From assembly GCF_000378505.1 (NCBI RefSeq), contig NZ_KB900000.1, positions 1-64,000 of the forward strand: DNA of 64,000 nucleotides, in the 5' to 3' direction. The stretch is from Modicisalibacter luteus DSM 23508. GTDB lineage: Bacteria > Pseudomonadota > Gammaproteobacteria > Pseudomonadales > Halomonadaceae. The position numbers and the translations under genes were made by a program. Below are positions 1 through 64,000 of this stretch, in pieces (within the stretch, counting starts at the first letter, position 1; every line of letters starts with the position of its first letter). The notes under the pieces are model-generated. The model was not told where the DNA came from, did not search any database, and saw only the letters and a list, made by a program, of their open reading frames with translations.

Positions 1-1
1 T

Positions 2-649
2 GATGGCGAGAGCTATGCGCGTCTGTGCGAGATGCTGGGACGCACCGACTTCAGCGGCAAGCTGGCCGACCATGACGTGCCAGTCCAGCTGTTGGGTGGC
101 AGCGAGGACATGGCGACACCGCCAGCAACGCTGGAAACGCTGGCAGGCGAATGCAGCGATGCGCCTCTTGAGATTCTCGGCACCGTGGGTCATGTGCCGT
201 CGGTGGAGTGCCCCGGTGCCTTCGCCCAGCGCCTGCTGGGCTGGTTGACTGTCGACCTGGGCGATGTCGGCGCGCAGGGCGTGCCGTATGCCATCGGGCT
301 GGAAACCCGCAAGCAGGTCCTCGGCGAAGAGCACGTCGCCCGGGCCAGCGCCGGGGCAACCACGCTCGATGCGCCGTTCCAGCAGATGATCACGCGGCTG
401 GCCTGGGGTGAGCTGTGGAGCAACGACGACCTGACTCGGCGCGAACGCAGCATGATCACCACGGGGATTCTCGCCGCGCTGGGCCGTGAGGAACTGGAAC
501 TGCATCTCAAGACGGCCAAGCGCATCGGGCTATCCGAGGCGGAACTGCGTCAGGTGCTGATGCATGTCGCCATTTATGGTGGCGTCCCCGCTGCCAACCA
601 TGCCTTTGCCTTGGCCAAGAAACTGGGCTGGGGCGAGTCGCTTGGCTGA
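2..649 (+). CDS. pcaDC: PcaDC fusion: 3-oxoadipate enol-lactonase / 4-carboxymuconolactone decarboxylase (5' truncated)
   Basis: The reading frame is open from the window edge, so the N-terminal part of the lactonase domain is missing. The first ~80 visible residues are the end of an alpha/beta hydrolase with the late Asp/His region (LLGGSED and GHVPSVE). They are followed by a complete carboxymuconolactone decarboxylase domain (GLETRKQVLG, RERSMITTGILAALGR, HVAIYGGVPAANHAF). In the protocatechuate branch of the beta-ketoadipate pathway, PcaC decarboxylates 4-carboxymuconolactone and PcaD hydrolyses the enol-lactone to 3-oxoadipate, both in the cytoplasm. Fused PcaD-PcaC (PcaL type) proteins are known. 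Its partners PcaHG lie 14 kb downstream, so the pca genes are split here. Confidence 0.9.
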   Translation, partial: DGESYARLCEMLGRTDFSGKLADHDVPVQLLGGSEDMATPPATLETLAGECSDAPLEILGTVGHVPSVECPGAFAQRLLGWLTVDLGDVGAQGVPYAIGLETRKQVLGEEHVARASAGATTLDAPFQQMITRLAWGELWSNDDLTRRERSMITTGILAALGREELELHLKTAKRIGLSEAELRQVLMHVAIYGGVPAANHAFALAKKLGWGESLG

Positions 650-714
650 GCGACTACGCTTGCCAGTCCGGAGCCGTCCAGTGGGCGGCTCCAGAGCCCA
701 AGAAGCAGGCAACG

Positions 715-1380
715 CTAGCCGGTCGCGGCCGCAACCTGGCGGCAAAGCGACTCGAGGTCATCGTCCTGCCAGGTTGGTGTAAAGCCTTGCGGGTCAAGCG
801 CCTTGCCGGGACGCGCGATGAAGCCGGTCAGACACCCGGCGTGGGAGGCCCCGACCACGTCCCAATGGTGGGCCGCCACCATCGTCATTTCGCCCGGGTC
901 GATCCGCCAATGCTCGGTGACCAGACGATAGGCCTGGGGAGCAGGTTTGTAGCGCTGTACTTGTTCAACGCTCAACTCGGCATCGAACAGCCCGGCCAGC
1001 CCAGCATGCTGCAGCTGTTTATGTAAGGCGGCCAGGCTACCGTTGGTGAGTGCCGACAGGGTATGGCCTTGCCGGCTCAGCCATTCCAGCGCAGGCAAGG
1101 TGTCTGGATGGGCGGGTAACGTCTGAAGCCCCTCGACCAGTGCCTGCTGCTGTACCTCGGAAACCGATTGGCCTTGTTGCTGGGCCACCTGACGAAGTGC
1201 GGCAGTCGCCAGTTCGCCGAAAGGCAGGAACTGGTCCGTTAGGGTGGCGGTCATCCAGTGTTCCTGAAGTGTCAAGAACCACACCTGACGCATCTGGGAG
1301 GTGCCAAACATCTCCTCAAACAGCGGGTTCAATGCCGCTGTGTCCAGCAAGGTCTCGTTAATGTCGAATACGATATGCAT
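715..1380 (-). CDS. Haloacid dehalogenase type II (HAD superfamily)
   Basis: A 221-residue HAD hydrolase. Motif I is DINETLLD near residues 5-12, with the nucleophilic first Asp. Motif II is LTNGS, motif III RYKPAPQAY, and motif IV lies around VAAHHWDVVGA, the usual order of (S)-2-haloacid dehalogenases. The start at 1380 is chosen because AAAGGAG lies just upstream of this ATG and the conserved domain begins immediately; the frame remains open further upstream without homology. It is convergent with pcaDC and divergent from the TRAP operon. Family members release halide from 2-haloalkanoic acids, but many have other substrates, so the substrate is unknown. Confidence 0.85.
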   Translation of the reverse strand: MHIVFDINETLLDTAALNPLFEEMFGTSQMRQVWFLTLQEHWMTATLTDQFLPFGELATAALRQVAQQQGQSVSEVQQQALVEGLQTLPAHPDTLPALEWLSRQGHTLSALTNGSLAALHKQLQHAGLAGLFDAELSVEQVQRYKPAPQAYRLVTEHWRIDPGEMTMVAAHHWDVVGASHAGCLTGFIARPGKALDPQGFTPTWQDDDLESLCRQVAAATG

Positions 1381-1679
1381 GGGAGCTCCTTTTCCATGTG
1401 CGCTTTCATGACAGTCGATTGGCGAGCAGACGTAAAGCGTGCTGGTGTCTGTGAGGCGATCCGACATGACGCGGTGTGCCGGTGGACACGACATGCCCTT
1501 GGCCTGTTTACCTCTTCCTTGTTAGACCAAAGTCGCGATTTCCTCCGCGCCGAGAGCCGCTAGCATTGGGTGTGATCGCTATGCGAACTATCGTTCGTCT
1601 AATAGTCATCTTGAGTGAAATGAGGGAGCATGGCGTTATCCAGCTTCCTTGTTCGATAACGATAAAAGGACCCCTAGCC

Positions 1680-2708
1680 ATGAAACGTACCCTGACTCGC
1701 TGCTTGCTGGCACTTTCCATTGCCGGTGTCGCCACTGCGGCCCACAGTGAGACCACCCTGCGCATGTCGCACTTCTGGCCGGGTGCGTCTGCAATCAACA
1801 AGGACATCTTCGAAGCCTGGGCCAAGACCATCGAGGAAGAGTCCAACGGTGAGCTGCGTGTACAGAACTTCCCGTCGCAGACCCTGAGCAAGGCCGACGA
1901 TACCTACGAAGCCACCGTCAAGGGCATCGCCGATATCGGCATCACTGCCCAGGGCTATACTGCCGGCCGCTTCCCGCTGTCGCAGATCGTTGAGTTGCCC
2001 GGCGTGGCCGAATCGGCCCCGGAAGGCGCCTGCATCATGCAGACGCTCTATAACGAAGGCCACTTCGGCGACGAGTACAAGGACAGCCGCGTGCTGTTCA
2101 TGTTCACCACCGGCCCGGGCTATATCCATACCCGCGAGACAGACGTTCAGACACCGGCTGACCTCCAGGGCCTGCGCATCCGCCGCCCGACCGCCGTGGC
2201 CGGTAACATGCTCGAGAACATGGGTGCCCAGCCGGTCGGCATGCCCGCCCCGGACATCTACACCTCCATGCAGCGTGGCGTGCTGGATGGCTTGAGCTTC
2301 CCCTGGGAAGGCATGAAAGTCTTCCGTCTCAACGAGCTGGCCAACTACCACACCCAGGTGCCGTTCTACACGCTGGTCTTCGTGGCCACCATGAACGAGA
2401 AGACCTACCAGCGCCTCTCACCTGAGCAGCAGGCGGTCATCGACGCCAATTCGGGCATGAAGTGGGCCGAGAACGCTGGCGAGGTATTCCATCGCATCGA
2501 CCAGGCCGGCAAGCAGGAAGCCGAGGAGGCGGGACACACCATTCGCGTCATCGATAATCCGCTGGAGAATTCCGACTGGCAGGCACCGCTGCAGCAGGGC
2601 ATCGAGACCTACCTGAGCGGCCTTGAAGAGCGTGGTCTCGACCAGGCGCATGACGTCTATCAGGCGGCACTTGACGCCAAGCAGGCCTGCGCTGCGCAGT
2701 CCTCTTAA
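1680..2708 (+). CDS. dctP: TRAP transporter substrate-binding protein DctP
   Basis: A 342-residue periplasmic binding protein with a signal peptide of about 23 residues ending near AAHS. The TRAP DctP family pattern is clear (SNGELRVQNFPSQTLSK, GIADIGITAQGY, LRIRRPTAVAGNM, MQRGVLDGLSF). The start is the ATG after AAAGGA; the frame is open upstream but lacks a signal peptide there. It is the first gene of a dctPQM operon and would deliver a carboxylate-type ligand to the DctQM permease. Two close paralogues occur in this window at 7269 and 22130 without membrane partners. A location next to aromatic acid genes suggests an aromatic carboxylate ligand (inference). Confidence 0.93.
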   Translation: MKRTLTRCLLALSIAGVATAAHSETTLRMSHFWPGASAINKDIFEAWAKTIEEESNGELRVQNFPSQTLSKADDTYEATVKGIADIGITAQGYTAGRFPLSQIVELPGVAESAPEGACIMQTLYNEGHFGDEYKDSRVLFMFTTGPGYIHTRETDVQTPADLQGLRIRRPTAVAGNMLENMGAQPVGMPAPDIYTSMQRGVLDGLSFPWEGMKVFRLNELANYHTQVPFYTLVFVATMNEKTYQRLSPEQQAVIDANSGMKWAENAGEVFHRIDQAGKQEAEEAGHTIRVIDNPLENSDWQAPLQQGIETYLSGLEERGLDQAHDVYQAALDAKQACAAQSS

Positions 2709-2735
2709 CCGCAGGACCTTTTCTAGGAGATCATC

Positions 2736-3263
2736 ATGCAGCAAGGGCTCGTTCGATTCAGTCGTTGGCTGGAAGCCCTGTGCAGGCTCATCGCCGGCAT
2801 CGCCCTGGTGGGCATGCTGGCGGTGACCGTCGTCGACGTGACGCTGCGCTATGTCTATCGCCTCACGGACGGGGCACTGGCCTGGAGTGTGGTGGGCAGT
2901 GTCGAACTGGTCAGCTACCTGATGCTGTTTGCGCTGCTGGCCGCCATGGCCGCCAACGTCGAGAAGGGCCAGGTGGTAGTCGAGGCGTTCAGCCACCGGC
3001 TCAACGCCACCATCAAGACCCGCCTCAACGGCTTCTACCTGTTGGGCTTCACCGCCCTGGGGCTGGTGGTGGCCATCGGCCTGTGGGACGCGGCGGTCAG
3101 CGCCGGGGCGCATGGCGAGGTCACCCAGGACCTGCGCCTGCCGATGGGGCCGATCTACTGGATGGCGGCGGGCCTGAGCCTGCTGCTCAGCATCCGCAGC
3201 CTGGCCTTCGCCCTGTTGGGGCTGCTGTTCAACTACCGCGTGGCATCGGTCGAGGAGATCTGA
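2736..3263 (+). CDS. dctQ: TRAP transporter small permease DctQ
   Basis: A 175-residue inner membrane protein with four predicted hydrophobic helices (around residues 12-35, 50-72, 90-112 and 135-158), the size and layout of TRAP small subunits. A GGAG ribosome binding site lies just ahead of the ATG. It follows dctP by 27 bases and its stop is one base before the dctM start, so the three genes are very probably co-transcribed. DctQ forms the membrane complex with DctM that imports the DctP-bound substrate using a sodium gradient. Confidence 0.92.
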   Translation: MQQGLVRFSRWLEALCRLIAGIALVGMLAVTVVDVTLRYVYRLTDGALAWSVVGSVELVSYLMLFALLAAMAANVEKGQVVVEAFSHRLNATIKTRLNGFYLLGFTALGLVVAIGLWDAAVSAGAHGEVTQDLRLPMGPIYWMAAGLSLLLSIRSLAFALLGLLFNYRVASVEEI

Positions 3264-3264
3264 G

Positions 3265-4557
3265 ATGAGTAGCGAAATGATCGGTGCCCTGGGCCTGGGC
3301 CTGCTGCTGGTCCTGATGATCCTGCGCATGCCGGTGGCGCTGACCATGCTGGTCATCGGCGTGGGGGGCTTCTCCCAGGTCATCAGCTGGGACGCGGCAA
3401 TCTCGATGGTCAAGTCGGTGCCCGTCGAGGTACTGACCAACTACAGTTTCAGCGCCGTGCCGATGTTCATCCTGATGGGCGTGCTGGCGGCGCACTCGGG
3501 CATGGCCGGCAAGCTGTTCGAGTCCACGCGGATCATCTGCGGTGGCTGGAAGGGCGGTCTGGCGATTGCCGCGGTGGGCTCGTGCGGTATCTTCTCGGCG
3601 ATCTCCGGTTCGTCGCTGGCCACCGCCAGTACCATGACCCGGGTGGCCCTGCCCGAGATGGAGCGCTACGGCTACAACCGTGGCCTGGCTACCGGGGCGC
3701 TGGCCGCCGGCGGCACGCTGGGGATCATGATTCCGCCGAGCATCGCGTTGCTGATCTACGCCATCCTTACCGAGCAGTCGGTGGGCGACATGTTCATGGC
3801 CGGGTTGATTCCGGGGCTGCTGGGGCTGGTGATGTATGCCTTGACGGTAACCGTGATGATGCGGATCAAGCCGACACTGGCGGTGGCGGGTGAGCCAACC
3901 CGCTGGGCCGAGAAACTCGGCTCGCTGGCCGGGCTGGTGCCGTTCTTCGCGGTGTTCCTGATCATCATCCTGGGCATCTACTTCGGGCTGTTCACGCCCA
4001 CCGAGGGGGCCAGCGTGGGCGCCTTCGCCACGCTGATCTACGCGCTGGTCAAGGGTATCCGCGGCGCCGGGTTGTGGCAGGCACTGCAGGAGACGTTGGC
4101 GCTGTCGACGGTGGTGTTCTTCATGCTGGTGGGTGCCGAGACGCTGGGCTACTTCATCTCGGTATCGCGCATCTCGTTTTCCATCTCGGACTATCTGTTC
4201 AGCCTGAACCTGGCACCAATCGTCGTGCTGCTGTGCATCCTGGCGATGTACTTCATCCTCGGCATGTTCATGGACTCGATCGCCATGCTGGTGATCACCG
4301 TGCCGGTGGTCTACCCGATCATCCAGGCGGTGGGCATCGACCCGGTGTGGTTCGGGGTGATCACGGTGCTGACCGTGGAGCTGGGGCTGATCACCCCGCC
4401 GGTGGGCATGAACGTGTTCGTGATCAAGGCGATGGCCCCGCATGTCGGGCTGGGTGAGATCTTCAAGGGCGTGGCGCCGTTCATCGTCTCGGACTTCGTG
4501 CGCCTGACGCTGCTGATCCTGTTCCCGGCGCTCAGTCTATATCTGGTGACTGGATAG
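3265..4557 (+). CDS. dctM: TRAP transporter large permease DctM
   Basis: A 430-residue protein with about twelve hydrophobic segments and typical DctM signatures (SGSSLATASTMTRVALPEMERYGY, LAAGGTLGIMIPPS, GLFTPTEGASVGA, LITPPVGMNVFVIKA). It is the ion-coupled transport subunit of the TRAP system. It starts one base after the dctQ stop codon, indicating translational coupling, and is the last gene of the operon, followed by a strong intrinsic terminator. It is the only DctM in the window, so the two orphan DctP paralogues could share it. Confidence 0.95.
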   Translation: MSSEMIGALGLGLLLVLMILRMPVALTMLVIGVGGFSQVISWDAAISMVKSVPVEVLTNYSFSAVPMFILMGVLAAHSGMAGKLFESTRIICGGWKGGLAIAAVGSCGIFSAISGSSLATASTMTRVALPEMERYGYNRGLATGALAAGGTLGIMIPPSIALLIYAILTEQSVGDMFMAGLIPGLLGLVMYALTVTVMMRIKPTLAVAGEPTRWAEKLGSLAGLVPFFAVFLIIILGIYFGLFTPTEGASVGAFATLIYALVKGIRGAGLWQALQETLALSTVVFFMLVGAETLGYFISVSRISFSISDYLFSLNLAPIVVLLCILAMYFILGMFMDSIAMLVITVPVVYPIIQAVGIDPVWFGVITVLTVELGLITPPVGMNVFVIKAMAPHVGLGEIFKGVAPFIVSDFVRLTLLILFPALSLYLVTG

Positions 4558-4582
4558 CGGCCTATTCGGAATCCGGGAGTAC

Positions 4583-4613
4583 AACGCCGACGGTCCTGCC
4601 GTCGGCGTTTTTC
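4583..4613 (+). terminator. Rho-independent terminator after dctPQM
   Basis: A perfect 10-bp stem (ACGCCGACGG paired with CCGTCGGCGT, 5-base loop) is followed by five T residues. It lies 26 bases beyond the dctM stop and directly before the convergent LysR gene. Confidence 0.9.
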
Positions 4614-4621
4614 TTGCAAGC

Positions 4622-7206
<2,585 letters not shown>

Positions 7207-7268
7207 CGGTCTGGCGCCCGGACGTCGGTCAACTGCGAAACATCAATAACGACAAGAGAGGAAAACGC

Positions 7269-8288
7269 ATGAAACACGCCATCTCACGCTTGCTGCTCGT
7301 CACTTCCACGCTGGGGTTGTGTGCCTCGGCTGGGGCGGAAACCACCCTGCGCATGGCGCACTTGTGGCCGGCCGGCTCGGCGGTCAACCAGGACATTTAT
7401 CAGGCCTGGGCGAACCAGGTCGAGCAGGAGTCCAATGGCCAGATCAAGGTCGAGATTTACCCCTCGCAGACCCTGGCCAAGGCCGACCAGGCCTACGACG
7501 CGGCGGCCAATGGCATTGCCGACATTTCCGTCACGCTGCAGGGCTATACGGCCGGCCGCTTCCCGCTCACCGAGATCGTCCAGTTACCAGGGGTCGCCAA
7601 CAGCGCATCGCAAGGCGCGTGCATATTGCAGACGCTCTATGACGAAGGTGACATCGTCGGGGAGTACAGTGATACCCATGTGCTGTTCATGTTCACCACC
7701 GGGCCGGCCTACCTGCACACCCGGGATACCGAGATCCGTACGCCTGCCGATCTTCAGGGCTTGCGTATCCGACGTCCCAGCGAGGTAGCCGGTGAGATGC
7801 TTGCCAGCATGGGTGCCCAGCCCTTGGGCATGCCGGCCCCGGACATCTATACCGCCCTGCAGCGTGGCGTGATGGATGGCCTGAGCTTCCCTTGGGAGGC
7901 GATGAAAGTATTCCGCATCAACGAATTGACGAACTATCACCTGCAGGTGCCGTACTACGCCGGCGCTATCGTGGCGACAATGAGCCAGACCGCCTACGAC
8001 CGGTTGTCTCCCGAAATGCAGGCAGTGATCGATGATAACAGCGGCATGGCATGGGCGCTCAAGGCGGGCCAGGTCTTTGGCGAACTCGACAAGGCCGGGC
8101 GCGAGGAAGCCGAAGCCCAGGGCGACACCATCCACGTCGTTGAAGATCCGCTCAACGATCCCGCCTGGGCCGCGCCGCTCAAGCAAGGCACCGAAAACTA
8201 TCTCAAGCGGCTCGAGGAACGTGGTCTCGATAATGCCAAGGAAGTCTACGAGAAAGCCTTGGCGCTGCGTGAGCGGTGCGAGGCCTGA
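7269..8288 (+). CDS. TRAP substrate-binding protein (orphan DctP, mdl operon)
   Basis: A 339-residue DctP paralogue with a signal peptide (cleavage near SAGA) and the same motif series as the 1680 gene (TLRMAHLWPAGSAVNQ, QGYTAGRFPL, VLFMFTTGPAYLHT, LRIRRPSEVAGEM). The start ATG follows AGAGGAAAACGC. It sits between mdlC (62-base gap) and the aldehyde dehydrogenase (52-base gap), so all three are probably one transcript. No DctQ or DctM accompanies it. It may feed the DctQM pair encoded 3 kb upstream and probably binds the arylglyoxylate degraded by its neighbours (inference). Confidence 0.9.
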   Translation: MKHAISRLLLVTSTLGLCASAGAETTLRMAHLWPAGSAVNQDIYQAWANQVEQESNGQIKVEIYPSQTLAKADQAYDAAANGIADISVTLQGYTAGRFPLTEIVQLPGVANSASQGACILQTLYDEGDIVGEYSDTHVLFMFTTGPAYLHTRDTEIRTPADLQGLRIRRPSEVAGEMLASMGAQPLGMPAPDIYTALQRGVMDGLSFPWEAMKVFRINELTNYHLQVPYYAGAIVATMSQTAYDRLSPEMQAVIDDNSGMAWALKAGQVFGELDKAGREEAEAQGDTIHVVEDPLNDPAWAAPLKQGTENYLKRLEERGLDNAKEVYEKALALRERCEA

Positions 8289-8340
8289 TCCCTGGCGTTA
8301 GGATGCTAACGGTTGCGAATGAAAGAATAAGGAAGACGCC

Positions 8341-9792
8341 ATGAACACCTTGGAACTGTTGATCGGCGGTGAACGCCGTGCACCGCAAGGCAATACGAAC
8401 TTCGACCGCGCCAATCCCTTCAGCGGCGAGGCCGTGACCCGTGCCGCGGCCGCTTCGGTCGAGGATGCCCGGGCTGCCGCCGATGCCGCGGCCGGTGCCT
8501 TCCCGGCCTGGTCGAAGACCGGCCCCGGCGAGCGACGCATGAAGCTGCTCAAGGCCGCCGAACTCATGGAAGCGCGCCAGGCCGAGTTCATCGAACGCAT
8601 GGTCGACGAGACCGGCGCGACGCCGGGCTGGGCCGGCTTCAATGTCATGGTCGCCGCCGGCATGCTGCGCGAGGCCGCGTCACTGACCACCCAGATCAGC
8701 GGCGACGTGATTCCCTCCAACGTGCCCGACAACCTGGCCATGGGCGTGCGCGTGCCGTGCGGGGTGGTGGTGGGCATCGCGCCGTGGAACGCGCCGATCA
8801 TCCTCGGCACCCGGGCCATCGCCACCCCGCTGGCCTGTGGCAACACGGTGATCCTCAAGGCCTCGGAGCAATGCCCGGCGACCCACCACCTGATTGGCGA
8901 GGTACTCATCGAGGCAGGGCTCGGCGAGGGGATCGTCAACGTGGTGACCAACGCCCCCGCGCAGGCTGCCGAGGTGGTCGGTGCGCTGATCGATCACCCC
9001 GCGGTGCGACGCATCAACTTCACCGGTTCCACCCCGGTGGGGCGGATCATTGCCGAGCGTGCGGCACGTCAGCTCAAGCCGGTATTGCTCGAACTGGGCG
9101 GCAAGGCGCCCTTCGTGGTGCTCGACGACGCCGACCTGGATGCTGCAGTCGAGGCGGCCGCCTTCGGGGCGTTCTTCAACCAGGGCCAGATCTGCATGTC
9201 CACCGAGCGCCTGATCGTGGTCGATGCCGTCGCCGATGCCTTCGCCGACAAGCTGGCGACGAAGGCCGCCAGCCTGCGTGCCGGCGACCCGCGTGGCGAG
9301 GGCAATGCGCTGGGCACGCTGATCAACCGCGAATCGGGCGAGAAGCTCAACTCGCTGATCGACGATGCCCTCGAGAAAGGTGCGCGCCTGGCCTCGGGCG
9401 GCAAGGCCGACGGCGTGATCATGCAGCCGACCCTGATCGATGGCGTGACCGAGGCCATGCGCCTGTATCGCGAGGAATCCTTCGGGCCGGTGGTGGCGAT
9501 GATGCGCGTGGCCGACGAGGCCGAGGCGATCCGCATGGCCAACGACACCGAGTACGGCCTGTCGGCGGCGGTATTCAGCCGTGACACGGCGCGGGCGATG
9601 CGCGTGGCCGGGCAGATCGAGTCGGGCATCTGTCACATCAACGCACCGACCGTGCATGACGAGCCGCAGATGCCGTTCGGTGGGGTCAAGTCCAGCGGTT
9701 ACGGGCGTTTCGGCGGCAAGGCGGGGATCGAGGAGTTCACCGAGCTGCGCTGGATGACAATGCAGCTCGGTCCACGTCATTATCCGATCTGA
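8341..9792 (+). CDS. Aromatic aldehyde dehydrogenase (NAD(P)+, benzaldehyde/vanillin type)
   Basis: 483 residues of the ALDH superfamily with Rossmann-fold NAD binding and the catalytic pair Glu251 (LELGGKAP) and Cys285 (NQGQICMSTERL). The local pattern INFTGSTPVGRIIAERAA and the loop VNVVTNAPAQAAEVV resemble salicylaldehyde, vanillin and benzaldehyde dehydrogenases rather than betaine-aldehyde types. It is the last gene of the mdlC operon and would oxidise the aryl aldehyde made by MdlC to the aryl carboxylate. If the ring carries 4-hydroxy or methoxy groups, the product would enter through PobA or VanAB encoded in this window. Confidence 0.9.
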   Translation: MNTLELLIGGERRAPQGNTNFDRANPFSGEAVTRAAAASVEDARAAADAAAGAFPAWSKTGPGERRMKLLKAAELMEARQAEFIERMVDETGATPGWAGFNVMVAAGMLREAASLTTQISGDVIPSNVPDNLAMGVRVPCGVVVGIAPWNAPIILGTRAIATPLACGNTVILKASEQCPATHHLIGEVLIEAGLGEGIVNVVTNAPAQAAEVVGALIDHPAVRRINFTGSTPVGRIIAERAARQLKPVLLELGGKAPFVVLDDADLDAAVEAAAFGAFFNQGQICMSTERLIVVDAVADAFADKLATKAASLRAGDPRGEGNALGTLINRESGEKLNSLIDDALEKGARLASGGKADGVIMQPTLIDGVTEAMRLYREESFGPVVAMMRVADEAEAIRMANDTEYGLSAAVFSRDTARAMRVAGQIESGICHINAPTVHDEPQMPFGGVKSSGYGRFGGKAGIEEFTELRWMTMQLGPRHYPI

Positions 9793-9900
9793 GCGTCGAT
9801 CCGAGCAATTACGCGCTGACGAAGGAGTGTGCCTAAGCTGACGGCAGGCCTCGCATCCGGCGGGGCCTTACCGATACGCCGTCATGTTCAGGAGGGGGTT

Positions 9901-10908
9901 ATGGATAACCATCGTTCGCGCAAGTCGTCAGGCCTTGGCCGGTTGGCTCTGTTGGGTACCGCCGCCTGGTTTGCCTACGCCGCTTACCAGAAGCGGCAGG
10001 CGCTCAAGGCGCGTCGCTCGGGAACCGATGATATGCCTGTCGCACCGGCGCTCTCACGCAGTGCTCTGGTGGAGGGCATTCTGATGCGCTGGGAGGAGCA
10101 TGGCGAACGCACCTCGGGCAAGCTGCCCATCGTCATGGTGCATGGCATCCCGACCAATCCGCGTATCTGGCGTTATGTGATTCCTCAGCTCGAGGCCTCG
10201 GGAGCGCCCCGCCTGGCCTGGGAAATGGTCGGTTACGGCTACTCGATCGACGAAGGGCTGGGGCGGGCCATCTCGATTCCCGCCCAGGCGGAATATCTGC
10301 AGTCCTGGCTTGAGGCGCAGGGTATCGAGCGGGCAGTGTTTGTCGGGCATGATGTCGGCGGCGGGGTGGTCCAGGCGCTGCTTGCCGCCCACCCCGAACG
10401 CTTTGCTGGCCTGGTGCTGGTGGACTCTGTGGCTTTCGACAATTGGCCGGTGCCAATGATGAAACTGGTGCAGCAAAGCCATTCGCTGGTCGGCATGTTA
10501 CCGCCGGCCGCACTCAAGCCGCTCCTCCATACCGGCATTCGCGACCTTGGTCATGATGACGCTGCGCGCGGTGTGGAGTCGGCAACGCTGTTGTGGGAAC
10601 CTTACAGCCGTCCAACAGGGCCAGCCGGCTTCGCCAATCAGGCCCGCTATCTAAGCGCTGCCGATACGATGGAAGCTGCCTCACGTCTTGAGACACGGCC
10701 GGACCTGCCGGTACGCATCGTCTGGGGCGAGAAGGATCCGCTGGGTCTCGAGTCGGCCGAGCGCCTGGCCATGCTGCTTGGCGCGCCGAGGGTCGAGACG
10801 ATTCCGGGGGGTAAGCACTTCAATCCCGAGGATCATCCGGATATCGTTGCCGAGGCGATTCGCGAGGTACTGGAAGCGTTGACCGATCACTCGCCTGCTA
10901 TTTCCTGA
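9901..10908 (+). CDS. Membrane-anchored alpha/beta hydrolase (Asp-nucleophile clade)
   Basis: A 335-residue protein starting at the ATG after a strong AGGAGG site at 9890. A hydrophobic segment (residues ~11-29, LGRLALLGTAAWFAYAAY) may anchor the N-terminus. The fold motifs are HGIPTNPRIWR (oxyanion loop), GHDVGGG with Asp in the nucleophile position, WGEKDPLG and the final GGKHFNPEDHP histidine. An Asp at the nucleophile elbow is typical of haloalkane dehalogenases, epoxide hydrolases and fluoroacetate dehalogenases rather than esterases. It lies between the mdl operon and an MFS gene. Substrate unknown. Confidence 0.8.
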   Translation: MDNHRSRKSSGLGRLALLGTAAWFAYAAYQKRQALKARRSGTDDMPVAPALSRSALVEGILMRWEEHGERTSGKLPIVMVHGIPTNPRIWRYVIPQLEASGAPRLAWEMVGYGYSIDEGLGRAISIPAQAEYLQSWLEAQGIERAVFVGHDVGGGVVQALLAAHPERFAGLVLVDSVAFDNWPVPMMKLVQQSHSLVGMLPPAALKPLLHTGIRDLGHDDAARGVESATLLWEPYSRPTGPAGFANQARYLSAADTMEAASRLETRPDLPVRIVWGEKDPLGLESAERLAMLLGAPRVETIPGGKHFNPEDHPDIVAEAIREVLEALTDHSPAIS

Positions 10909-10975
10909 GGCTTGCTTCGACGGGACGACCGCCGTGGAGTAGGCCTTCGTCGATTCTTGGTACAAGGAACACGGC

Positions 10976-12181
10976 ATGACGTCCCGCACCCTCGAGGGCG
11001 CCCTCGATACGGAAAATACCGGTGAGCACAGACTCGCTTACGGCCTGCTATGGTGCTTGGGGCTCTACCTGCGCTTGTCGGTGCTGATCGTGCCGCCATT
11101 GATTCCTCAACTGAAACGTGTGTTGGGATTCTCCAGCGGCGACGTGGCAATCGCCACCAGCCTGCCGTTGGTCACGCTGGCCTGTGGCGCTCTGGTGGCA
11201 GGTTGGTTGCTGGCGCGCCTGGGGGCGCGAATCTGTATGTTGGGTGGGCTGGCAGTCATGGCGCTGGGCAGTGCCCTGCGTGCCGTGCCGGAGGATTTCC
11301 TGCCGTTCCTGCTGGCCACCGTAGTGATGGGCGCAGGCATTGCCTTCATGCAGACCGCCATTCCGGTACTCGCCAAGCTGTGGGTGCCGGGCCGTGTCGG
11401 GCGCGCCTCGGCGATCTACACCAACGGCCTGCTGGTTGGCGAGTTACTCGCTGCCGGCGCCACAGGGCCGCTGGTTGCCGCCTGGCTTCAGGAGGATTGG
11501 CAGTGGGCCTTTGCGCTGTGGGTAGCGCCGGTTCCGTTATTGATGCTGGTTCTGTCATTGGCGGGCAAGGCGCTGCCGATGGCGTCCAAGCTGCCGCGCA
11601 GCCAGGGCGGGCTGACGCTGCCCGATGTTCGTGACGGGCGCATGTGGCGCCTGGTGTGGCTGCTGGGCTGCGCCGCGGCGTTGTATTTCTGTGGCAACGT
11701 CTTTCTACCGCCGATTCTCGAAGACAGCGAGCGCCTGATGCTGCTCGGTCCCAGCCTGGCCTCGCTTAATGCCGCTCAGATGCTGTCCTCGGCGTTGCTG
11801 GTGATCTGGGCGGATCGTCTGCTCGGCCAACGCTGGCCGCTGGTCGTCATCACCTTGTGTGCGCTGCTTGCGATTCCGGCCATGCTGGTATCGCCTGGGG
11901 CAAGCATCGTCTGGACCGCCGGCGTGTTCGGCTTCTTCACCAGTGCGCTGTTCATTTTCGTTCTGGCGCTGCCCGCCTGGCTGGCTAGCGTTGAACAACT
12001 GCCGCGACTGATGAGCGGCATGCTGTTCTTTGGCTACCTGCTGGTCTTTGCGATCACTGTGCTGGGCGGTTGGCTGAACGATGTCAGCGGTCATGTGGCA
12101 CTAGCGTTTCTGCCCACCCTGGTAGTGAGCGTCGTCGCCATGCTGGGCACGCGGCGGCTGTTGGCGGCTGACCATGCTTAA
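10976..12181 (+). CDS. MFS transporter, CynX/NimT type
   Basis: 401 residues with about twelve hydrophobic helices and the family start region RLSVLIVPPLIPQLKRVLGFSSGDVAIATSLP. CynX/NimT-type carriers move small anions or nitro-aromatic-like compounds; the substrate here is unknown. The last eight bases overlap the start of the following LysR gene, so the two are translationally coupled. That regulator is PcaQ-like, so an aromatic acid is a plausible cargo (inference). Confidence 0.8.
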   Translation: MTSRTLEGALDTENTGEHRLAYGLLWCLGLYLRLSVLIVPPLIPQLKRVLGFSSGDVAIATSLPLVTLACGALVAGWLLARLGARICMLGGLAVMALGSALRAVPEDFLPFLLATVVMGAGIAFMQTAIPVLAKLWVPGRVGRASAIYTNGLLVGELLAAGATGPLVAAWLQEDWQWAFALWVAPVPLLMLVLSLAGKALPMASKLPRSQGGLTLPDVRDGRMWRLVWLLGCAAALYFCGNVFLPPILEDSERLMLLGPSLASLNAAQMLSSALLVIWADRLLGQRWPLVVITLCALLAIPAMLVSPGASIVWTAGVFGFFTSALFIFVLALPAWLASVEQLPRLMSGMLFFGYLLVFAITVLGGWLNDVSGHVALAFLPTLVVSVVAMLGTRRLLAADHA

Positions 12182-13097
12182 TCCGAGAATCAAGCTACGC
12201 CACCTACAAGCCTTTCTGGAGGTAGCTCGCCAGCGCAGTTTTGCTCGGGCGGCCGATAGCCTTGCCATTACCCAGCCGGCCATGTCCAAGACCATCCGTG
12301 AACTGGAAGAGGCCGTTGCCGCGTCGTTGTTCGAGCGCGGGCCGCGCGGTGTGACACTTACGCCTTCGGGCATGGCCCTGCTGAGACACGCCGGGCCGGC
12401 GATCAACCTGCTGCAGGAGGGGTTGGCCGCTGTACGCCAGCCGGCAAGCGGGGAAGTGGTGGTGCGGGTGGGCGCGTTGTCGACGGTGGAGGAGGGCTTG
12501 CTGCCACAGGCCGCCCAGGCGCTGCATGGGCGATTTCCCGACATACGCCTGCAGGTCAATTCCGGGCCGAGTGCCTATTTGCTCTCTCAACTCGGGCTGG
12601 GTGAGCTGGACCTGGTTGTCGGCCGTATGAGCGAAGCACAGGAAAGCCGTGGGTTCAGCTTCGAGCATCTCTACCACGAACCGCTGGTGCTTGTGGCCCG
12701 TACCGGACATGCCCTGGCAAGTCTGCCACGCACCCGGCTGAGTGCCGACATGCTCGGCGAGTATCCCTGGGTAGTTCCGCCGACGCCGACCACGCTTCGC
12801 GAACAGATCGAGCGTTTCTGGGTCGAGCAGGGTGGCCCACCGCCGCCCGTTGCACTGGAAACCCTATCGCTGACCCTGAGCCGTCGCTACGTACAACGTA
12901 CCGACGCACTGTGGGTCGCGCCGTTGGATGCTGTGCGTAGTGATCTCACCGAGAAGTGGCTGGTCCGTCTACCTATCGATATCGAGGCGCATGGCGGCTC
13001 GGTAGGCGTATGCATCAACGCGACCCGTGCGCTGTCGCCGGCGGCAGAACGCTTGATCGAGCAGTTGCGCGACCTGGCCGGCAGACGCGACCCGTAG
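12174..13097 (+). CDS. pcaQ: LysR-family activator, PcaQ type
   Basis: A 307-residue LysR protein. Its N-terminus (RIKLRHLQAFLEVARQRSFARAADSLAITQPAMSKTIRELEEAV) is the pattern seen in PcaQ, the activator of protocatechuate genes that senses 3-carboxymuconate. Independent support comes from the pcaHG promoter, which carries CATAACC-TGAG-GGTTATG at 14843-14860; this matches the PcaQ site ATAACC-N4-GGTT described in alphaproteobacteria. The gene overlaps the MFS stop codon (ATGCTTAA). It is separated from pcaHG by the opposing msrPQ genes rather than being divergent from its target. Confidence 0.75.
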   Translation: MLNPRIKLRHLQAFLEVARQRSFARAADSLAITQPAMSKTIRELEEAVAASLFERGPRGVTLTPSGMALLRHAGPAINLLQEGLAAVRQPASGEVVVRVGALSTVEEGLLPQAAQALHGRFPDIRLQVNSGPSAYLLSQLGLGELDLVVGRMSEAQESRGFSFEHLYHEPLVLVARTGHALASLPRTRLSADMLGEYPWVVPPTPTTLREQIERFWVEQGGPPPPVALETLSLTLSRRYVQRTDALWVAPLDAVRSDLTEKWLVRLPIDIEAHGGSVGVCINATRALSPAAERLIEQLRDLAGRRDP

Positions 13098-13122
13098 GCG
13101 GGTCGAGGCAGGGCGGCTCACG

Positions 13123-13752
13123 TCAGACGCGGGCCCGTTTCAAGCGCTCCCCGAGCCGCGGCAAACGCTGGGCGATTCCGGGCAGGCGCAGCAGCATCAG
13201 CCCCAGGGCGACCGCGGCATAGGTGCTCCACTCCGCCAGGTCCGCACGCACAACCCATAGGAAATGCAGCAGCACCAGGCCCAGCGCGGCATAGATCCAC
13301 TTGTGTAGCGGCTTCCAGCGTTTACCTAGCCGGCGCATGGCGTAGCGATTGGATGTCACGGCGAGGGCCAGCAGGATGACCAGAGCCAGCGCCCCGACGA
13401 TCACGTAAGGACGCTTCTGCAGATCCTCGCCGAGTGCCGTCCAGTTGAGGCCGAGGATGAACAGCAGGTAGCTGAGCATGTGCAGAAGCGCGTAGCTGAA
13501 CGTCCACAGCCCGAGCTGGCGCCGGATTGCGCTGAAGCCTTTCCAGCGAGTGAGCCGCATCAACGGCGTCAGGCTCAACGTGCACAGCAGCAAAAAGAGG
13601 GCGCCCTGGCCCAGGTTGAGCAGCAGATAGCGCCCAGGCTCCGGGCCTGCCGCACCGATGGCGACATGAAACATCCACCAGCTGAGCGGCACCAGCGCAG
13701 CTACAAAGACCAGCAGCCGCCACACGAGAATGTGCCGGGGTTGTGCCATCAA
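13123..13752 (-). CDS. msrQ: MsrQ, heme-binding membrane subunit of the periplasmic Met-sulfoxide reductase
   Basis: A 209-residue protein with six predicted helices of the ferric-reductase-like family ([43 protein letters not shown]), including conserved histidines that would bind heme. MsrQ passes respiratory-chain electrons to MsrP. Its start overlaps the msrP stop by four bases, so the pair is co-translated. Confidence 0.92.
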
Positions 13753-14753
13753 TAGAACTTCCGCAGGTCCATGCCTTGATAGAGCCCTGCAACGTCTTCG
13801 GCGTAGCCGTTGAAGGGCTGGGTATCGATGACGTTGGGGTTGAACAGGCTGTTGGGTAGGCGGCGCTCAGTAGCCTGGCTCCAGCGCGGGTGGTCGACGT
13901 CCGGATTGACGTTGGCGTAGAAGCCGTACTCATCAGGTGCCAGCATATGCCACGACGTTTCGGGCTGGGACTCGACCAGCGAGATACGCACGATCGACTT
14001 GATACTCTTGAAACCGTACTTCCAGGGGACCACCAGGCGAAGCGGCGCCCCATTCTGATTGGGCAACACGCGCCCATACATGCCGACCGCCAGGAAAGCG
14101 AGTGGATGCATTGCCTCGTCCATGCGCAGGCCTTCGCGATAGGGCCACTCGATCAACCCGAAGCGTGAGGCCTGGCCGGGCATCTGCTTGGGATGCTCAA
14201 GAGTCTCGAAGCGTACATACTTGGCCTTGCCGGTAGGCTCGGCGCGCTTGATAACGTCGGCCAGCGGAATACCCAGCCAAGGGATCACCATTGACCAGGC
14301 TTCGACGCAACGCAGCCGGTAAATGCGTTCCTCGAAACGACTCGGCGTGATGAGATTCTCAAGGGCATACTGGCCCGGTTTTCCCACTTCTCCATCGATG
14401 GTCACCGACCACGGCACAGTATTCAACTGGCCGGCATAGCGTGCCGGATCGCTCTTGTTGCTGCCGAACTCGTAGAAGTTGTTGTAGTGCGTCGCATCGT
14501 CGAACGGCGTGATCTTTTCCTCCGCCGTCACTGCGTTCCAGCGGGTATCGGATAGATGGGCCTCGAACCACTCAGGTCCCTTCGCCTTGGTGACATCGTC
14601 GTAGTCGGGGCCGGCAAGGGCTGCACGCGGCAGGCTTGCCGCCAGCCCTATCCCGGCAACGCCACCCAGGAAGGTACGGCGCGACAAATAGACCGATTCC
14701 GGCGTGACGTCATTCTCGCCAATGGAGTGGCGATTGCGGGAGCGGATCAGCAT
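13749..14753 (-). CDS. msrP: MsrP, periplasmic molybdopterin protein-methionine-S-oxide reductase
   Basis: 334 residues of the sulfite-oxidase fold. A Tat signal with SRRTFLGG near residues 24-31 is followed by a hydrophobic stretch and an ALA cleavage site. The molybdenum-ligating Cys lies in [17 protein letters not shown]. MsrP repairs oxidised methionine in envelope proteins with MsrQ as electron donor. GGAG lies seven bases before the ATG. The gene is divergent from pcaHG and splits pcaQ from its presumed target. Confidence 0.93.
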
Positions 14754-14842
14754 GGGAGGACTCCGAGGGGAAAGGCCTATACGAGGTTACTGACCATGAG
14801 GAGAAGGAATAGTTGCGTGAGTAGGGTAAGTAGAAAGTTTGC

Positions 14843-14860
14843 CATAACCTGAGGGTTATG
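14843..14860. promoter_or_regulatory. PcaQ-type operator upstream of pcaHG
   Basis: A perfect inverted repeat, CATAACC-TGAG-GGTTATG, lies ~87 bases upstream of the pcaH start. It contains ATAACC-N4-GGTT, the PcaQ binding pattern reported for Agrobacterium and Sinorhizobium pca promoters. A second repeat, GCGACA-ATG-TGTCGC, lies at 14901-14915, closer to the start. Confidence 0.65.
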
Positions 14861-14900
14861 CGAGGTAGGCGACATTTCACTTGGTTAATCCCCATCGTCG

Positions 14901-14915
14901 GCGACAATGTGTCGC
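14901..14915. promoter_or_regulatory. Second inverted repeat in the pcaHG leader
   Basis: GCGACA-ATG-TGTCGC is a perfect 6-3-6 repeat 32 bases before pcaH. It could be an additional operator or part of the 5' untranslated RNA; no known factor is recognised. Confidence 0.35.
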
Positions 14916-14946
14916 ATAACAAAGGCACTGAAAGGAGATGACCCCC

Positions 14947-15681
14947 ATGCCTCTCAACAAGGGCAAGCGCTTCGTCGAGCGCGACCGCACCTGGCATCCC
15001 GTTGCCTACACCCCCGGCTACAAGACCGCCGTGGCCCGCTCGCCCAGCCAGGCCCTGGTCAGCCTGCAGGCGCCGACGGTCTCCGAACTCAGCGGTCCCG
15101 ACTTCCAGCACCTGCGCATGGGACCGCATGATAATGACCTGTTGCTCAATTACCGCGAAGGCAACGGTCAGGACGGTCTGCCGGTGGGTGAGCGCATCAT
15201 CATGTTCGGCCGCGTAACCGACCAGTTCGGCAAGCCGGTACCGCATACCCTGGTCGAAATGTGGCAGGCCAACGCCGGTGGGCGCTACCGTCACAAGAAG
15301 GATCAGTACCTGGCACCACTCGACCCTAACTTCGGGGGCGTGGGGCGTTGCCTGACCGACGAAGAGGGCTGGTATCGCTTCCGTACCGTCAAGCCCGGCC
15401 CCTATCCGTGGCCGAACGGCATCAACACCTGGCGCCCGGCACACATTCATGTCTCGGTAATGGGGCCGTCGATCTCCACACGTCTGGTCACCCAGATGTA
15501 CTTCGAGGGCGACCCGCTGATTCCGATTTGCCCGATCGTACGTACCCTCAACGATCCGGAAGCCGTACAGACCATGGTCGGCCGTCTCGACATGGCCCAT
15601 AGCCGGCCCATGGATTGCCTTGCCTACCGCTTCGATATCGTGACGCGCGGCGAACTGCAGACCTATTTCGAGAACGTGTGA
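14947..15681 (+). CDS. pcaH: Protocatechuate 3,4-dioxygenase beta subunit
   Basis: A 244-residue iron-bearing subunit. Ferric ligands are Tyr114 (GRYRHK), Tyr153 (GPYPW), His166 and His168 (RPAHIHVSV); their spacing (39, 13, 2) equals that of the Pseudomonas putida enzyme. It cleaves protocatechuate intradiol to 3-carboxy-cis,cis-muconate. The start at 14947 is chosen because GGAG ends at 14937, nine bases ahead; the ATG at 14938 abuts the Shine-Dalgarno sequence and cannot be used efficiently. pcaG follows after 11 bases. A PcaQ-like box lies upstream. Confidence 0.96.
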
Positions 15682-15692
15682 GGGGAAATGCC

Positions 15693-16328
15693 ATGAAACA
15701 GCCGAATTCAACGCCGACCACTGACCTCATGCTGCGTGAAACCGCCTCACAGACCGCTGGCCCGTACGTTCACATCGGCCTGGCCTTGAGCATTGCCGGT
15801 CTGCCTCCGCGAAAGGAAGAGATCTGGAACCGGATGGCCACATCCGAGGCCGACGGCCAGCTCATCGAGGTGGTGGGCACCGTGATCGACGGCAATGGCG
15901 ATCTGGTACGCGACACTTTCATCGAGGCCTGGCAGGCTGACGCCAACGGCGAATACCAGTGCGACTACGATCTCGAGCGGCCGTTCAACAGTTTCGGGAG
16001 AACCGCCACCACCGTAGAGTCTGGTGGCGAATGGTCGCTGACCACCGTCAAGCCGGGCATCGTCAAGGCTGCCAATGGCAAGCCGATGGCACCGCACATC
16101 AACCTGGCGGTGTTCGCCCGCGGCATTAACATGCAGTTGAACACGCGCATGTACTTCGAGGATGAGGCCGAAGTCAACGTGGCCTGCCCGATTTTCAACG
16201 CGGTAGAGTCCGAGGCCCGTCGACGCACACTGCTCGCCAGGCGCGAGGAAGGCGAAGGCGGCAAGGTGCGTTACCGCTTCGACATTCGTCTCCGTGGCGA
16301 GGGCGAGACGGTATTCTTCGATTTTTGA
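15693..16328 (+). CDS. pcaG: Protocatechuate 3,4-dioxygenase alpha subunit
   Basis: 211 residues, homologous to PcaH but lacking the full iron ligand set, as expected for the alpha subunit (ETASQTAGPYVHIGLA, IEAWQADANGEYQ, APHINLAVFARGINMQLNTRMYF). It completes the active site of the alpha-beta protomer. The ATG at 15693 follows AGGGGAAATGCC. A strong terminator 24 bases after the stop ends the pcaHG operon. Confidence 0.95.
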   Translation: MKQPNSTPTTDLMLRETASQTAGPYVHIGLALSIAGLPPRKEEIWNRMATSEADGQLIEVVGTVIDGNGDLVRDTFIEAWQADANGEYQCDYDLERPFNSFGRTATTVESGGEWSLTTVKPGIVKAANGKPMAPHINLAVFARGINMQLNTRMYFEDEAEVNVACPIFNAVESEARRRTLLARREEGEGGKVRYRFDIRLRGEGETVFFDF

Positions 16329-16351
16329 ACCATATGCGCTAGACGCCGTGG

Positions 16352-16387
16352 AACGCCCTGCAACCTGCCGGTTGCAGGGCGTTTTTC
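16352..16387 (+). terminator. Rho-independent terminator after pcaHG
   Basis: A 13-bp perfect stem (ACGCCCTGCAACC with GGTTGCAGGGCGT, loop TGCC) is followed by TTTTTC. Confidence 0.93.
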
Positions 16388-16536
16388 TGGCAGGGGGAGT
16401 CGGGCCATTCAACGATTAGCAGGCTCATCGCGGCGGATCGCAGGCTTTCTCGGCATCAACCATTCATGTCATGATTAGCGTCTAGATCACGCCGAATTTC
16501 AGCGTTTCTGCCATTCAGTACTGGAGAGCGATACCC

Positions 16537-17637
16537 GTGGCCACAGCAGGCTTTAGCTTGATCCCCAATGCCAACCCGACCGATGCCCGTGTGCGCGAGG
16601 AAATCCTGGCCAACCCTGGTTTCGGCCGCTTCTTCACCGATCACATGGCGCATGTGCGTTGGACGGCGAGCGACGGCTGGCATAACGCCGAAGTCCGGCC
16701 TTATGGACCGCTGACACTGGACCCCGCCGCTTCGGTGCTGCACTACGCCCAGGAAATCTTCGAAGGAATCAAGGCCTACCGCCATGCAGACGGCTCAGTG
16801 TGGTCCTTCCGGCCCGAGAAGAATGCGGCACGCTTTCGTGCCTCGGCGCGTCGCCTGGCCCTGCCGGAGCTCGACACCGAGACATTTGTCGGTTCGCTGA
16901 AAGCGCTGGTCGCCCAGGACATCGACTGGGTGCCGACACCGACGGGCGAAGCCGACGAATCGAGCCTGTACCTGCGCCCGTTCATGATCGCCAGCGAGAA
17001 GTTCCTCGGCGTACGCCCGTCCAAGGAAGTCGACTACTACGTCATCGCCTCGCCGGTTGCCTCCTATTTCAAGGGCGGCATCAAGCCCGTGTCGATCTGG
17101 CTCTCCTCGACTTATAACCGCGCCGCCCCCGGAGGCACTGGCTTTGCCAAGTGCGGCGGCAACTATGCGGCGTCGCTGGCTGCCCAGAAAGAGGCCGAGG
17201 CCCACCAGTGCGATCAGGTCGCCTTCCTGGATGCGGTGGAGAACAAGTGGGTCGAGGAACTCGGCGGCATGAACCTGTTCTTCGTATTCAAGGACGGCCG
17301 CATCGTGACCCCGGCGCTTACCGGCACCATTCTCGAGGGCGTGACCCGCGACTCGGTGCTGCAACTGGCCAGGGATGCCGGGCTCAAGCCCGAAGAGCGC
17401 CAGATCAGCATCGATGAATGGCGCGAGGGCGCAGCCTCCGGCGAGATCACCGAAGTCTTCGCCTGTGGAACGGCTGCCGTCATCACGCCGATCGGGCAAC
17501 TGGTCAGCGAGAACGAGCACATCGTCTGTAACGCCGAGAACGGTGGCGAGGTTGGTCGCTCTCTACGCAAGCAACTGCTGGATATCCAGTACGGACGCAG
17601 TGAAGACGTCCATGGCTGGCTGACGCGCCTGGCCTGA
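16537..17637 (+). CDS. ilvE: Branched-chain amino acid aminotransferase
   Basis: A 366-residue class IV PLP aminotransferase of the larger type II form. The PLP lysine is Lys205 in GTGFAKCGGNYAAS. Other signatures are HYAQEIFEGIKAYR, LYLRPFMIASE and EVFACGTAAVITPIG. It catalyses the last step of Leu, Ile and Val synthesis and the first step of their catabolism. The start is GTG at 16537 after GGAG. It stands alone between two terminators. Confidence 0.94.
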   Translation: MATAGFSLIPNANPTDARVREEILANPGFGRFFTDHMAHVRWTASDGWHNAEVRPYGPLTLDPAASVLHYAQEIFEGIKAYRHADGSVWSFRPEKNAARFRASARRLALPELDTETFVGSLKALVAQDIDWVPTPTGEADESSLYLRPFMIASEKFLGVRPSKEVDYYVIASPVASYFKGGIKPVSIWLSSTYNRAAPGGTGFAKCGGNYAASLAAQKEAEAHQCDQVAFLDAVENKWVEELGGMNLFFVFKDGRIVTPALTGTILEGVTRDSVLQLARDAGLKPEERQISIDEWREGAASGEITEVFACGTAAVITPIGQLVSENEHIVCNAENGGEVGRSLRKQLLDIQYGRSEDVHGWLTRLA

Positions 17638-17663
17638 TCCATCTGTTACGAAACAGACCCGCT

Positions 17664-17695
17664 ACGCCGCTACCCGTCAGGGTGGCGGCGTTTTT
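17664..17695 (+). terminator. Rho-independent terminator after ilvE
   Basis: A 12-bp stem with one T-G wobble (ACGCCGCTACCC / GGGTGGCGGCGT, loop GTCA) is followed by five T. Confidence 0.9.
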
Positions 17696-17762
17696 CGTTG
17701 GGTGAACGGTTCACGGTAAGACGCTCCACACCGAGGTATTGACGTGGAAGAAGGGAAAAGTG

Positions 17763-18935
17763 CTAGAGACTATCTTCCAGCATGACGCACTCGACGACCA
17801 GCTGCCCCTGAACGTTCTGGCAGGTTCCGTTCACCCGTACAGGAAGCTCGCTGCCATCTCGTGCCAACAACGAGAGGTGCAGGTTCTCGACATTGCCCTG
17901 GAGGCGAACCATGGGGAATAGATACATCTGAAAGAAAAGCCGGCTGGCGTCCGTGAGGACAAGATCTATCGAGCGACCTTGCAAGTCATCGGGAGAATAG
18001 CCTAACCATTGCTGGAGCTTGTCATTCGACGTCGTTATCTTGCCCTCCATCGTGAATGCCAGGAAGCCACAAGGTAGCGAATAAAGAGAATCGCTAGAGG
18101 ACGCCGCCGGCAAGTAGGCCGGGGTTGGCAGATACTCCCGGATCGAACGGATGACCTCCTCCGGATGGCTCATGTGCGGGCAATGTCCCGTAGCGGACAT
18201 GAGCTTGTAGGTGCTGTGGGGCATATGCTTGTGCACATACTCCCCGACACATGTCGAGGCGATTGCGTCTTCCCGGGACTGAAGCACCAAGGCAGGAACC
18301 GTGGCTTGGGAAAGGTCGGCGCGGTTGTCGGAAAAGAACGTGACGGCGGCAAAATTTCGGGCAATGGCCGGGTCGGTGGCACAAAAACTGTCTTGCAGTT
18401 CTTCCGTCAATTCCGGCCGTGCCTCATGGCTCATGATGGTGGGCGCCAGGAAGCCGGCCCAGCCCAGGTCGTTCTTTTCCATCATGTCGAGCAGGCCCGT
18501 CAAGGCATTGTGCTCGAAACCGCCCATATAGTCGGGTGGATCGTTCACGTAACATGGCGACGGACCGACCATGACAAGCCGCTCAAAACGTTCGGGATCC
18601 TGAATCGAGGCGAGCAAGCCTATGATGCTACTCACCGAATGGCCGACGAAGATGGCGCGGTGGACATCCAGGGCGGCCAGAACGTCCAGAACGTCCTGTG
18701 CGTAGCCGTCCAGGGTGCCATAGCGCTCCGCGGTATACGCCGTCAGGTCTGACTTACCAGCTCCGACATAGTCGAACAGTACGACACGGTAGTCATCGGC
18801 GAATGCAGGCGCCACGAACCGCCACATGTTCTGATCGCAGCCGAAACCCGCAGCAAAGACCATGGCCTGTGAGCCATGACCGAAGACTTTTACGTTGTTT
18901 CTAAGCAGCACATTTTGCTTTACATCCTGTTGCAC
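17763..18935 (-). CDS. RsbQ-like alpha/beta hydrolase fused to a C-terminal PAS domain
   Basis: A 390-residue two-domain protein. Residues 1-~270 match RsbQ/KAI2-type hydrolases: [16 protein letters not shown], the Ser in GHSVSS, the Asp in QSREDAIAS and the His in [12 protein letters not shown]. Residues ~285-390 form a PAS domain ([51 protein letters not shown]). In Bacillus, RsbQ works with the separate PAS-phosphatase RsbP in energy-stress signalling; here hydrolase and sensor are one chain and no phosphatase is nearby. The hydrolase probably makes or frees a small ligand for the PAS pocket (inference). It lies 66 bases downstream of the NorR-type gene on the same strand. Confidence 0.85.
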
Positions 18936-19001
18936 TGGCTAGAACCTTTAGTGAAGTGACTGGCATTGAAGCAGTGCAGATTAGCACCTGTCGTGAGTCG
19001 A

Positions 19002-20588
19002 CTACTTTAACCCCAAGCGCTTTCCAAGGCGATGCAGGTTGCCACTGTCTGTCTCCAAGGCGCGTGCCGTTGCCGCCCAGTTGTCTCCGTGGCTTGCCAG
19101 GGCGCGATAGATGTAGCGCCGCTGGAAATTGTCCGTGGCCTCTCGTAGTGCCATCCAGACCGTTTGGTTCGCGGCGACTGGTAGATCGGCATCCTCCGCA
19201 TCTGACTCGTTGGCGCTATCTGTCGGTAGATCCAGATGCGTGCGGGTAATATACAACGCGGTACGCTGCTGAGAAGATTCAGTGGCATCATCTTGACGCA
19301 TTCTGTCGCCGAACGCCCGCAAGGCGGCCCGACTTAGCGTATGCTCCAGCTCCCGGACATTGCCCGGCCAGTGCCAAGCCTTGAGCGCCACTTCTGCATC
19401 TTCGGTCAGGCGCAGGTTGGCCAATCCGAGACGAACACGGTTCTCTTCCAGAAAACTACCGGCCAGTAGCGGAATATCTTCGCGCCGATCCCGGAGGGGG
19501 GGCACCTGGAGCGGAAAGGCGCTCAAGCGATGGTAAAGGTCTTCACGAAAGCGGCCGGCTTCGACCTCAGCGGCAAGGTCACGGTTGGTGACAGCGATGA
19601 TGCGGACATCGACACGCTGAGGATGCTCGCTGCCGAGAGGCTGGATTTCGCCCTCCTGAAGGACACGCAGGAGCTTGGGCTGAAGCGCAAGGGGCAGTTC
19701 GCCAATCTCATCAAGCATCAGGGTGCTGCCGTTGGCCACATCGAAATAGCCACGGTGATCCTTGATGGCGCCCGAGAACGCGCCACGCCGATGACCGAAT
19801 AACGCACTTTCGATCAAGTGCTCGGGCAATGCGGCACAATTGACACGGACCAACCTGTTGTCGCGTCGCGTGGATAACGTGTGCAGCCGCTGAACGACGC
19901 GCTCCTTGCCGACGCCCGTTTCCCCATGTAGCAGCACGTTCATGTCGGTGGGGGCTACCAGTTTAAGGGCTTCATTGAGGCGTTGCATGGCAGAACTGTG
20001 CCAATGAACCTGTGACTGTGGCACCTGCGCCTTGTCATACGCTTCGTTGAGTCGTGAACTGGCCTGTTCGAATCGTTGGGTCAGGCGTAGAGCGCCCGCT
20101 AACATCTGGGCGGCCGCTTGCAGTTCCTGCCGGTCTATAGTATCGAACCGTCCTGGAGTCAGGGCATCCAGGGTCAGCATGCCTATAAGCTGGCCCTCGT
20201 CGAGCAGCGCCACGCCCATGCAATCGTGAACATGGGTCAGCTTGTCGTCGAGCATTCCATCGAAGGGATCGGGAAGGGAGCAGTCCGGCGCAAAGCGACA
20301 CACGCCCGCATGATCGGCAATGGCTGCCAGACGTGGATGATCCTTCAGCAGGAAATAGCGGCCATAAATATCTTGTGGAAGACCGAAGGCTGCAACTGGA
20401 CGTAAGCCGTCCTTGTCAGCAACCATGAGTGTACAGGCATCAACAGGGTAACGAGCGAGTAGCGTTTGAATAAGCTGGAGCCAAACATCCTGCTGCGCCT
20501 CGGCGGAGAGGCCGTCGCCCATACGATTGAGTAGGCCCCCAAGTGCTAGGAATAATGAAGAAGTCATGATGGTTTTTTGACGGTCCAT
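19002..20588 (-). CDS. norR: NorR-type sigma-54-dependent activator (GAF-AAA+-HTH)
   Basis: About 528 residues. An N-terminal GAF domain (~15-175) carries VHDCMGV and LTLDAL, positions consistent with the iron ligands of the nitric-oxide sensor NorR. The AAA+ domain has Walker A GETGVGKE, Walker B LMLDEIGEL, the sigma-54 contact loop GAFSGA (usual form GAFTGA) and WPGNVRELEH. A Fis-type HTH (WAATARALETDSGNLHRLGKRL) ends the protein. The start is uncertain: GTG 20594, ATG 20588 and ATG 20567 all lack a clear Shine-Dalgarno sequence. No norVW, hmp or norB is adjacent. The nearest sigma-54-like promoter is divergent, at 20725. Confidence 0.85.
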   Translation of the reverse strand: MDRQKTIMTSSLFLALGGLLNRMGDGLSAEAQQDVWLQLIQTLLARYPVDACTLMVADKDGLRPVAAFGLPQDIYGRYFLLKDHPRLAAIADHAGVCRFAPDCSLPDPFDGMLDDKLTHVHDCMGVALLDEGQLIGMLTLDALTPGRFDTIDRQELQAAAQMLAGALRLTQRFEQASSRLNEAYDKAQVPQSQVHWHSSAMQRLNEALKLVAPTDMNVLLHGETGVGKERVVQRLHTLSTRRDNRLVRVNCAALPEHLIESALFGHRRGAFSGAIKDHRGYFDVANGSTLMLDEIGELPLALQPKLLRVLQEGEIQPLGSEHPQRVDVRIIAVTNRDLAAEVEAGRFREDLYHRLSAFPLQVPPLRDRREDIPLLAGSFLEENRVRLGLANLRLTEDAEVALKAWHWPGNVRELEHTLSRAALRAFGDRMRQDDATESSQQRTALYITRTHLDLPTDSANESDAEDADLPVAANQTVWMALREATDNFQRRYIYRALASHGDNWAATARALETDSGNLHRLGKRLGLK

Positions 20589-20661
20589 TGTCACTTTGTC
20601 ACTGTCATTTTTTCACTGTTTGCCGGTTCGATGCAAAAAATTGCTTTGTTTTTTTGTCACT
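20588..20661. repeat. TTGTCACT repeat array upstream of norR
   Basis: TTGTCACT occurs perfectly at 20588-20595, 20596-20603 and 20654-20661, with a degenerate TTTTCACT at 20610-20617. The array lies at the norR start and 65-140 bases upstream of the divergent sigma-54-like promoter, where enhancer sites for an activator are expected. It does not fit the published NorR GT-N7-AC site. Confidence 0.5.
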
Positions 20662-20724
20662 GGTGGAACGGTGGTAAAATAAATCCCTGATCAAACAATC
20701 ATTTAATGCTTTCTCCTTGGTTTT

Positions 20725-20741
20725 TGGCATGGGCGTTGCTT
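20725..20741 (+). promoter_or_regulatory. Sigma-54-type promoter (-24/-12)
   Basis: TGGCAT-N5-TTGCTT with GG at 20726-20727 and GC at 20738-20739, exactly ten bases apart, matches the sigma-54 consensus. It is divergent from the sigma-54 activator gene and points at a region without a protein gene. A transcript from it would start near 20752 and meet the hairpin at 20923-20950. That region also contains a perfect 9-bp hairpin (20815-20839). Confidence 0.5.
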
Positions 20742-20913
20742 ATAGATAGCTAGGTTTAACTATTGGGTAAGTGAAGTGCCATTGCTCGTGACAGAACACC
20801 ATCGGATCATCTCGGAAGAAGGCTCAGATTGCCTTCTTCTTGGCAGGGCTGCCTTGGATAAGCAGCTTCTGTCCGATCCGAATAGCGAGCACGCAGTGCG
20901 GGAGACCCATACC

Positions 20914-20950
20914 TATAAAAATAAAGCCCGGCCTGTTAGGGCCGGGCTTT
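20914..20950 (-). terminator. Terminator of the small RNA (probably bidirectional)
   Basis: A perfect 11-bp stem, AAAGCCCGGCC / GGCCGGGCTTT with a six-base loop. On the minus strand it is followed by ATTTTTAT. On the plus strand it has only four T, so it may also stop a transcript from the sigma-54-like promoter. Confidence 0.88.
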
Positions 20951-21082
20951 TCAGCGCAAGTTGCGCTGAGCAGCATCCTTGCATCCATGACGAGCGTCCT
21001 GCTCGTGCTTCCTTGGGTCATCAAGCGTCCTGCCTGGGTTCCTTTACGGCACGTCCTGTGCACGCCGCTTAATGTCTCATGT
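20914..21082 (-). ncRNA. Candidate CsrA-sequestering small RNA (CsrB/RsmYZ type)
   Basis: No credible protein is encoded here. Read on the minus strand, ~80 nt hold seven GGA motifs (complement positions 21054-56, 21040-42, 21028-30, 21010-12, 20997-99, 20984-86, 20976-78). Contexts such as CACAGGACGTG and CAAGGATGC resemble the CsrA binding consensus. Two GGA triplets lie in hairpin loops: GCAC-AGGAC-GTGC (21049-21061) and ACGAGC-AGGAC-GCTCGT (20990-21006). A third hairpin (20951-20969) precedes an 11-bp terminator. A -10-like TACAAT lies at 21094-21089 and a perfect GacA box upstream at 21143-21160. Such RNAs titrate CsrA. The 5' end is estimated; ends and expression are unproven. Confidence 0.75.
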
Positions 21083-21096
21083 TTACATATTGTAAG

Positions 21097-21114
21097 AGAT
21101 AACGTGAGTTATCT
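21097..21114. promoter_or_regulatory. AGATAAC palindrome between small RNA and csrA
   Basis: AGATAAC-GTGA-GTTATCT is a perfect 7-4-7 inverted repeat just upstream of the small-RNA -10 element. A half copy (AGATAAC at 21724-21730) occurs at the same distance from the second GacA box, so the element belongs to a duplicated promoter block. Confidence 0.4.
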
Positions 21115-21142
21115 TTTTGTGTACGAAAATGCCTCTAGCTTT

Positions 21143-21160
21143 TGTAAGAAAATGCTTACA
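21143..21160. promoter_or_regulatory. GacA-type upstream activating sequence
   Basis: TGTAAG-AAAATG-CTTACA is an exact match to the GacA box TGTAAG-N6-CTTACA known upstream of rsmX, rsmY and rsmZ genes. It lies ~60 bases upstream of the predicted small-RNA start and 65 bases upstream of csrA on the other strand, so a GacA/UvrY-type regulator could control both. Confidence 0.75.
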
Positions 21161-21225
21161 AGGCTGATGTGCCGTATGTTACGAGTCGCGGCGGCACGTC
21201 AGCCAATCGACTGAAGGGAATCAAT

Positions 21226-21453
21226 ATGCTCATTTTGTCTCGCCGGGTCGGTGAAACGATGATGATTGGTGACGATATCGCCGTTACCGTCTTGTCGGTA
21301 AAAGGAAACCAGGTACGTATTGGTATCAAGGCGCCAAAGGATGTGGCCGTTCATCGGGAAGAAATTTTCGAGCGGATTCAACAGGGGGGCGTAGCTCAAG
21401 AGCGGGATGAGGTTCAAGACGCTCCCGAACGGGTGTATGCCTTAGCTGAATGA
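21226..21453 (+). CDS. csrA: CsrA/RsmA carbon storage regulator (copy 1)
   Basis: A 75-residue CsrA with the core [26 protein letters not shown]-contact residues Leu4 and Arg44 ([13 protein letters not shown]) are conserved. It dimerises and binds GGA motifs in mRNA leaders to block or modulate translation. The ATG follows GAAGGGA; a longer frame from 21169 is not CsrA-like. Its C-terminal tail (after ~55) differs from copy 2. It is divergent from the candidate CsrA-titrating RNA across a GacA box, giving a compact feedback module. Confidence 0.96.
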
Positions 21454-21544
21454 GGAAACGGTGGGCATGATGGGTAACGTCCTCGGAATTGCTTACTCAT
21501 GCATGCGGCGTTCGCAGGCCCGCATTTTAACTGCCACCTCCCAA

Positions 21545-21562
21545 GGGCGCTGATTAGCGCCC
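21545..21562. other. Hairpin in the csrA-csrA intergenic region
   Basis: GGGCGCT-GATT-AGCGCCC is a perfect 7-bp stem without a T-run on either strand. It may end the csrA transcript weakly, or be the vestigial terminator of a second minus-strand RNA. The rest of the 402-base gap (21454-21855) has no gene that I can support. Confidence 0.35.
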
Positions 21563-21768
21563 AGTAGTTTGACTACTCGATTCAAGCCCTCCCCTTGTCT
21601 GCCCAGGCAAAGCATTTGGCGCCCATATCAATAGGCGCTCGCCTTGTAGCAAACGTGTCTTGCCCTGATGCCGGAGCGCATCCTGTCTTTAGATACTCCC
21701 TCGATGGTTTTTTTGTAACAAAAAGATAACATAGGTTGTATACAGCTGTAGCTAATAACTACAGTTCG

Positions 21769-21786
21769 TGTAAGAAATAGATTACA
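21769..21786. promoter_or_regulatory. Second GacA-like box, upstream of csrA copy 2
   Basis: TGTAAG-AAATAG-ATTACA matches the GacA box at 11 of 12 positions. It lies 69 bases before the second csrA, nearly the same distance as the first box from the first csrA. An AGATAAC half palindrome at 21724 is also at the same relative distance. Confidence 0.6.
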
Positions 21787-21855
21787 GGGAAGGGCATTGC
21801 CCATACGGTTCGCAGGCAAGGCTTGAACATGCACTGTTTATTTACAGGGAACGAA

Positions 21856-22068
21856 ATGCTTATTTTGACGCGCAGGGTTGGCGAGACCTTGATGATTGGC
21901 GACGACATCACCGTGACCGTACTCGGAGTCAAGGGCAATCAGGTTCGCATCGGTATCAATGCGCCCAAGGATGTTGGCGTGCACCGCGAGGAAATCTATC
22001 GGCGCATCCAGCAGGAGTTCGAGAAAAGTGAAAGCCCTCTGGCGTTGGCAGAGGGCGAGAACGCCTGA
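21856..22068 (+). CDS. csrA: CsrA/RsmA carbon storage regulator (copy 2)
   Basis: A 70-residue paralogue, [56 protein letters not shown], with Leu4 and Arg44 retained. It starts at the ATG after CAGGGAACGAA; an in-frame ATG at 21823 gives a non-homologous extension. It lies 402 bases after copy 1 in the same orientation, and the upstream regions share a GacA box and an AGATAAC element at matching distances. This indicates duplication of gene plus promoter. Different tails may give different RNA affinities, as known for RsmA paralogues (inference). Confidence 0.96.
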
Positions 22069-22087
22069 CGGTGAGGGCTGGAAGAAC

Positions 22088-22112
22088 ATGCCGCTACATA
22101 ATGTAGCGGCAT
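22088..22112. terminator. Hairpin between convergent csrA and TRAP binding protein genes
   Basis: ATGCCGCTACA-TAA-TGTAGCGGCAT is a perfect 11-bp stem midway between the two convergent stop codons. T-runs are weak on both sides, so termination efficiency is uncertain. Confidence 0.55.
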
Positions 22113-22129
22113 TGCTGTGAAGGGATTGC

Positions 22130-23140
22130 TCAGGCCTGGCATTCCTGGCTAAGTCGCATGGCTTCATCATAGAGGGGCTGTGCCTTGCCACCGACTTCCG
22201 TCAGATAGGTGTCGATGGTTTCCTTCAAGACGGGGCCCCACTGGGGATCCTCCAGTGGCGCTTCCACAGCCAGGAATTCGTGACCGGCATCGACGGCTTC
22301 CTGGCGGCCCTGCTCAATGAGCTTGTCGTAGACGGCGGCGGCTTTCATTGACCACTCCATGCCGCTGTGCTCGTCGATCACCTCCTTCAGATGCTCAGGC
22401 AGTTCCTCGTAACGCTCCTGATTCATGGTTGCGACCAGAGACAGGTCGTAGAGCGGCACTTCAGTGTGGTAGCGGGTCTGTTCATTGAGACGAAACGTTT
22501 TCATGGCTTCCCAGTTGAAGCTAAGGCCATCGAGTACGCCGCGTTGCATCGAGGTGAATACATCCGGTGCCGGCATCCCCACTGCCTGCGCCCCCAGTCG
22601 GGTCATCATGTCACCAACGACTGATGTCGGCCGACGCATCCGCATCCCGGCCATGTCCTCGGGGTTCTCGATCAGCTTCTGCTTGGTATGCAGGTAACCG
22701 GGACCGGTGGTGAACATGAACAGGACGTGCGAGTCCCGGTATTCTTCATCCAGCGCGCCCTGATCATAAAGCGATTGCAGGATGCACGAGCCCTGCTTGC
22801 TGCTATGGGAAACGCCGGGAAGCTCGACCACCTGCGTCAGAGGGAAACGACCAGAGTTATAGCCCTGGGCTGTCGAACCGACATCAGCAATCCCCTCGAC
22901 GGCGCTTTGGTAGGTCTGGTCGGACTTCGCCAGTGTCTGGCCGGGGAAGACCTGAACCTTGAGTTCACCATTCGAGGCTTCTTCCACGCTCTTTGCCCAG
23001 GCCTGGAACAATTCCTTGTCGATCAGCGACCCGCCAGGCCAGACATGCGCTAGGCGCAGCACCTCGTTGGCCTGTGACAGGGCAGGGGTTGCAGCCACGG
23101 TCAGGCCCATGGCCAGGCCGATTATTGTCGTTCTCATCAT
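22130..23140 (-). CDS. TRAP substrate-binding protein (orphan DctP, van operon)
   Basis: A 336-residue DctP paralogue with a signal peptide (MRTTIIGLAMGLTVAATPALSQA) and the same motifs as the other two copies (VLRLAHVWPGGSLIDKE, QGYNSGRFPLTQVVELPG, MRMRRPTSVVGDM, MQRGVLDGLSFNWEAM). The start may be either of two adjacent ATGs. It lies 78 bases downstream of vanB on the same strand and is probably expressed with vanAB, which makes vanillate or a related methoxyaromatic acid the likely ligand (inference). No DctQM genes are adjacent. Confidence 0.9.
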   Translation of the reverse strand: MMRTTIIGLAMGLTVAATPALSQANEVLRLAHVWPGGSLIDKELFQAWAKSVEEASNGELKVQVFPGQTLAKSDQTYQSAVEGIADVGSTAQGYNSGRFPLTQVVELPGVSHSSKQGSCILQSLYDQGALDEEYRDSHVLFMFTTGPGYLHTKQKLIENPEDMAGMRMRRPTSVVGDMMTRLGAQAVGMPAPDVFTSMQRGVLDGLSFNWEAMKTFRLNEQTRYHTEVPLYDLSLVATMNQERYEELPEHLKEVIDEHSGMEWSMKAAAVYDKLIEQGRQEAVDAGHEFLAVEAPLEDPQWGPVLKETIDTYLTEVGGKAQPLYDEAMRLSQECQA

Positions 23141-23218
23141 CTCGATCTCTTGTGTTGTTGTGATGTGGCGTACTGCAGGGGCAAAACTGTCGGGGAGAGC
23201 CCGACAAACTAGTGATAT

Positions 23219-24187
23219 TTACAGGTCGAGTACCAGCGTCTTGCTCTTGGCGCGTGAGCAGCAAGGAGTGAACTGATCGTTGGCGGCGTGCTCCTCATCG
23301 TCGAGGTAGAGGTCGCGGTGGTCGGGTTCCCCTTCGAGTACTCGCGTCAGGCAGGTGCCGCAGACGCCCTGTTCGCAGGAGACCATGATTTCGACGCCGT
23401 TTTCGCTGAGCACTTCATAGACGGTCTTGTCCTTGGGCACGGTGAAGGAGGCGCCGCTACTGGCGATCTTCACCTCGAAGCTCTCATCGTCCTCGCTGTC
23501 CTGAACCGCACCGGTAAAGTACTCGGTATGCAGTTGGGAGGCTGGCCAGCCCTGCGCCTTGCAGGTGGACAGTACATGATCGATGAAGCCGCTGGGGCCG
23601 CAGACATAGATGTGCGTGTCTTTGTCCGGCTCGGCAACCAGCGAGGCAACATCCAGGTTACCGGCCTCTGGCTGATCGTCGTGGTAGAAATGGACGTGCT
23701 CGGCGTAGTCACTCTGTTGTATGCGGTCGACGAACGCCATGCGGTCACGGGATCGGGCGCAATAGTGCATCTCGAAGTGGGCATGGGTATGCGCCAGTCG
23801 TTCGGCCATGCACAAGATCGGTGTGACTCCGATGCCGCCAGCGAAAAGCAGGGTGCGTGGCGATGGCTCGAGGGGGAAGTGGTTCTTGGGTGCGCTGATC
23901 TGCAGCAGGTCGCCCTCCTGAACGTCATCGTGCATGCCCGTCGAGCCACCTCGCGACGCAGGTTCGCGGAGTACCGCGATCCGGTACCGGTCGCGCTCCT
24001 CGGGATGGTTGCATAGCGAATACTGACGTACCAGGCCGTCCTTGATCCGTACATCGACATGTGCACCTGCGCTGAACGCGGGGAGAGGACGACCATGCGG
24101 GTCCGCCAATTCGAAACTGACGATGTCCTCGGCCTCTTGGGTCTTCTTCGTGACCCGCACAAATAGGGAAAGCGTACTGTTGCTCAT
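23219..24187 (-). CDS. vanB: Vanillate O-demethylase reductase subunit
   Basis: A 322-residue class IA oxygenase reductase. The flavin domain has RQYSLCN, the NAD domain GGIGVTPIL, and a C-terminal plant-type 2Fe-2S domain has CEQGVCGTC with a fourth Cys in FTPCCS. It moves electrons from NADH to VanA. It lies 87 bases downstream of vanA in the same transcript. Confidence 0.94.
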   Translation of the reverse strand: MSNSTLSLFVRVTKKTQEAEDIVSFELADPHGRPLPAFSAGAHVDVRIKDGLVRQYSLCNHPEERDRYRIAVLREPASRGGSTGMHDDVQEGDLLQISAPKNHFPLEPSPRTLLFAGGIGVTPILCMAERLAHTHAHFEMHYCARSRDRMAFVDRIQQSDYAEHVHFYHDDQPEAGNLDVASLVAEPDKDTHIYVCGPSGFIDHVLSTCKAQGWPASQLHTEYFTGAVQDSEDDESFEVKIASSGASFTVPKDKTVYEVLSENGVEIMVSCEQGVCGTCLTRVLEGEPDHRDLYLDDEEHAANDQFTPCCSRAKSKTLVLDL

Positions 24188-24274
24188 CGCTCAAATCCTG
24201 TCCGGCGCCAGGCCGGTCCGTGTTCTGTCACGGACGACACGCTGTCGTGCCGTCCGCCATCGGTCAGAGGGGAA

Positions 24275-25330
24275 TTAGCTGGCCACCGCGGTGTCGGCCG
24301 ACGATGTCGCTTCTTCCTTGAGCAGGCGGTCAATGATGCGTCGTGCCTGGACTCCGCCGCCGTCGATATTGAGCTTGAGTAACTGACGGTCGGCGTACTT
24401 GAGCAGGTTGCGCTGCTGAGACTCGAGCATGTCCAGGTCTTCTGCGAAAATCTTGCCCTGACCTTCACGAATGCGGTCGGTAAGGGCCTGGTCCTGCGGA
24501 TTGAAATTGCGTGCCATGCCCCAGAAGTACCAAATCGACGTCTCGGTCTCGGGCGTAATGAAGTCGACCACGATGCTTGAGGCCTTGAACTCGGCCGGGG
24601 CGTCGTACCCTCCCTTGCCGGCATGTGCCACACCGACTTCGATCATCACGTGACTGGGCGGGGTGAAGCGGCAGATCTGCCAACGATCCACGGGTACGTC
24701 ATCGGCCAGGTTGTTGCCGCGCAGCGCTGCCTGCCAGAAGGGCGGGGCAGAGATGTTTTCCATATATCGGCTGGTAATGACCTCATCGCCGTTGACCTTG
24801 GTCTCTGGCGCCGCCTCCTCTATCTCGGGCTGGCCGATGCTCGACGCATGCACATAGGTCTCGTGTGTCAGATCCATGAGATTATCGACCATCAGCCGGT
24901 AATCGCATTGAACGTGATAGAGACCGCCGCCATAGGCCCAGTCGGGGTTGTTGGCCCAGTGGAGCTCGGGGATCTTGTCGGGATCGGCCAAGGTGGCATC
25001 GCCGGTCCACACCCAGATGAAACCGTGGCGCTCGACGACTGGGTAGGCGCGAATGCTAGGGAATCCACGCACACGCTGGCCGGGCATGCTGGAACACTTG
25101 CCGTCACATCCCATCTCCAGGCCATGGTAGCCGCAGACCAGCTGGCCGTTGCGTACGAAACCCAACGACAATGGTGCCCCGCGGTGGGGACAGAAATCCT
25201 CGACCGCGGCGACCTTGCCTTGTTCGGCACGGAAGAACACGATCTGTTCATTGCAGATGGTACGGCCGAGCGGCTTGCCATCGATCTCGTCGGGTGTGCA
25301 GGCGACGTACCAGGTATTCTTGGGAAACAT
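24275..25330 (-). CDS. vanA: Vanillate O-demethylase oxygenase subunit
   Basis: A 351-residue Rieske non-heme iron oxygenase. The Rieske cluster is bound by Cys47, His49, Cys66 and His69 (CPHRG...CGYHG); the mononuclear iron site is in NLMDLTHETYVH. It demethylates vanillate to protocatechuate and formaldehyde. The start at 25330 follows GAGGATATT; the frame is open upstream but non-homologous and would cover a VanR operator. It is divergent from vanR. Confidence 0.94.
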   Translation of the reverse strand: MFPKNTWYVACTPDEIDGKPLGRTICNEQIVFFRAEQGKVAAVEDFCPHRGAPLSLGFVRNGQLVCGYHGLEMGCDGKCSSMPGQRVRGFPSIRAYPVVERHGFIWVWTGDATLADPDKIPELHWANNPDWAYGGGLYHVQCDYRLMVDNLMDLTHETYVHASSIGQPEIEEAAPETKVNGDEVITSRYMENISAPPFWQAALRGNNLADDVPVDRWQICRFTPPSHVMIEVGVAHAGKGGYDAPAEFKASSIVVDFITPETETSIWYFWGMARNFNPQDQALTDRIREGQGKIFAEDLDMLESQQRNLLKYADRQLLKLNIDGGGVQARRIIDRLLKEEATSSADTAVAS

Positions 25331-25368
25331 GGCAATATCCTCATCAGCGGGTCGGTTGTTTGTCGTTA

Positions 25369-25378
25369 TTGGATCCAA
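25369..25378. promoter_or_regulatory. VanR operator candidate 1
   Basis: The perfect palindrome TTGGATCCAA lies 39 bases before vanA, in an ATTGGATCCAAAG context. It recurs 52 bases away. The pair, in the vanA-vanR gap, is typical of FadR-type GntR operators. Confidence 0.75.
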
Positions 25379-25420
25379 AGTTAAGTTCTATGGCGGGTTT
25401 CTGGTCAAGTTATGCTTTAG

Positions 25421-25430
25421 TTGGATCCAA
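25421..25430. promoter_or_regulatory. VanR operator candidate 2
   Basis: A second TTGGATCCAA, 52 bases (about five helical turns) from the first and ~45 bases before vanR. It supports autoregulation plus vanA repression. Near matches (TGGATCCCAA) at 26143 and 26182 lie at the end of vanR and are of unknown meaning. Confidence 0.75.
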
Positions 25431-25474
25431 AGCCTTTTGTTTCTTTCATGTCTCGGATAACACAGGGAAAACGG

Positions 25475-26170
25475 GTGAGTAAGGGCAATACGAGTGTCGT
25501 GGCAAGTCTGCGAAAACTGATCAGTGAAGGGCGCTATCCCCCTGGTGACCGCATTGCCGAATTGCATGTGGCAGAGCATCTCGGGGTGTCACGCACGCCT
25601 GTGCGCTTGGCGTTTCGTACCCTGGAGCAGGAGGGTCTGTTGCAGCGTGCCGGCAAGCGTGGCTATCGGGTGCGCGAATTCACCGAAACGGATGTGTTAT
25701 GTGCGCTCGAAGTCAGGGGAGTACTGGAGGGGCTCGCCGCCCGCCGCCTGGCCGAACAAGGACTGACGGAAGAGGTCGAGGTACATCTGGCGCAGTGCAT
25801 CGAGGACGGCCGTGAGTTGTTAGCCAAAGGCTACCTGGACAAGGATGACGTGACTCGCTGGAGCGAGATCAACGAAACTTTTCATACAACCATTGTTGAG
25901 TCCACGGGCAGCTTGGTAATCGCCGACGCCATCGGGCGCAACAACCATCTTCCGTTCGCCTCGGCGGATTCGATCATTATCGACACCGACGCATTGGATC
26001 GCGAATACCGCAAGCTCTACTTCGCCCAGATGCAGCACCAGACGGTGTTCCAGGCACTTCGGCTGGGCGAGAGCGCGCGCGCCGAAATGCTGATGCGCGA
26101 ACACGCCTATATCGGAATGCGTTATGGCGAGCTGCTGGATCTGGATCCCAATGGGGCATCAACGGGCTGA
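25475..26170 (+). CDS. vanR: GntR-family (FCD) repressor, VanR type
   Basis: About 231 residues. A winged HTH (LRKLISEGRYPPGDRIAELHVAEHLGVSRTPVRLAFRTLEQEGLL) is followed by an all-helical FCD effector domain with metal-site residues (HTTIVESTGS, EHAYIGMRYGELL). VanR represses vanAB until vanillate binds. The start at GTG 25475 is preferred (AGGGA six bases ahead); ATG 25448 and TTG 25421 are in frame, but 25421 lies on an operator. Confidence 0.88.
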   Translation: MSKGNTSVVASLRKLISEGRYPPGDRIAELHVAEHLGVSRTPVRLAFRTLEQEGLLQRAGKRGYRVREFTETDVLCALEVRGVLEGLAARRLAEQGLTEEVEVHLAQCIEDGRELLAKGYLDKDDVTRWSEINETFHTTIVESTGSLVIADAIGRNNHLPFASADSIIIDTDALDREYRKLYFAQMQHQTVFQALRLGESARAEMLMREHAYIGMRYGELLDLDPNGASTG

Positions 26171-26196
26171 TCGGATCGTTTTGGATCCCAACGGCA

Positions 26197-27075
26197 TCAT
26201 TGCCGTTGGCGAAACGCCTTGGGCGAATCGCCGGTGTGGCGCTTGAAGAAGCGCGTGAAGTAGGCCGGCTCGGAGAAGCCCAGGGCATCCGATACCTGGC
26301 TGATCGTCATGTTGGTGTAGGTCAGTTGGCGCTTGGCCTCGAGTAGCAGACGCTCATGGAGCAGTTGGAGAGCGCTGCGTCCGGCAAGGCGTCGGCAAAG
26401 GGTATTGAGGTGGGCGCTGGTCATGCCCAGGCGCGAGGCCAGCGACTCGATGGTGGGCTGCTCGGCATAGTGCGCATCAATCAAGGCCTGAAAGCGCTGC
26501 AGGTGATCCTGTCCCTTGTCGTGGCGGCGGGCAAGGATTGGCCGACGACGCTCGGCACGCCGGGCGACATGTACGGCCAACGCCTGGATCAGGGCATGCA
26601 AGAGCGGATCGCGGCCTTCGGCAGGGCGCCGATACTCGGTGTCTATCTGCATGACCAGGGCGGTGATTGCTTCAGCCTCCGGCTGATCGGCAAGGGGATA
26701 GTGGGCGGCGCGGCCGAGTACCTCGCCCAACTGTTCCAATTGATCGCTCAGGTAACCGGCCAGTGGCTGGGCCAGGGTTATGATGTGGCCGCCGATGTCC
26801 TTCGAGAAGTGAAACCCATGGATGGTCATGGCCGGCACAGCGATGAGCAGCGGTCCCTTCAGGTGACGGTCCGTGCCTTCCAGGTGCAGCGTTACCTCGC
26901 CGTCGCGGATATGCAGCAGGTGCAGCAGGTCGGCATGGCGATGGGGGCGGATGTGCCAATCGTGCAACCGGCTGCGATCGGCGATCGATTCGCAGTGCAG
27001 CAGGTCGGGCGTCGGCCAGTGGCGGGTTTCGCCGTACAGCTTGAAGACGGGAACCGCTGTCTGCCTGGTTTCCAT
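26197..27075 (-). CDS. pobR: AraC-family activator of pobA, PobR type
   Basis: A 292-residue AraC/XylS protein. An N-terminal cupin sensor (VPVFKLYGETRHWPTPDLLHCESI, IRPHRHADLLHLLHI) is followed by two HTH motifs (IESLASRLGMTSAHLNTLCRRLAG and ISQVSDALGFSEPAYFTRFFKRHTGDSPKAFR). Such PobR proteins activate pobA with 4-hydroxybenzoate. The start at 27075 has GGGGA upstream; the long upstream extension of the frame has the composition of a shadow of pobA. It is divergent from pobA across 184 bases. Confidence 0.9.
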   Translation of the reverse strand: METRQTAVPVFKLYGETRHWPTPDLLHCESIADRSRLHDWHIRPHRHADLLHLLHIRDGEVTLHLEGTDRHLKGPLLIAVPAMTIHGFHFSKDIGGHIITLAQPLAGYLSDQLEQLGEVLGRAAHYPLADQPEAEAITALVMQIDTEYRRPAEGRDPLLHALIQALAVHVARRAERRRPILARRHDKGQDHLQRFQALIDAHYAEQPTIESLASRLGMTSAHLNTLCRRLAGRSALQLLHERLLLEAKRQLTYTNMTISQVSDALGFSEPAYFTRFFKRHTGDSPKAFRQRQ

Positions 27076-27187
27076 GATGATTCCCCAGTGCGAGCCATGC
27101 CCAGTGGGGCGAGCATAGACCAAAGTCGTGCGCTTATCTTGGTTATGTCCAAGTTTGCTTGAGGATTTTGCCTTATTTGGGGCGATG

Positions 27188-28444
<1,257 letters not shown>

Positions 28445-28481
28445 TCGACGACTTATCCTGACTCTGACAGTGCTCTCCTTG

Positions 28482-28513
28482 ACCCGCCCGGTTTTGTCCC
28501 GGCGGGTTTTTTT
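28482..28513 (+). terminator. Rho-independent terminator after pobA
   Basis: ACCCGCC pairs with GGCGGGT, with an internal GG/CC pair, followed by seven T. Confidence 0.88.
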
Positions 28514-28660
28514 ACAGGCTGTTAGTTTGCAGGTTCCTCGGCAGCGCTGTAGTAAGCCGGCTGAAGTGACCACGCCGATGAGGAGCCGAGCCGAGCCTTG
28601 GCTCTGCGCCGGGCATGACGTATGGTCATCGGCCCAGAGTCCACGGCTATTCACCATGTC

Positions 28661-29479
28661 ATGAACGATCGCATCACGCCGTTCCAGTTATTCATTCTGG
28701 TGCTGTCCTTCTACGTGCTCGGCGCGCTGGTCGCCGATACGTTCTTCGATCTGCCCAGCGAAGTGTCTGAGCTGCTCTACTACATGGACGTAATCGTTTG
28801 TGTGTTCTTCTTCACCGATTTCTGCGTCCGTTTTCGGGCTGCCAAGGACAAGTGGCGCTTCATGCGCTGGGGCTGGATCGACCTCTTGGCGAGCATTCCT
28901 GCCGGAGTGTTGCTGGGTGCACGTGCCTTTCGCGTGGTGCAGGTCATCCGCCTGCTGCGTGCGCTGAAGTCGATGGAGATGATCTGGCGGTTGCTGTTCC
29001 GAAATCGTGCCCAAGGCGTGTTCGCCTCGGCGGCGACAATGACCTTGTTACTGGTGGCCTTTGGCGCGATCACCATGCTGGTCGTCGAAAGCCCCAATCC
29101 CGATAGCCAGATCAATACTGCCGAAGAGGCGCTGTGGTGGGCCTTCGTTACGGTGACAACGGTGGGGTATGGCGATTATTACCCGGTCACCACGGAGGGC
29201 CGTATCGTCGCCGTGCTGCTGATGGTGGGCGGTGTCGGTCTCTTTGGCAGCTTTGCAGCCTATGTTGGCTCACTATTCGTCGCCGACGAAAGCGAGCGGG
29301 AATCCCGTCAGCACCGTGCCGATCGCGACATGGTTCGTCATCTCAATCGACAGGTGGCCCTGCTTACCGAGGAAGTACGTTCGCTGCGTGCCGAATTGGT
29401 CACGCAGCAACATGTGAAGGGCAGAGAAGAGAGCAAGCGTGCCAGAGAAGCACGCCCTGATGCGACAGACGGGCACTGA
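28661..29479 (+). CDS. Voltage-gated-like potassium channel (six-TM)
   Basis: About 272 residues. Four hydrophobic segments are followed by a helix with spaced arginines (ARAFRVVQVIRLLRALKSMEMIWRLLFRNR), then a pore loop with the filter TVGYGD and a last helix. The C-terminal ~60 residues form a coiled coil (VRHLNRQVALLTEEVRSLRAELV) that may tetramerise the channel. This is the KvAP/ion-transport family layout. Neither this ATG nor the in-frame ATG at 28622 has a good ribosome site. It may help potassium balance under osmotic change (inference). Confidence 0.85.
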   Translation: MNDRITPFQLFILVLSFYVLGALVADTFFDLPSEVSELLYYMDVIVCVFFFTDFCVRFRAAKDKWRFMRWGWIDLLASIPAGVLLGARAFRVVQVIRLLRALKSMEMIWRLLFRNRAQGVFASAATMTLLLVAFGAITMLVVESPNPDSQINTAEEALWWAFVTVTTVGYGDYYPVTTEGRIVAVLLMVGGVGLFGSFAAYVGSLFVADESERESRQHRADRDMVRHLNRQVALLTEEVRSLRAELVTQQHVKGREESKRAREARPDATDGH

Positions 29480-29628
29480 AACCAGCGTTAGTTAGAAACT
29501 ATCACCTTCATGATGACAATGCATTGGCTGAATCAGCTTCCCACTACATATATTAGTAACGTCTGGAGGCCAACCAGACGGGTAATGCTGGCATCTTTCC
29601 GAGATGCTTCAAGCTCCACCCCTACCTC

Positions 29629-29657
29629 ACCCGCGTACCCTTACGCGGGTTTTTTTC
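29629..29657 (+). terminator. Rho-independent terminator after the channel gene
   Basis: ACCCGCGTA-CCCT-TACGCGGGT, a perfect 9-bp stem, is followed by eight T. It lies 150 bases beyond the channel stop codon; the stretch between (29480-29628) holds nothing I recognise. Confidence 0.9.
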
Positions 29658-29687
29658 GTCTAGCGGCGGGTCTCGTTGCGCGCCCGT

Positions 29688-30047
29688 TCATGGTTCGCGA
29701 TTATTGCGGACTTCATAGTCGCCTTCCAGCACATGCAGCCGAGTGTCGTGCGGGCGCGCATGGCCCCGGTAATCTCCACCGATGTCCTGAGCCTGCTGGG
29801 CGCGAAAGGCCTCGACCCGCTTCTTCATGCGATAGCGTATGAGAGGCAGCATCAGCCAGCCGAGCAACAAAAAGAACAGGCCGAGCACGGTACCGACAAT
29901 CAACATCGTCCCGAACATCAGCCAGGTGAGAAACAGCCGTGGGCCGCTCATTGAGCGGGATGGGCGGGCCTGTCGCGCCCGCTCCTGCCATTGCTGTGCC
30001 GCCTGCCAAGCGGCGTTGTACTGGCGTTCGTGACGTTGGTCAGTCAT
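29688..30047 (-). CDS. Small membrane protein of unknown function
   Basis: A 119-residue protein not recognised. A hydrophilic, Arg/Gln-rich N-terminus (~40 residues) is followed by one long or two short hydrophobic helices (LFLTWLMFGTMLIVGTVLGLFFLLLGWLMLPLI), then a basic stretch (RYRMKKRVEAFR) and a hydrophilic tail ending HVLEGDYEVRN. The start at 30047 has GGAG eight bases upstream. Its first codon overlaps the stop of a possible decayed upstream frame. It converges on the channel gene terminator. Confidence 0.7.
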   Translation of the reverse strand: MTDQRHERQYNAAWQAAQQWQERARQARPSRSMSGPRLFLTWLMFGTMLIVGTVLGLFFLLLGWLMLPLIRYRMKKRVEAFRAQQAQDIGGDYRGHARPHDTRLHVLEGDYEVRNNREP

Positions 30048-30360
30048 CGTCCACTCCGGTGACCGTGGAATCGCTACGGTACATGCGTATCTCGACTTCA
30101 CGGTGCTGGGTATCGTTGCCCTCGATTTCGAGGCGCTCATTATCATCGACATCAAGCTGGCCGAATCGTTGCAGTCACCATGGGCTCTGCCAGTGCTCAC
30201 TACCCTGGCCGCCCAGGAATCGCCTCTGCTGGCCTGTCTCATGCACGGCGCCACGCGCCGTCAGCCGCACCGAGCGGTACGAGAACACTGCGTGGCCAAG
30301 GTTCTCACGAGGTCGCCGCCGAGACGGCACAGTGAAGCACGGGCGTTTCGGCCGCTTTGC
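30040..30360 (-). pseudogene. Possible decayed coding region upstream of the small membrane protein
   Basis: A minus-strand frame ending at 30040 (overlapping the next ATG) reads like real protein over its last 44 codons (LDVDDNERLEIEGNDTQ...). It is interrupted by TGA at 30177-30175. Upstream of that stop the same frame continues with protein-like composition (GAVHETGQQRRFLGGQGSEH) to about 30360, with no good start. It may be a gene with a nonsense change, or chance. No family recognised. This is most of the 393-base gap before the SorC gene. Confidence 0.25.
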
Positions 30361-30440
30361 TCATCGGATGGATGATTGTGCCGGTATGGATGGGCTGCGA
30401 TGATTTCTCCATAGAGCGATAACGACAGGTAGCGTTTCTC

Positions 30441-31394
30441 ATGGACAAATTCGAACTCAAGCTGGATCAGGCGGCGCGTGCGGCATGGCTCTCCTACGTC
30501 GGCGGACGCACCCAGGACGAGATCGCCAGCCAGCTGGGAGTATCACGGCCGGGGGTGCAGCGCCTGCTGGCGCTGGCGCGCCAGGAGGGGCTGGTCAAGG
30601 TGCATATCGACCACCCGATGGCCAACTGCATGGCGATGGCGGACGCCTTGACCTCGCGTTTCGGGCTGACCTTCTGCGACGTGGTGCCCTCGGACACCGA
30701 GCGTAGCGACAACAGCTCTGCATATCTGGCACTGGCTGGAGCGGAGCGCTTGCTGCGCTACGTTGACCGCAGCGAGCCGTTGACCCTGTCGCTGGGTACC
30801 GGCCGTGCAATACGCGCCACGGTGGAATCACTGAGCCGCATGGAACGGCCGCAACATCGTTTCGTCTCGCTGGTGGGTAACGTCGCCCGCGACGGCTCGG
30901 CCAACCGTTACGACGGGGTGATGGTGCTCGCCGACAAGACCGATGCCGAGCGGTTTCTCTTGCCAGCGCCCGTGGTGGCCGGGTCCGTGGAGGAGAAGCG
31001 GGCGCTGCTCGCCCAGCCACTGGTCCAGGCTGTGACCCAAGTGGCCATGGAGGCCGAGGCGGGCTTCATCGGGATCGGCCGCATCGACCCCCAGGCGACG
31101 CTGTTTCAGGATCACTTCATCAGCGAGGCGGAACTCAAGGAGTTGCTCGAGGCCGGTGCGGTCGGTGAATTGCTGGGCTGGCCGTTAAGTGCCGATGGCG
31201 AACTGGTCGATTGTCCCATCACCCACCGGGTCACGAGCCTGCCGCTGGACATGCTTGAGAACCAGGCGTTGATCGGCCTGGCGGGCGGGCGCGACAAGGG
31301 GCCGGCGATACTCGCGGCACTGCGCGGTGGCTGGTTGCAGGGGCTCATCACGGATGAGCAGGCGGCGCGCTACATTATCGAGCAGGGCGCTTAG
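30441..31394 (+). CDS. SorC/DeoR-family sugar-binding regulator of the polyol operon
   Basis: A 317-residue regulator. An N-terminal HTH (YVGGRTQDEIASQLGVSRPGVQRLLALARQEGLV) is followed by a SorC-type sugar-phosphate-binding domain (LSLGTGRAIRATVESL, VSLVGNVARDGS, IGIGRIDPQATLFQ, LIGLAGGRDKGPAILAALRGGWLQGLITDEQAA). It lies 120 bases upstream of the polyol ABC operon in the same orientation and probably represses or activates it in response to a polyol or ketose phosphate. Confidence 0.9.
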   Translation: MDKFELKLDQAARAAWLSYVGGRTQDEIASQLGVSRPGVQRLLALARQEGLVKVHIDHPMANCMAMADALTSRFGLTFCDVVPSDTERSDNSSAYLALAGAERLLRYVDRSEPLTLSLGTGRAIRATVESLSRMERPQHRFVSLVGNVARDGSANRYDGVMVLADKTDAERFLLPAPVVAGSVEEKRALLAQPLVQAVTQVAMEAEAGFIGIGRIDPQATLFQDHFISEAELKELLEAGAVGELLGWPLSADGELVDCPITHRVTSLPLDMLENQALIGLAGGRDKGPAILAALRGGWLQGLITDEQAARYIIEQGA

Positions 31395-31442
31395 CTTAGG
31401 CCAAAGTCTAAGCGTGGTGGGTTTGCTTTTTTTAGGGTCGTG

Positions 31443-31478
31443 ATTGATCATTTGAATTGCCATTGAGTAGATTGATCA
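31443..31478. promoter_or_regulatory. ATTGATCA direct repeats before the polyol operon
   Basis: ATTGATCA occurs at 31443-31450 and 31471-31478, 28 bases apart, 37-72 bases before the binding-protein gene. The core TTGATCA is nearly palindromic. It is a candidate site for the upstream SorC regulator. Confidence 0.4.
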
Positions 31479-31514
31479 AAAATAAACCCAACAATCTCCT
31501 TCAAGGAGCAAGCC

Positions 31515-32825
31515 ATGCGGTTACGTCACGCCATTCCGCTTGCCGGGGCGACGGCTCTGGTCTCCGCCGCTGCCAGCGCGGAAACCATCACCGTGGCCAC
31601 GGTCAACAACAACGACATGGTCATCATGCAGGGCCTGACCGACGAGTTCGAGAAGGCGCACCCGGACATCACCCTGGACTGGGTCGTTCTCGAGGAGAAC
31701 GTGCTGCGCCAACGCATGACCACCGATATCGCCACTCAGGGGGGCCAGTTCGATGTCATGACCATCGGTACCTACGAAGTGCCGATTTGGGCCGAACGCG
31801 GCTGGCTGACGCCGCTCGCCGATCTTCCCGATGACTACCAGGTCAACGATCTGCTCAAGCCGGTCCGTGATGGCCTGAGCTATGACGGCACCCTCTACGC
31901 TCTGCCGTTCTATGCCGAAAGCTCGATGACGTATTACAACAAGGCCCTGTTTGAGAAAGCCGGCATCGAGATGAGCGATCAGCCTACCTGGCAGGAAGTG
32001 AGCGACTGGGCCAGCAGGATTCATGATCCCCAGAACGAGGTCTATGGGATTTGTTTGCGCGGCAAGCCGGGCTGGGGCGAGAACATGGCCTTCGTCTCGA
32101 CCTTGGTGAACACCTATGGTGGACGCTGGTTCGACATGGACTGGAACCCCCAGCTCGACTCCCAGGCCTGGCAGGACGCCGTGTCGTTCTACGTCGACCT
32201 GCTGAACAACTATGGGCCGCCGGGTGCCAGTTCCAATGGATTCAACGAGAACCTGGCGCTGTTCTCGCGTGGCAATTGCGGCATGTGGGTCGATGCCACC
32301 TCCGCTGCCGGCAAGCTTTACAACCCCGACGAGTCCCAGGTCGCCGACCAACTGGGCTTCGCTCCGGCGCCGATCGCCGAAACCCCCAAGGGCTCGCATT
32401 GGCTGTGGTCCTGGGCGCTTGCGATTCCCGCCACGTCCGACTCAAAGGATGCTGCGGAAACCTTCATTACCTGGGCGACTTCGCAGGACTACATCGAACT
32501 CGTGGGTGAAACCAAAGGCTGGACCAGTGTACCGCCGGGTACCCGTGAATCCACCTACGAAAACGAGAACTACCAGCAGGCCGCACCGTTTGCCGACTTC
32601 GTGCTCAACGCTATCCGTGAGGCCGACCCCACCGACTCGACCCAAGAGCCGGCACCCTACGTAGGCGTGCAGTTTGTAGGCATCCCCGAATTCCAGGCCA
32701 TCGGCACCCAGGTAGGCCAGATGATTGCGGCGGCCCTGACCGGCGACATGTCGGTCGAACAGGCGCTGAGTTCGGCACAACGTTCGACCGAGCGCACCAT
32801 GAAACGCGCGGGCTATCCCAAGTAA
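31515..32825 (+). CDS. Polyol (sorbitol/mannitol) ABC transporter substrate-binding protein
   Basis: A 436-residue family 1 extracellular binding protein. A signal peptide of ~22 residues (cleavage near AASA) precedes ETITVATVNNNDMVIMQGLTDEF, and the ligand-hinge regions include YALPFYAESSMTYYNKALFEKAG and SHWLWSWALAIPATS. It resembles SmoE/MtlE polyol-binding proteins. GGAG lies before the ATG. Two GC-rich hairpins follow the gene, which often leave more binding protein than permease. Confidence 0.92.
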   Translation: MRLRHAIPLAGATALVSAAASAETITVATVNNNDMVIMQGLTDEFEKAHPDITLDWVVLEENVLRQRMTTDIATQGGQFDVMTIGTYEVPIWAERGWLTPLADLPDDYQVNDLLKPVRDGLSYDGTLYALPFYAESSMTYYNKALFEKAGIEMSDQPTWQEVSDWASRIHDPQNEVYGICLRGKPGWGENMAFVSTLVNTYGGRWFDMDWNPQLDSQAWQDAVSFYVDLLNNYGPPGASSNGFNENLALFSRGNCGMWVDATSAAGKLYNPDESQVADQLGFAPAPIAETPKGSHWLWSWALAIPATSDSKDAAETFITWATSQDYIELVGETKGWTSVPPGTRESTYENENYQQAAPFADFVLNAIREADPTDSTQEPAPYVGVQFVGIPEFQAIGTQVGQMIAAALTGDMSVEQALSSAQRSTERTMKRAGYPK

Positions 32826-32849
32826 CTGGCCCAGGCAATCCCCGTCGCT

Positions 32850-32912
32850 GCCGGCCCTGACGATGAGTCTTCACTGGCCGGCGTTCCATACAGGCCGGGG
32901 CCTGCCCCGGCC
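32850..32912 (+). other. Two hairpins between binding protein and permease genes
   Basis: GCCGGCC (32850-32856) pairs with GGCCGGC (32876-32882). Then GGCCGGGGC-CT-GCCCCGGCC (32893-32912) forms a 9-bp stem. Neither has a T-run, so they are better explained as mRNA 3'-end stabilisers or attenuating structures than as full terminators. Confidence 0.6.
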
Positions 32913-32941
32913 GGGCGACACTCAACTACTGCGTGAACGCC

Positions 32942-33832
32942 ATGAATAAAGTCCGAGCCTCCGGGCGCACCGTCGGGGGAACGCGTCCCCTGTCACTACA
33001 GGCGCCTGCCGTCACCCTGCTGTTTCTGTGGATGGTCGTGCCGCTGGCCATGACCGTATGGTTCTCCTTCCAGCGATACAATCTGCTGATGCCCGGCATG
33101 AACGGCTTTGCCGGGCTGGAAAACTACGAATATCTCTTCACCGATCCGGCCCTGTGGTCGGCCATGGGCACCACGCTGGTGCTGGTAGGGTCGGTGCTCG
33201 CGATTACCGTCATCGGTGGCACCTTGCTGGCCGTGCTGTTCCAGCAGGAGTTCTTCGGGCGCGGCGTCGCTAGGGTGCTAGCCATCTCTCCGTTCTTCGT
33301 CATGCCTACGGTCAGTGCCCTGGTATGGAAGAACATGATGATGCACCCGGCCAACGGGGTGCTCTCCTGGGTCGCTGAACTACTCGGCCTGCCGGCGGTG
33401 GACTGGTTTTCGTCACTGCCGCTGACCTCGATCATCATTATTGTCGCCTGGCAGTGGCTGCCGTTCGCCCTGCTGATCCTGCTCACCGCCCTGCAATCAT
33501 TGGACGACGATCAGGTCGAAGCGGCACGCATGGACGGTGCCGGCCCGCTGGCGGTCTTCTTCTATATCACGCTGCCGCACCTCAAGCGCGCGATCAGCGT
33601 GGTGATCATGATTGAAATGATCTTCCTGCTCACCGTATTCGCCGAGATCTTCGTGACGACATCGGGCGGGCCCGGCCTGGCCACCACCAATCTGGCCTAC
33701 TTCATCTACATCAGCGCTTTGCTCGACTTCGATGTGGGCATGGCCTCCGCCGGCGGGGTGGTTGCGATCATTCTCGCCAATATCGTCGCCATTTTCCTGG
33801 TCCGCATGGTGGCCAAGAATCTGGAAAGCTAG
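32942..33832 (+). CDS. Polyol ABC transporter permease 1 (SmoF/MtlF type)
   Basis: A 296-residue inner membrane permease with six hydrophobic helices and the EAA loop EAARMDGAGPLAVFFYITLPHLKRA that docks the ATPase. The ATG at 32942 is chosen; an in-frame GTG at 32933 is possible and neither has a strong ribosome site. It pairs with the next permease. Confidence 0.92.
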   Translation: MNKVRASGRTVGGTRPLSLQAPAVTLLFLWMVVPLAMTVWFSFQRYNLLMPGMNGFAGLENYEYLFTDPALWSAMGTTLVLVGSVLAITVIGGTLLAVLFQQEFFGRGVARVLAISPFFVMPTVSALVWKNMMMHPANGVLSWVAELLGLPAVDWFSSLPLTSIIIIVAWQWLPFALLILLTALQSLDDDQVEAARMDGAGPLAVFFYITLPHLKRAISVVIMIEMIFLLTVFAEIFVTTSGGPGLATTNLAYFIYISALLDFDVGMASAGGVVAIILANIVAIFLVRMVAKNLES

Positions 33833-33847
33833 CCGGGGAGCCGAATC

Positions 33848-34744
33848 ATGACGACAGTAAAGACCGGCCAGGTGCCTCTGGCCCATGATAGTGAAATGGC
33901 CCGGGCGACCCCGCGCAAGGCATCGATGATCGGGGTGAACAGCCGCAAGTTATGGCTGACCGTGCTCGGCTGGGGCGTGGCCATCCTGATCTTCTTTCCG
34001 ATCTTCTGGATGATCGTGACCAGCTTCAAGACCGAGGCCGAGGCCATCGCCGACCCCAGCCTGATCTTTGCGCCGACGCTGGAGAACTACGTTGAGGTAC
34101 AGCTGCGTGCCGACTACTTCAAGTTCGCCATGAACAGTGTCGTGGTCGCCTTCGGCTCGACCCTGCTGGCACTGTTGCTGGCCATTCCTGCAGCCTATTC
34201 CATGGCCTTTTTGCCCACCAAACGTACCAAGGGCACGCTGCTGTGGATGCTCTCCACCAAGATGCTGCCACCGGTGGGCGTACTGGTGCCGATCTACCTG
34301 TTGTTCCGCGATACCGGGCTGCTCGACACCCGTACCGGCCTGATCATTGTCTACACGTTGATGAATCTGCCGATCGTGGTGTGGATGCTCTACACCTTCT
34401 TCAAGGACCTGCCCAAGGACATCCTGGAGGCGGGTCGCATGGATGGCGCCAGCACCTTCCAGGAAGTCTGGTATCTGCTGCTGCCGCTGACCCTGCCGGG
34501 CATCGCCTCAACCGGGTTGCTGTCGGTGATCCTGTCCTGGAACGAGGCCTTCTGGAGCCTCAACCTCACCTCGTCGCAAGCGGCACCGCTGACCGCCTAC
34601 ATCGCCTCGTTCTCGAGCCCTGAGGGCCTGTTCTGGGCCAAGCTCTCCGCGGCCTCGACCATGGCCATCGCCCCCATTCTGGTGTTCGGCTGGCTCACGC
34701 AGAAACAGATGGTGCGTGGGCTGACCTTCGGCGCCGTCAAATAG
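33848..34744 (+). CDS. Polyol ABC transporter permease 2 (SmoG/MtlG type)
   Basis: A 298-residue permease with six helices after a hydrophilic N-terminus of about 35 residues. Its EAA motif is LEAGRMDGASTFQEVWYLLLPLTLPG. GGGGAG lies before the ATG. It is spaced 15 bases from permease 1 and 25 from the ATPase, in one operon. Confidence 0.92.
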   Translation: MTTVKTGQVPLAHDSEMARATPRKASMIGVNSRKLWLTVLGWGVAILIFFPIFWMIVTSFKTEAEAIADPSLIFAPTLENYVEVQLRADYFKFAMNSVVVAFGSTLLALLLAIPAAYSMAFLPTKRTKGTLLWMLSTKMLPPVGVLVPIYLLFRDTGLLDTRTGLIIVYTLMNLPIVVWMLYTFFKDLPKDILEAGRMDGASTFQEVWYLLLPLTLPGIASTGLLSVILSWNEAFWSLNLTSSQAAPLTAYIASFSSPEGLFWAKLSAASTMAIAPILVFGWLTQKQMVRGLTFGAVK

Positions 34745-34769
34745 CGTTCAGTAGAACAAGGAGCTGAAC

Positions 34770-35918
34770 ATGGCAACGCTACAACTCAAGCAGGTCGTCA
34801 AACAGTTCGATGACACCCGCGTGATCAAGGGCGTCGACCTGGACGTCAACGACAAGGAATTCGTGGTCTTCGTCGGTCCCTCCGGCTGTGGCAAGTCGAC
34901 CCTGTTGCGCATGATTGCCGGCCTGGAAAGCACCTCGGGTGGCGACATTCTGATCGACGGCCAGCGCATGAATGATGTTGGCCCCGCCGAGCGCGGCCTG
35001 GCCATGGTCTTCCAGAGCTACGCGCTGTATCCGCACATGACCGTCGAGGACAACATGGGCTTCAGCCTCAAGCTGGCCGGCGCCTCCAAGGAAGAGCGCC
35101 GCCAGAAGGTACTCGAGGCGGCGCGCATCCTGCAGCTCGAACCGCTGCTCGAGCGTAAGCCCAAGGCCCTGTCGGGTGGCCAGCGCCAGCGCGTGGCGAT
35201 TGGCCGGGCGATCGTGCGCAACCCGAGCATCTTCCTGTTCGACGAGCCTCTATCCAACCTCGACGCGGCACTGCGCGTGCAGATGCGCATCGAGCTGGCG
35301 CGCCTGCACGACGAACTCGATGCCACCATGATCTACGTCACCCACGACCAGATAGAGGCCATGACCATGGCCGACAAGATCGTCGTGCTGCAGGGCGGGG
35401 TGGTCGAGCAGGTCGGCTCACCCATGGAGCTCTATCATCATCCCTGCAATCGCTTCGTGGCTGGCTTCATCGGGTCACCGAAGATGAACTTCATCGACGT
35501 TGAAGTCATCTCGGCCAGTGCCGACGGGGTCGATGTGCGCCTGCCTGGCGGTGGACAGTGCCAGGTACCCGTGGATGGCAGGGACCTGAGTCCGGGCGCA
35601 CGCCTTGAGCTCGGGGTGCGGCCCGAACACCTGCTTCTTGACGATCGGGGGCCACTGTTAGGGGAAGTACAGGTCATCGAGCGCCTGGGCGGGTCGACCT
35701 CGTTGTACCTACAGATGGGCGAGACATCGGTCATTCTGGTTACCGATGGTGATGTCATTTCTCAGGTCCGCGACACGGTGCATTTCGGCTTCGAGTCCGG
35801 GCGTGCCCATCTGTTCGACAGCGAGGGCCTGGCCCTGCCCAGCCTGAATCGGCATCCGCTGGCCGATATCTGTCGGCAGGACAATCGCTCGGCGCCCACC
35901 GCGGCCGCCAGTCACTAA
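34770..35918 (+). CDS. Polyol ABC transporter ATP-binding protein (SmoK/MtlK, UgpC/MalK type)
   Basis: A 382-residue ATPase. It has Walker A GPSGCGKST, signature LSGGQRQR, Walker B FLFDEPLSNLDA, and the H-loop TYVTHDQ equivalent IYVTHDQ. A C-terminal MOI/TOBE domain (~240-360) of the MalK type may be a regulatory site. It powers import of the bound polyol. Confidence 0.95.
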   Translation: MATLQLKQVVKQFDDTRVIKGVDLDVNDKEFVVFVGPSGCGKSTLLRMIAGLESTSGGDILIDGQRMNDVGPAERGLAMVFQSYALYPHMTVEDNMGFSLKLAGASKEERRQKVLEAARILQLEPLLERKPKALSGGQRQRVAIGRAIVRNPSIFLFDEPLSNLDAALRVQMRIELARLHDELDATMIYVTHDQIEAMTMADKIVVLQGGVVEQVGSPMELYHHPCNRFVAGFIGSPKMNFIDVEVISASADGVDVRLPGGGQCQVPVDGRDLSPGARLELGVRPEHLLLDDRGPLLGEVQVIERLGGSTSLYLQMGETSVILVTDGDVISQVRDTVHFGFESGRAHLFDSEGLALPSLNRHPLADICRQDNRSAPTAAASH

Positions 35919-35937
35919 CCAGCCACCGGGGAACGGC

Positions 35938-36621
35938 ATGGAAACCCTGATCTTCGATTGCGACGGCGTACTGGTGGACAGCGAGGCCATCGCCGAGAAA
36001 ACGCTGATCCAGCGGCTCGGCGAATGGTTGCCTGACATTCATCCCGACGCGTCGCTGCGCCAGGCACTGGGCATGACCACAGCGTCGATTCTCGAGCACA
36101 TCGAGCGCGGCAGCGCTCACACACTGCCCGCCGATGCTCTTGCACGTATCGATACCGACATCGAGGCGCGACTGGCCCGCGAAGTGCTGGCCATCGAGGG
36201 CGTCGCCGAGGTAGTGGCCCGCCTCGAAATGCCGCTGGCGATCGTGTCCAACAGCCGGCGGCAGCGTGTAGTGGCCTCACTCAAGGCGACCGGGCTCGAT
36301 GCGTGGCTCGGCAGTGTGCCGCTGTTCACGGCCGACCAGGCGGAACGACCCAAGCCGGACCCGGCCGTCTATCTGCTGGCGGCACGCAGCATGGGCTGCG
36401 ACCCGGCAGAGTGTCTGGTGATCGAGGATAGCGTGTCGGGTGTGCGGGCCGCTCACGCTGCAGGCATGACCGTGATCGGCTTCACCGGCGCCAGCCATAT
36501 CGAGACCGGGCACGAGCAGCATCTGCTCAAGGCGGGTGCCTGGAAAATCATGAACGACATGCAGGGGCTCGAGGCATTGATCGAGCACTGGCGCGATGCG
36601 CGCGGACGCAGTCTGGCCTAG
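35938..36621 (+). CDS. HAD-family phosphatase in the polyol operon
   Basis: A 227-residue HAD hydrolase of the beta-phosphoglucomutase/phosphatase subclass: motif I FDCDGVLVDSE, motif II VSNSRRQRV, motif III RPKPDPAVYLLA and motif IV VIEDSVSGVRAAHAAGM. Such enzymes act on small sugar or polyol phosphates. In this operon it may clear toxic polyol or ketose phosphates, or adjust the effector of the SorC regulator (inference). Confidence 0.85.
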   Translation: METLIFDCDGVLVDSEAIAEKTLIQRLGEWLPDIHPDASLRQALGMTTASILEHIERGSAHTLPADALARIDTDIEARLAREVLAIEGVAEVVARLEMPLAIVSNSRRQRVVASLKATGLDAWLGSVPLFTADQAERPKPDPAVYLLAARSMGCDPAECLVIEDSVSGVRAAHAAGMTVIGFTGASHIETGHEQHLLKAGAWKIMNDMQGLEALIEHWRDARGRSLA

Positions 36622-36661
36622 CGCTTACGACTGAACACAGGCTTCTCAGGAACAGCACAGC

Positions 36662-37453
36662 ATGAAACTCGACAACAAAGTGGCGGTAGTGACCGGCGGC
36701 GCGCGTGGCATCGGACTGGCCATCGTGGAGCGTTATCTGCAGGAAGGAGCGCGCGTCGTGGTGGCAGACATTGACTCACAGGCCATCGATGCGGCCATCA
36801 ATCAGCTCAAGCAGGGGCTCGACCCCAGCGGCGAACGAGTCATGGGCCAGCGCCTCAACGTCTGTGATCTTAACTCCATTGCCGCTTTGGTGCGGGACGT
36901 CACCGCGCGCTTCGGTGGCATCGACATCCTCGTCAATAACGCGGCGGTGTTCGACATGGCGCCGGTGCTCGAGGTGACCGAGCAGAGCTACGACCGGCAG
37001 TTCAACGTTAATGTCAAAGGTATGTTCTTCACTCTGCAGGCGGTAGCGCAGGCCATGGTCGAGCGCGGGCAGGGCGGCAAAATCATCAACATGGCCAGCC
37101 AGGCGGGGCGTCGCGGCGAGCCGCTGGTGAGCATGTACTGCGCCTCCAAGGCTGCTGTGATCAGCCTGACCCAGTCCTGCGGCCTGGACCTGATCAAGCA
37201 TGGTATCAACGTCAACGGCATCGCGCCGGGCGTGGTCGACACGCCGATGTGGGACGAAGTCGATGCGCTGTTTGCCCGCTACGAGAACCGCCCGCTCGGC
37301 GAGAAGAAGCGCCTGGTCGGTGAGGCGGTGCCCTATGGGCGCATGGGGCGGCCCGAGGACCATACGGGAGCGGCGGTATTTTTGGCCACTGCCGATAGCG
37401 ACTATGTCGTCGCGCAGACCCTAAACGTCGATGGCGGCAACTGGATGAGCTGA
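36662..37453 (+). CDS. smoS: Sorbitol dehydrogenase (SDR, SmoS type)
   Basis: A 263-residue classical short-chain dehydrogenase: TGGARGIG cofactor motif near residue 12, NNAA, and the catalytic Ser (NMASQAG) and Tyr-x3-Lys (YCASKAA). The stretch FDMAPVLEVTEQSYDRQFNVNVKGMFFTLQAVA is characteristic of Rhodobacter-type polyol dehydrogenase SmoS, which oxidises sorbitol to fructose with NAD. AGGAACAG lies before the ATG. Confidence 0.88.
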   Translation: MKLDNKVAVVTGGARGIGLAIVERYLQEGARVVVADIDSQAIDAAINQLKQGLDPSGERVMGQRLNVCDLNSIAALVRDVTARFGGIDILVNNAAVFDMAPVLEVTEQSYDRQFNVNVKGMFFTLQAVAQAMVERGQGGKIINMASQAGRRGEPLVSMYCASKAAVISLTQSCGLDLIKHGINVNGIAPGVVDTPMWDEVDALFARYENRPLGEKKRLVGEAVPYGRMGRPEDHTGAAVFLATADSDYVVAQTLNVDGGNWMS

Positions 37454-37600
37454 CGATAAATCCCTGCGCGCACGAAGCACTGTGTTGCCCAAATACACGA
37501 AGCCTCGCCTAACAGCCAGTCATGTCTCGACTCCTGTGTTTTGGGCGCCTTGTGCTTACGCTCGGACATTTATCGAAACGAGCATAGTTGGAATACAACC

Positions 37601-38224
37601 ATGGACCCAAGTGTTCACGACATGGCGGCGCGGTTGGTCGACGCGGCTGCCGACAGAAAGCGTTTCATCGTTGCCTTGGCCGGGCCGCCGGCGGCGGGCA
37701 AGTCGTTCCTGTCGGAGTGGTTAGCCCGTGAGATCAACGCCCGCCAGCCGGGCATCGCCGCAGTGGTACCGATGGATGGCTACCACCTCGATAACGCCGT
37801 ACTCGAGCCGCGCGGACAGGTGCCGATCAAGGGCGCGCCGGAGACGTTCGATCCCGATGGGCTGCGCTGTGACCTGCAGCGCATCCGGCGCGCAGATCGC
37901 CCAGTAGCGGTGCCGGTATTCGATCGTCCGCTCGACCTGGCCCGCGCCGGCGGTCGCTTGATCACGCTCGAGCATCGCCTCGTCATCGTCGAGGGCAATT
38001 ACTTGCTGCTTGACCAGGCGCCATGGCCGGCATTGCGCGAGTACTTCGATCTGACCCTGTTCCTCGAGGTGCCCGACGAGGTGCTGGAGGCGCGCCTGAT
38101 CCAGCGCTGGCTAGGCATGGGGCAGGATCAACAGGACGCCATCGCGAAGGCCCGTCACAAGGACATGCTCAATGCGCGATTGATAAAGACGGCTTCCATC
38201 GAGCCGGACATTCGCTGGTATTAG
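37601..38224 (+). CDS. P-loop sugar/nucleoside kinase, FrcK-like (probable fructose kinase)
   Basis: 207 residues of the uridine kinase/pantothenate kinase-like P-loop family: Walker A GPPAAGKSF near residues 27-35, PMDGYHLDN, GAPETFDPDGL, VPVFDRPLDLAR and VIVEGNYLLLD. Related genes (frcK) accompany fructose ABC transporters in rhizobia. Between two dehydrogenases that both yield fructose, this is the obvious candidate to phosphorylate it, since no PfkB or ROK fructokinase is present (inference). The start is the ATG at 37601; the frame is open upstream without homology, and the 147-base gap before it holds nothing else recognised. Confidence 0.75.
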   Translation: MDPSVHDMAARLVDAAADRKRFIVALAGPPAAGKSFLSEWLAREINARQPGIAAVVPMDGYHLDNAVLEPRGQVPIKGAPETFDPDGLRCDLQRIRRADRPVAVPVFDRPLDLARAGGRLITLEHRLVIVEGNYLLLDQAPWPALREYFDLTLFLEVPDEVLEARLIQRWLGMGQDQQDAIAKARHKDMLNARLIKTASIEPDIRWY

Positions 38225-38278
38225 CGACGCGCTACCAACCTTCTTTTCTTCCTATTGCCACTGCCGCAAGGAGTGCCC

Positions 38279-39754
38279 ATGACCGCTCTCAGCCGCCAGA
38301 CCCTCGATCGACTCGATTCCCGTGTTGCCGTGCCCCGCTATGATCGCAGTGCCGTGACGCCGGGCATCGTCCACTTCGGCGTGGGTGGGTTCCACCGTGC
38401 CCACCAGGCGATGTACCTCGATGCGCTGATGAACATCGGCGAGGCGCTGGATTGGGGCATCATCGGAGTCGGCGTGATGCCGGGTGACCGACGCATGCAG
38501 GAGGCATTGGCCGCCCAGGACTATCTCTATACGTTAGTGACCAAGCATGCCGATGGTCATTACGAACCACGCGTGATCGGCTCGATCGTCGGCTACCTGT
38601 TCGCGCCCGACGATCCTGAGGCGGTGATCGAACAGATGGCCGATCCGGCCATCCGCATCGTTTCGTTGACCGTGACCGAGGGTGGCTACAACTTTCATCA
38701 TGTTACCGGCGAGTACGATCTGACCAATGCGCAGGTCAGGCACGACCTGGAACATCCGCAGGCTCCGCAGACCACCTTCGGGCTGATCGTCGAGGCGTTG
38801 CGCCGCCGACGTGAGCGGGGCGTGGCGCCATTCACGGTCATGTCCTGCGATAATATCCAGGGCAACGGCGAGGTTGCCCAGCGCATGTTCACGGCACATG
38901 CCCGGGCGCTGGATATCGAGCTGGGGGCCTGGGTCGAGCGCGAGGTGAGTTTCCCCAATTCCATGGTCGATCGCATCACGCCGGTCACCACCGCGGCGGA
39001 CATCGAGGAGTTGCAGCGGCGCTTCGAGATCGAGGATCGCTGGCCGGTGGTCTGCGAGCCGTTCACCCAGTGGGTGCTCGAGGATCACTTCACACAGGGG
39101 CGGCCAGCCTTCGAGACGGTCGACGTGCAGGTTGTCGACGATGTGATGCCCTACGAGCTGATGAAGCTGCGCCTGCTCAATGCCAGTCATCAGGCACTGA
39201 CCTACTTCGGCTACCTGGCCGGTTACCGTTACGCCCATGAGGTCTGCCAGGATCCGCTATTCGTCGATTTTTTGCTCGATTACATGAATATCGAGGCGAC
39301 TCCAACGTTACGCCCGGTTCCGGGCGTCGATCTGGACGCCTACAAGCGGACCCTGATAGAGCGCTTCGCCAATCCCGAAATCAGGGACACTCTGGCGCGG
39401 CTATGTGCGGAGAGTTCCGACCGCATTCCCAAGTGGTTGCTGCCGGTGATTCGCGAGCAGCTTGCTCGCGATGGTGACATCCAACGCAGCGCGGCAGTCG
39501 TTGCCAGTTGGGCGCGTTATGCCGAGGGTGCCGATGAGCAGGGCCGGCCCATCGAGATTGTCGACCGGCTCAAGGAGCCGCTGATGACCATCGCTCGCGA
39601 CAATCGCCAGTGGCCCACCGCCTTCATCGAGAACCGCCAGCTCTTCGGCGACCTGGCCGACGACGAGCGTTTCCGCCGGGCCTACCTCAACGCACTGGAA
39701 AGCTTGCATGCCCGCGGCGCACGCGCCACGGTAGAAGCCCTGGTAGCGCGGTAG
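38279..39754 (+). CDS. mtlD: Mannitol 2-dehydrogenase (polyol-specific long-chain dehydrogenase)
   Basis: A 491-residue PSLDR enzyme. The Rossmann motif is IVHFGVGGFHRAHQA, and the family catalytic pattern Lys-x4-Asn-x2-His occurs in MKLRLLNASHQAL. It oxidises mannitol to fructose, or D-arabitol to D-xylulose, with NAD. The ATG at 38279 follows AAGGAG; an in-frame upstream start at 38255 lacks one. The gene order MtlD-xylulokinase suits use of both mannitol and arabitol. Confidence 0.92.
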   Translation: MTALSRQTLDRLDSRVAVPRYDRSAVTPGIVHFGVGGFHRAHQAMYLDALMNIGEALDWGIIGVGVMPGDRRMQEALAAQDYLYTLVTKHADGHYEPRVIGSIVGYLFAPDDPEAVIEQMADPAIRIVSLTVTEGGYNFHHVTGEYDLTNAQVRHDLEHPQAPQTTFGLIVEALRRRRERGVAPFTVMSCDNIQGNGEVAQRMFTAHARALDIELGAWVEREVSFPNSMVDRITPVTTAADIEELQRRFEIEDRWPVVCEPFTQWVLEDHFTQGRPAFETVDVQVVDDVMPYELMKLRLLNASHQALTYFGYLAGYRYAHEVCQDPLFVDFLLDYMNIEATPTLRPVPGVDLDAYKRTLIERFANPEIRDTLARLCAESSDRIPKWLLPVIREQLARDGDIQRSAAVVASWARYAEGADEQGRPIEIVDRLKEPLMTIARDNRQWPTAFIENRQLFGDLADDERFRRAYLNALESLHARGARATVEALVAR

Positions 39755-39836
39755 TCCGCAGGCGAGCGTCGAGACTATCCTTTGTAGTAGTGGGCAGTGA
39801 CGGGGCAGGCGAATGATGGCGAGCGAGGAACAGCGC

Positions 39837-41330
39837 ATGTACGCAGGCGTGGACTGCGGAACCCAGAGTACCAAGGTGGTCATCGTCGATACCGAGCAGG
39901 GCGTGATCGGTGAGGCCAGCCATGCGCACCGCCTGGACGAGGGCGAGGGCGGCCGGCGCGAACAGCATCCGGCTGAATGGGTCGAGGCGCTATGCAGCGC
40001 CTTCGAGGATGCTGTCGCCCAGGCGAAGATCGATCCGCGGTCGATACGTGCCATCGGCGTGTCCGGTCAGCAGCACGGCATGGTTGCCCTCGATGCACAG
40101 GGCGTCCCGCTGTATCCGGCCAAACTCTGGTGTGATACCGAAACAGCGCTACATAATGAGGCATTGATCGAGAAGCTTGGCGGGCACCAGGCTTGCCTCG
40201 ATACCTTGGGGCTGATGCTGCAGACCGGGTATACCGCCTCCAAAGTGGCTTGGCTGCGTGACATGCACCCTGACCTCTATCGGCGTATCGACACGCTGCT
40301 GCTGCCCCACGACTACCTCAACTATTGGCTGACCGGCGAGCGCGTCGCCGAGCGCGGTGACGCCTCGGGGACCGGTTACTTCGATACCCGGGCACGTACC
40401 TGGCATCATGGAGTCTTTCGCACCATTGCTCCCGATCTCGATCCCGAGCGGGTATTGCCCCGGCTGATCGACTCCCGCGAGCCGGTGGGCCGGGTGCTTC
40501 CCGAGGTGGCCCGCCAGTTGGGACTCGGCGAGGACGTGTTGGTCGCCAGCGGCGGTGGCGACAACATGATGGCGGCCATCGGCACCGGCAATATCGCGCC
40601 GGGGCTGGTCACCATGAGCCTTGGCACCTCGGGCACGGTCTATGCCCATGCCGACCATCCGGTCATCGAGGACAGCGGTCTGGTGGCCAACTTCTGCGCC
40701 AGCAGCGACGGCTGGCTGCCGCTGGTGTGCACCATGAACGTGACCTCGGCGACTACCCGCGTGCGCGAACTGTTCGGCTTCGATATCGCCACCTTCGGTG
40801 AGCAGGTCGCCGCCGCGCCGGTGGGGGCGGACGGTGTAATGGTACTGCCGTTCTTCAATGGCGAGCGGGTGCCAGCGTTGCCGCATGCCACTGCGAGCTT
40901 CGTCGGCCTGACCAGCCGCAACACCACGCCGACTAACCTGTGTCGGGCAGTCGTGGAAGGAACCACCTTCGGGCTGCGCTATGGCCTCGACTCGCTCGGG
41001 CCGCTGGCGGCACGGGCCAGCCAGGTGCGCCTGGTCGGGGGTGGCGCCAAGAGCCCGGTGTGGCGTCAGGTCGTCGCTGACGTGATGGGGGTCGAGGTGA
41101 TCTGCCCCAACGTCACCGAGGCGGCGGCACTGGGCGCTGCCATCCAGGCGGTCTGGTGCGACGACCACATCCGCGGCAAGGGGCGTACACTGGCCGAACT
41201 CTGCGACGCTTTGGTCAGCCTCGATCGGGAGACGCTGACCCGGCCGCATGCGGAGACCGTGCCCCGTTATCAGGAACTCTACCGGACGTATCGGCAGGCG
41301 TTGGCCGAGCGCTACGGCGTGCCAGCCTGA
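39837..41330 (+). CDS. xylB: Xylulokinase (FGGY family)
   Basis: About 497 residues of the FGGY carbohydrate kinases: DCGTQSTKVVIVD at the N-terminus, the substrate Asp region GVSGQQHGMVAL, GGGDNMMAAIGTG and the C-terminal RLVGGGAKSPVWRQVVADVMG. It phosphorylates D-xylulose, the product of arabitol oxidation by the preceding dehydrogenase. The start at 39837 has GAGGA eight bases upstream; ATGs at 39813 and 39816 are in frame. Confidence 0.93.
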   Translation: MYAGVDCGTQSTKVVIVDTEQGVIGEASHAHRLDEGEGGRREQHPAEWVEALCSAFEDAVAQAKIDPRSIRAIGVSGQQHGMVALDAQGVPLYPAKLWCDTETALHNEALIEKLGGHQACLDTLGLMLQTGYTASKVAWLRDMHPDLYRRIDTLLLPHDYLNYWLTGERVAERGDASGTGYFDTRARTWHHGVFRTIAPDLDPERVLPRLIDSREPVGRVLPEVARQLGLGEDVLVASGGGDNMMAAIGTGNIAPGLVTMSLGTSGTVYAHADHPVIEDSGLVANFCASSDGWLPLVCTMNVTSATTRVRELFGFDIATFGEQVAAAPVGADGVMVLPFFNGERVPALPHATASFVGLTSRNTTPTNLCRAVVEGTTFGLRYGLDSLGPLAARASQVRLVGGGAKSPVWRQVVADVMGVEVICPNVTEAAALGAAIQAVWCDDHIRGKGRTLAELCDALVSLDRETLTRPHAETVPRYQELYRTYRQALAERYGVPA

Positions 41331-41363
41331 CGCACTTATTCACCGCGAGTACAGGAATTCCTC

Positions 41364-42314
41364 ATGAATCAACTCGAAGCACTCAAGCAGCTTTCCATGG
41401 TGGTCGCCGATACCGGCGATCTGGAGGCCATCCGCCGCTACCAGCCCCATGATGCGACCACCAACCCCTCATTGATTCTCAAGGCCTTCGATTTGCCCGG
41501 CCATCAGGAGCTCATCGACCGCACATTGGCTGAGGTCAAGGGCGAGGTGAGCGATACCGAAGCGCGCATCGAACAGACCGTCGACCGTCTTTCGGTGGCC
41601 ATCGGCGGCGAGATCGCGCGCATTGTCCCCGGGCGTGTCTCGACCGAGGTGGCCGCGCGGCTCTCGTTTGATCGTGACGCCAGCATCGCCAAGGCGCATC
41701 AACTCATCGAGCTTTACGAGCGTGCCGGTATCGGCCGCGACAAGGTGCTGATCAAGCTGGCCTCGACCTGGGAGGGCATACGTGCCGCCGAAGTTCTGGA
41801 GCGCGAGGGCATCCAGTGCAACCTGACGCTGCTGTTCAGCGAGGCCCAGGCGCGCGCCTGCTTCGATGCCGGGGTCTACCTGATCTCGCCGTTCGTGGGC
41901 CGGGTCACTGACTGGTACAAGAAGGAGACCGGCAAGGACTATGCCCCGGAAGAGGACCCGGGCGTACAATTCGTGCGTGGTGTGTGCCGCTACGCCAGCG
42001 ACTATGCCTACGACACGGTGGTGATGGGGGCAAGTTTCCGTACCACGGGGCAGATTCTGGCGTTGGCCGGCTGCAACCGGCTGACCATCTCGCCGCAACT
42101 GCTCGAGGAGCTGGCTGCGGCAGAAGGCGAGGTCGAGCGCAAGATCAGCGATGTGGGCGAGGCGTCCGAGCGGCTGCCATCGTTGACTGAAGCCCGGTTC
42201 CGCTGGGAGCACAACCAGGACGCCATGGCCAATGACAAGCTGGCCGAAGGTATCCGGCGCTTCGACGCCGATCAGGTGTCGCTGGAGCAGCGCCTGGCCG
42301 AGCGCCTGCGCTGA
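41364..42314 (+). CDS. tal: Transaldolase
   Basis: A 316-residue class I transaldolase of the TalB type; the Schiff-base lysine is Lys131 in [14 protein letters not shown]. Other marks are [12 protein letters not shown] and [16 protein letters not shown]. It links xylulose-5-phosphate and fructose-6-phosphate pools, fitting as the last gene of the polyol operon. Its stop codon abuts the stop of the convergent azlD gene with no base between. Confidence 0.95.
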
Positions 42315-42629
42315 TCAGGGCATCAGAAAACGCCACAGCGCCGCGCAGAGAATGCCGGCGCCAATGGCAAACAGCGGCTTGCGGGTCGCCAGCATCACGA
42401 CGACGGTGGCCAGCAGGGCCAAACGTGCGCCCCAGTCCCCGGTGACAGCCATCGGGGTGATGACGGCCACCAGTACCGAGCCGGACATGGCGTTGATGAA
42501 GCGCTCGACACGGGGGCCTATCGGGATGCGTGACATGACCAGTATGCCGCCGCTGCGTGTGAGGTAGGTCACTAGCGCCATGATCAGGATGGCCAGCAGC
42601 GCACCGCCCGGACTGGTTGCAAGCGTCAC
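42315..42629 (-). CDS. azlD: AzlD-family branched-chain amino acid exporter subunit
   Basis: A 104-residue membrane protein with three to four helices (IMALVTYLTRSGGILVM, PIGPRVERFINAMSGSVLVAVI). The small subunit works with AzlC to export branched-chain amino acids. Its start overlaps the azlC stop by four bases. Confidence 0.88.
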   Translation of the reverse strand: MTLATSPGGALLAILIMALVTYLTRSGGILVMSRIPIGPRVERFINAMSGSVLVAVITPMAVTGDWGARLALLATVVVMLATRKPLFAIGAGILCAALWRFLMP

Positions 42630-43369
42630 GACGTTGGCTCCCTGTCACGTTTTTTCTCGGTGGGTAGCCCCATGCCAGCCAGGCCACCCGCCAAGGCACC
42701 GACAACGACATGGGAGTGAGGCGGTAGCCAGTAGACTGCGATAAGGGCTGCAATGGCGGCGACACTCCACGGAATGAGTATCGTCAGGCTACGCGCACCG
42801 CCCACCAGCATCGAAAGCAGGAAGCAGCCCATGATCACGTCGAGTCCGTAGCGCTCTGGCTCGGTGATTCCGCTACCGAACAGCACGCCGAGCAGGGTGC
42901 CGAGCAACCACGCCAGCCACAGCGCGATTCCACCGCCGATCAACATACCGACGTTGCGGACGCCCCGACGATAGTCGTCGGCGGCCATGGCCCAGTTGGA
43001 GTCGCTCATTACGCTCATGGAAAGGTAGCGCTGCCGGGGGGGCAGGTCGCGCAACCAGGGATAAAGTGACGCACCCATCAGCAAGTGACGGGCGTTGATG
43101 GCGAATGTCGAGGCGATCAATGCGACCAGAGGGATTTCCGGTCCCCATAGTTCGAGCGCCGCAAACTGAGAGGCCCCGGCAAACACCAGCGCACTCATCA
43201 ACAGGGCTTCGAGTTCGCTCAGCCCGCGCTGTACGGCAGCGACGCCAAAGGCCAGGCCAAAGGCAATCACGAACAGGCACAGCGGCGCCATGCGCCGCAT
43301 GCCATCCAGAGTGCCGGCGAGGTCGAGCCTCGCATCAGCGGAACGTGAATGCCCCATACGACCGTCCAT
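42626..43369 (-). CDS. azlC: AzlC-family branched-chain amino acid exporter subunit
   Basis: 247 residues, with about six to seven helices and family signatures FGLAFGVAAVQRGLS, ALVFAGASQFAAL and INARHLLMGASL. The large subunit of the AzlCD exporter. Two ATGs (43369, 43357) could start it. It is coupled to azlD by a four-base overlap. Confidence 0.9.
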   Translation of the reverse strand: MDGRMGHSRSADARLDLAGTLDGMRRMAPLCLFVIAFGLAFGVAAVQRGLSELEALLMSALVFAGASQFAALELWGPEIPLVALIASTFAINARHLLMGASLYPWLRDLPPRQRYLSMSVMSDSNWAMAADDYRRGVRNVGMLIGGGIALWLAWLLGTLLGVLFGSGITEPERYGLDVIMGCFLLSMLVGGARSLTILIPWSVAAIAALIAVYWLPPHSHVVVGALAGGLAGMGLPTEKKRDREPTS

Positions 43370-43444
43370 AATTTGATTAGCGAAACACGTATCCTGCGAC
43401 GGTCAACGCGCTGGCCGCAAGTCTTGCGCTACCGCGTCTTGGCG

Positions 43445-44440
43445 TTATCCCTTCCAGACGTCTGCCAGAATCTCGAACGAGCGTAGGCGGTCTTTCTGAT
43501 AGTAAACGTCGGTAGCCACCATCAGTTCGTCGGCCCCGGTTTGCTCGAGGAATCGCTCCAGGCCGTCGCGTACCGTCTGGGGCCCGCCAATTACCGCGGC
43601 ACCAAGATTTTGACTGACCATGGCCTGTTCCTGCGGCGACCAGTCGATCTCCTCGACCGGCGGCAGTGCGCGTGTGCTTTGCCCGCGAATCAGGTTGAGA
43701 AACTTCTGCTGGGCCGTGGTTGCCAAGAAGCGTGCCTGCTCGTCGCTGTCGGCAGCAATCAGCGGCATGCCGACCATGGCGTAGGGTTTGTCCAGCACCT
43801 CAGAAGGACGGAACTGCTCGCGATACAGACGCAGTGCCTCGAGCAGGTAGCCGGGCGCGAACTGTGCGGCAAAGGCGAAGGGCAGGCCCAGGCGAGCAGC
43901 GAGCTGGGCGCTGTAGCCACTTGAGCCGAGCAGCCAGATCGGCACATGGGTGCCTTGGCCGGGCATGGCGCGCACGCGCTGGTTGGGCTGCGGGTCACCA
44001 AGGTAGCGGCGTAGCTCGTCGAGCTGATCGGGAAAGTCGTTCACGCCGGAGCGTGGATCGCGGCGCATTGCCGCCATGGTCACGCCATCGGAGCCTGGCG
44101 CACGACCCAGACCCAGGTCGATACGTCCGGGGTAGAGCGTTTCCAGGGTGCCGAACTGTTCGGCGATCACCAGCGGTGGATGGTTGGGCAACATGATGCC
44201 GCCAGAGCCGACGCGAATACGCTGGGTGGCGCCAGCGACATGCCCGATCAGTACGGCAGTGGCGGCACTGGCGATGCCATCGATGTTGTGATGCTCGGCC
44301 AGCCAGTAGCGCTGAAAGCCCAGTGTTTCGACATGCCGGGCAAGCTCGACGGTTTCGGTGAAGGTCTCGGCGACGTTGCCGCCCTGGCGAATCGGCGCCA
44401 GGTCGAGTACGGAAAGGGGCGTGTCAGAAAGTCGGCTCAT
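43445..44440 (-). CDS. Luciferase-like (LLM class) flavin-dependent oxidoreductase
   Basis: A 331-residue TIM-barrel bacterial-luciferase-like monooxygenase of the MsnO8-type subgroup: [49 protein letters not shown] and [27 protein letters not shown]2-dependent oxidation of an unknown substrate. GGAGG lies before the ATG. Single gene. Confidence 0.88.
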
Positions 44441-44535
44441 ACGGCCTCCTTGGGGAATGGGGAGCGGGGACGTGTTTTGTTAGCGTCCTTAATACTTGCC
44501 TTCAGGTTGGGCCGGTGATGACGAAATACAAGCCA

Positions 44536-45147
44536 CTAGAGCGGAAGATATCCCTTGAATTGCCAGCCTATCCACACCAGGAAGAGCGCTACCAGGCCGA
44601 TACCCACAGGTTTCGAGTGTCGCTGCCAGATTCGCATTGCCGCATCGCCAAAGATCTTCACCAGGATCGCCAACCCGAAATAGCGGACGCTACGCGCCAT
44701 GACCGCTGCTAGCAGGAACAGGAAAAAGGGATAATCACTGGCGCCGGCGACCAGCATGGCGATCTGGAAGGGGACGGGGATCACGGCGATGGCGGCGATG
44801 GCCATGAAGCCATCCTGATTGAACCGGGTCTGGAAATCGGAATACGCGGCCTGGCCTCCAAACAGATGGATTAACGTATCACCCCACTGGTCCATGACCA
44901 GATTGCCGAGCCAATAGCCGATCGAGGCGGCCACGAGGTTGCCGGCCAAGGCAGCCGCGGCGATGCGCCATTTCTTCTCGGGGTGGGTCAGCATCCATGG
45001 GATCAGGATGACCTCGATGGGGATCGGGATGATCAGCGTCTCCATCATCGAGGCCACAAACAGAAGCCAATAGGCGTGACGCGACTCAGCCAGCCGGTTA
45101 AGCCATGCCGTGGTTGAAGACAATGAGGTAAGGGAAGGTAACGGCAT
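44536..45147 (-). CDS. YqaA/SNARE-associated (DedA-like) membrane protein
   Basis: A 203-residue protein with about four to five helices and the DedA/VTT pattern (METLIIPIPIEVILIPWML, LAGNLVAASIGYWLGNLVMDQWG, FNQDGFMAIAAIAVIPVPFQIAMLVAGAS). DedA-superfamily members are lipid scramblase/flippase-like proteins tied to envelope homeostasis. It is divergent from the BCCT carrier across 141 bases. Confidence 0.85.
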   Translation of the reverse strand: MPLPSLTSLSSTTAWLNRLAESRHAYWLLFVASMMETLIIPIPIEVILIPWMLTHPEKKWRIAAAALAGNLVAASIGYWLGNLVMDQWGDTLIHLFGGQAAYSDFQTRFNQDGFMAIAAIAVIPVPFQIAMLVAGASDYPFFLFLLAAVMARSVRYFGLAILVKIFGDAAMRIWQRHSKPVGIGLVALFLVWIGWQFKGYLPL

Positions 45148-45288
45148 GGAAGAAAATAGTATCCACGTTGCCTAGGATTTGCCTAACGTTTGTGAAGCTC
45201 GCATGCTAACAGTAGAAGTACGAACCGATATGAAGCGAAAGTAGACGATATATTCGCTGGAAGCGACAACTGGAAGAGGGATCTCTCC

Positions 45289-46911
45289 ATGGCCAACCTT
45301 GGACGGCATCGTGTCTTTACCATTTCGGCATGCATCATTCTTGCGCTGGTGGCCGTAGGCGCCGCATTTCCGCAGCAGTTCGGCAGTGCGGCAAATGCAG
45401 CACTTGGCTTCATCGGCCGCTATTTCGGCTGGTTCTACCTGTTTTCCGTGTTCGGATTCGTGTTGTTCCTGTTCGTGCTGGCTTTCAGCAGGTACGGCAA
45501 GATCCGGTTGGGGCCGCAGGATAGTTCGCCCAGCTACTCCTTCTTTTCCTGGGTAGCCATGTTGCTGGCGGCCGGTTTCGGTGTCGGCCTGGTGTTCTAC
45601 GGCATGGCCGAGCCGATGACGCATTACCTGCGCCCACCCTATGGCGATGTCGAGCCGGAGACCGCCGAGGCGGCACGCTATGCCATCCAGTACAGCTTCT
45701 TCAACTGGGGCGTGCATCAATGGGCTGCCTTTTCCATGGTGGGGCTGATCATCGCCTACTTCCAGTTCCGCAAGGGACAGGCCGGTCTGGTCTCCTCGGT
45801 GCTTGCCCCGGTCACTGCCAAGTACCCCAAGTCGCGCCGTTATGCGCCCGCTCTGGACATTTTTGCCGTGGTCGCCACGGTCATGGGGGTAGCCACCTCG
45901 ATCGGCCTGGCCGTACTGCAGATCAACGGTGGCCTGAATGCCGTGTTCGGGGTCGAGCAGAACGTGTTCTGGAAGTTCGTCATCATGGGGGCAATGTTCG
46001 TCTGCTATATGCTCTCGACCTGGTCGGGACTCGACAAGGGCATAAAGCGTTTATCCAACATTAACCTGACGTTATGTTTCGCGCTGATGTTCTACGTGCT
46101 GTTCACCGGACCGACCCTGGCGATCCTTGAAACCATCACCTTGGGCATCGGCGACTACCTGCAGAATTTCATTGTCATGAGCCTGCGGGTCTCGCCATAT
46201 AGCGACAATACCTGGGCTAATGACTGGACGATTTTCTACTGGGCCTGGGTCATTGCCTGGTCGCCGTTCGTGGGCACCTTCGTGGCCCGTGTCTCACGGG
46301 GGCGGACCATCAAGGAGTATGTCTTCGGCGTGCTGATTGTGCCGCCCCTGCTGGCTTGTCTGTGGATCGGCGTGTTCGGCGGCGCGGCAATCAACATGGA
46401 GCTGACCCAGGACGTGGGGCTGGCCCAGGCCACTGACGAGAACATCACCGTGGCACTGTTCCGGATGTTCGAACTGATGCCGTTCTCCAATGTACTGTCG
46501 ATCGTTGGGCTGCTGTTGATCTTCGTGTTTCTGGTCACCTCGGCGGATTCGGCAACGTACATCGTGGCGCAGATGACCGATGGTGGTTCGATCAATCCGC
46601 CGCTGTTCAAGCGCGTCGCCTGGGGGCTGTTGATCGCGGCGATCTGTCTGACGCTGATCATCGCCGGTGGTCTGAAAGGCCTGCAGTCGGCCGCAGTGCT
46701 CTCGGCCTTGCCATTCACATTCATCATCTTTGGCATGATGTTCGTGCTGATCAGCGAGCTGCGCGCCGATCGCAAGGCGATGCTGACCTCGCTCTATCGC
46801 AAGCATGGCGAAACTCCGGTGGGGGCGGACGCCTTCGAGGCCGAACTGTTGTCCGATGAGGAGCGCTACCGTCGTGCACCCAACGTGGTCAATCGGCGGA
46901 TCAACACATGA
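45289..46911 (+). CDS. BCCT-family transporter with non-canonical substrate cage
   Basis: A 540-residue carrier with twelve helices. The family signature reads DWTIFYWAWVIAWSPFVGTFVARVSRGRTIKEY, so the last Trp of the WxWW core is Val. The TM4 cage segment is NWGVHQWAAFSM, with Phe where BetP has Tyr. In BetP these positions belong to the aromatic cage for trimethylammonium groups, so the substrate may not be betaine. The C-terminus is short and acidic-to-basic (AELLSDEERYRRAPNVVNRR). GAGGGATC lies before the ATG. No choline or betaine enzymes adjoin it. Confidence 0.93.
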   Translation: MANLGRHRVFTISACIILALVAVGAAFPQQFGSAANAALGFIGRYFGWFYLFSVFGFVLFLFVLAFSRYGKIRLGPQDSSPSYSFFSWVAMLLAAGFGVGLVFYGMAEPMTHYLRPPYGDVEPETAEAARYAIQYSFFNWGVHQWAAFSMVGLIIAYFQFRKGQAGLVSSVLAPVTAKYPKSRRYAPALDIFAVVATVMGVATSIGLAVLQINGGLNAVFGVEQNVFWKFVIMGAMFVCYMLSTWSGLDKGIKRLSNINLTLCFALMFYVLFTGPTLAILETITLGIGDYLQNFIVMSLRVSPYSDNTWANDWTIFYWAWVIAWSPFVGTFVARVSRGRTIKEYVFGVLIVPPLLACLWIGVFGGAAINMELTQDVGLAQATDENITVALFRMFELMPFSNVLSIVGLLLIFVFLVTSADSATYIVAQMTDGGSINPPLFKRVAWGLLIAAICLTLIIAGGLKGLQSAAVLSALPFTFIIFGMMFVLISELRADRKAMLTSLYRKHGETPVGADAFEAELLSDEERYRRAPNVVNRRINT

Positions 46912-46982
46912 TCGGCAATGGTGATAAACGCAAGGGTCGGCGCATAATGAGGTTCTAGCGGAGGAAAGTGCGGAGCGCCGTC

Positions 46983-47144
46983 ATGCGACCATCCAACAAG
47001 TCTTCGAGTCGGTATCGGCGGGGAGCGACACGGCGCCAGGTGGCCCCTGCCGACCGCTGGCTCAATCGCCTGCTCGATATTGCCGTCCTTACCGCGCTGG
47101 TGGTAGGCAGCACGGCGTTAATCATTACCTTGATCGTCGGCTAG
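46983..47144 (+). CDS. 53-residue single-pass membrane protein
   Basis: A small gene with GGAG eight bases upstream of ATG. A strongly basic N-terminus (MRPSNKSSSRYRRGATRRQ, seven Arg/Lys) is followed by ADRWLNRLLD and one hydrophobic helix (IAVLTALVVGSTALIITLIVG) ending at the stop. The positive-inside rule predicts N-in. It lies 71 bases after the BCCT carrier and 85 before the flavoprotein gene. Function unknown; it could be a BCCT accessory or stress peptide, which is speculation. Confidence 0.6.
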   Translation: MRPSNKSSSRYRRGATRRQVAPADRWLNRLLDIAVLTALVVGSTALIITLIVG

Positions 47145-47229
47145 CGCAGCGCCATCGCGAACATGGAACGTGGTTGACGTCCCGCCTGTACTGCTACGGT
47201 GTTCAATAGCCGACAGGGGAGCGAGGGCG

Positions 47230-48699
47230 ATGCAGGAACACAACGTTGATGTTGCCATTATCGGTGCGGGCAGCGCCGGCCTGAGTGCTTACCGTGCTGC
47301 CAGGAAGCACACACCCTCCGTTCTCCTCATCGAGGGGGGTAGCTACGGCACGACTTGTGCCCGTACCGGCTGCATGCCCAGCAAACTGCTGATCGCCGCG
47401 GCCAATGCCATTCATGATGCCCGGCACGTCGAGCCTTTCGGCGCGCGTATCGAAAGTGGCGTCACCGTCGACCGCCATGCCGTGATGCAACGGGTAAGGG
47501 ACGAGCGCGATGCCTTCGTCGCCTCGATCCTCGACTCGATCGAGGCCTTTCCCCCTGAGGATAAGCTGCGCGGTCAGGCCTGCTTCGAGAACGCCACTAC
47601 CCTGGTGGTTTCCGGTCATACCCGGATACGTTTCTCACGCGCTATCATTGCCACCGGCTCCTCGCCGCACATTCCCAAGCCGTTACAGGCCGCCGGCGAG
47701 CGAATTCTGACCAGCGATACGCTCTTCGACCTGGAGGCGCTGCCCGAGTCGGTCGCCGTGTTCGGCCCCGGGGTCATTGGGGTGGAACTGGGCCAGGCGC
47801 TGGCACGGCTTGGCGTAAGAGTGCGCATGTTCGGGCGCAGCGGTGGCGTAGGCGGTTTGCAGGACGAAGACCTGCGCTCCGCGGCCGTGCGCCTGTTCAA
47901 CGAGGAGTTCTACCTCGACCCGCAGGCGGAAACCCACGATATCCGGGGCGATGGCAATGGAGTCAGCGTGACGTTCACCGAGCGCGACAGCGGCAAGCGG
48001 CTGACCGAGCGCTTCGATTACCTGCTGGCTGCCACCGGGCGCCGCCCTAACCTCGGCGAACTGGACTTGGAATGCGCGGGCATCGAGACAGGTGACAAGG
48101 GTACGCCCCTGTTCGATCGCCATACCCTGCAGTGCCGCAACACGGAAGGCAGGCCAAGCCATATTTTCATCGCTGGCGACGTCGATCATGCCGAGCCGCT
48201 GCTGCACGAGGCCACCGACGAAGGGCGTATCGCCGGGGACAACGCGGGGCGCTTTCCCGATGTGAGGGTCGGCTACCGGCGAGCTCCTCTGACCATCGTT
48301 TTCAGCGAGCCGCAGATTGCCAGCGTGGGCCGTAGTCGTCCCGAGATCGAGAAGACCCATGTGCCGGGGCAAGATTACGCCATTGGCGAGTTGAGTTACG
48401 AGAATCAGGGGCGCGCCAAGGTAATGCGCCAGAATCGGGGCCTGCTGCACCTGTATGGCGAATATGGTACCGGACTGTTTCTAGGCGCGGAACTCGTCGC
48501 ACCCCAGGCCGAGCATCTCGGTCACCTGCTGGCCTGGGCCTATCAGCAGCGCATGACCGTCCGGCAGATGCTCGACATGCCGTTCTACCACCCGACCCTG
48601 GAAGAGGGCGTGCGCACGGCCCTGCGTGATCTCAGCGCCAAGTTACTACTCGAACCGGTAATGGTCGATCAATGCATCGAATGCGGGCCGGGTGCCTGA
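47230..48699 (+). CDS. Dihydrolipoyl dehydrogenase-like flavoprotein
   Basis: 489 residues of the pyridine nucleotide-disulfide oxidoreductases. FAD motif IIGAGSAGLSAYRAA; redox disulfide Cys-x4-Cys in TTCARTGCMPSK; NAD motif VFGPGVIGVELGQALARLG; second FAD site IFIAGDV; C-terminal His-Glu in FYHPTLEEG. It is monocistronic, not next to 2-oxoacid dehydrogenase genes, so it may serve another dithiol. The tail has an extra Cys pair (QCIECGPGA). The start is the ATG at 47230 after GGGAGCGAGGG; 47170 is in frame but non-homologous. Confidence 0.88.
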   Translation: MQEHNVDVAIIGAGSAGLSAYRAARKHTPSVLLIEGGSYGTTCARTGCMPSKLLIAAANAIHDARHVEPFGARIESGVTVDRHAVMQRVRDERDAFVASILDSIEAFPPEDKLRGQACFENATTLVVSGHTRIRFSRAIIATGSSPHIPKPLQAAGERILTSDTLFDLEALPESVAVFGPGVIGVELGQALARLGVRVRMFGRSGGVGGLQDEDLRSAAVRLFNEEFYLDPQAETHDIRGDGNGVSVTFTERDSGKRLTERFDYLLAATGRRPNLGELDLECAGIETGDKGTPLFDRHTLQCRNTEGRPSHIFIAGDVDHAEPLLHEATDEGRIAGDNAGRFPDVRVGYRRAPLTIVFSEPQIASVGRSRPEIEKTHVPGQDYAIGELSYENQGRAKVMRQNRGLLHLYGEYGTGLFLGAELVAPQAEHLGHLLAWAYQQRMTVRQMLDMPFYHPTLEEGVRTALRDLSAKLLLEPVMVDQCIECGPGA

Positions 48700-48704
48700 T
48701 GGCC

Positions 48705-49586
48705 TCAACGGTATAGCGTTCCCTGACCGACCAGGACCGCCTGACCGGCGATACGAATAGCTGTCAGATGAGTGGCATCGCGCTCCGCTTCGCCATGAAT
48801 GATGCTCGGTCTCCCCATTTCCACACCCTGCTCGATGCGCCACTGCCATTTTCCCTGACCCGACTCGCGTAATGTCAGCATGCCCACCAGCGCAGACGCA
48901 GCGCTGCCGGTGGCGGCATCCTCACGCAGGCTGTTTTCCATCGAGAACATGCGACTGCGTAAGGTTCTACCGGCACACGTTATCGACTGATTCACATAGA
49001 GATAGATGGCTTCGTGGCCACTAGGCGCCACCCAGCGCGACCAGTCGCTGGGATTCGGAACAGCGTTTGTCAAGGCATCCAGTGAGGCCAGTTCAATGAG
49101 GTGGTAGGGCAAGCCGCAGGAGGCAAGCACCGGCTCGTCAAGGATCTCGGCTTTCGAGAGGCCAAGCAACGAGGCGGCAGCGGTCCTATCGAGACCGCTT
49201 TCACTGACGGTAGCTGGCTGGGCCGTTTTGAAACATGCCAAGGATCCGTCAAAACGAACCTCCAGTGGGCCGACACCGGCCTCGAGAATCAATGGCTGAT
49301 CGCGTCGCGCCATGTCGAGGTGGGCGAGAAGATGTGCCGTGCCTACCGTGGGATGGCCGGCGAAGGGTAGCTCGCTGGTGGGAGTGAATATCGATATAGG
49401 GAAGCGGCTGGCGCCGGTCGCTTCGCCGACAAACACGGTCTCGGAGAGGTTGAGCTCATTGGCGATTGCCTGCATGCGCGCCGTGCCCCAGCCATGCGCG
49501 AAGGGAAACACGGCCAGCGGGTTGCCGGTAAAGGCGCGGTCGGTAAAGACATCCAGCAAGTAGTAATCAGCGGGGTGGTGGTTCAT
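48705..49586 (-). CDS. PhzF-family isomerase/epimerase
   Basis: A 293-residue PhzF/DapF-fold protein: YYLLDVFTDRAFTGNPLAVFP, catalytic Glu49 in NLSETVFV, IFTPTSELPFAGHPTVGTAHLL and EDAATGSAASALVGML. The family includes trans-2,3-dihydro-3-hydroxyanthranilate isomerase, but most members have unknown substrates. A DUF1127 gene lies 29 bases upstream on the same strand and a MocR regulator is divergent beyond it. Confidence 0.9.
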   Translation of the reverse strand: MNHHPADYYLLDVFTDRAFTGNPLAVFPFAHGWGTARMQAIANELNLSETVFVGEATGASRFPISIFTPTSELPFAGHPTVGTAHLLAHLDMARRDQPLILEAGVGPLEVRFDGSLACFKTAQPATVSESGLDRTAAASLLGLSKAEILDEPVLASCGLPYHLIELASLDALTNAVPNPSDWSRWVAPSGHEAIYLYVNQSITCAGRTLRSRMFSMENSLREDAATGSAASALVGMLTLRESGQGKWQWRIEQGVEMGRPSIIHGEAERDATHLTAIRIAGQAVLVGQGTLYR

Positions 49587-49615
49587 CTCGAGAATGCCTC
49601 CTGAGCATGAGCGAA

Positions 49616-49783
49616 TCAGCCCTTCCAGAACGGCTTACTACCCTCGCGCAGGGCGTCGGCTCGTGATAGGCCAATGTCTTTGAGAAGTCGGTCATCCAAT
49701 GCCATCAGGCAGCGACGTGTGCTGTGGCGGTGACGATAGGTATCGAACCGGGCCATGAACCGGGAAAGTCTGGCGAGGCGCAT
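49616..49783 (-). CDS. DUF1127 (YjiS-like) small protein
   Basis: A 55-residue protein with AGGAG seven bases upstream of ATG. The core ALDDRLLKDIGLSRADALREGSKPFW is the DUF1127 signature, preceded by an Arg-rich helix (RLARLSRFMARFDTYRHRHS). DUF1127 proteins are Arg-rich; some bind RNA and tune phosphate or carbon metabolism and motility. It is divergent from the MocR gene across an operator-rich gap and is followed by phzF, so it may be co-regulated. Confidence 0.85.
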   Translation of the reverse strand: MRLARLSRFMARFDTYRHRHSTRRCLMALDDRLLKDIGLSRADALREGSKPFWKG

Positions 49784-49827
49784 GAGTCGTCTCCTGTAGT
49801 TGAATAATCACAGGCTACGACTGGCGC

Positions 49828-49918
49828 TGTATCCGATACAGATTCAGAATGCTGAGAGGAAAAGATACAGATTCTCTGCGATGACGTTCTGTATCTTGCT
49901 AACCGGCGCATCTGTATC
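49828..49918. promoter_or_regulatory. Five CTGTATC/GATACAG heptamers in the MocR divergent promoter
   Basis: Perfect heptamers lie at 49828-49834 (+), 49836-49842 (-), 49864-49870 (-), 49889-49895 (+) and 49912-49918 (+). The first two form the palindrome CTGTATC-C-GATACAG. MocR/PdxR regulators bind such mixed direct and inverted repeats. Confidence 0.75.
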
Positions 49919-49945
49919 GTCATCAGCACTAAGAAGGGCTCTGTA

Positions 49946-51379
49946 ATGACCCGGTACCAGGAAGTCGCGGCTCTCTTGCGCCAGCGCATTGAACACGGCG
50001 TCTATCGTGTTGGTGATCGCCTGCCCTCGATTCGCGCACTGTGCCGGGAACATGCCATCAGCATCTCAACGGCCCAGGAGGCCTATCGGCGGCTGGAAGA
50101 CGCGATGCTGGTCGAGGCACGCGCCAGGTCCGGCTATTTCGTCCTGCCTCGCCAGGCTCCCGCTCAACTACCGGCAGTGACACGCCCGGCCCAACGACCT
50201 TTGGAGGTATCTCAGTGGGATCAGGTGCTGGAGTTGGTTGGCATGAACCGCGATCACGGTGTGCTAATGCTGGGTCGTGGTATCCCCGACCTGGATGCCG
50301 CCACACTCAAGCCTCTGCAGCGCCTGCTCGCCGGGCTGTACCGGCATGGCGATGCGCTGTCGGCTAGCTATGATTCACTGATCGGTAGCCTGAAACTGCG
50401 CCAGCAGATCGTGAGGTTGGCGACGACCTCGGGCTGCCTGTTGCATCCCGACGATGTGTTGATCACCACCGGCTGTCAGGAAGCCCTGGCCATCGCGCTG
50501 CGCACGCTGACCTCGCCCGGCGATGTGGTTGCCGTCGACTCGCCGAGTTTCTACGGCACCATGCAGATCCTCAAGGCCAACGGCCTCAAGGCGATGGAGA
50601 TTCCCACCGATCCGCGTGACGGTATCAGCCTCGAGGCGTTGGAACTCGCTCTGGAGCAGTGGCCGGTCCGTGCCATTCAGGTCACGCCGACGTGCAACAA
50701 TCCATTGGGTTACACCATGCCAGAGGTCAAGAAGCGTGCTCTAGTGCGTCTCGCCCAACGTTTCGATGTGGCCATCGTCGAAGACGACATTTATGGCGAC
50801 TTGTCCTTTGTCACGCCGCGCCCCCGCACACTCAAGTCTTATGATGATGATGGCCGGGTCCTGCTGTGCAGCGGTTTTTCGAAGACGCTGATGCCTGGGC
50901 TGCGGGTCGGCTGGCTGGCGCCGGGGCGTTATCGCGACCAGGCGCTGCATATGAAGTACGTATCTACTGGCGCCTCGGCAACCCTGCCCCAGCTTGCTGT
51001 GGCCGAGTTCGCCGCCAAGGGGCACTATGAGCGGCATGTTCGAGAGATGGTGCACCGCTACCAGCGTCACCGTGACATCCTGCTTGGTTGGGTCGGGCAG
51101 CATTTCCCCCAGGGAACCCGGGTCAGCTACCCGCAGGGCGGCTTCCTGCTATGGCTGGAACTCCCGGAAGCCATCGACTGCATACGTCTCAATGAACGGC
51201 TTGCCGAGGTCGGTGTACGAATCGCACCGGGCTCGCTGTTTTCGGCGTCCGGCAAATATCGCCATTGTCTGCGCCTGAATTATGCTGCGGCACTCACACC
51301 CGAAACCGCCGTCGCGGTGCGGCAAGTCGGGGAAGTGGCAGAAGCGATGCTGCGCGAGGAAGCCGAACTGGTCGGCTAG
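49946..51379 (+). CDS. MocR-type (GntR-aminotransferase) regulator
   Basis: A 477-residue protein. A GntR winged HTH (RQRIEHGVYRVGDRLPSIRALCREHAISISTAQEAYRRLED) is joined by a linker to a fold-type I aminotransferase domain with the PLP lysine in CSGFSKTLMPGLRVGW and the Asp in VEDDIYGDL. MocR proteins sense PLP-amine adducts. This C-terminal domain is of the PLP-dependent HTH (YdcR-like) subgroup. It is divergent from DUF1127-phzF; five heptamers lie between. Confidence 0.92.
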   Translation: MTRYQEVAALLRQRIEHGVYRVGDRLPSIRALCREHAISISTAQEAYRRLEDAMLVEARARSGYFVLPRQAPAQLPAVTRPAQRPLEVSQWDQVLELVGMNRDHGVLMLGRGIPDLDAATLKPLQRLLAGLYRHGDALSASYDSLIGSLKLRQQIVRLATTSGCLLHPDDVLITTGCQEALAIALRTLTSPGDVVAVDSPSFYGTMQILKANGLKAMEIPTDPRDGISLEALELALEQWPVRAIQVTPTCNNPLGYTMPEVKKRALVRLAQRFDVAIVEDDIYGDLSFVTPRPRTLKSYDDDGRVLLCSGFSKTLMPGLRVGWLAPGRYRDQALHMKYVSTGASATLPQLAVAEFAAKGHYERHVREMVHRYQRHRDILLGWVGQHFPQGTRVSYPQGGFLLWLELPEAIDCIRLNERLAEVGVRIAPGSLFSASGKYRHCLRLNYAAALTPETAVAVRQVGEVAEAMLREEAELVG

Positions 51380-51393
51380 CGTTTGTCTCGTAC

Positions 51394-52674
51394 TCAGGCA
51401 GTGGCTTCTCGGGCCGGGAGTTCCCGGGTGGCATCCTCGAAGCGGTTGACCTGACGCAGCGAGGGAAACAGTTTCATCCACAGCCCGACCACGGTGAGGG
51501 TGCCGATGCCGCCGATCACGGCGGCCGGCACGGCGCCGAACCAGGCCGCGCTGGTGCCGGCGCGAAACTCGCCGAGTTCATTGCTCGATCCGATGAACAG
51601 CATGTTGACGGCGTTGACCCGGCCGCGCATCTCGTCGGGGGTGGCGAGCTGGATCAGGGTAATGCGCACGTTGACACTGATCATGTCGGCGGCACCGGCC
51701 ACCAGCAGCGCCAGCCACGACACCCAGAACACCGTCGACATCGCAAATACCAGGTTGGCGATGCCGAAGATCGCCACCGCCACGAACATAATCCAGCCTA
51801 CGTTGCGCTTGAGTTCGCGCACCCCAAGATAAAGCCCCATCAGGAGTGCACCGACGGCAATGGCGCTACGCAGTGCACCCAATCCTTCGGGGCCAACATG
51901 CAGAACCTCCTGCGCATAAATGGGCAGCAAGGCAATCACGCCACCCAACAGCACCGCGAACAGATCCAGCGAAATGGCGCCGAGAATGATCGGCTTGTTG
52001 CGAATGTAGGCGATGCCCGCCGTAAAGCGCTTCCAAGCCGTTGTTTCCTGAGGGCGGGCTTCATTGCGGTAGCGTACCGGCACCGTGGTCAGCAGCAGCA
52101 GACCAAGCAGGAAGCAGCCCAGGCACACGGCATAGGTCAGGCTCCCGCCGTAGGCGTACAGCACCCCGCCGAGCAGGGGGCCGCCAATCACCGCGATCTT
52201 CATGATCGAGCTGTTCAGCGCGATGGCGCGGGAGAGCTGGTCGCGAGGCACGATTTGGGGCAGCAGGCTTTGCAGCGTCGGGCCAGTAAAGGCGCGGGCG
52301 CAGCCAAACAGCGCAAGCACGGCATAGAAGCCGGTCACGTCATGGGACGCCGTGTATGAAAGCCACAGCAGCAGGGCGCTGCATATTGCCTGCACGGTCC
52401 AGCTGGCAGCGAGAATATGCTTGCGATTGAAACGGTCGACCAGATCCCCGGCCGGTAACAGCAGCACGACCATGGGCAGGAACTGAGCAAGGCCGACATA
52501 GGCCAGCGACAATGGATCGCGAGTGATGTCGTAAACCTGCCAGGCCACGACCACGGCCTGGATCTGCATGGCGAATACCGCGGCCAGACGCGAGAACAGG
52601 AAAGCGAAAAAAGCGAGAGGGATGGAACGATCCCGTGGAGCCGAGTCGGAGCGCGACATTGAATCGTTGGGCAT
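51394..52674 (-). CDS. MFS exporter, DHA3/EntS-like
   Basis: About 426 residues with twelve helices. Family marks are IQAVVVAWQVYDITRDPLSLAYVGLAQFLP, DLVDRFNRKHILAAS and TPDEMRGRVNAVNMLFIGSSNELGEF. DHA3 carriers export siderophores, macrolides or metabolites. The start is uncertain (ATG 52674 preferred; 52722 and 52659 possible). It is convergent with the MocR gene (14-base gap). Confidence 0.87.
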   Translation of the reverse strand: MPNDSMSRSDSAPRDRSIPLAFFAFLFSRLAAVFAMQIQAVVVAWQVYDITRDPLSLAYVGLAQFLPMVVLLLPAGDLVDRFNRKHILAASWTVQAICSALLLWLSYTASHDVTGFYAVLALFGCARAFTGPTLQSLLPQIVPRDQLSRAIALNSSIMKIAVIGGPLLGGVLYAYGGSLTYAVCLGCFLLGLLLLTTVPVRYRNEARPQETTAWKRFTAGIAYIRNKPIILGAISLDLFAVLLGGVIALLPIYAQEVLHVGPEGLGALRSAIAVGALLMGLYLGVRELKRNVGWIMFVAVAIFGIANLVFAMSTVFWVSWLALLVAGAADMISVNVRITLIQLATPDEMRGRVNAVNMLFIGSSNELGEFRAGTSAAWFGAVPAAVIGGIGTLTVVGLWMKLFPSLRQVNRFEDATRELPAREATA

Positions 52675-52791
52675 TAAAATCACCGGTGAGAATGAGCCGT
52701 ATGATTCTAAGCCCATCGACAAGGAATTTCATGAGCTAACTAATAGCTTGTTAACTATGCCAAGGCTCCAGTCCAGGCTGGAAATCCGTGA

Positions 52792-53601
52792 TCATCTTTG
52801 GTTAACAGGACAGCCACGTTCCTTGCTCGGGGCATGACCGACACGTCGCCGGAAGGCGCGCGAGAAGCTCGAGACATCTGCGAACCCCAGGTCCATGGCG
52901 ATGGCACCTATGGGGCGAGGGGTATGGCGTAGCCAATGCTGCGCCCAATAGATACGCCGGTTCATGACATACTGCTGAGGTGACATCCCGAACTGGCGCT
53001 GGCACAGCAGATGGAACTGACTTTGACCAAGATGCATGGCGTCAGCCAGCTCCGCATTGTCAGGAGGAGACGCGAGGCGCTGGTCGATGAATCGGTTCAA
53101 TGCCTCGGCGGAGAGCCGCTGACGTTGCATGCCTTTCAGATCGACGTCACCCACCAACTGACTGAACTGACTCACGAACAGCATCGCCAATTGATGATTG
53201 ACCAAACGAATCTGCGCATCGTCGCTGGCCGCTTTCACCTGTGTCGTAGCGAATTCCACCATGGGAAGCAGGGTCGGGGGCAAACTGAGCGAACGAGGCT
53301 CGGCAAACAGAGATTCGCGAAGGTCCAGTGCGCAGCTCCGCTCCAGAGATGCCAGGCAGGGATCGGCGGCGTCAAGGTCGATCACGAAGACCTCGCACTC
53401 GTCCTGGCGGCCCAGGTAGGAGTGGGGTTCACCTGACGGCAGAATCGCGGCCTGTCCCAGCACCAGGCGCCCTCCACCCCGCGTGAATTCATAATCCATG
53501 GCACCCCGCCAACCCAACATCAACTGGGGAGCGTCGTGACAGTGCTCGCCTGATGTCCGGGCAATCAGATTGCATCTAGCCTGGGTCTGCTGCATGAGCA
53601 T
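52792..53601 (-). CDS. AraC-family regulator
   Basis: A 269-residue protein. An N-terminal cupin-like sensor (HDAPQLMLGWRGAMDYEF, LVLGQAAILPSGEPHSY) is followed by the AraC DNA-binding domain (AELADAMHLGQSQFHLLCQRQFGMSPQQYVMNRRIYWAQHWL, IGAIAMDLGFADVSSFSRAFRRRVGHAPS). It is divergent from the OCD-NhaC-dehydrogenase operon, and an 18-base direct repeat lies between. It is the probable activator of that operon. Confidence 0.9.
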   Translation of the reverse strand: MLMQQTQARCNLIARTSGEHCHDAPQLMLGWRGAMDYEFTRGGGRLVLGQAAILPSGEPHSYLGRQDECEVFVIDLDAADPCLASLERSCALDLRESLFAEPRSLSLPPTLLPMVEFATTQVKAASDDAQIRLVNHQLAMLFVSQFSQLVGDVDLKGMQRQRLSAEALNRFIDQRLASPPDNAELADAMHLGQSQFHLLCQRQFGMSPQQYVMNRRIYWAQHWLRHTPRPIGAIAMDLGFADVSSFSRAFRRRVGHAPSKERGCPVNQR

Positions 53602-53620
53602 GTTACCGGAAGGATGGCAA

Positions 53621-53659
53621 TTGCGGAGCCTGAGTCAACGCTTGCGGAGCCTGGGTCAA
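53621..53659. promoter_or_regulatory. Direct repeat, probable AraC-type operator
   Basis: TTGCGGAGCCTGAGTCAA (53621-53638) and TTGCGGAGCCTGGGTCAA (53642-53659) differ at one base and are 21 bases apart, two helical turns, as in AraC I1-I2 sites. They lie 20 bases before the AraC gene and 57 before the OCD gene. Confidence 0.75.
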
Positions 53660-53716
53660 AAGATCCACCTGTCTGCTCCATAAACTGTCATCAGGCACAA
53701 TTAAAATGAGGTTGAC

Positions 53717-54673
53717 ATGTTTCTGAATGCCGAACAAGTAACCCAGGCACTGCCTTGGGATGCTATGGTAGAGGCGCTGGACGACATATTCACCCGCACC
53801 GTTCACTCTCCTGTCCGTCATCACCACCATATGCACGTTCCCGGTGACCCGGACGCCACTCTGCTACTCATGCCCGCCTGGATCGAAGGCCAGTACCTTG
53901 GGGTCAAGCAGGTCAACGTGTTTCCCGGCAACAGCGCCCGTGGAGAACCCGGACTCAGTAGCCACTACCTGTTGAGTTGCGCACGTACCGGCCGCCACCT
54001 GGCTCAACTGGACGGCAATGAATTGACCGCGCGTCGCACGGCGGGAGCCTCCGCACTGGCAGCCCGTTATCTGGCCCGCGAGGATGCCAGTGAGTTGCTG
54101 ATGATCGGGGCGGGGCGCATGGGGCACCGACTGATTCCGGCGCACCGAGCCATTCGGCCGATCGAGCGGGTGAGGGTATGGGACATTCGGGAATCGTCTG
54201 CGCGGGCGCTGGTTGAAGAACTCGTTGCCGAGGGAGTCGATGCCCAGGTGGTCACTACGGATGGACTGGCTGAGGCTGCCGGTCGCGCCGATATCATCAG
54301 TTGCGCCACGCTCAGCCGGGAGCCCCTGATCCGCGGCGAATGGCTGTCGCCCGGGACCCACGTGGACCTTGTCGGCAGTTTTACGCCGCAGATGCGCGAA
54401 GCCGACGATGACGTCATGCGCCGGAGTGCAGTCTTCGTTGACACTCGTGACGGGGCGCTGAGCGAAACCGGCGATTTGATCGATCCGCTTGCCAGCGGCG
54501 TCATCACCGAAGCGGACATTCTGGCCGATTTTCCCGATCTGTGCGGTGGCCGGCATGCCGGACGCTCAGCGCTGGCTGACGCCGGTCAGGCCATCACCGT
54601 CTTCAAGTCGGTCGGTGCCTCGATAGAAGATTTGGCTGCCGCCATTGCTGCTTTTGAAAGAAGCGCTGGTTAA
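53717..54673 (+). CDS. Ornithine cyclodeaminase/mu-crystallin family enzyme
   Basis: A 318-residue protein: substrate lysine region LGVKQVNVFPGN, Rossmann motif LMIGAGRMGHRLIPAH and VDLVGSFTPQMREADDDVM. The family includes ornithine cyclodeaminase and delta1-pyrroline/piperideine-2-carboxylate reductases. The D-amino-acid dehydrogenase in the same operon would yield a cyclic imine from D-proline or a keto acid/imine from D-lysine, so an imine reductase role is favoured (inference). GAGG lies five bases before the ATG. First gene of the operon. Confidence 0.87.
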   Translation: MFLNAEQVTQALPWDAMVEALDDIFTRTVHSPVRHHHHMHVPGDPDATLLLMPAWIEGQYLGVKQVNVFPGNSARGEPGLSSHYLLSCARTGRHLAQLDGNELTARRTAGASALAARYLAREDASELLMIGAGRMGHRLIPAHRAIRPIERVRVWDIRESSARALVEELVAEGVDAQVVTTDGLAEAAGRADIISCATLSREPLIRGEWLSPGTHVDLVGSFTPQMREADDDVMRRSAVFVDTRDGALSETGDLIDPLASGVITEADILADFPDLCGGRHAGRSALADAGQAITVFKSVGASIEDLAAAIAAFERSAG

Positions 54674-54737
54674 TCGCTGCGACTGACGCCAGTCAAAGAC
54701 GTAAACACAACAAGGCTAATACAAGAGTTGACTTAGT

Positions 54738-56264
54738 ATGAAACGTGAATCCAACGCTATTGCACTGCCATCTCTGGGTATGGCGCTGCTGCCGATCGTG
54801 TTGACGATCGGGCTGCTGGCTATCCAGTTATTCTATTATGACGATTTCACGCCACATATTCCGTTGGCGCTGGGCGCGGCCATCGCTGCCATCTTCGGTT
54901 GGAGCCGAGGTTACCGCTGGAAGGAAATGGAGGCCGGCGGCTTCAAACTACTACACGTAGCGATGCCCGCAGTCGCCACGCTGATCGTTGTCGGCATGCT
55001 GATCGGCGTGCTGATTGCCAGCGGCACCGTGCCGACACTGATCTACTACGGCCTCGAGCTACTCAGTCCGCAATGGTTTCTGGCCGCTACCATGCTGATG
55101 TGCTCCGTGGTGTCGTTGGTAGTTGGCTCCTCCTGGACCACAGTAGGTACGGTGGGGCTAGCACTGATGGGAATCGGTACCGCCCTGGAAATCCCGGTGT
55201 ACTGGACGGCGGGCGCCATCGTTTCCGGTGCCTTTTTCGGTGACAAGATGTCCCCGCTTTCGGATACCACCAACCTCTCTCCCGCGGTCACTGAGACCAA
55301 CATCTTCGACCATATCAAGAATATGTTGCCCACAACGGTGCCGGCGATGTTGATCGCACTGGTCATCTACGCCTGGGCCGGTGGCGCTGAATTGAGCAGT
55401 GCAGGCACGTTGGCGCGTATCGTCAATATTCGTGAAGGGCTGGATAATGCCTTTCAGCTGGGCTTCTGGCAGTTGTTGCCACTCCTGCTCATTCTGTCCT
55501 TGGCCTTCCTGAAAGTGGCGCCCATACCGGCGTTGTTTACTGCGACCTGTCTGGGCGGCATCATCGCCATGCTGACTCAAGGCGTCTCATTCCATGATGT
55601 GCTGACCTTTGCCCATAGCGGATTCACCATCGACACCGGCATGGGGCCGCTGGATAGCCTGCTTAACCGTGGGGGGGTTACCTCCATGACCTGGGTAGTC
55701 ACGCTGATCATCTTTGCGCTGGTGTTTGGCGGTATTCTTGAGAAGACCCGTTGCCTCGAGAAAGTGGTAACGACCATCACCGAGAAGGCGCGCAGCTTCA
55801 GGGCGCTTCAGACCAGTGCGGTGCTCACGCCGATTTTCGTCAATGCCATTGCCGGCGATGTCTACCTCTCCATCGCCTTGCCGGGACGCATGTACGTCAG
55901 TGCCTATGACCGCATGGGCTACTCACGACTCAACCTCTCTCGTGCCATCGAAGAGGGCGGCACGCTGGTGTCCCCGCTGATTCCCTGGAACGTAGGGGGC
56001 GCCTTCGTCATTACCACACTGGGGCTTACGATCGGTGACGGCGATCTGAGCGCACTGCTTTATATCCCGCTTGCCTTTGCCTGTTGGCTCTCGCCGTTGC
56101 TGAGCATTATCTACGCTCAGTTCGGCCTGTTCTCATACAAGGCGGATCCGGAAAAGCGCCCCAATAGCGATCAGCCTGCACGATTGTCTTCGCAAGTCGA
56201 CGATGAAGGTCCGATACCGCCCCGTGATGAGAACATTGCACTGGAGAACTCCGGTACATCATGA
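54738..56264 (+). CDS. NhaC-family Na+-coupled carrier
   Basis: A 508-residue protein with about eleven to twelve helices and NhaC signatures (SLVVGSSWTTVGTVGLALMGIGTALEIP, FFGDKMSPLSDTTNLSPAV, LVSPLIPWNVGGAF). The family holds Na+/H+ antiporters and sodium-coupled organic or amino acid carriers. In an amino-acid operon, import of the substrate amino acid is likely (inference). Its stop overlaps the next start (ATGA). Confidence 0.9.
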   Translation: MKRESNAIALPSLGMALLPIVLTIGLLAIQLFYYDDFTPHIPLALGAAIAAIFGWSRGYRWKEMEAGGFKLLHVAMPAVATLIVVGMLIGVLIASGTVPTLIYYGLELLSPQWFLAATMLMCSVVSLVVGSSWTTVGTVGLALMGIGTALEIPVYWTAGAIVSGAFFGDKMSPLSDTTNLSPAVTETNIFDHIKNMLPTTVPAMLIALVIYAWAGGAELSSAGTLARIVNIREGLDNAFQLGFWQLLPLLLILSLAFLKVAPIPALFTATCLGGIIAMLTQGVSFHDVLTFAHSGFTIDTGMGPLDSLLNRGGVTSMTWVVTLIIFALVFGGILEKTRCLEKVVTTITEKARSFRALQTSAVLTPIFVNAIAGDVYLSIALPGRMYVSAYDRMGYSRLNLSRAIEEGGTLVSPLIPWNVGGAFVITTLGLTIGDGDLSALLYIPLAFACWLSPLLSIIYAQFGLFSYKADPEKRPNSDQPARLSSQVDDEGPIPPRDENIALENSGTS

Positions 56265-57529
56265 GTGCTAGCGCATCTTCACTCCGCCCCGACGTCGTGG
56301 TCGTCGGGGCAGGCCTGATAGGCTTGTCCAGTGCCCTGAAGCTCTGTCAGGAGGGGCTTCGGGTATTGGTAATCGATCGCGACGAGCCTGGGAAGGGGGC
56401 CTCTTTCGGGAATGCGGGCTATCTAGCCACCGAACTGGTCAACCCGCTCTCGACCCCTGATACCCTGCGGCGTGCGCCTGGGCTGCTGCTTGATCCCCAT
56501 GGCCCACTGGCTCTGCCGCCGCACTACTTGCCAGCGCTGATGCCCTGGCTTTTGCGTTTTACCCTCGCCGCACGCAAAAAAAACGTCGATCAGAGCCAGC
56601 GCGCGCTTGCCGCGCTAAACGCGAGGGCAGTGGGAGCATGGCAACGCTGCCTAGATGGCATCGGTGCCCGGGATGAACTGATCGCCTCGGGCTACCTGAT
56701 GGTGTGGGAAAAAAAGAACGCACTGGAACAGGCGCGGCGACATCAGGCGCAGCTCAACGAATACGGCATTGCTACCGAACTGCTTGATGCCGATGCGGTA
56801 CAGGCGCGCGACAGCGGTCTGAGCCGCAGTATCCATCACGCTCTGCTCTTTCCTAACGCTCATCAGGTGAGTGATCCTTACCGCGTAGTGCAGCGCCTGG
56901 TTGATGCATTCAAAAGGGCAGGTGGTGTGATCGACCGCGAAAGTGTCGAGAACGTCGCCGTCACCCATGAAGGCGTGACGATAACCACCGACCAGCGCCG
57001 TATCGAGGCAGGCCGTGTAGTCATTGCTACCGGAGCGTGGAGCAGCCGACTCGCTGAGCAGTTGGGTCTGAAGGTTCCGCTGGAAGGCGAAAGCGGTCAT
57101 CACCTGACGCTCACGGATCGGGCTGGCGCGTTACGTCAGCCCGTTGGCTCGGCCGAGCGCAACGTGGTAATGACACCCATGACATGCGGCCTTCGGGTCG
57201 TGGGTTTCTCCGAGTTGGGCGGACTGGCGCTTAAGCCTAATCCCAAGCGCTCGCGCACGCTCAAGCATCACGTCTCGGCGCTATTAAGCGATAACCACGG
57301 GGTAGATCAGGCTCGCGACTGGATGGGGTTTCGTCCCACACTGCCGGATTCCCTACCGGTCATTGGCCAACATCCGCGTCATTCCCAAGTCCAGTTCGCC
57401 TTCGGTCATCAGCACTTGGGGCTGACTCAGGCAGCAATTACGGCAGAGCTTGTTGCCGATCAGATGATGGGGCGGGCCGCGGATATCGACCTCACGCCTT
57501 TCCGAGTGGATCGTTTCGAGCACGCTTGA
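56261..57529 (+). CDS. FAD-dependent D-amino acid dehydrogenase (DadA-like)
   Basis: A 422-residue DAO-family flavoprotein: VVVVGAGLIGLSSALKLCQEG, GASFGNAGYLATELVNPLSTPDTLRR and the C-terminal FAD segment WMGFRPTLPDSLPVIGQHP...FGHQHLGLTQA. The GNAG/P region is typical of DadA-type respiratory dehydrogenases, which oxidise D-amino acids to imino acids and pass electrons to quinone. It overlaps the carrier gene by four bases and ends the operon. Confidence 0.9.
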   Translation: MSASASSLRPDVVVVGAGLIGLSSALKLCQEGLRVLVIDRDEPGKGASFGNAGYLATELVNPLSTPDTLRRAPGLLLDPHGPLALPPHYLPALMPWLLRFTLAARKKNVDQSQRALAALNARAVGAWQRCLDGIGARDELIASGYLMVWEKKNALEQARRHQAQLNEYGIATELLDADAVQARDSGLSRSIHHALLFPNAHQVSDPYRVVQRLVDAFKRAGGVIDRESVENVAVTHEGVTITTDQRRIEAGRVVIATGAWSSRLAEQLGLKVPLEGESGHHLTLTDRAGALRQPVGSAERNVVMTPMTCGLRVVGFSELGGLALKPNPKRSRTLKHHVSALLSDNHGVDQARDWMGFRPTLPDSLPVIGQHPRHSQVQFAFGHQHLGLTQAAITAELVADQMMGRAADIDLTPFRVDRFEHA

Positions 57530-57632
57530 CTAGCGGTACTACCACTGCAACGGCGTCCTGCCGTTGGCTGTTTCTTTCGGGGCCCCTGCCAAAACCACGC
57601 CGGAATCTCTCCAGTGCCAGTCGTCCTATCTT

Positions 57633-57657
57633 GACCAGCTTCGGCTGGTCTTTTTTT
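57633..57657 (+). terminator. Rho-independent terminator after the D-amino acid operon
   Basis: GACCAGC-TTCG-GCTGGTC is followed by seven T. The TTCG tetraloop is strongly stabilising. The rest of 57530-57848 holds a weaker hairpin (AACGGC-GTCCT-GCCGTT) and no recognised gene. Confidence 0.93.
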
Positions 57658-57848
57658 ATGCAGTCGTGCTGGCAACGAAAGGCATAACACCACCTGCCAA
57701 TAATGGCAGGCGGAGGTGAGGTAGGGCAGTAGATCACTTCATCACTGAAAAATATCCAGATGAGCAAAAGCGTTATCCTGCGCAACTCTCGTTTTTTCTA
57801 CTGCCACGACACGATACGCTTTAGGTGAACCCATGGAACGGGAATGCC

Positions 57849-58553
57849 ATGAAGATCCATGCGCGCGAGGTGATCGGCTTGGTGTTGATCGTGGTGGGGA
57901 TTGGCTTTGAAAAGCAATGGTGGACGATCCCACGGGAGTGGAGTCCCTGGAAGCCGCTGCACATTGCCGATCCGATCACGCCGGTCACGCAGTGGAAGTT
58001 GCAGCGCCTGGAAGACGACAGCGAAGCCTGTCTTGCTGCGATACGGACGGCGCCGGAAGGCGCAGTGGAGTATACCCCGTTGGCGCCCTATACCCCCGTC
58101 GAGGGATGCGCTCTGGATAACGTGGTGCGGATACAGCGTACCGGTGTGAGCTTCAATCGAAGCTTCGTGGCGAGCTGTCCGCTGGCCGTGGCCTGGGTGC
58201 TCTACGAGCGGCATCGGCTGCAACCGTTGGCACGCGATGTGTTCGGGCAACCGGTGGTAAGTGTGGAGCATTACGGTAGCTTTGCCTGCCGCAACATCTA
58301 TCACCGGGCCAATGCCCGGCGCAGCGAACATGCTACTGCGGAGGCGTTGGATATAGCGGCTTTTCAGCTCGACGATGGGCAACGTATCGAGGTATTGCAC
58401 GACTGGGAGGGAGATGCTGACAAGAGCCGCTTTCTGCACGAGGCGCAGGAGACGGCGTGTGGGCTATTCGGCACCGTGCTGGGGCCCGAATACAATGCCG
58501 CGCATGCCAATCACTTCCATCTTGGCATGCGCGGCGTCAGCGTTTGCCGCTGA
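57849..58553 (+). CDS. Extensin-like (M15-fold) domain protein
   Basis: A 234-residue protein with one N-terminal hydrophobic segment (VIGLVLIVVGIGFE) that may anchor it in the envelope. The rest is the extensin-like C-terminal domain of bacteria: VEGCALDNVVRI, SCPLAVAWVLYE, SVEHYGSFACRNIY, RRSEHATAEALDIAAFQL and ANHFHLGM. The His/Asp pattern resembles the zinc site of D-Ala-D-Ala peptidases, suggesting a peptidoglycan role (inference). The start is the ATG at 57849 after GGGAA; GTG 57825 is in frame. Confidence 0.85.
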   Translation: MKIHAREVIGLVLIVVGIGFEKQWWTIPREWSPWKPLHIADPITPVTQWKLQRLEDDSEACLAAIRTAPEGAVEYTPLAPYTPVEGCALDNVVRIQRTGVSFNRSFVASCPLAVAWVLYERHRLQPLARDVFGQPVVSVEHYGSFACRNIYHRANARRSEHATAEALDIAAFQLDDGQRIEVLHDWEGDADKSRFLHEAQETACGLFGTVLGPEYNAAHANHFHLGMRGVSVCR

Positions 58554-59666
58554 TCAGTCTAGTAGCGCGCGCGGTTGCTGTTGCGTGATGCAATGGATGT
58601 TGCCCCCGCCGAGCAGTATCTCCCGTGCATCGACTGTGATCACACGCCGCCCCGGAAACAGCCCCTCCAGGATGGCCTTGGCCTCGTCGTCGCGCGCCGG
58701 ATCAAGGCGGGGCATGACCACCACTGTGTTGCCGATATAGAAATTGACGTAGGAGCCGGCCATACGGTCGCCGGGCTGGCGCGGGCGTGAACTGCTCAGG
58801 CGATCGACGCCACTAGCCTCGGCCTCGGCGATGGTCAGCGGTCCCGGCATCGGCAGCTTATGCACGGTGAGCCGACGTCCACGGGCGTCGGTGGCCGACT
58901 CGAGAATCTCTAGCGCCTCGCGAGAGATGGCATGCTGCGGGTCGTTATCGTCATCGGTCCATGTCAGGGCCACTTCGCCAGGGGCGACGTAACAGCATAG
59001 ATTGTCGATGTGCCCGTCGGTCTCGTCGAGGTAGCACCCACGCGGTATCCAGATAACCTTGGTCACGCCCAGAAAGTCGCCGAGCAGCTTCTCCAGGTCA
59101 GCCTTGGTCATGTTGGGGTTGCGATTGGGATTGAGCAGGCACTCTTCGGTGGTAATCAGCGTACCTTCGCCATCCACATGGATCGACCCACCTTCCAGTA
59201 CCAGTGGGGTAAAGAAGCGCTGCACGCCCAGCATCTCGGCGATTTTCAAGCGAATACGCCGATCCTTGTCCCAGGGAAAATAGAGTCCGCCGTTGAGCCC
59301 ACCCCAGGCATTGAATTCCCAATCGACCATCGCCAGGCGCCCATCCGGGTGAGTCAGGAAGGTCGGCCCGACATCGCGCATCCAGGCATCGTTGCTCGAC
59401 AACTCGATGACGCGAACGTGCTCGGGGAGCTGATGACGAGCGTTTTCGTACTGATCGTCATTGACACCGACAAAGACCGTTTCGCTCTCGGCGATAGCCT
59501 TGGCTACCGCCACGAAGGCGGCCTGGGCGGGCTTTCCGCCGTAGCGCCAGTTGTCGGGGCGCTGTGGCCAGAGCATCCAGCAGGCGTCGTGCGGGGCAAA
59601 CTCGGCCGGCATGCGGAAGCCAAGCTCAGCGGGTGTCGGAGTTTGCGTGGGGGGGGTAACGCTCAT
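58554..59666 (-). CDS. aguA: Agmatine deiminase
   Basis: A 370-residue peptidyl-arginine-deiminase-fold enzyme: MPAEFAPHDACWMLWPQRPDNWR, SSNDAWMRDVGPTF, LEGGSIHVDGEGTLITTEECLL, ETDGHIDN and catalytic Cys359 in GGGNIHCITQQQP. It converts agmatine to N-carbamoylputrescine in polyamine synthesis. The ATG at 59666 has AGG six to seven bases upstream; a longer frame from 59678 is possible. No aguB is adjacent. Its stop abuts that of the convergent extensin-like gene. Confidence 0.95.
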   Translation of the reverse strand: MSVTPPTQTPTPAELGFRMPAEFAPHDACWMLWPQRPDNWRYGGKPAQAAFVAVAKAIAESETVFVGVNDDQYENARHQLPEHVRVIELSSNDAWMRDVGPTFLTHPDGRLAMVDWEFNAWGGLNGGLYFPWDKDRRIRLKIAEMLGVQRFFTPLVLEGGSIHVDGEGTLITTEECLLNPNRNPNMTKADLEKLLGDFLGVTKVIWIPRGCYLDETDGHIDNLCCYVAPGEVALTWTDDDNDPQHAISREALEILESATDARGRRLTVHKLPMPGPLTIAEAEASGVDRLSSSRPRQPGDRMAGSYVNFYIGNTVVVMPRLDPARDDEAKAILEGLFPGRRVITVDAREILLGGGNIHCITQQQPRALLD

Positions 59667-59822
59667 GACAAACCTCAAGATATCCTGCTCTCACAATTAA
59701 CAGGGTTCGGAGGAACCGGCAATGGCAACACCGCTTACGTTAGCCTGCTCCCGGCCTGGCTGTCGGCCAGGGCCGTAAGCTAGTCTGAACCCGACCATCA
59801 TCTTCAACACAGGAGGCGATCA

Positions 59823-60449
59823 ATGAAGCTAACCATTCAAGGTATCGAAGACCAGCGGCCGATCCCCGAGACTTTCGCCTTCGGCGTGCCCGGTGACGGC
59901 GAGCCGATGACGTTGGGAGCCAATCGCAACCCGGCACTGACCTGGTCGGAGGCGCCCGATACTACCCGCAGCTTTGCCGTGCTCGTGGTCGACCCGGACG
60001 TGCCTGGTGACCCCAGCGACGTGAACCAGGAAGGCAAGACCCTGCCATCCAGCATGGCGCGCGTCGATTTCTACCACTGGGTCGTGGTGGATATCCCCGG
60101 CGACATCCAGGCAATCGGAGAAGGCGAGGATTCCGATGGTGTCACGCCCAAGGGCAAGGCACCGGGACAGACCCCGATCGGGCTACGCGGCATCAATACC
60201 TTTACCGACTTTTTGGCCGGCGACCCTGACATGGGCGGTACCTACGGTGGTTACGATGGGCCATGTCCGCCATGGAACGATGAGCTAGTGCATCGCTACC
60301 GATTTACCGTCTATGCCCTGGATATCGAATCGCTGGGATTGTCCGGCGAGTTTACCGGTAATGACGCGCTGAAAGCGATGGAAGGCCATGTGCTCGACCA
60401 GGCCACGGTCACCGGCACTTATACGCTGAATCCTGATCTGCGCAAGTAA
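59823..60449 (+). CDS. YbhB/YbcL-family PEBP protein
   Basis: A 208-residue phosphatidylethanolamine-binding protein (Raf kinase inhibitor-like) fold: GANRNPALTWSEAPDTTRSFAVLVVDPDVP, FYHWVVVDIP, GGYDGPCPPWNDELVHRYRFTVYALD. No signal peptide is seen, so it is cytoplasmic. Ligand unknown. AGGAGG lies before the ATG. Confidence 0.9.
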   Translation: MKLTIQGIEDQRPIPETFAFGVPGDGEPMTLGANRNPALTWSEAPDTTRSFAVLVVDPDVPGDPSDVNQEGKTLPSSMARVDFYHWVVVDIPGDIQAIGEGEDSDGVTPKGKAPGQTPIGLRGINTFTDFLAGDPDMGGTYGGYDGPCPPWNDELVHRYRFTVYALDIESLGLSGEFTGNDALKAMEGHVLDQATVTGTYTLNPDLRK

Positions 60450-60456
60450 GTTCGCC

Positions 60457-60484
60457 ACGGCCGCCAGTGGCAGGCGGCCGTTTC
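60457..60484 (+). terminator. Terminator-like hairpin after the PEBP gene
   Basis: ACGGCCGCC-AGTGGCA-GGCGGCCGT is a perfect 9-bp stem with a short TTT tail, eight bases after the stop. Confidence 0.7.
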
Positions 60485-60516
60485 TGCAGGCCCGGCAGGT
60501 AAGGCGAGCAGGGCGA

Positions 60517-61227
60517 TTAACCTATCAATAGCAGGGCGGAATACGTGACGGCGCCTACGGCGAAGGGCCAGAAACGGCTCAGGCGTTCTTCAGGCAACTC
60601 TTCCTTCAGCACGTTAAGCACCACGCCACCGGCCAAGAAAGCGAACAAGGTGCTTGTCGCCGCTTCGCTGACTTGTACGTTTAGCCCCACCAGCCAGCCG
60701 ATAACGACGGCGGAAGCCAGTACCCAGCGTCCCCTATGAAGGTAGCTCTCGCGATGGTGCTGGTACAGTCCGTGATCGTTCACCAGAAAGTGAAAAGCCA
60801 TGGCCAGAAAATAGAATAGCAGCTCATGCGACTCGCCTTCCCGATAGACGAGTAGGTAGCCGATGAGGGCGTTATATAGGGTAAAGGAGCCAATGTGTAG
60901 CCAGAACATACCTTTGCCAGGTCGGCGTTGCCTGGCAGAAGTTCTTTGATCCTGCTTGACCAGTCGTTCCAATCCGTAGAAAACGGAAAGACCAGCAAGC
61001 GCCACAAGATAGGCATGGTGTTCGACAAACGAGACGATACCTTGCTCGCCCAGGGTCCGCTGGGCTTCTTCGAGTTCAGGAAAGATATGAATGAAAACAT
61101 AGGCGACAGAAATCCCGCCTGCAAAGGATAGCCAGCTACTTCTGGGAATATCATTTAGATAGCGCAATTTTCCGGCGAGTAGATGAATAGCCGCCAAGCC
61201 AGAAATTAGAACTAATTGAATTAGCAT
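60517..61227 (-). CDS. ZIP-like integral membrane protein
   Basis: A 236-residue protein with about seven to eight helices and His/Glu-rich helix segments (GGISVAYVFIHIFPELEEAQ, FYFLAMAFHFLVNDHGLYQHHRES, FAFLAGGVVLNVLKEELPEE) like the metal-site helices of ZIP transporters. The family link is moderate. ATG 61227 and TTG 61239 both lack a clear ribosome site. It lies behind the terminator of the KGG gene, so it needs its own promoter or readthrough. Confidence 0.7.
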   Translation of the reverse strand: MLIQLVLISGLAAIHLLAGKLRYLNDIPRSSWLSFAGGISVAYVFIHIFPELEEAQRTLGEQGIVSFVEHHAYLVALAGLSVFYGLERLVKQDQRTSARQRRPGKGMFWLHIGSFTLYNALIGYLLVYREGESHELLFYFLAMAFHFLVNDHGLYQHHRESYLHRGRWVLASAVVIGWLVGLNVQVSEAATSTLFAFLAGGVVLNVLKEELPEERLSRFWPFAVGAVTYSALLLIG

Positions 61228-61240
61228 AAATAAATACAAC

Positions 61241-61282
61241 TTTGTAAAAACAAACCGCCAACAGGACGTACCTGTTGGCGGT
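61241..61282 (-). terminator. Terminator of the KGG-repeat gene
   Basis: Perfect 12-bp stem ACCGCCAACAGG / CCTGTTGGCGGT (five-base loop), followed on the minus strand by TTGTTTTTAC. Confidence 0.88.
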
Positions 61283-61340
61283 GCCAGGGAAATTCCGTTT
61301 TCCTGGGTTACTCATCCGTGAGTCAGCGAATCAGTGCATC

Positions 61341-61841
61341 TTAACGATTGCCACCGCCGCTGTGCTGGCCTCCTTTCTTGCCGGCTTCTGAGGCCTTCTT
61401 GGGATCATTGGCGAAATTGCCGCCGCTCTCCTTACCACCTTTTTGACCGGCTTCTGAGGCTTTCTCCGGATCGTTGGCAAAGTTGCCACCACTGTGTTGG
61501 CCACCTTTCTGGCCGGCTTCAGAGGCTTTCTCCGGATCGTTGGCGAAATTACCACCGCTGTTCTGGCCACCCTTGTGGCCGGCTTCAGAGGCGCGCTCGG
61601 GATCGTTCTTGAAGTTGCCCCCGCTCTGCTGGCCGCCTTTGTGACCAGCCTCGGAAGCACGTTCCGGATCGTTGGCGAAGTTACCGCCGCTATTGTGGCC
61701 ACCCTTCTGACCAGCTTCGGACGCCTTCTGGGGGTCGTTGGCGAAGTTGCCACCGCTATGCTGACCACCTTTCTGACCAGCTTCGGAAGCTTTCTTGCGG
61801 TCTTCGGCAAAGTTACCAGAACCACCACGATGTTCTGCCAT
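61341..61841 (-). CDS. KGG-repeat stress-response protein (seven repeats)
   Basis: A 166-residue hydrophilic protein made of seven 22-residue units of the form GNFANDPEKASEAGQKGGQHSG. The central KASEAGQKGG is the KGG motif of GsiB/YciG-type stress proteins. Such proteins are disordered, lack Cys and hydrophobic cores, and protect cells in desiccation, salt or stationary phase. The ATG at 61841 has GGAGG eight bases upstream. The repeat array is near-perfect at DNA level and may change copy number. A 574-base AT-rich leader precedes it. Confidence 0.9.
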   Translation of the reverse strand: MAEHRGGSGNFAEDRKKASEAGQKGGQHSGGNFANDPQKASEAGQKGGHNSGGNFANDPERASEAGHKGGQQSGGNFKNDPERASEAGHKGGQNSGGNFANDPEKASEAGQKGGQHSGGNFANDPEKASEAGQKGGKESGGNFANDPKKASEAGKKGGQHSGGGNR

Positions 61842-62415
61842 GTCTAACACCTCCTTCGTCCATCAATAAAATACGTAACAATTCCTTCTATTACGCTTAA
61901 CGGTGATGCCTTTTAACGTCCCGCTTTGGCTAAGCCAATGTTGACTGGGCCGTTAATCAGCGCCGTTATGGGAAACGTAGGTTCGCTTATGCGGATACGC
62001 AAGGTTAAACAGCGGGTGGTTTCATTTTTTTTCATTGATTAATATAAGCTAACAAGTGTGCATCCGTAATGATCTATTGAGGAGCGCTGATTTATATAAG
62101 TTTTATCTGTAAATCGCTGAACTTAAAATATTTTGTGTGAATGACTTGTCATTTGAGCGTGGGAAGAGGGAGGCATGTGTTAACACGGGTGTCTGAGATA
62201 AGCGCAGTTTCAGTGAACAGGCTTCAACTGGATTCATTCAAGTTCTTGAGCATGTTGCGGCACGCACATAACAACTGTTGTTCATAGGCATTGCCGCATC
62301 ATGGGCAGGCACGGCCTACGGTGAGGCCGCTAGGCCGAAATAATTATTGTTAAATCCGGCCATGCCCCTCACGCACATATCCGGTGATACCAGAAGTCCA
62401 GAACCAATTGGGAGA
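61842..62415. other. 574-base intergenic region upstream of the KGG gene
   Basis: This is noticeably AT-rich between ~62020 and 62160 compared with its surroundings. It must hold the KGG promoter on the minus strand. An inverted repeat CGGCCTA-N12-TAGGCCG lies near 62309-62337. I see no gene, tRNA or convincing terminator in it. Confidence 0.5.
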
Positions 62416-63537
62416 CTAGCGCAGCAAGGTCATCCAGGCATTGGCCGTGCCCAGCAGGTGTTCTCGACAGGCTTTCCAGCGTGGGCGCTGTGCCCAAGCC
62501 TGTGGGTCGATTTCCTGGCTCTGAGCAAGGTTGTCTTCGAACAGACGACGCATGTCGTGTGCGAAGCGGCTGCTGATCACCTCCTGATTAGCCTCAAGAT
62601 TCCAGCGCAGGCTCCAGTGGTCGAAATTACAGGAACCGATCGTGCTCCAGTCGTCGACCAGACAGAACTTGGCATGGGTAAAGGTCGGCTGGTACTCGTA
62701 GATGCGCACGCCAGCCCGCATCAAGCGGCGATAATAGTGCTGTCCTGTGTAGCGTACGCTGGGGTGATCGTGCCGGGGGCCGGCAACCAGCAGACGCACA
62801 TCGATACCTCGCCGGGCCGCAGCCATCATGCGACGGCGCAGGCTTAACGTAGGCAGGAAGTAAGGCGTGCATATCCAGACACATTCACGAGCCGTGGCAA
62901 TCCGCCGTTGCAACGAGAAGCGGATTTCCTGGTAACGGCGTCCTCGGCCATGCGCGACGCGGCCGATCATGCCAGCGCCGGAGGCTTCCTGATCGTGGAC
63001 GTTGCTCTGTGTTCGGACAGGTGAGGAGCGGACACGTTGGCGCTGGTTTGCAGATGACCAGGCCTGGGAGAAGAGCGCAGCCCAGTCCTCGACGACGGGT
63101 CCCTCGATCTTGGTAACAACATCGTACCAATTGAAGAGAAACTCGTCCGTGATGCAGTAGCCACCGGTGAACGCCATGCAGTGATCAATGACAAGCATCT
63201 TGCGATGATCGCGGGTCAGGCTCCTCGACAAGCGGCCGGGAGTGATGGGGTTGAACAGGCATATTGTCGCGCCGGCCTCTGTCAATCGATCACGGTCGCG
63301 CTGCTTGAATCCCTTGGCGCCATAGGTATCGAGCAGCAAATAGACGTGTACCCCTCGTCGGGAGGCCCTTGCCAGGGCGTCGATGAACAGATCGGCGTGA
63401 TGTCCCGATTCCATCAGATACTGCTCGAAGAGAACCGAGTGTCTGGCGCCCTCGATGGCGTCAAGCATGGCCGGCACATAGCGCTTCGCCGCCGGCAGGA
63501 GTTCGAACTGGTTGCCCTGCGTCCATTCATCATGCAT
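62416..63537 (-). CDS. Phospholipase D-family protein, cardiolipin synthase-like
   Basis: A 373-residue protein with two HKD motifs: HRKMLVIDHCMAFTGGYC and HAKFCLVDDWSTIGSCNFD. There is no N-terminal transmembrane region, so it resembles ClsB-type synthases rather than ClsA. It would join phosphatidylglycerol molecules, or PG and PE, to cardiolipin at the membrane face. Cardiolipin matters in salt adaptation. A basic stretch (residues ~165-215) lies between the two halves. Confidence 0.88.
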   Translation of the reverse strand: MHDEWTQGNQFELLPAAKRYVPAMLDAIEGARHSVLFEQYLMESGHHADLFIDALARASRRGVHVYLLLDTYGAKGFKQRDRDRLTEAGATICLFNPITPGRLSRSLTRDHRKMLVIDHCMAFTGGYCITDEFLFNWYDVVTKIEGPVVEDWAALFSQAWSSANQRQRVRSSPVRTQSNVHDQEASGAGMIGRVAHGRGRRYQEIRFSLQRRIATARECVWICTPYFLPTLSLRRRMMAAARRGIDVRLLVAGPRHDHPSVRYTGQHYYRRLMRAGVRIYEYQPTFTHAKFCLVDDWSTIGSCNFDHWSLRWNLEANQEVISSRFAHDMRRLFEDNLAQSQEIDPQAWAQRPRWKACREHLLGTANAWMTLLR

Positions 63538-63657
63538 TGCTGGTCTGGCCCTCCCTGGCCTCGTACCGATGTGTCCGGCCTTCCATGGCCATGTCGAGCG
63601 ACCACCCTAGCCGGGCAGGGCGAGATTCGCCAGGGTGTTATTACGAGGCGGATATGG

Positions 63658-64000
63658 CTATTGGGTTCCAGTGTCCAAAGGAATATGCGCTTCGAAAACC
63701 TGCCTCCAGAGTTCCCGGCTACACCAGTGGGAAGCCGGGTCGTACTGGGTACGCAGACGTACGACGACCGAGCGTGTCACCTTGGCGCCGTGTTCGTCCC
63801 TTATCGCGGCCAGCGCCTGCTGAAGTCCTGTACCGGTTTCCGCTGTGAGTGCCTGGCCCTGGAACTGGCTCCAGACATGCCGGCACAGGCCGTTGATACG
63901 GTTTTCCTGCATCTTGTAGGCGGCTTGGCTGCTACTGCGGCGGGCGTCGGTAGGCTGGTGCTTGGGGGAGGGTGAGGCGTAAGCTGCCTTTTCCTGTGCC
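63658..64000 (-). CDS. Unidentified protein, 5' end beyond the window
   Basis: The minus-strand frame ending at 63658 stays open to the window edge. The visible ~114 residues include QPTDARRSSSQAAYK, then a compact part with VTRSVVVRLRTQYDPASHWCSRELWRQVFEAHIP. An internal ATG at 63912 has no ribosome site, so the true start is probably outside. No family recognised. Confidence 0.55.
   Translation of the reverse strand, partial: AQEKAAYASPSPKHQPTDARRSSSQAAYKMQENRINGLCRHVWSQFQGQALTAETGTGLQQALAAIRDEHGAKVTRSVVVRLRTQYDPASHWCSRELWRQVFEAHIPLDTGTQ

Follow-up and report, generated by a model that had tools for sequence, protein, structure and literature searches.

The question raised by this locus is whether the gene-free stretch beside a csrA gene on contig NZ_KB900000.1 of the halophile Modicisalibacter luteus DSM 23508 (hereafter the host) encodes a small RNA (sRNA) that titrates CsrA, as a sequence-only reading had proposed; it was examined within a window of 64,000 nucleotides, the whole stretch of DNA analysed. 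The region very probably encodes a new CsrB/Rsm-type sRNA of about 165 nt that is activated by GacA and sequesters CsrA, a reading that is best supported because covariation, homologues, a GacA box, a GacA orthologue and adjacent csrA genes all speak for it. The predicted minus-strand gene, its ends placed by inference, consists of the following parts:

20914–21082, minus strand: predicted CsrA-sequestering sRNA (covariance match, homologues at the same locus, covariation)
21049–21061, minus strand: hairpin 1 with loop AGGAC (GCAC-AGGAC-GUGC)
21022–21036, minus strand: hairpin 2 with loop AGGAC (CAGGC-AGGAC-GCUUG)
20990–21006, minus strand: hairpin 3 with loop AGGAC (ACGAGC-AGGAC-GCUCGU), preceded by CCAAGGA
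20951–20969, minus strand: fourth stem, free of GGA (folding)
20914–20950, minus strand: intrinsic terminator, an 11-bp stem (20950–20923) and a T-rich tail (sequence and covariation helix)

Inspection of the minus strand bears out the earlier count of seven GGA motifs in about 80 nt (81 nt, from 21056 to 20976) and confirms the 11-bp terminator with its T-rich tail; the AGGAC-loop hairpins are likewise present, but they number three and not the two originally proposed. The motif AGGA occurs six times in the 144-nt element, a count reached by none of 2000 dinucleotide shuffles (mean 0.76) and by 6 of 12772 windows of 144 nt (steps of 10, both strands), all six of which overlap the element; this AGGA density is unique within the 64 kb. 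The plain GGA count is less striking, with seven reached by 99 of 2000 mononucleotide shuffles. The folding energy of the element is low (z = -4.3), and the minimum-energy fold of the single sequence lacks hairpins 1 and 2, pairing them with each other instead; both hairpins therefore rest on the comparison with homologues.

Among 14 genomes of the genus (Modicisalibacter/Halomonas, host included), BLASTN recovered homologues or paralogues in six. The linked sRNA–csrA pair was also found by a DNA pattern scan in Halomonas sp. McH1-25 and Modicisalibacter xianhensis CGMCC 1.6848; in both relatives an additional csrA gene lies divergent to the sRNA, with DctP, redox and Rieske neighbours matching those in the window, and the linked copies of all three genomes carry six or seven GGA motifs each. 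Fourteen homologues were aligned with MAFFT, without structural information, and RNAalifold yielded a structure of 22 pairs in three helices that excludes hairpin 1. Nine of the 22 pairs are changed on both sides and 94.4% of cells are paired, values not equalled on any of five measures in 500 shuffles; sliding the pairing partners lowers every measure, a comparison that favours the structure over its slid versions, the structure being derived from the same 14 rows. Changes on both sides affect one of five pairs in hairpin 2 (helix 1) and four of seven in hairpin 3 (helix 2), the most conserved part of the sRNA; the terminator forms helix 3. The alignment of the same locus in related genomes, suggested earlier as a check, thus found GGA motifs and hairpins conserved, with stems covarying around fixed GGA loops; the GGA motifs of hairpins 2 and 3 are invariant in all 14 rows. 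For hairpin 1, inspection by eye revealed GGA-loop hairpins with changed stems at the same place in homologues. When 65 rows were fitted to a covariance model built here (R1), 14 of 15 predicted pairs showed double changes, in an alignment that leans towards the model's own structure and in which some rows represent one locus through overlapping fetches.

The proposed covariance search with Rfam families was also run, and gave no such support: no family reaches its gathering score in the window. With relaxed limits, RsmY (RF00195) has the best E-value, at 28.3 bits against a gathering score of 57; the rnk leader model reaches 29.5 bits, and further families whose members carry terminators score 24 to 25 bits. 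None of the 14 genus genomes has an RsmY match over the cut-off; since the same model also matches weakly (E ≤0.001) in 2 of 14 unrelated control genomes, the weak RsmY match was not accepted as proof. For CsrB/RsmB (RF00018, gathering score 71), the window copy is without a match among the matches listed, and none of the 19 host copies scanned reaches the cut-off (best paralogue 33.2 bits). The sole family above threshold in the relaxed search of 20 sources (the 19 host copies and L006) was tRNA-Sec, in a flank; this tRNA gene (L065:2441–2532, 76.5 bits) lies about 0.8 kb from a weak sRNA candidate, C1:101903.

Two covariance models of our own were used. The training set of R1 comprised 14 sequences, of which three come from the host genome and 11 from the host and the two relatives with additional csrA genes taken together; R2 is broader, with 65 rows that include many host copies. 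R1 matches the window sRNA with 107.8 bits at 20921–21047, a score that follows by construction, the window sequence being in the model. In the host genome R1 gave 18 rows of at least 40 bits, corresponding to 17 distinct loci (two adjacent rows on C32 merged), 14 of which are absent from the training set; R2 recovered the same 17 loci (19 rows, two pairs merged). Each of the 17 has at least six GGA motifs (mean 7.7, maximum 15), and five close pairs, on C4, C7, C24, C32 and C1, are 0.5 to 3.7 kb apart. The weak candidates C1:101903 and C5:254073 were left out of the 17, and R2 matches near 30 bits, such as C10:170687 with three GGA motifs and none in a hairpin loop, were not counted. Applied to 184 further genomes of the class with stricter filters and 19 candidates scored per genome, R2 yielded no match that exceeded 32.7 bits. 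Distinct sRNA loci of at least 40 bits number 17, 13 and 13 in the three genus genomes with extra csrA genes and range from 0 to 7 in the eleven that have a single csrA, in a detection biased towards the former, which supplied most model sequences; the three genomes with the linked pair have three, three and two csrA genes, and the other eleven have one each.

Upstream of the sRNA, three elements of a putative promoter region can be placed:

21143–21160, no strand: perfect GacA box (upstream activating sequence) TGTAAGN6CTTACA (pattern match)
21089–21094, minus strand: possible -10 element TACAAT, -35 consensus absent (sequence)
21098–21113, no strand: second palindrome GATAACTCACGTTATC, of a type common to other sRNA promoters of the genus

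The perfect GacA box claimed for this region is indeed there, 65 bp ahead of the csrA1 start codon, a position from which GacA might also affect csrA1. At up to two mismatches, two boxes occur in the 64 kb (this one and another with one mismatch at 21769–21786) against 0.56 expected, and 11 of 100 shuffles also reach two or more, so that the number of boxes does not settle the matter by itself. Of the promoter proposed earlier, the TACAAT at 21094–21089 stands, but a search for a sigma-70 consensus promoter at the sRNA found none, which leaves the -10-like element suggestive. A GacA orthologue is encoded in the host genome at C4:338244 (290.5 bits, cut-off 280); box and regulator gene are thus both present, and control by GacA/UvrY is predicted from them. 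A GacA-like box with up to three mismatches, anywhere from 240 to 20 nt upstream, accompanies 12 of the 17 host loci, 8 of 13 loci in Halomonas sp. McH1-25 and 7 of 12 in M. xianhensis (locus C23:40199 excluded); in the background the figure is 17 of 352 windows, among which there may be other sRNA promoters. The second palindrome belongs to a pattern, TAAC-N3/4-GTTA, that is found exactly in 13 of 42 sRNA promoters vs. 2 of 878 background windows, and with one mismatch in 26 of 42 vs. 24 of 878. It recurs upstream of paralogues in the host, Halomonas sp. McH1-25 and M. xianhensis; its distance to the GacA-like box is often 26 bp, and 49 bp at the window sRNA.

On the other side of this intergenic region, two csrA genes follow one another:

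21226–21453, plus strand: csrA1, divergent from the sRNA (Pfam CsrA, 3.5e-26)
21856–22068, plus strand: csrA2 (Pfam CsrA, 3.8e-27)
21454–21855, minus strand: csrA1–csrA2 gap, probably the remnant of another sRNA promoter (alignment to a relative's gap)

A third csrA gene of the host genome, at C1:486111, is called canonical here on account of its 96% identity (53 residues) with the unlinked csrA found in both relatives that have the linked pair; the linked csrA genes would then be extra copies. CsrA1 and CsrA2 are 84% identical across their first 53 residues, and both have the arginine at position 44, a residue known to be important in RNA binding. The csrA1 gene of Halomonas sp. McH1-25 (L005:1200–1424) has RRITEA instead of RRVGET in its N-terminal stretch and may be diverging from csrA2. 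The ribosome-binding regions of both window genes (21210–21228 and 21842–21858) contain GGA (AAGGGA and ACAGGGAACG, respectively), a feature compatible with self-repression by CsrA.

The gap between the two csrA genes contains the one-mismatch GacA box and aligns, chiefly along the promoter portion, with the csrA–sRNA gap of M. xianhensis; the score is 148, where the best of 200 shuffles reached 50. For the window's sRNA–csrA1 gap, the alignment to the same M. xianhensis gap scored 188 (best shuffle 50). When the window's two gaps were aligned to each other, the score of 59 was not significant, as shuffles reached up to 74 and averaged 31. With filters off, R1 found no recognisable sRNA body between csrA1 and csrA2, and a second intact sRNA at this place was rejected. 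The gap is likely what is left of a second sRNA promoter, its body no longer recognisable; since it resembles the relative's csrA–sRNA promoter gap, csrA and sRNA may have been duplicated together, and the simplest reading would be that the inner sRNA copy then decayed.

The same relic invites the thought that the sRNA at 20914–21082 might itself be a decaying or silent paralogue that has lost its transcription or regulation. The linked copy of Halomonas sp. McH1-25 offers a parallel, its GacA box being degenerate (the best match has three mismatches and a different position); the window sRNA, however, has kept an intact box, intact stems and terminator and every one of its GGA loops, and the six or seven GGA motifs of the linked copies also argue against decay, which makes this reading improbable. 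It is very improbable that the element acts in cis, as leader or attenuator of the sigma-54 regulator gene that follows it (19002–20594), instead of being a free sRNA. This gene lies on the same strand, with the terminator about 330 nt ahead of it, and is common to Halomonas sp. McH1-25 (74% identity); yet M. xianhensis has kept the sRNA, inspection of 14 kb there revealed no homologue of the regulator and showed different genes following, and the paralogues are spread over many contigs. The sRNA's own terminator and a downstream gene not common to M. xianhensis point to a free-standing gene. It is also very improbable that the sRNA strand carries a short coding gene with the GGA pattern as by-product: mechanical ORFs of 79–124 aa span the region, and across the element all three linked copies have the same sRNA-strand frame open, its ATG at a matching position, but this frame continues through the terminator to ends that are unrelated, the other-strand frames are closed in both relatives, variation tracks RNA pairing, and the 51 nt compared show no third-position excess in either relative (differences at codon positions 1, 2 and 3 of 1, 3, 1 in Halomonas sp. 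McH1-25 and 1, 3, 2 in M. xianhensis); the frame's unrelated ends and the lack of third-position excess over these 51 nt are the grounds on which the RNA reading was kept.

The linkage of the CsrB/Rsm-type sRNA to csrA, described from the outset as unusual, is in fact rare. Across the family, R1 has matches at E ≤0.001 in 88 of 151 genomes and csrA is present in 150, and inspection of the matches listed by eye places an sRNA within 1 kb of csrA in three of the 151, the host and the two relatives named above. Extra csrA matches in G034, G035, G040, G100 and G137 have no adjacent sRNA among the matches listed, the nearest being 18 kb away (G035); the next nearest distances within the genus, again among the matches listed, are 12 kb (G006) and 14 kb (G009). 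A plasmid-borne module was set aside, as a plasmid collection contained no match.

The sequence-only reading had compared the architecture to that of CsrB, RsmY and RsmZ, a comparison upheld by the covarying GGA-loop stems, the homologues and the GacA box. Some of the GGA motifs lie in hairpin loops, and the gene appears free-standing with an intrinsic terminator. The window sRNA resembles RsmX, RsmY and RsmZ of the Pseudomonas Gac-Rsm system in size class, in GGA motifs in loops and linkers, in its terminator and in the upstream GacA box; it differs in scoring below the RsmY gathering score and in being divergent from csrA, whereas the known RsmX, RsmY and RsmZ genes are, to our knowledge, unlinked to csrA. 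With CsrB and CsrC of the BarA-UvrY system it shares multiple GGA stem-loops, predicted here to sequester CsrA, but at about 165 nt it is much shorter than the 356-position CsrB model. Amplified sets of CsrA-binding RNAs have been described: nine Rsm RNAs (RsmZ1-7 and RsmY1-2) in Azotobacter vinelandii (PMC7366521), and seven (RsmX1-5, RsmY and RsmZ) in P. syringae and csrB1-4 in Vibrio tasmaniensis, with rsmX copies partly in tandem (PMC7366521, PMC7911923, PMC6262261). The predicted host RNAs are likewise multiplied; unlike these sets of nine, seven and four copies, the host has 17 distinct loci of at least 40 bits, one of them beside csrA, and the nine of A. vinelandii are the largest number met in the accessible parts of the literature surveyed. 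In a table of a 2020 review, the CsrA-mimic sRNA of Halomonas anticariensis is given as unknown, although its GacS/GacA system has been studied (PMC7366521). Among titles and opening lines of abstracts from a full-text literature that leaves most subscription journals outside, we found neither a CsrA-binding sRNA of Halomonadaceae nor a CsrB/Rsm RNA beside csrA described.

If the CsrB/Rsm-type reading holds, phosphorylated GacA would bind the box at 21143–21160 and switch on minus-strand transcription, which would end at the terminator (20950–20923); the seven GGA sites, of which three lie in AGGAC loops, would then bind CsrA dimers supplied by csrA1, csrA2 and the csrA gene on C1, and CsrA would be taken off its target mRNAs. 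The unusual features of this sRNA are its pairing with csrA and the size of its paralogous family. We tentatively suggest, as somewhat less than an even chance, that csrA and its sponge form a self-contained titration module, divergent from one GacA-controlled region and co-duplicated, which accompanies an amplification to at least 17 sponge RNAs in species that have additional csrA genes; as a caveat, this suggestion is weakened by the non-significant direct comparison of the window's two gaps. If true, it would describe the largest set of CsrA sponges so far. With a csrA gene and its own sponge as neighbours, the dosage balance between sponge and target can be tested in a natural setting, and the sRNA loci are candidates for the CsrA-mimic sRNAs of Halomonadaceae and come with covariance models that detect them.

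Some members of the family depart from the compact form of the window sRNA. Longer, CsrB-like RNAs with 10 to 15 GGA motifs each occur in the host at C32:6702–6938 (L058), C7:174098–174289 (L062), C24:15858–16036 (L064) and C5:254073–254251 (L074, a weak match); the paralogue on C7 approaches CsrB in scoring 33.2 bits to that family. In M. xianhensis, the row at C21:4055, with four GGA motifs and no good box, may be a false match, and C30:5267–8339 (L082, L092, L094 and L098) holds four sRNA copies on one strand within 3.1 kb.
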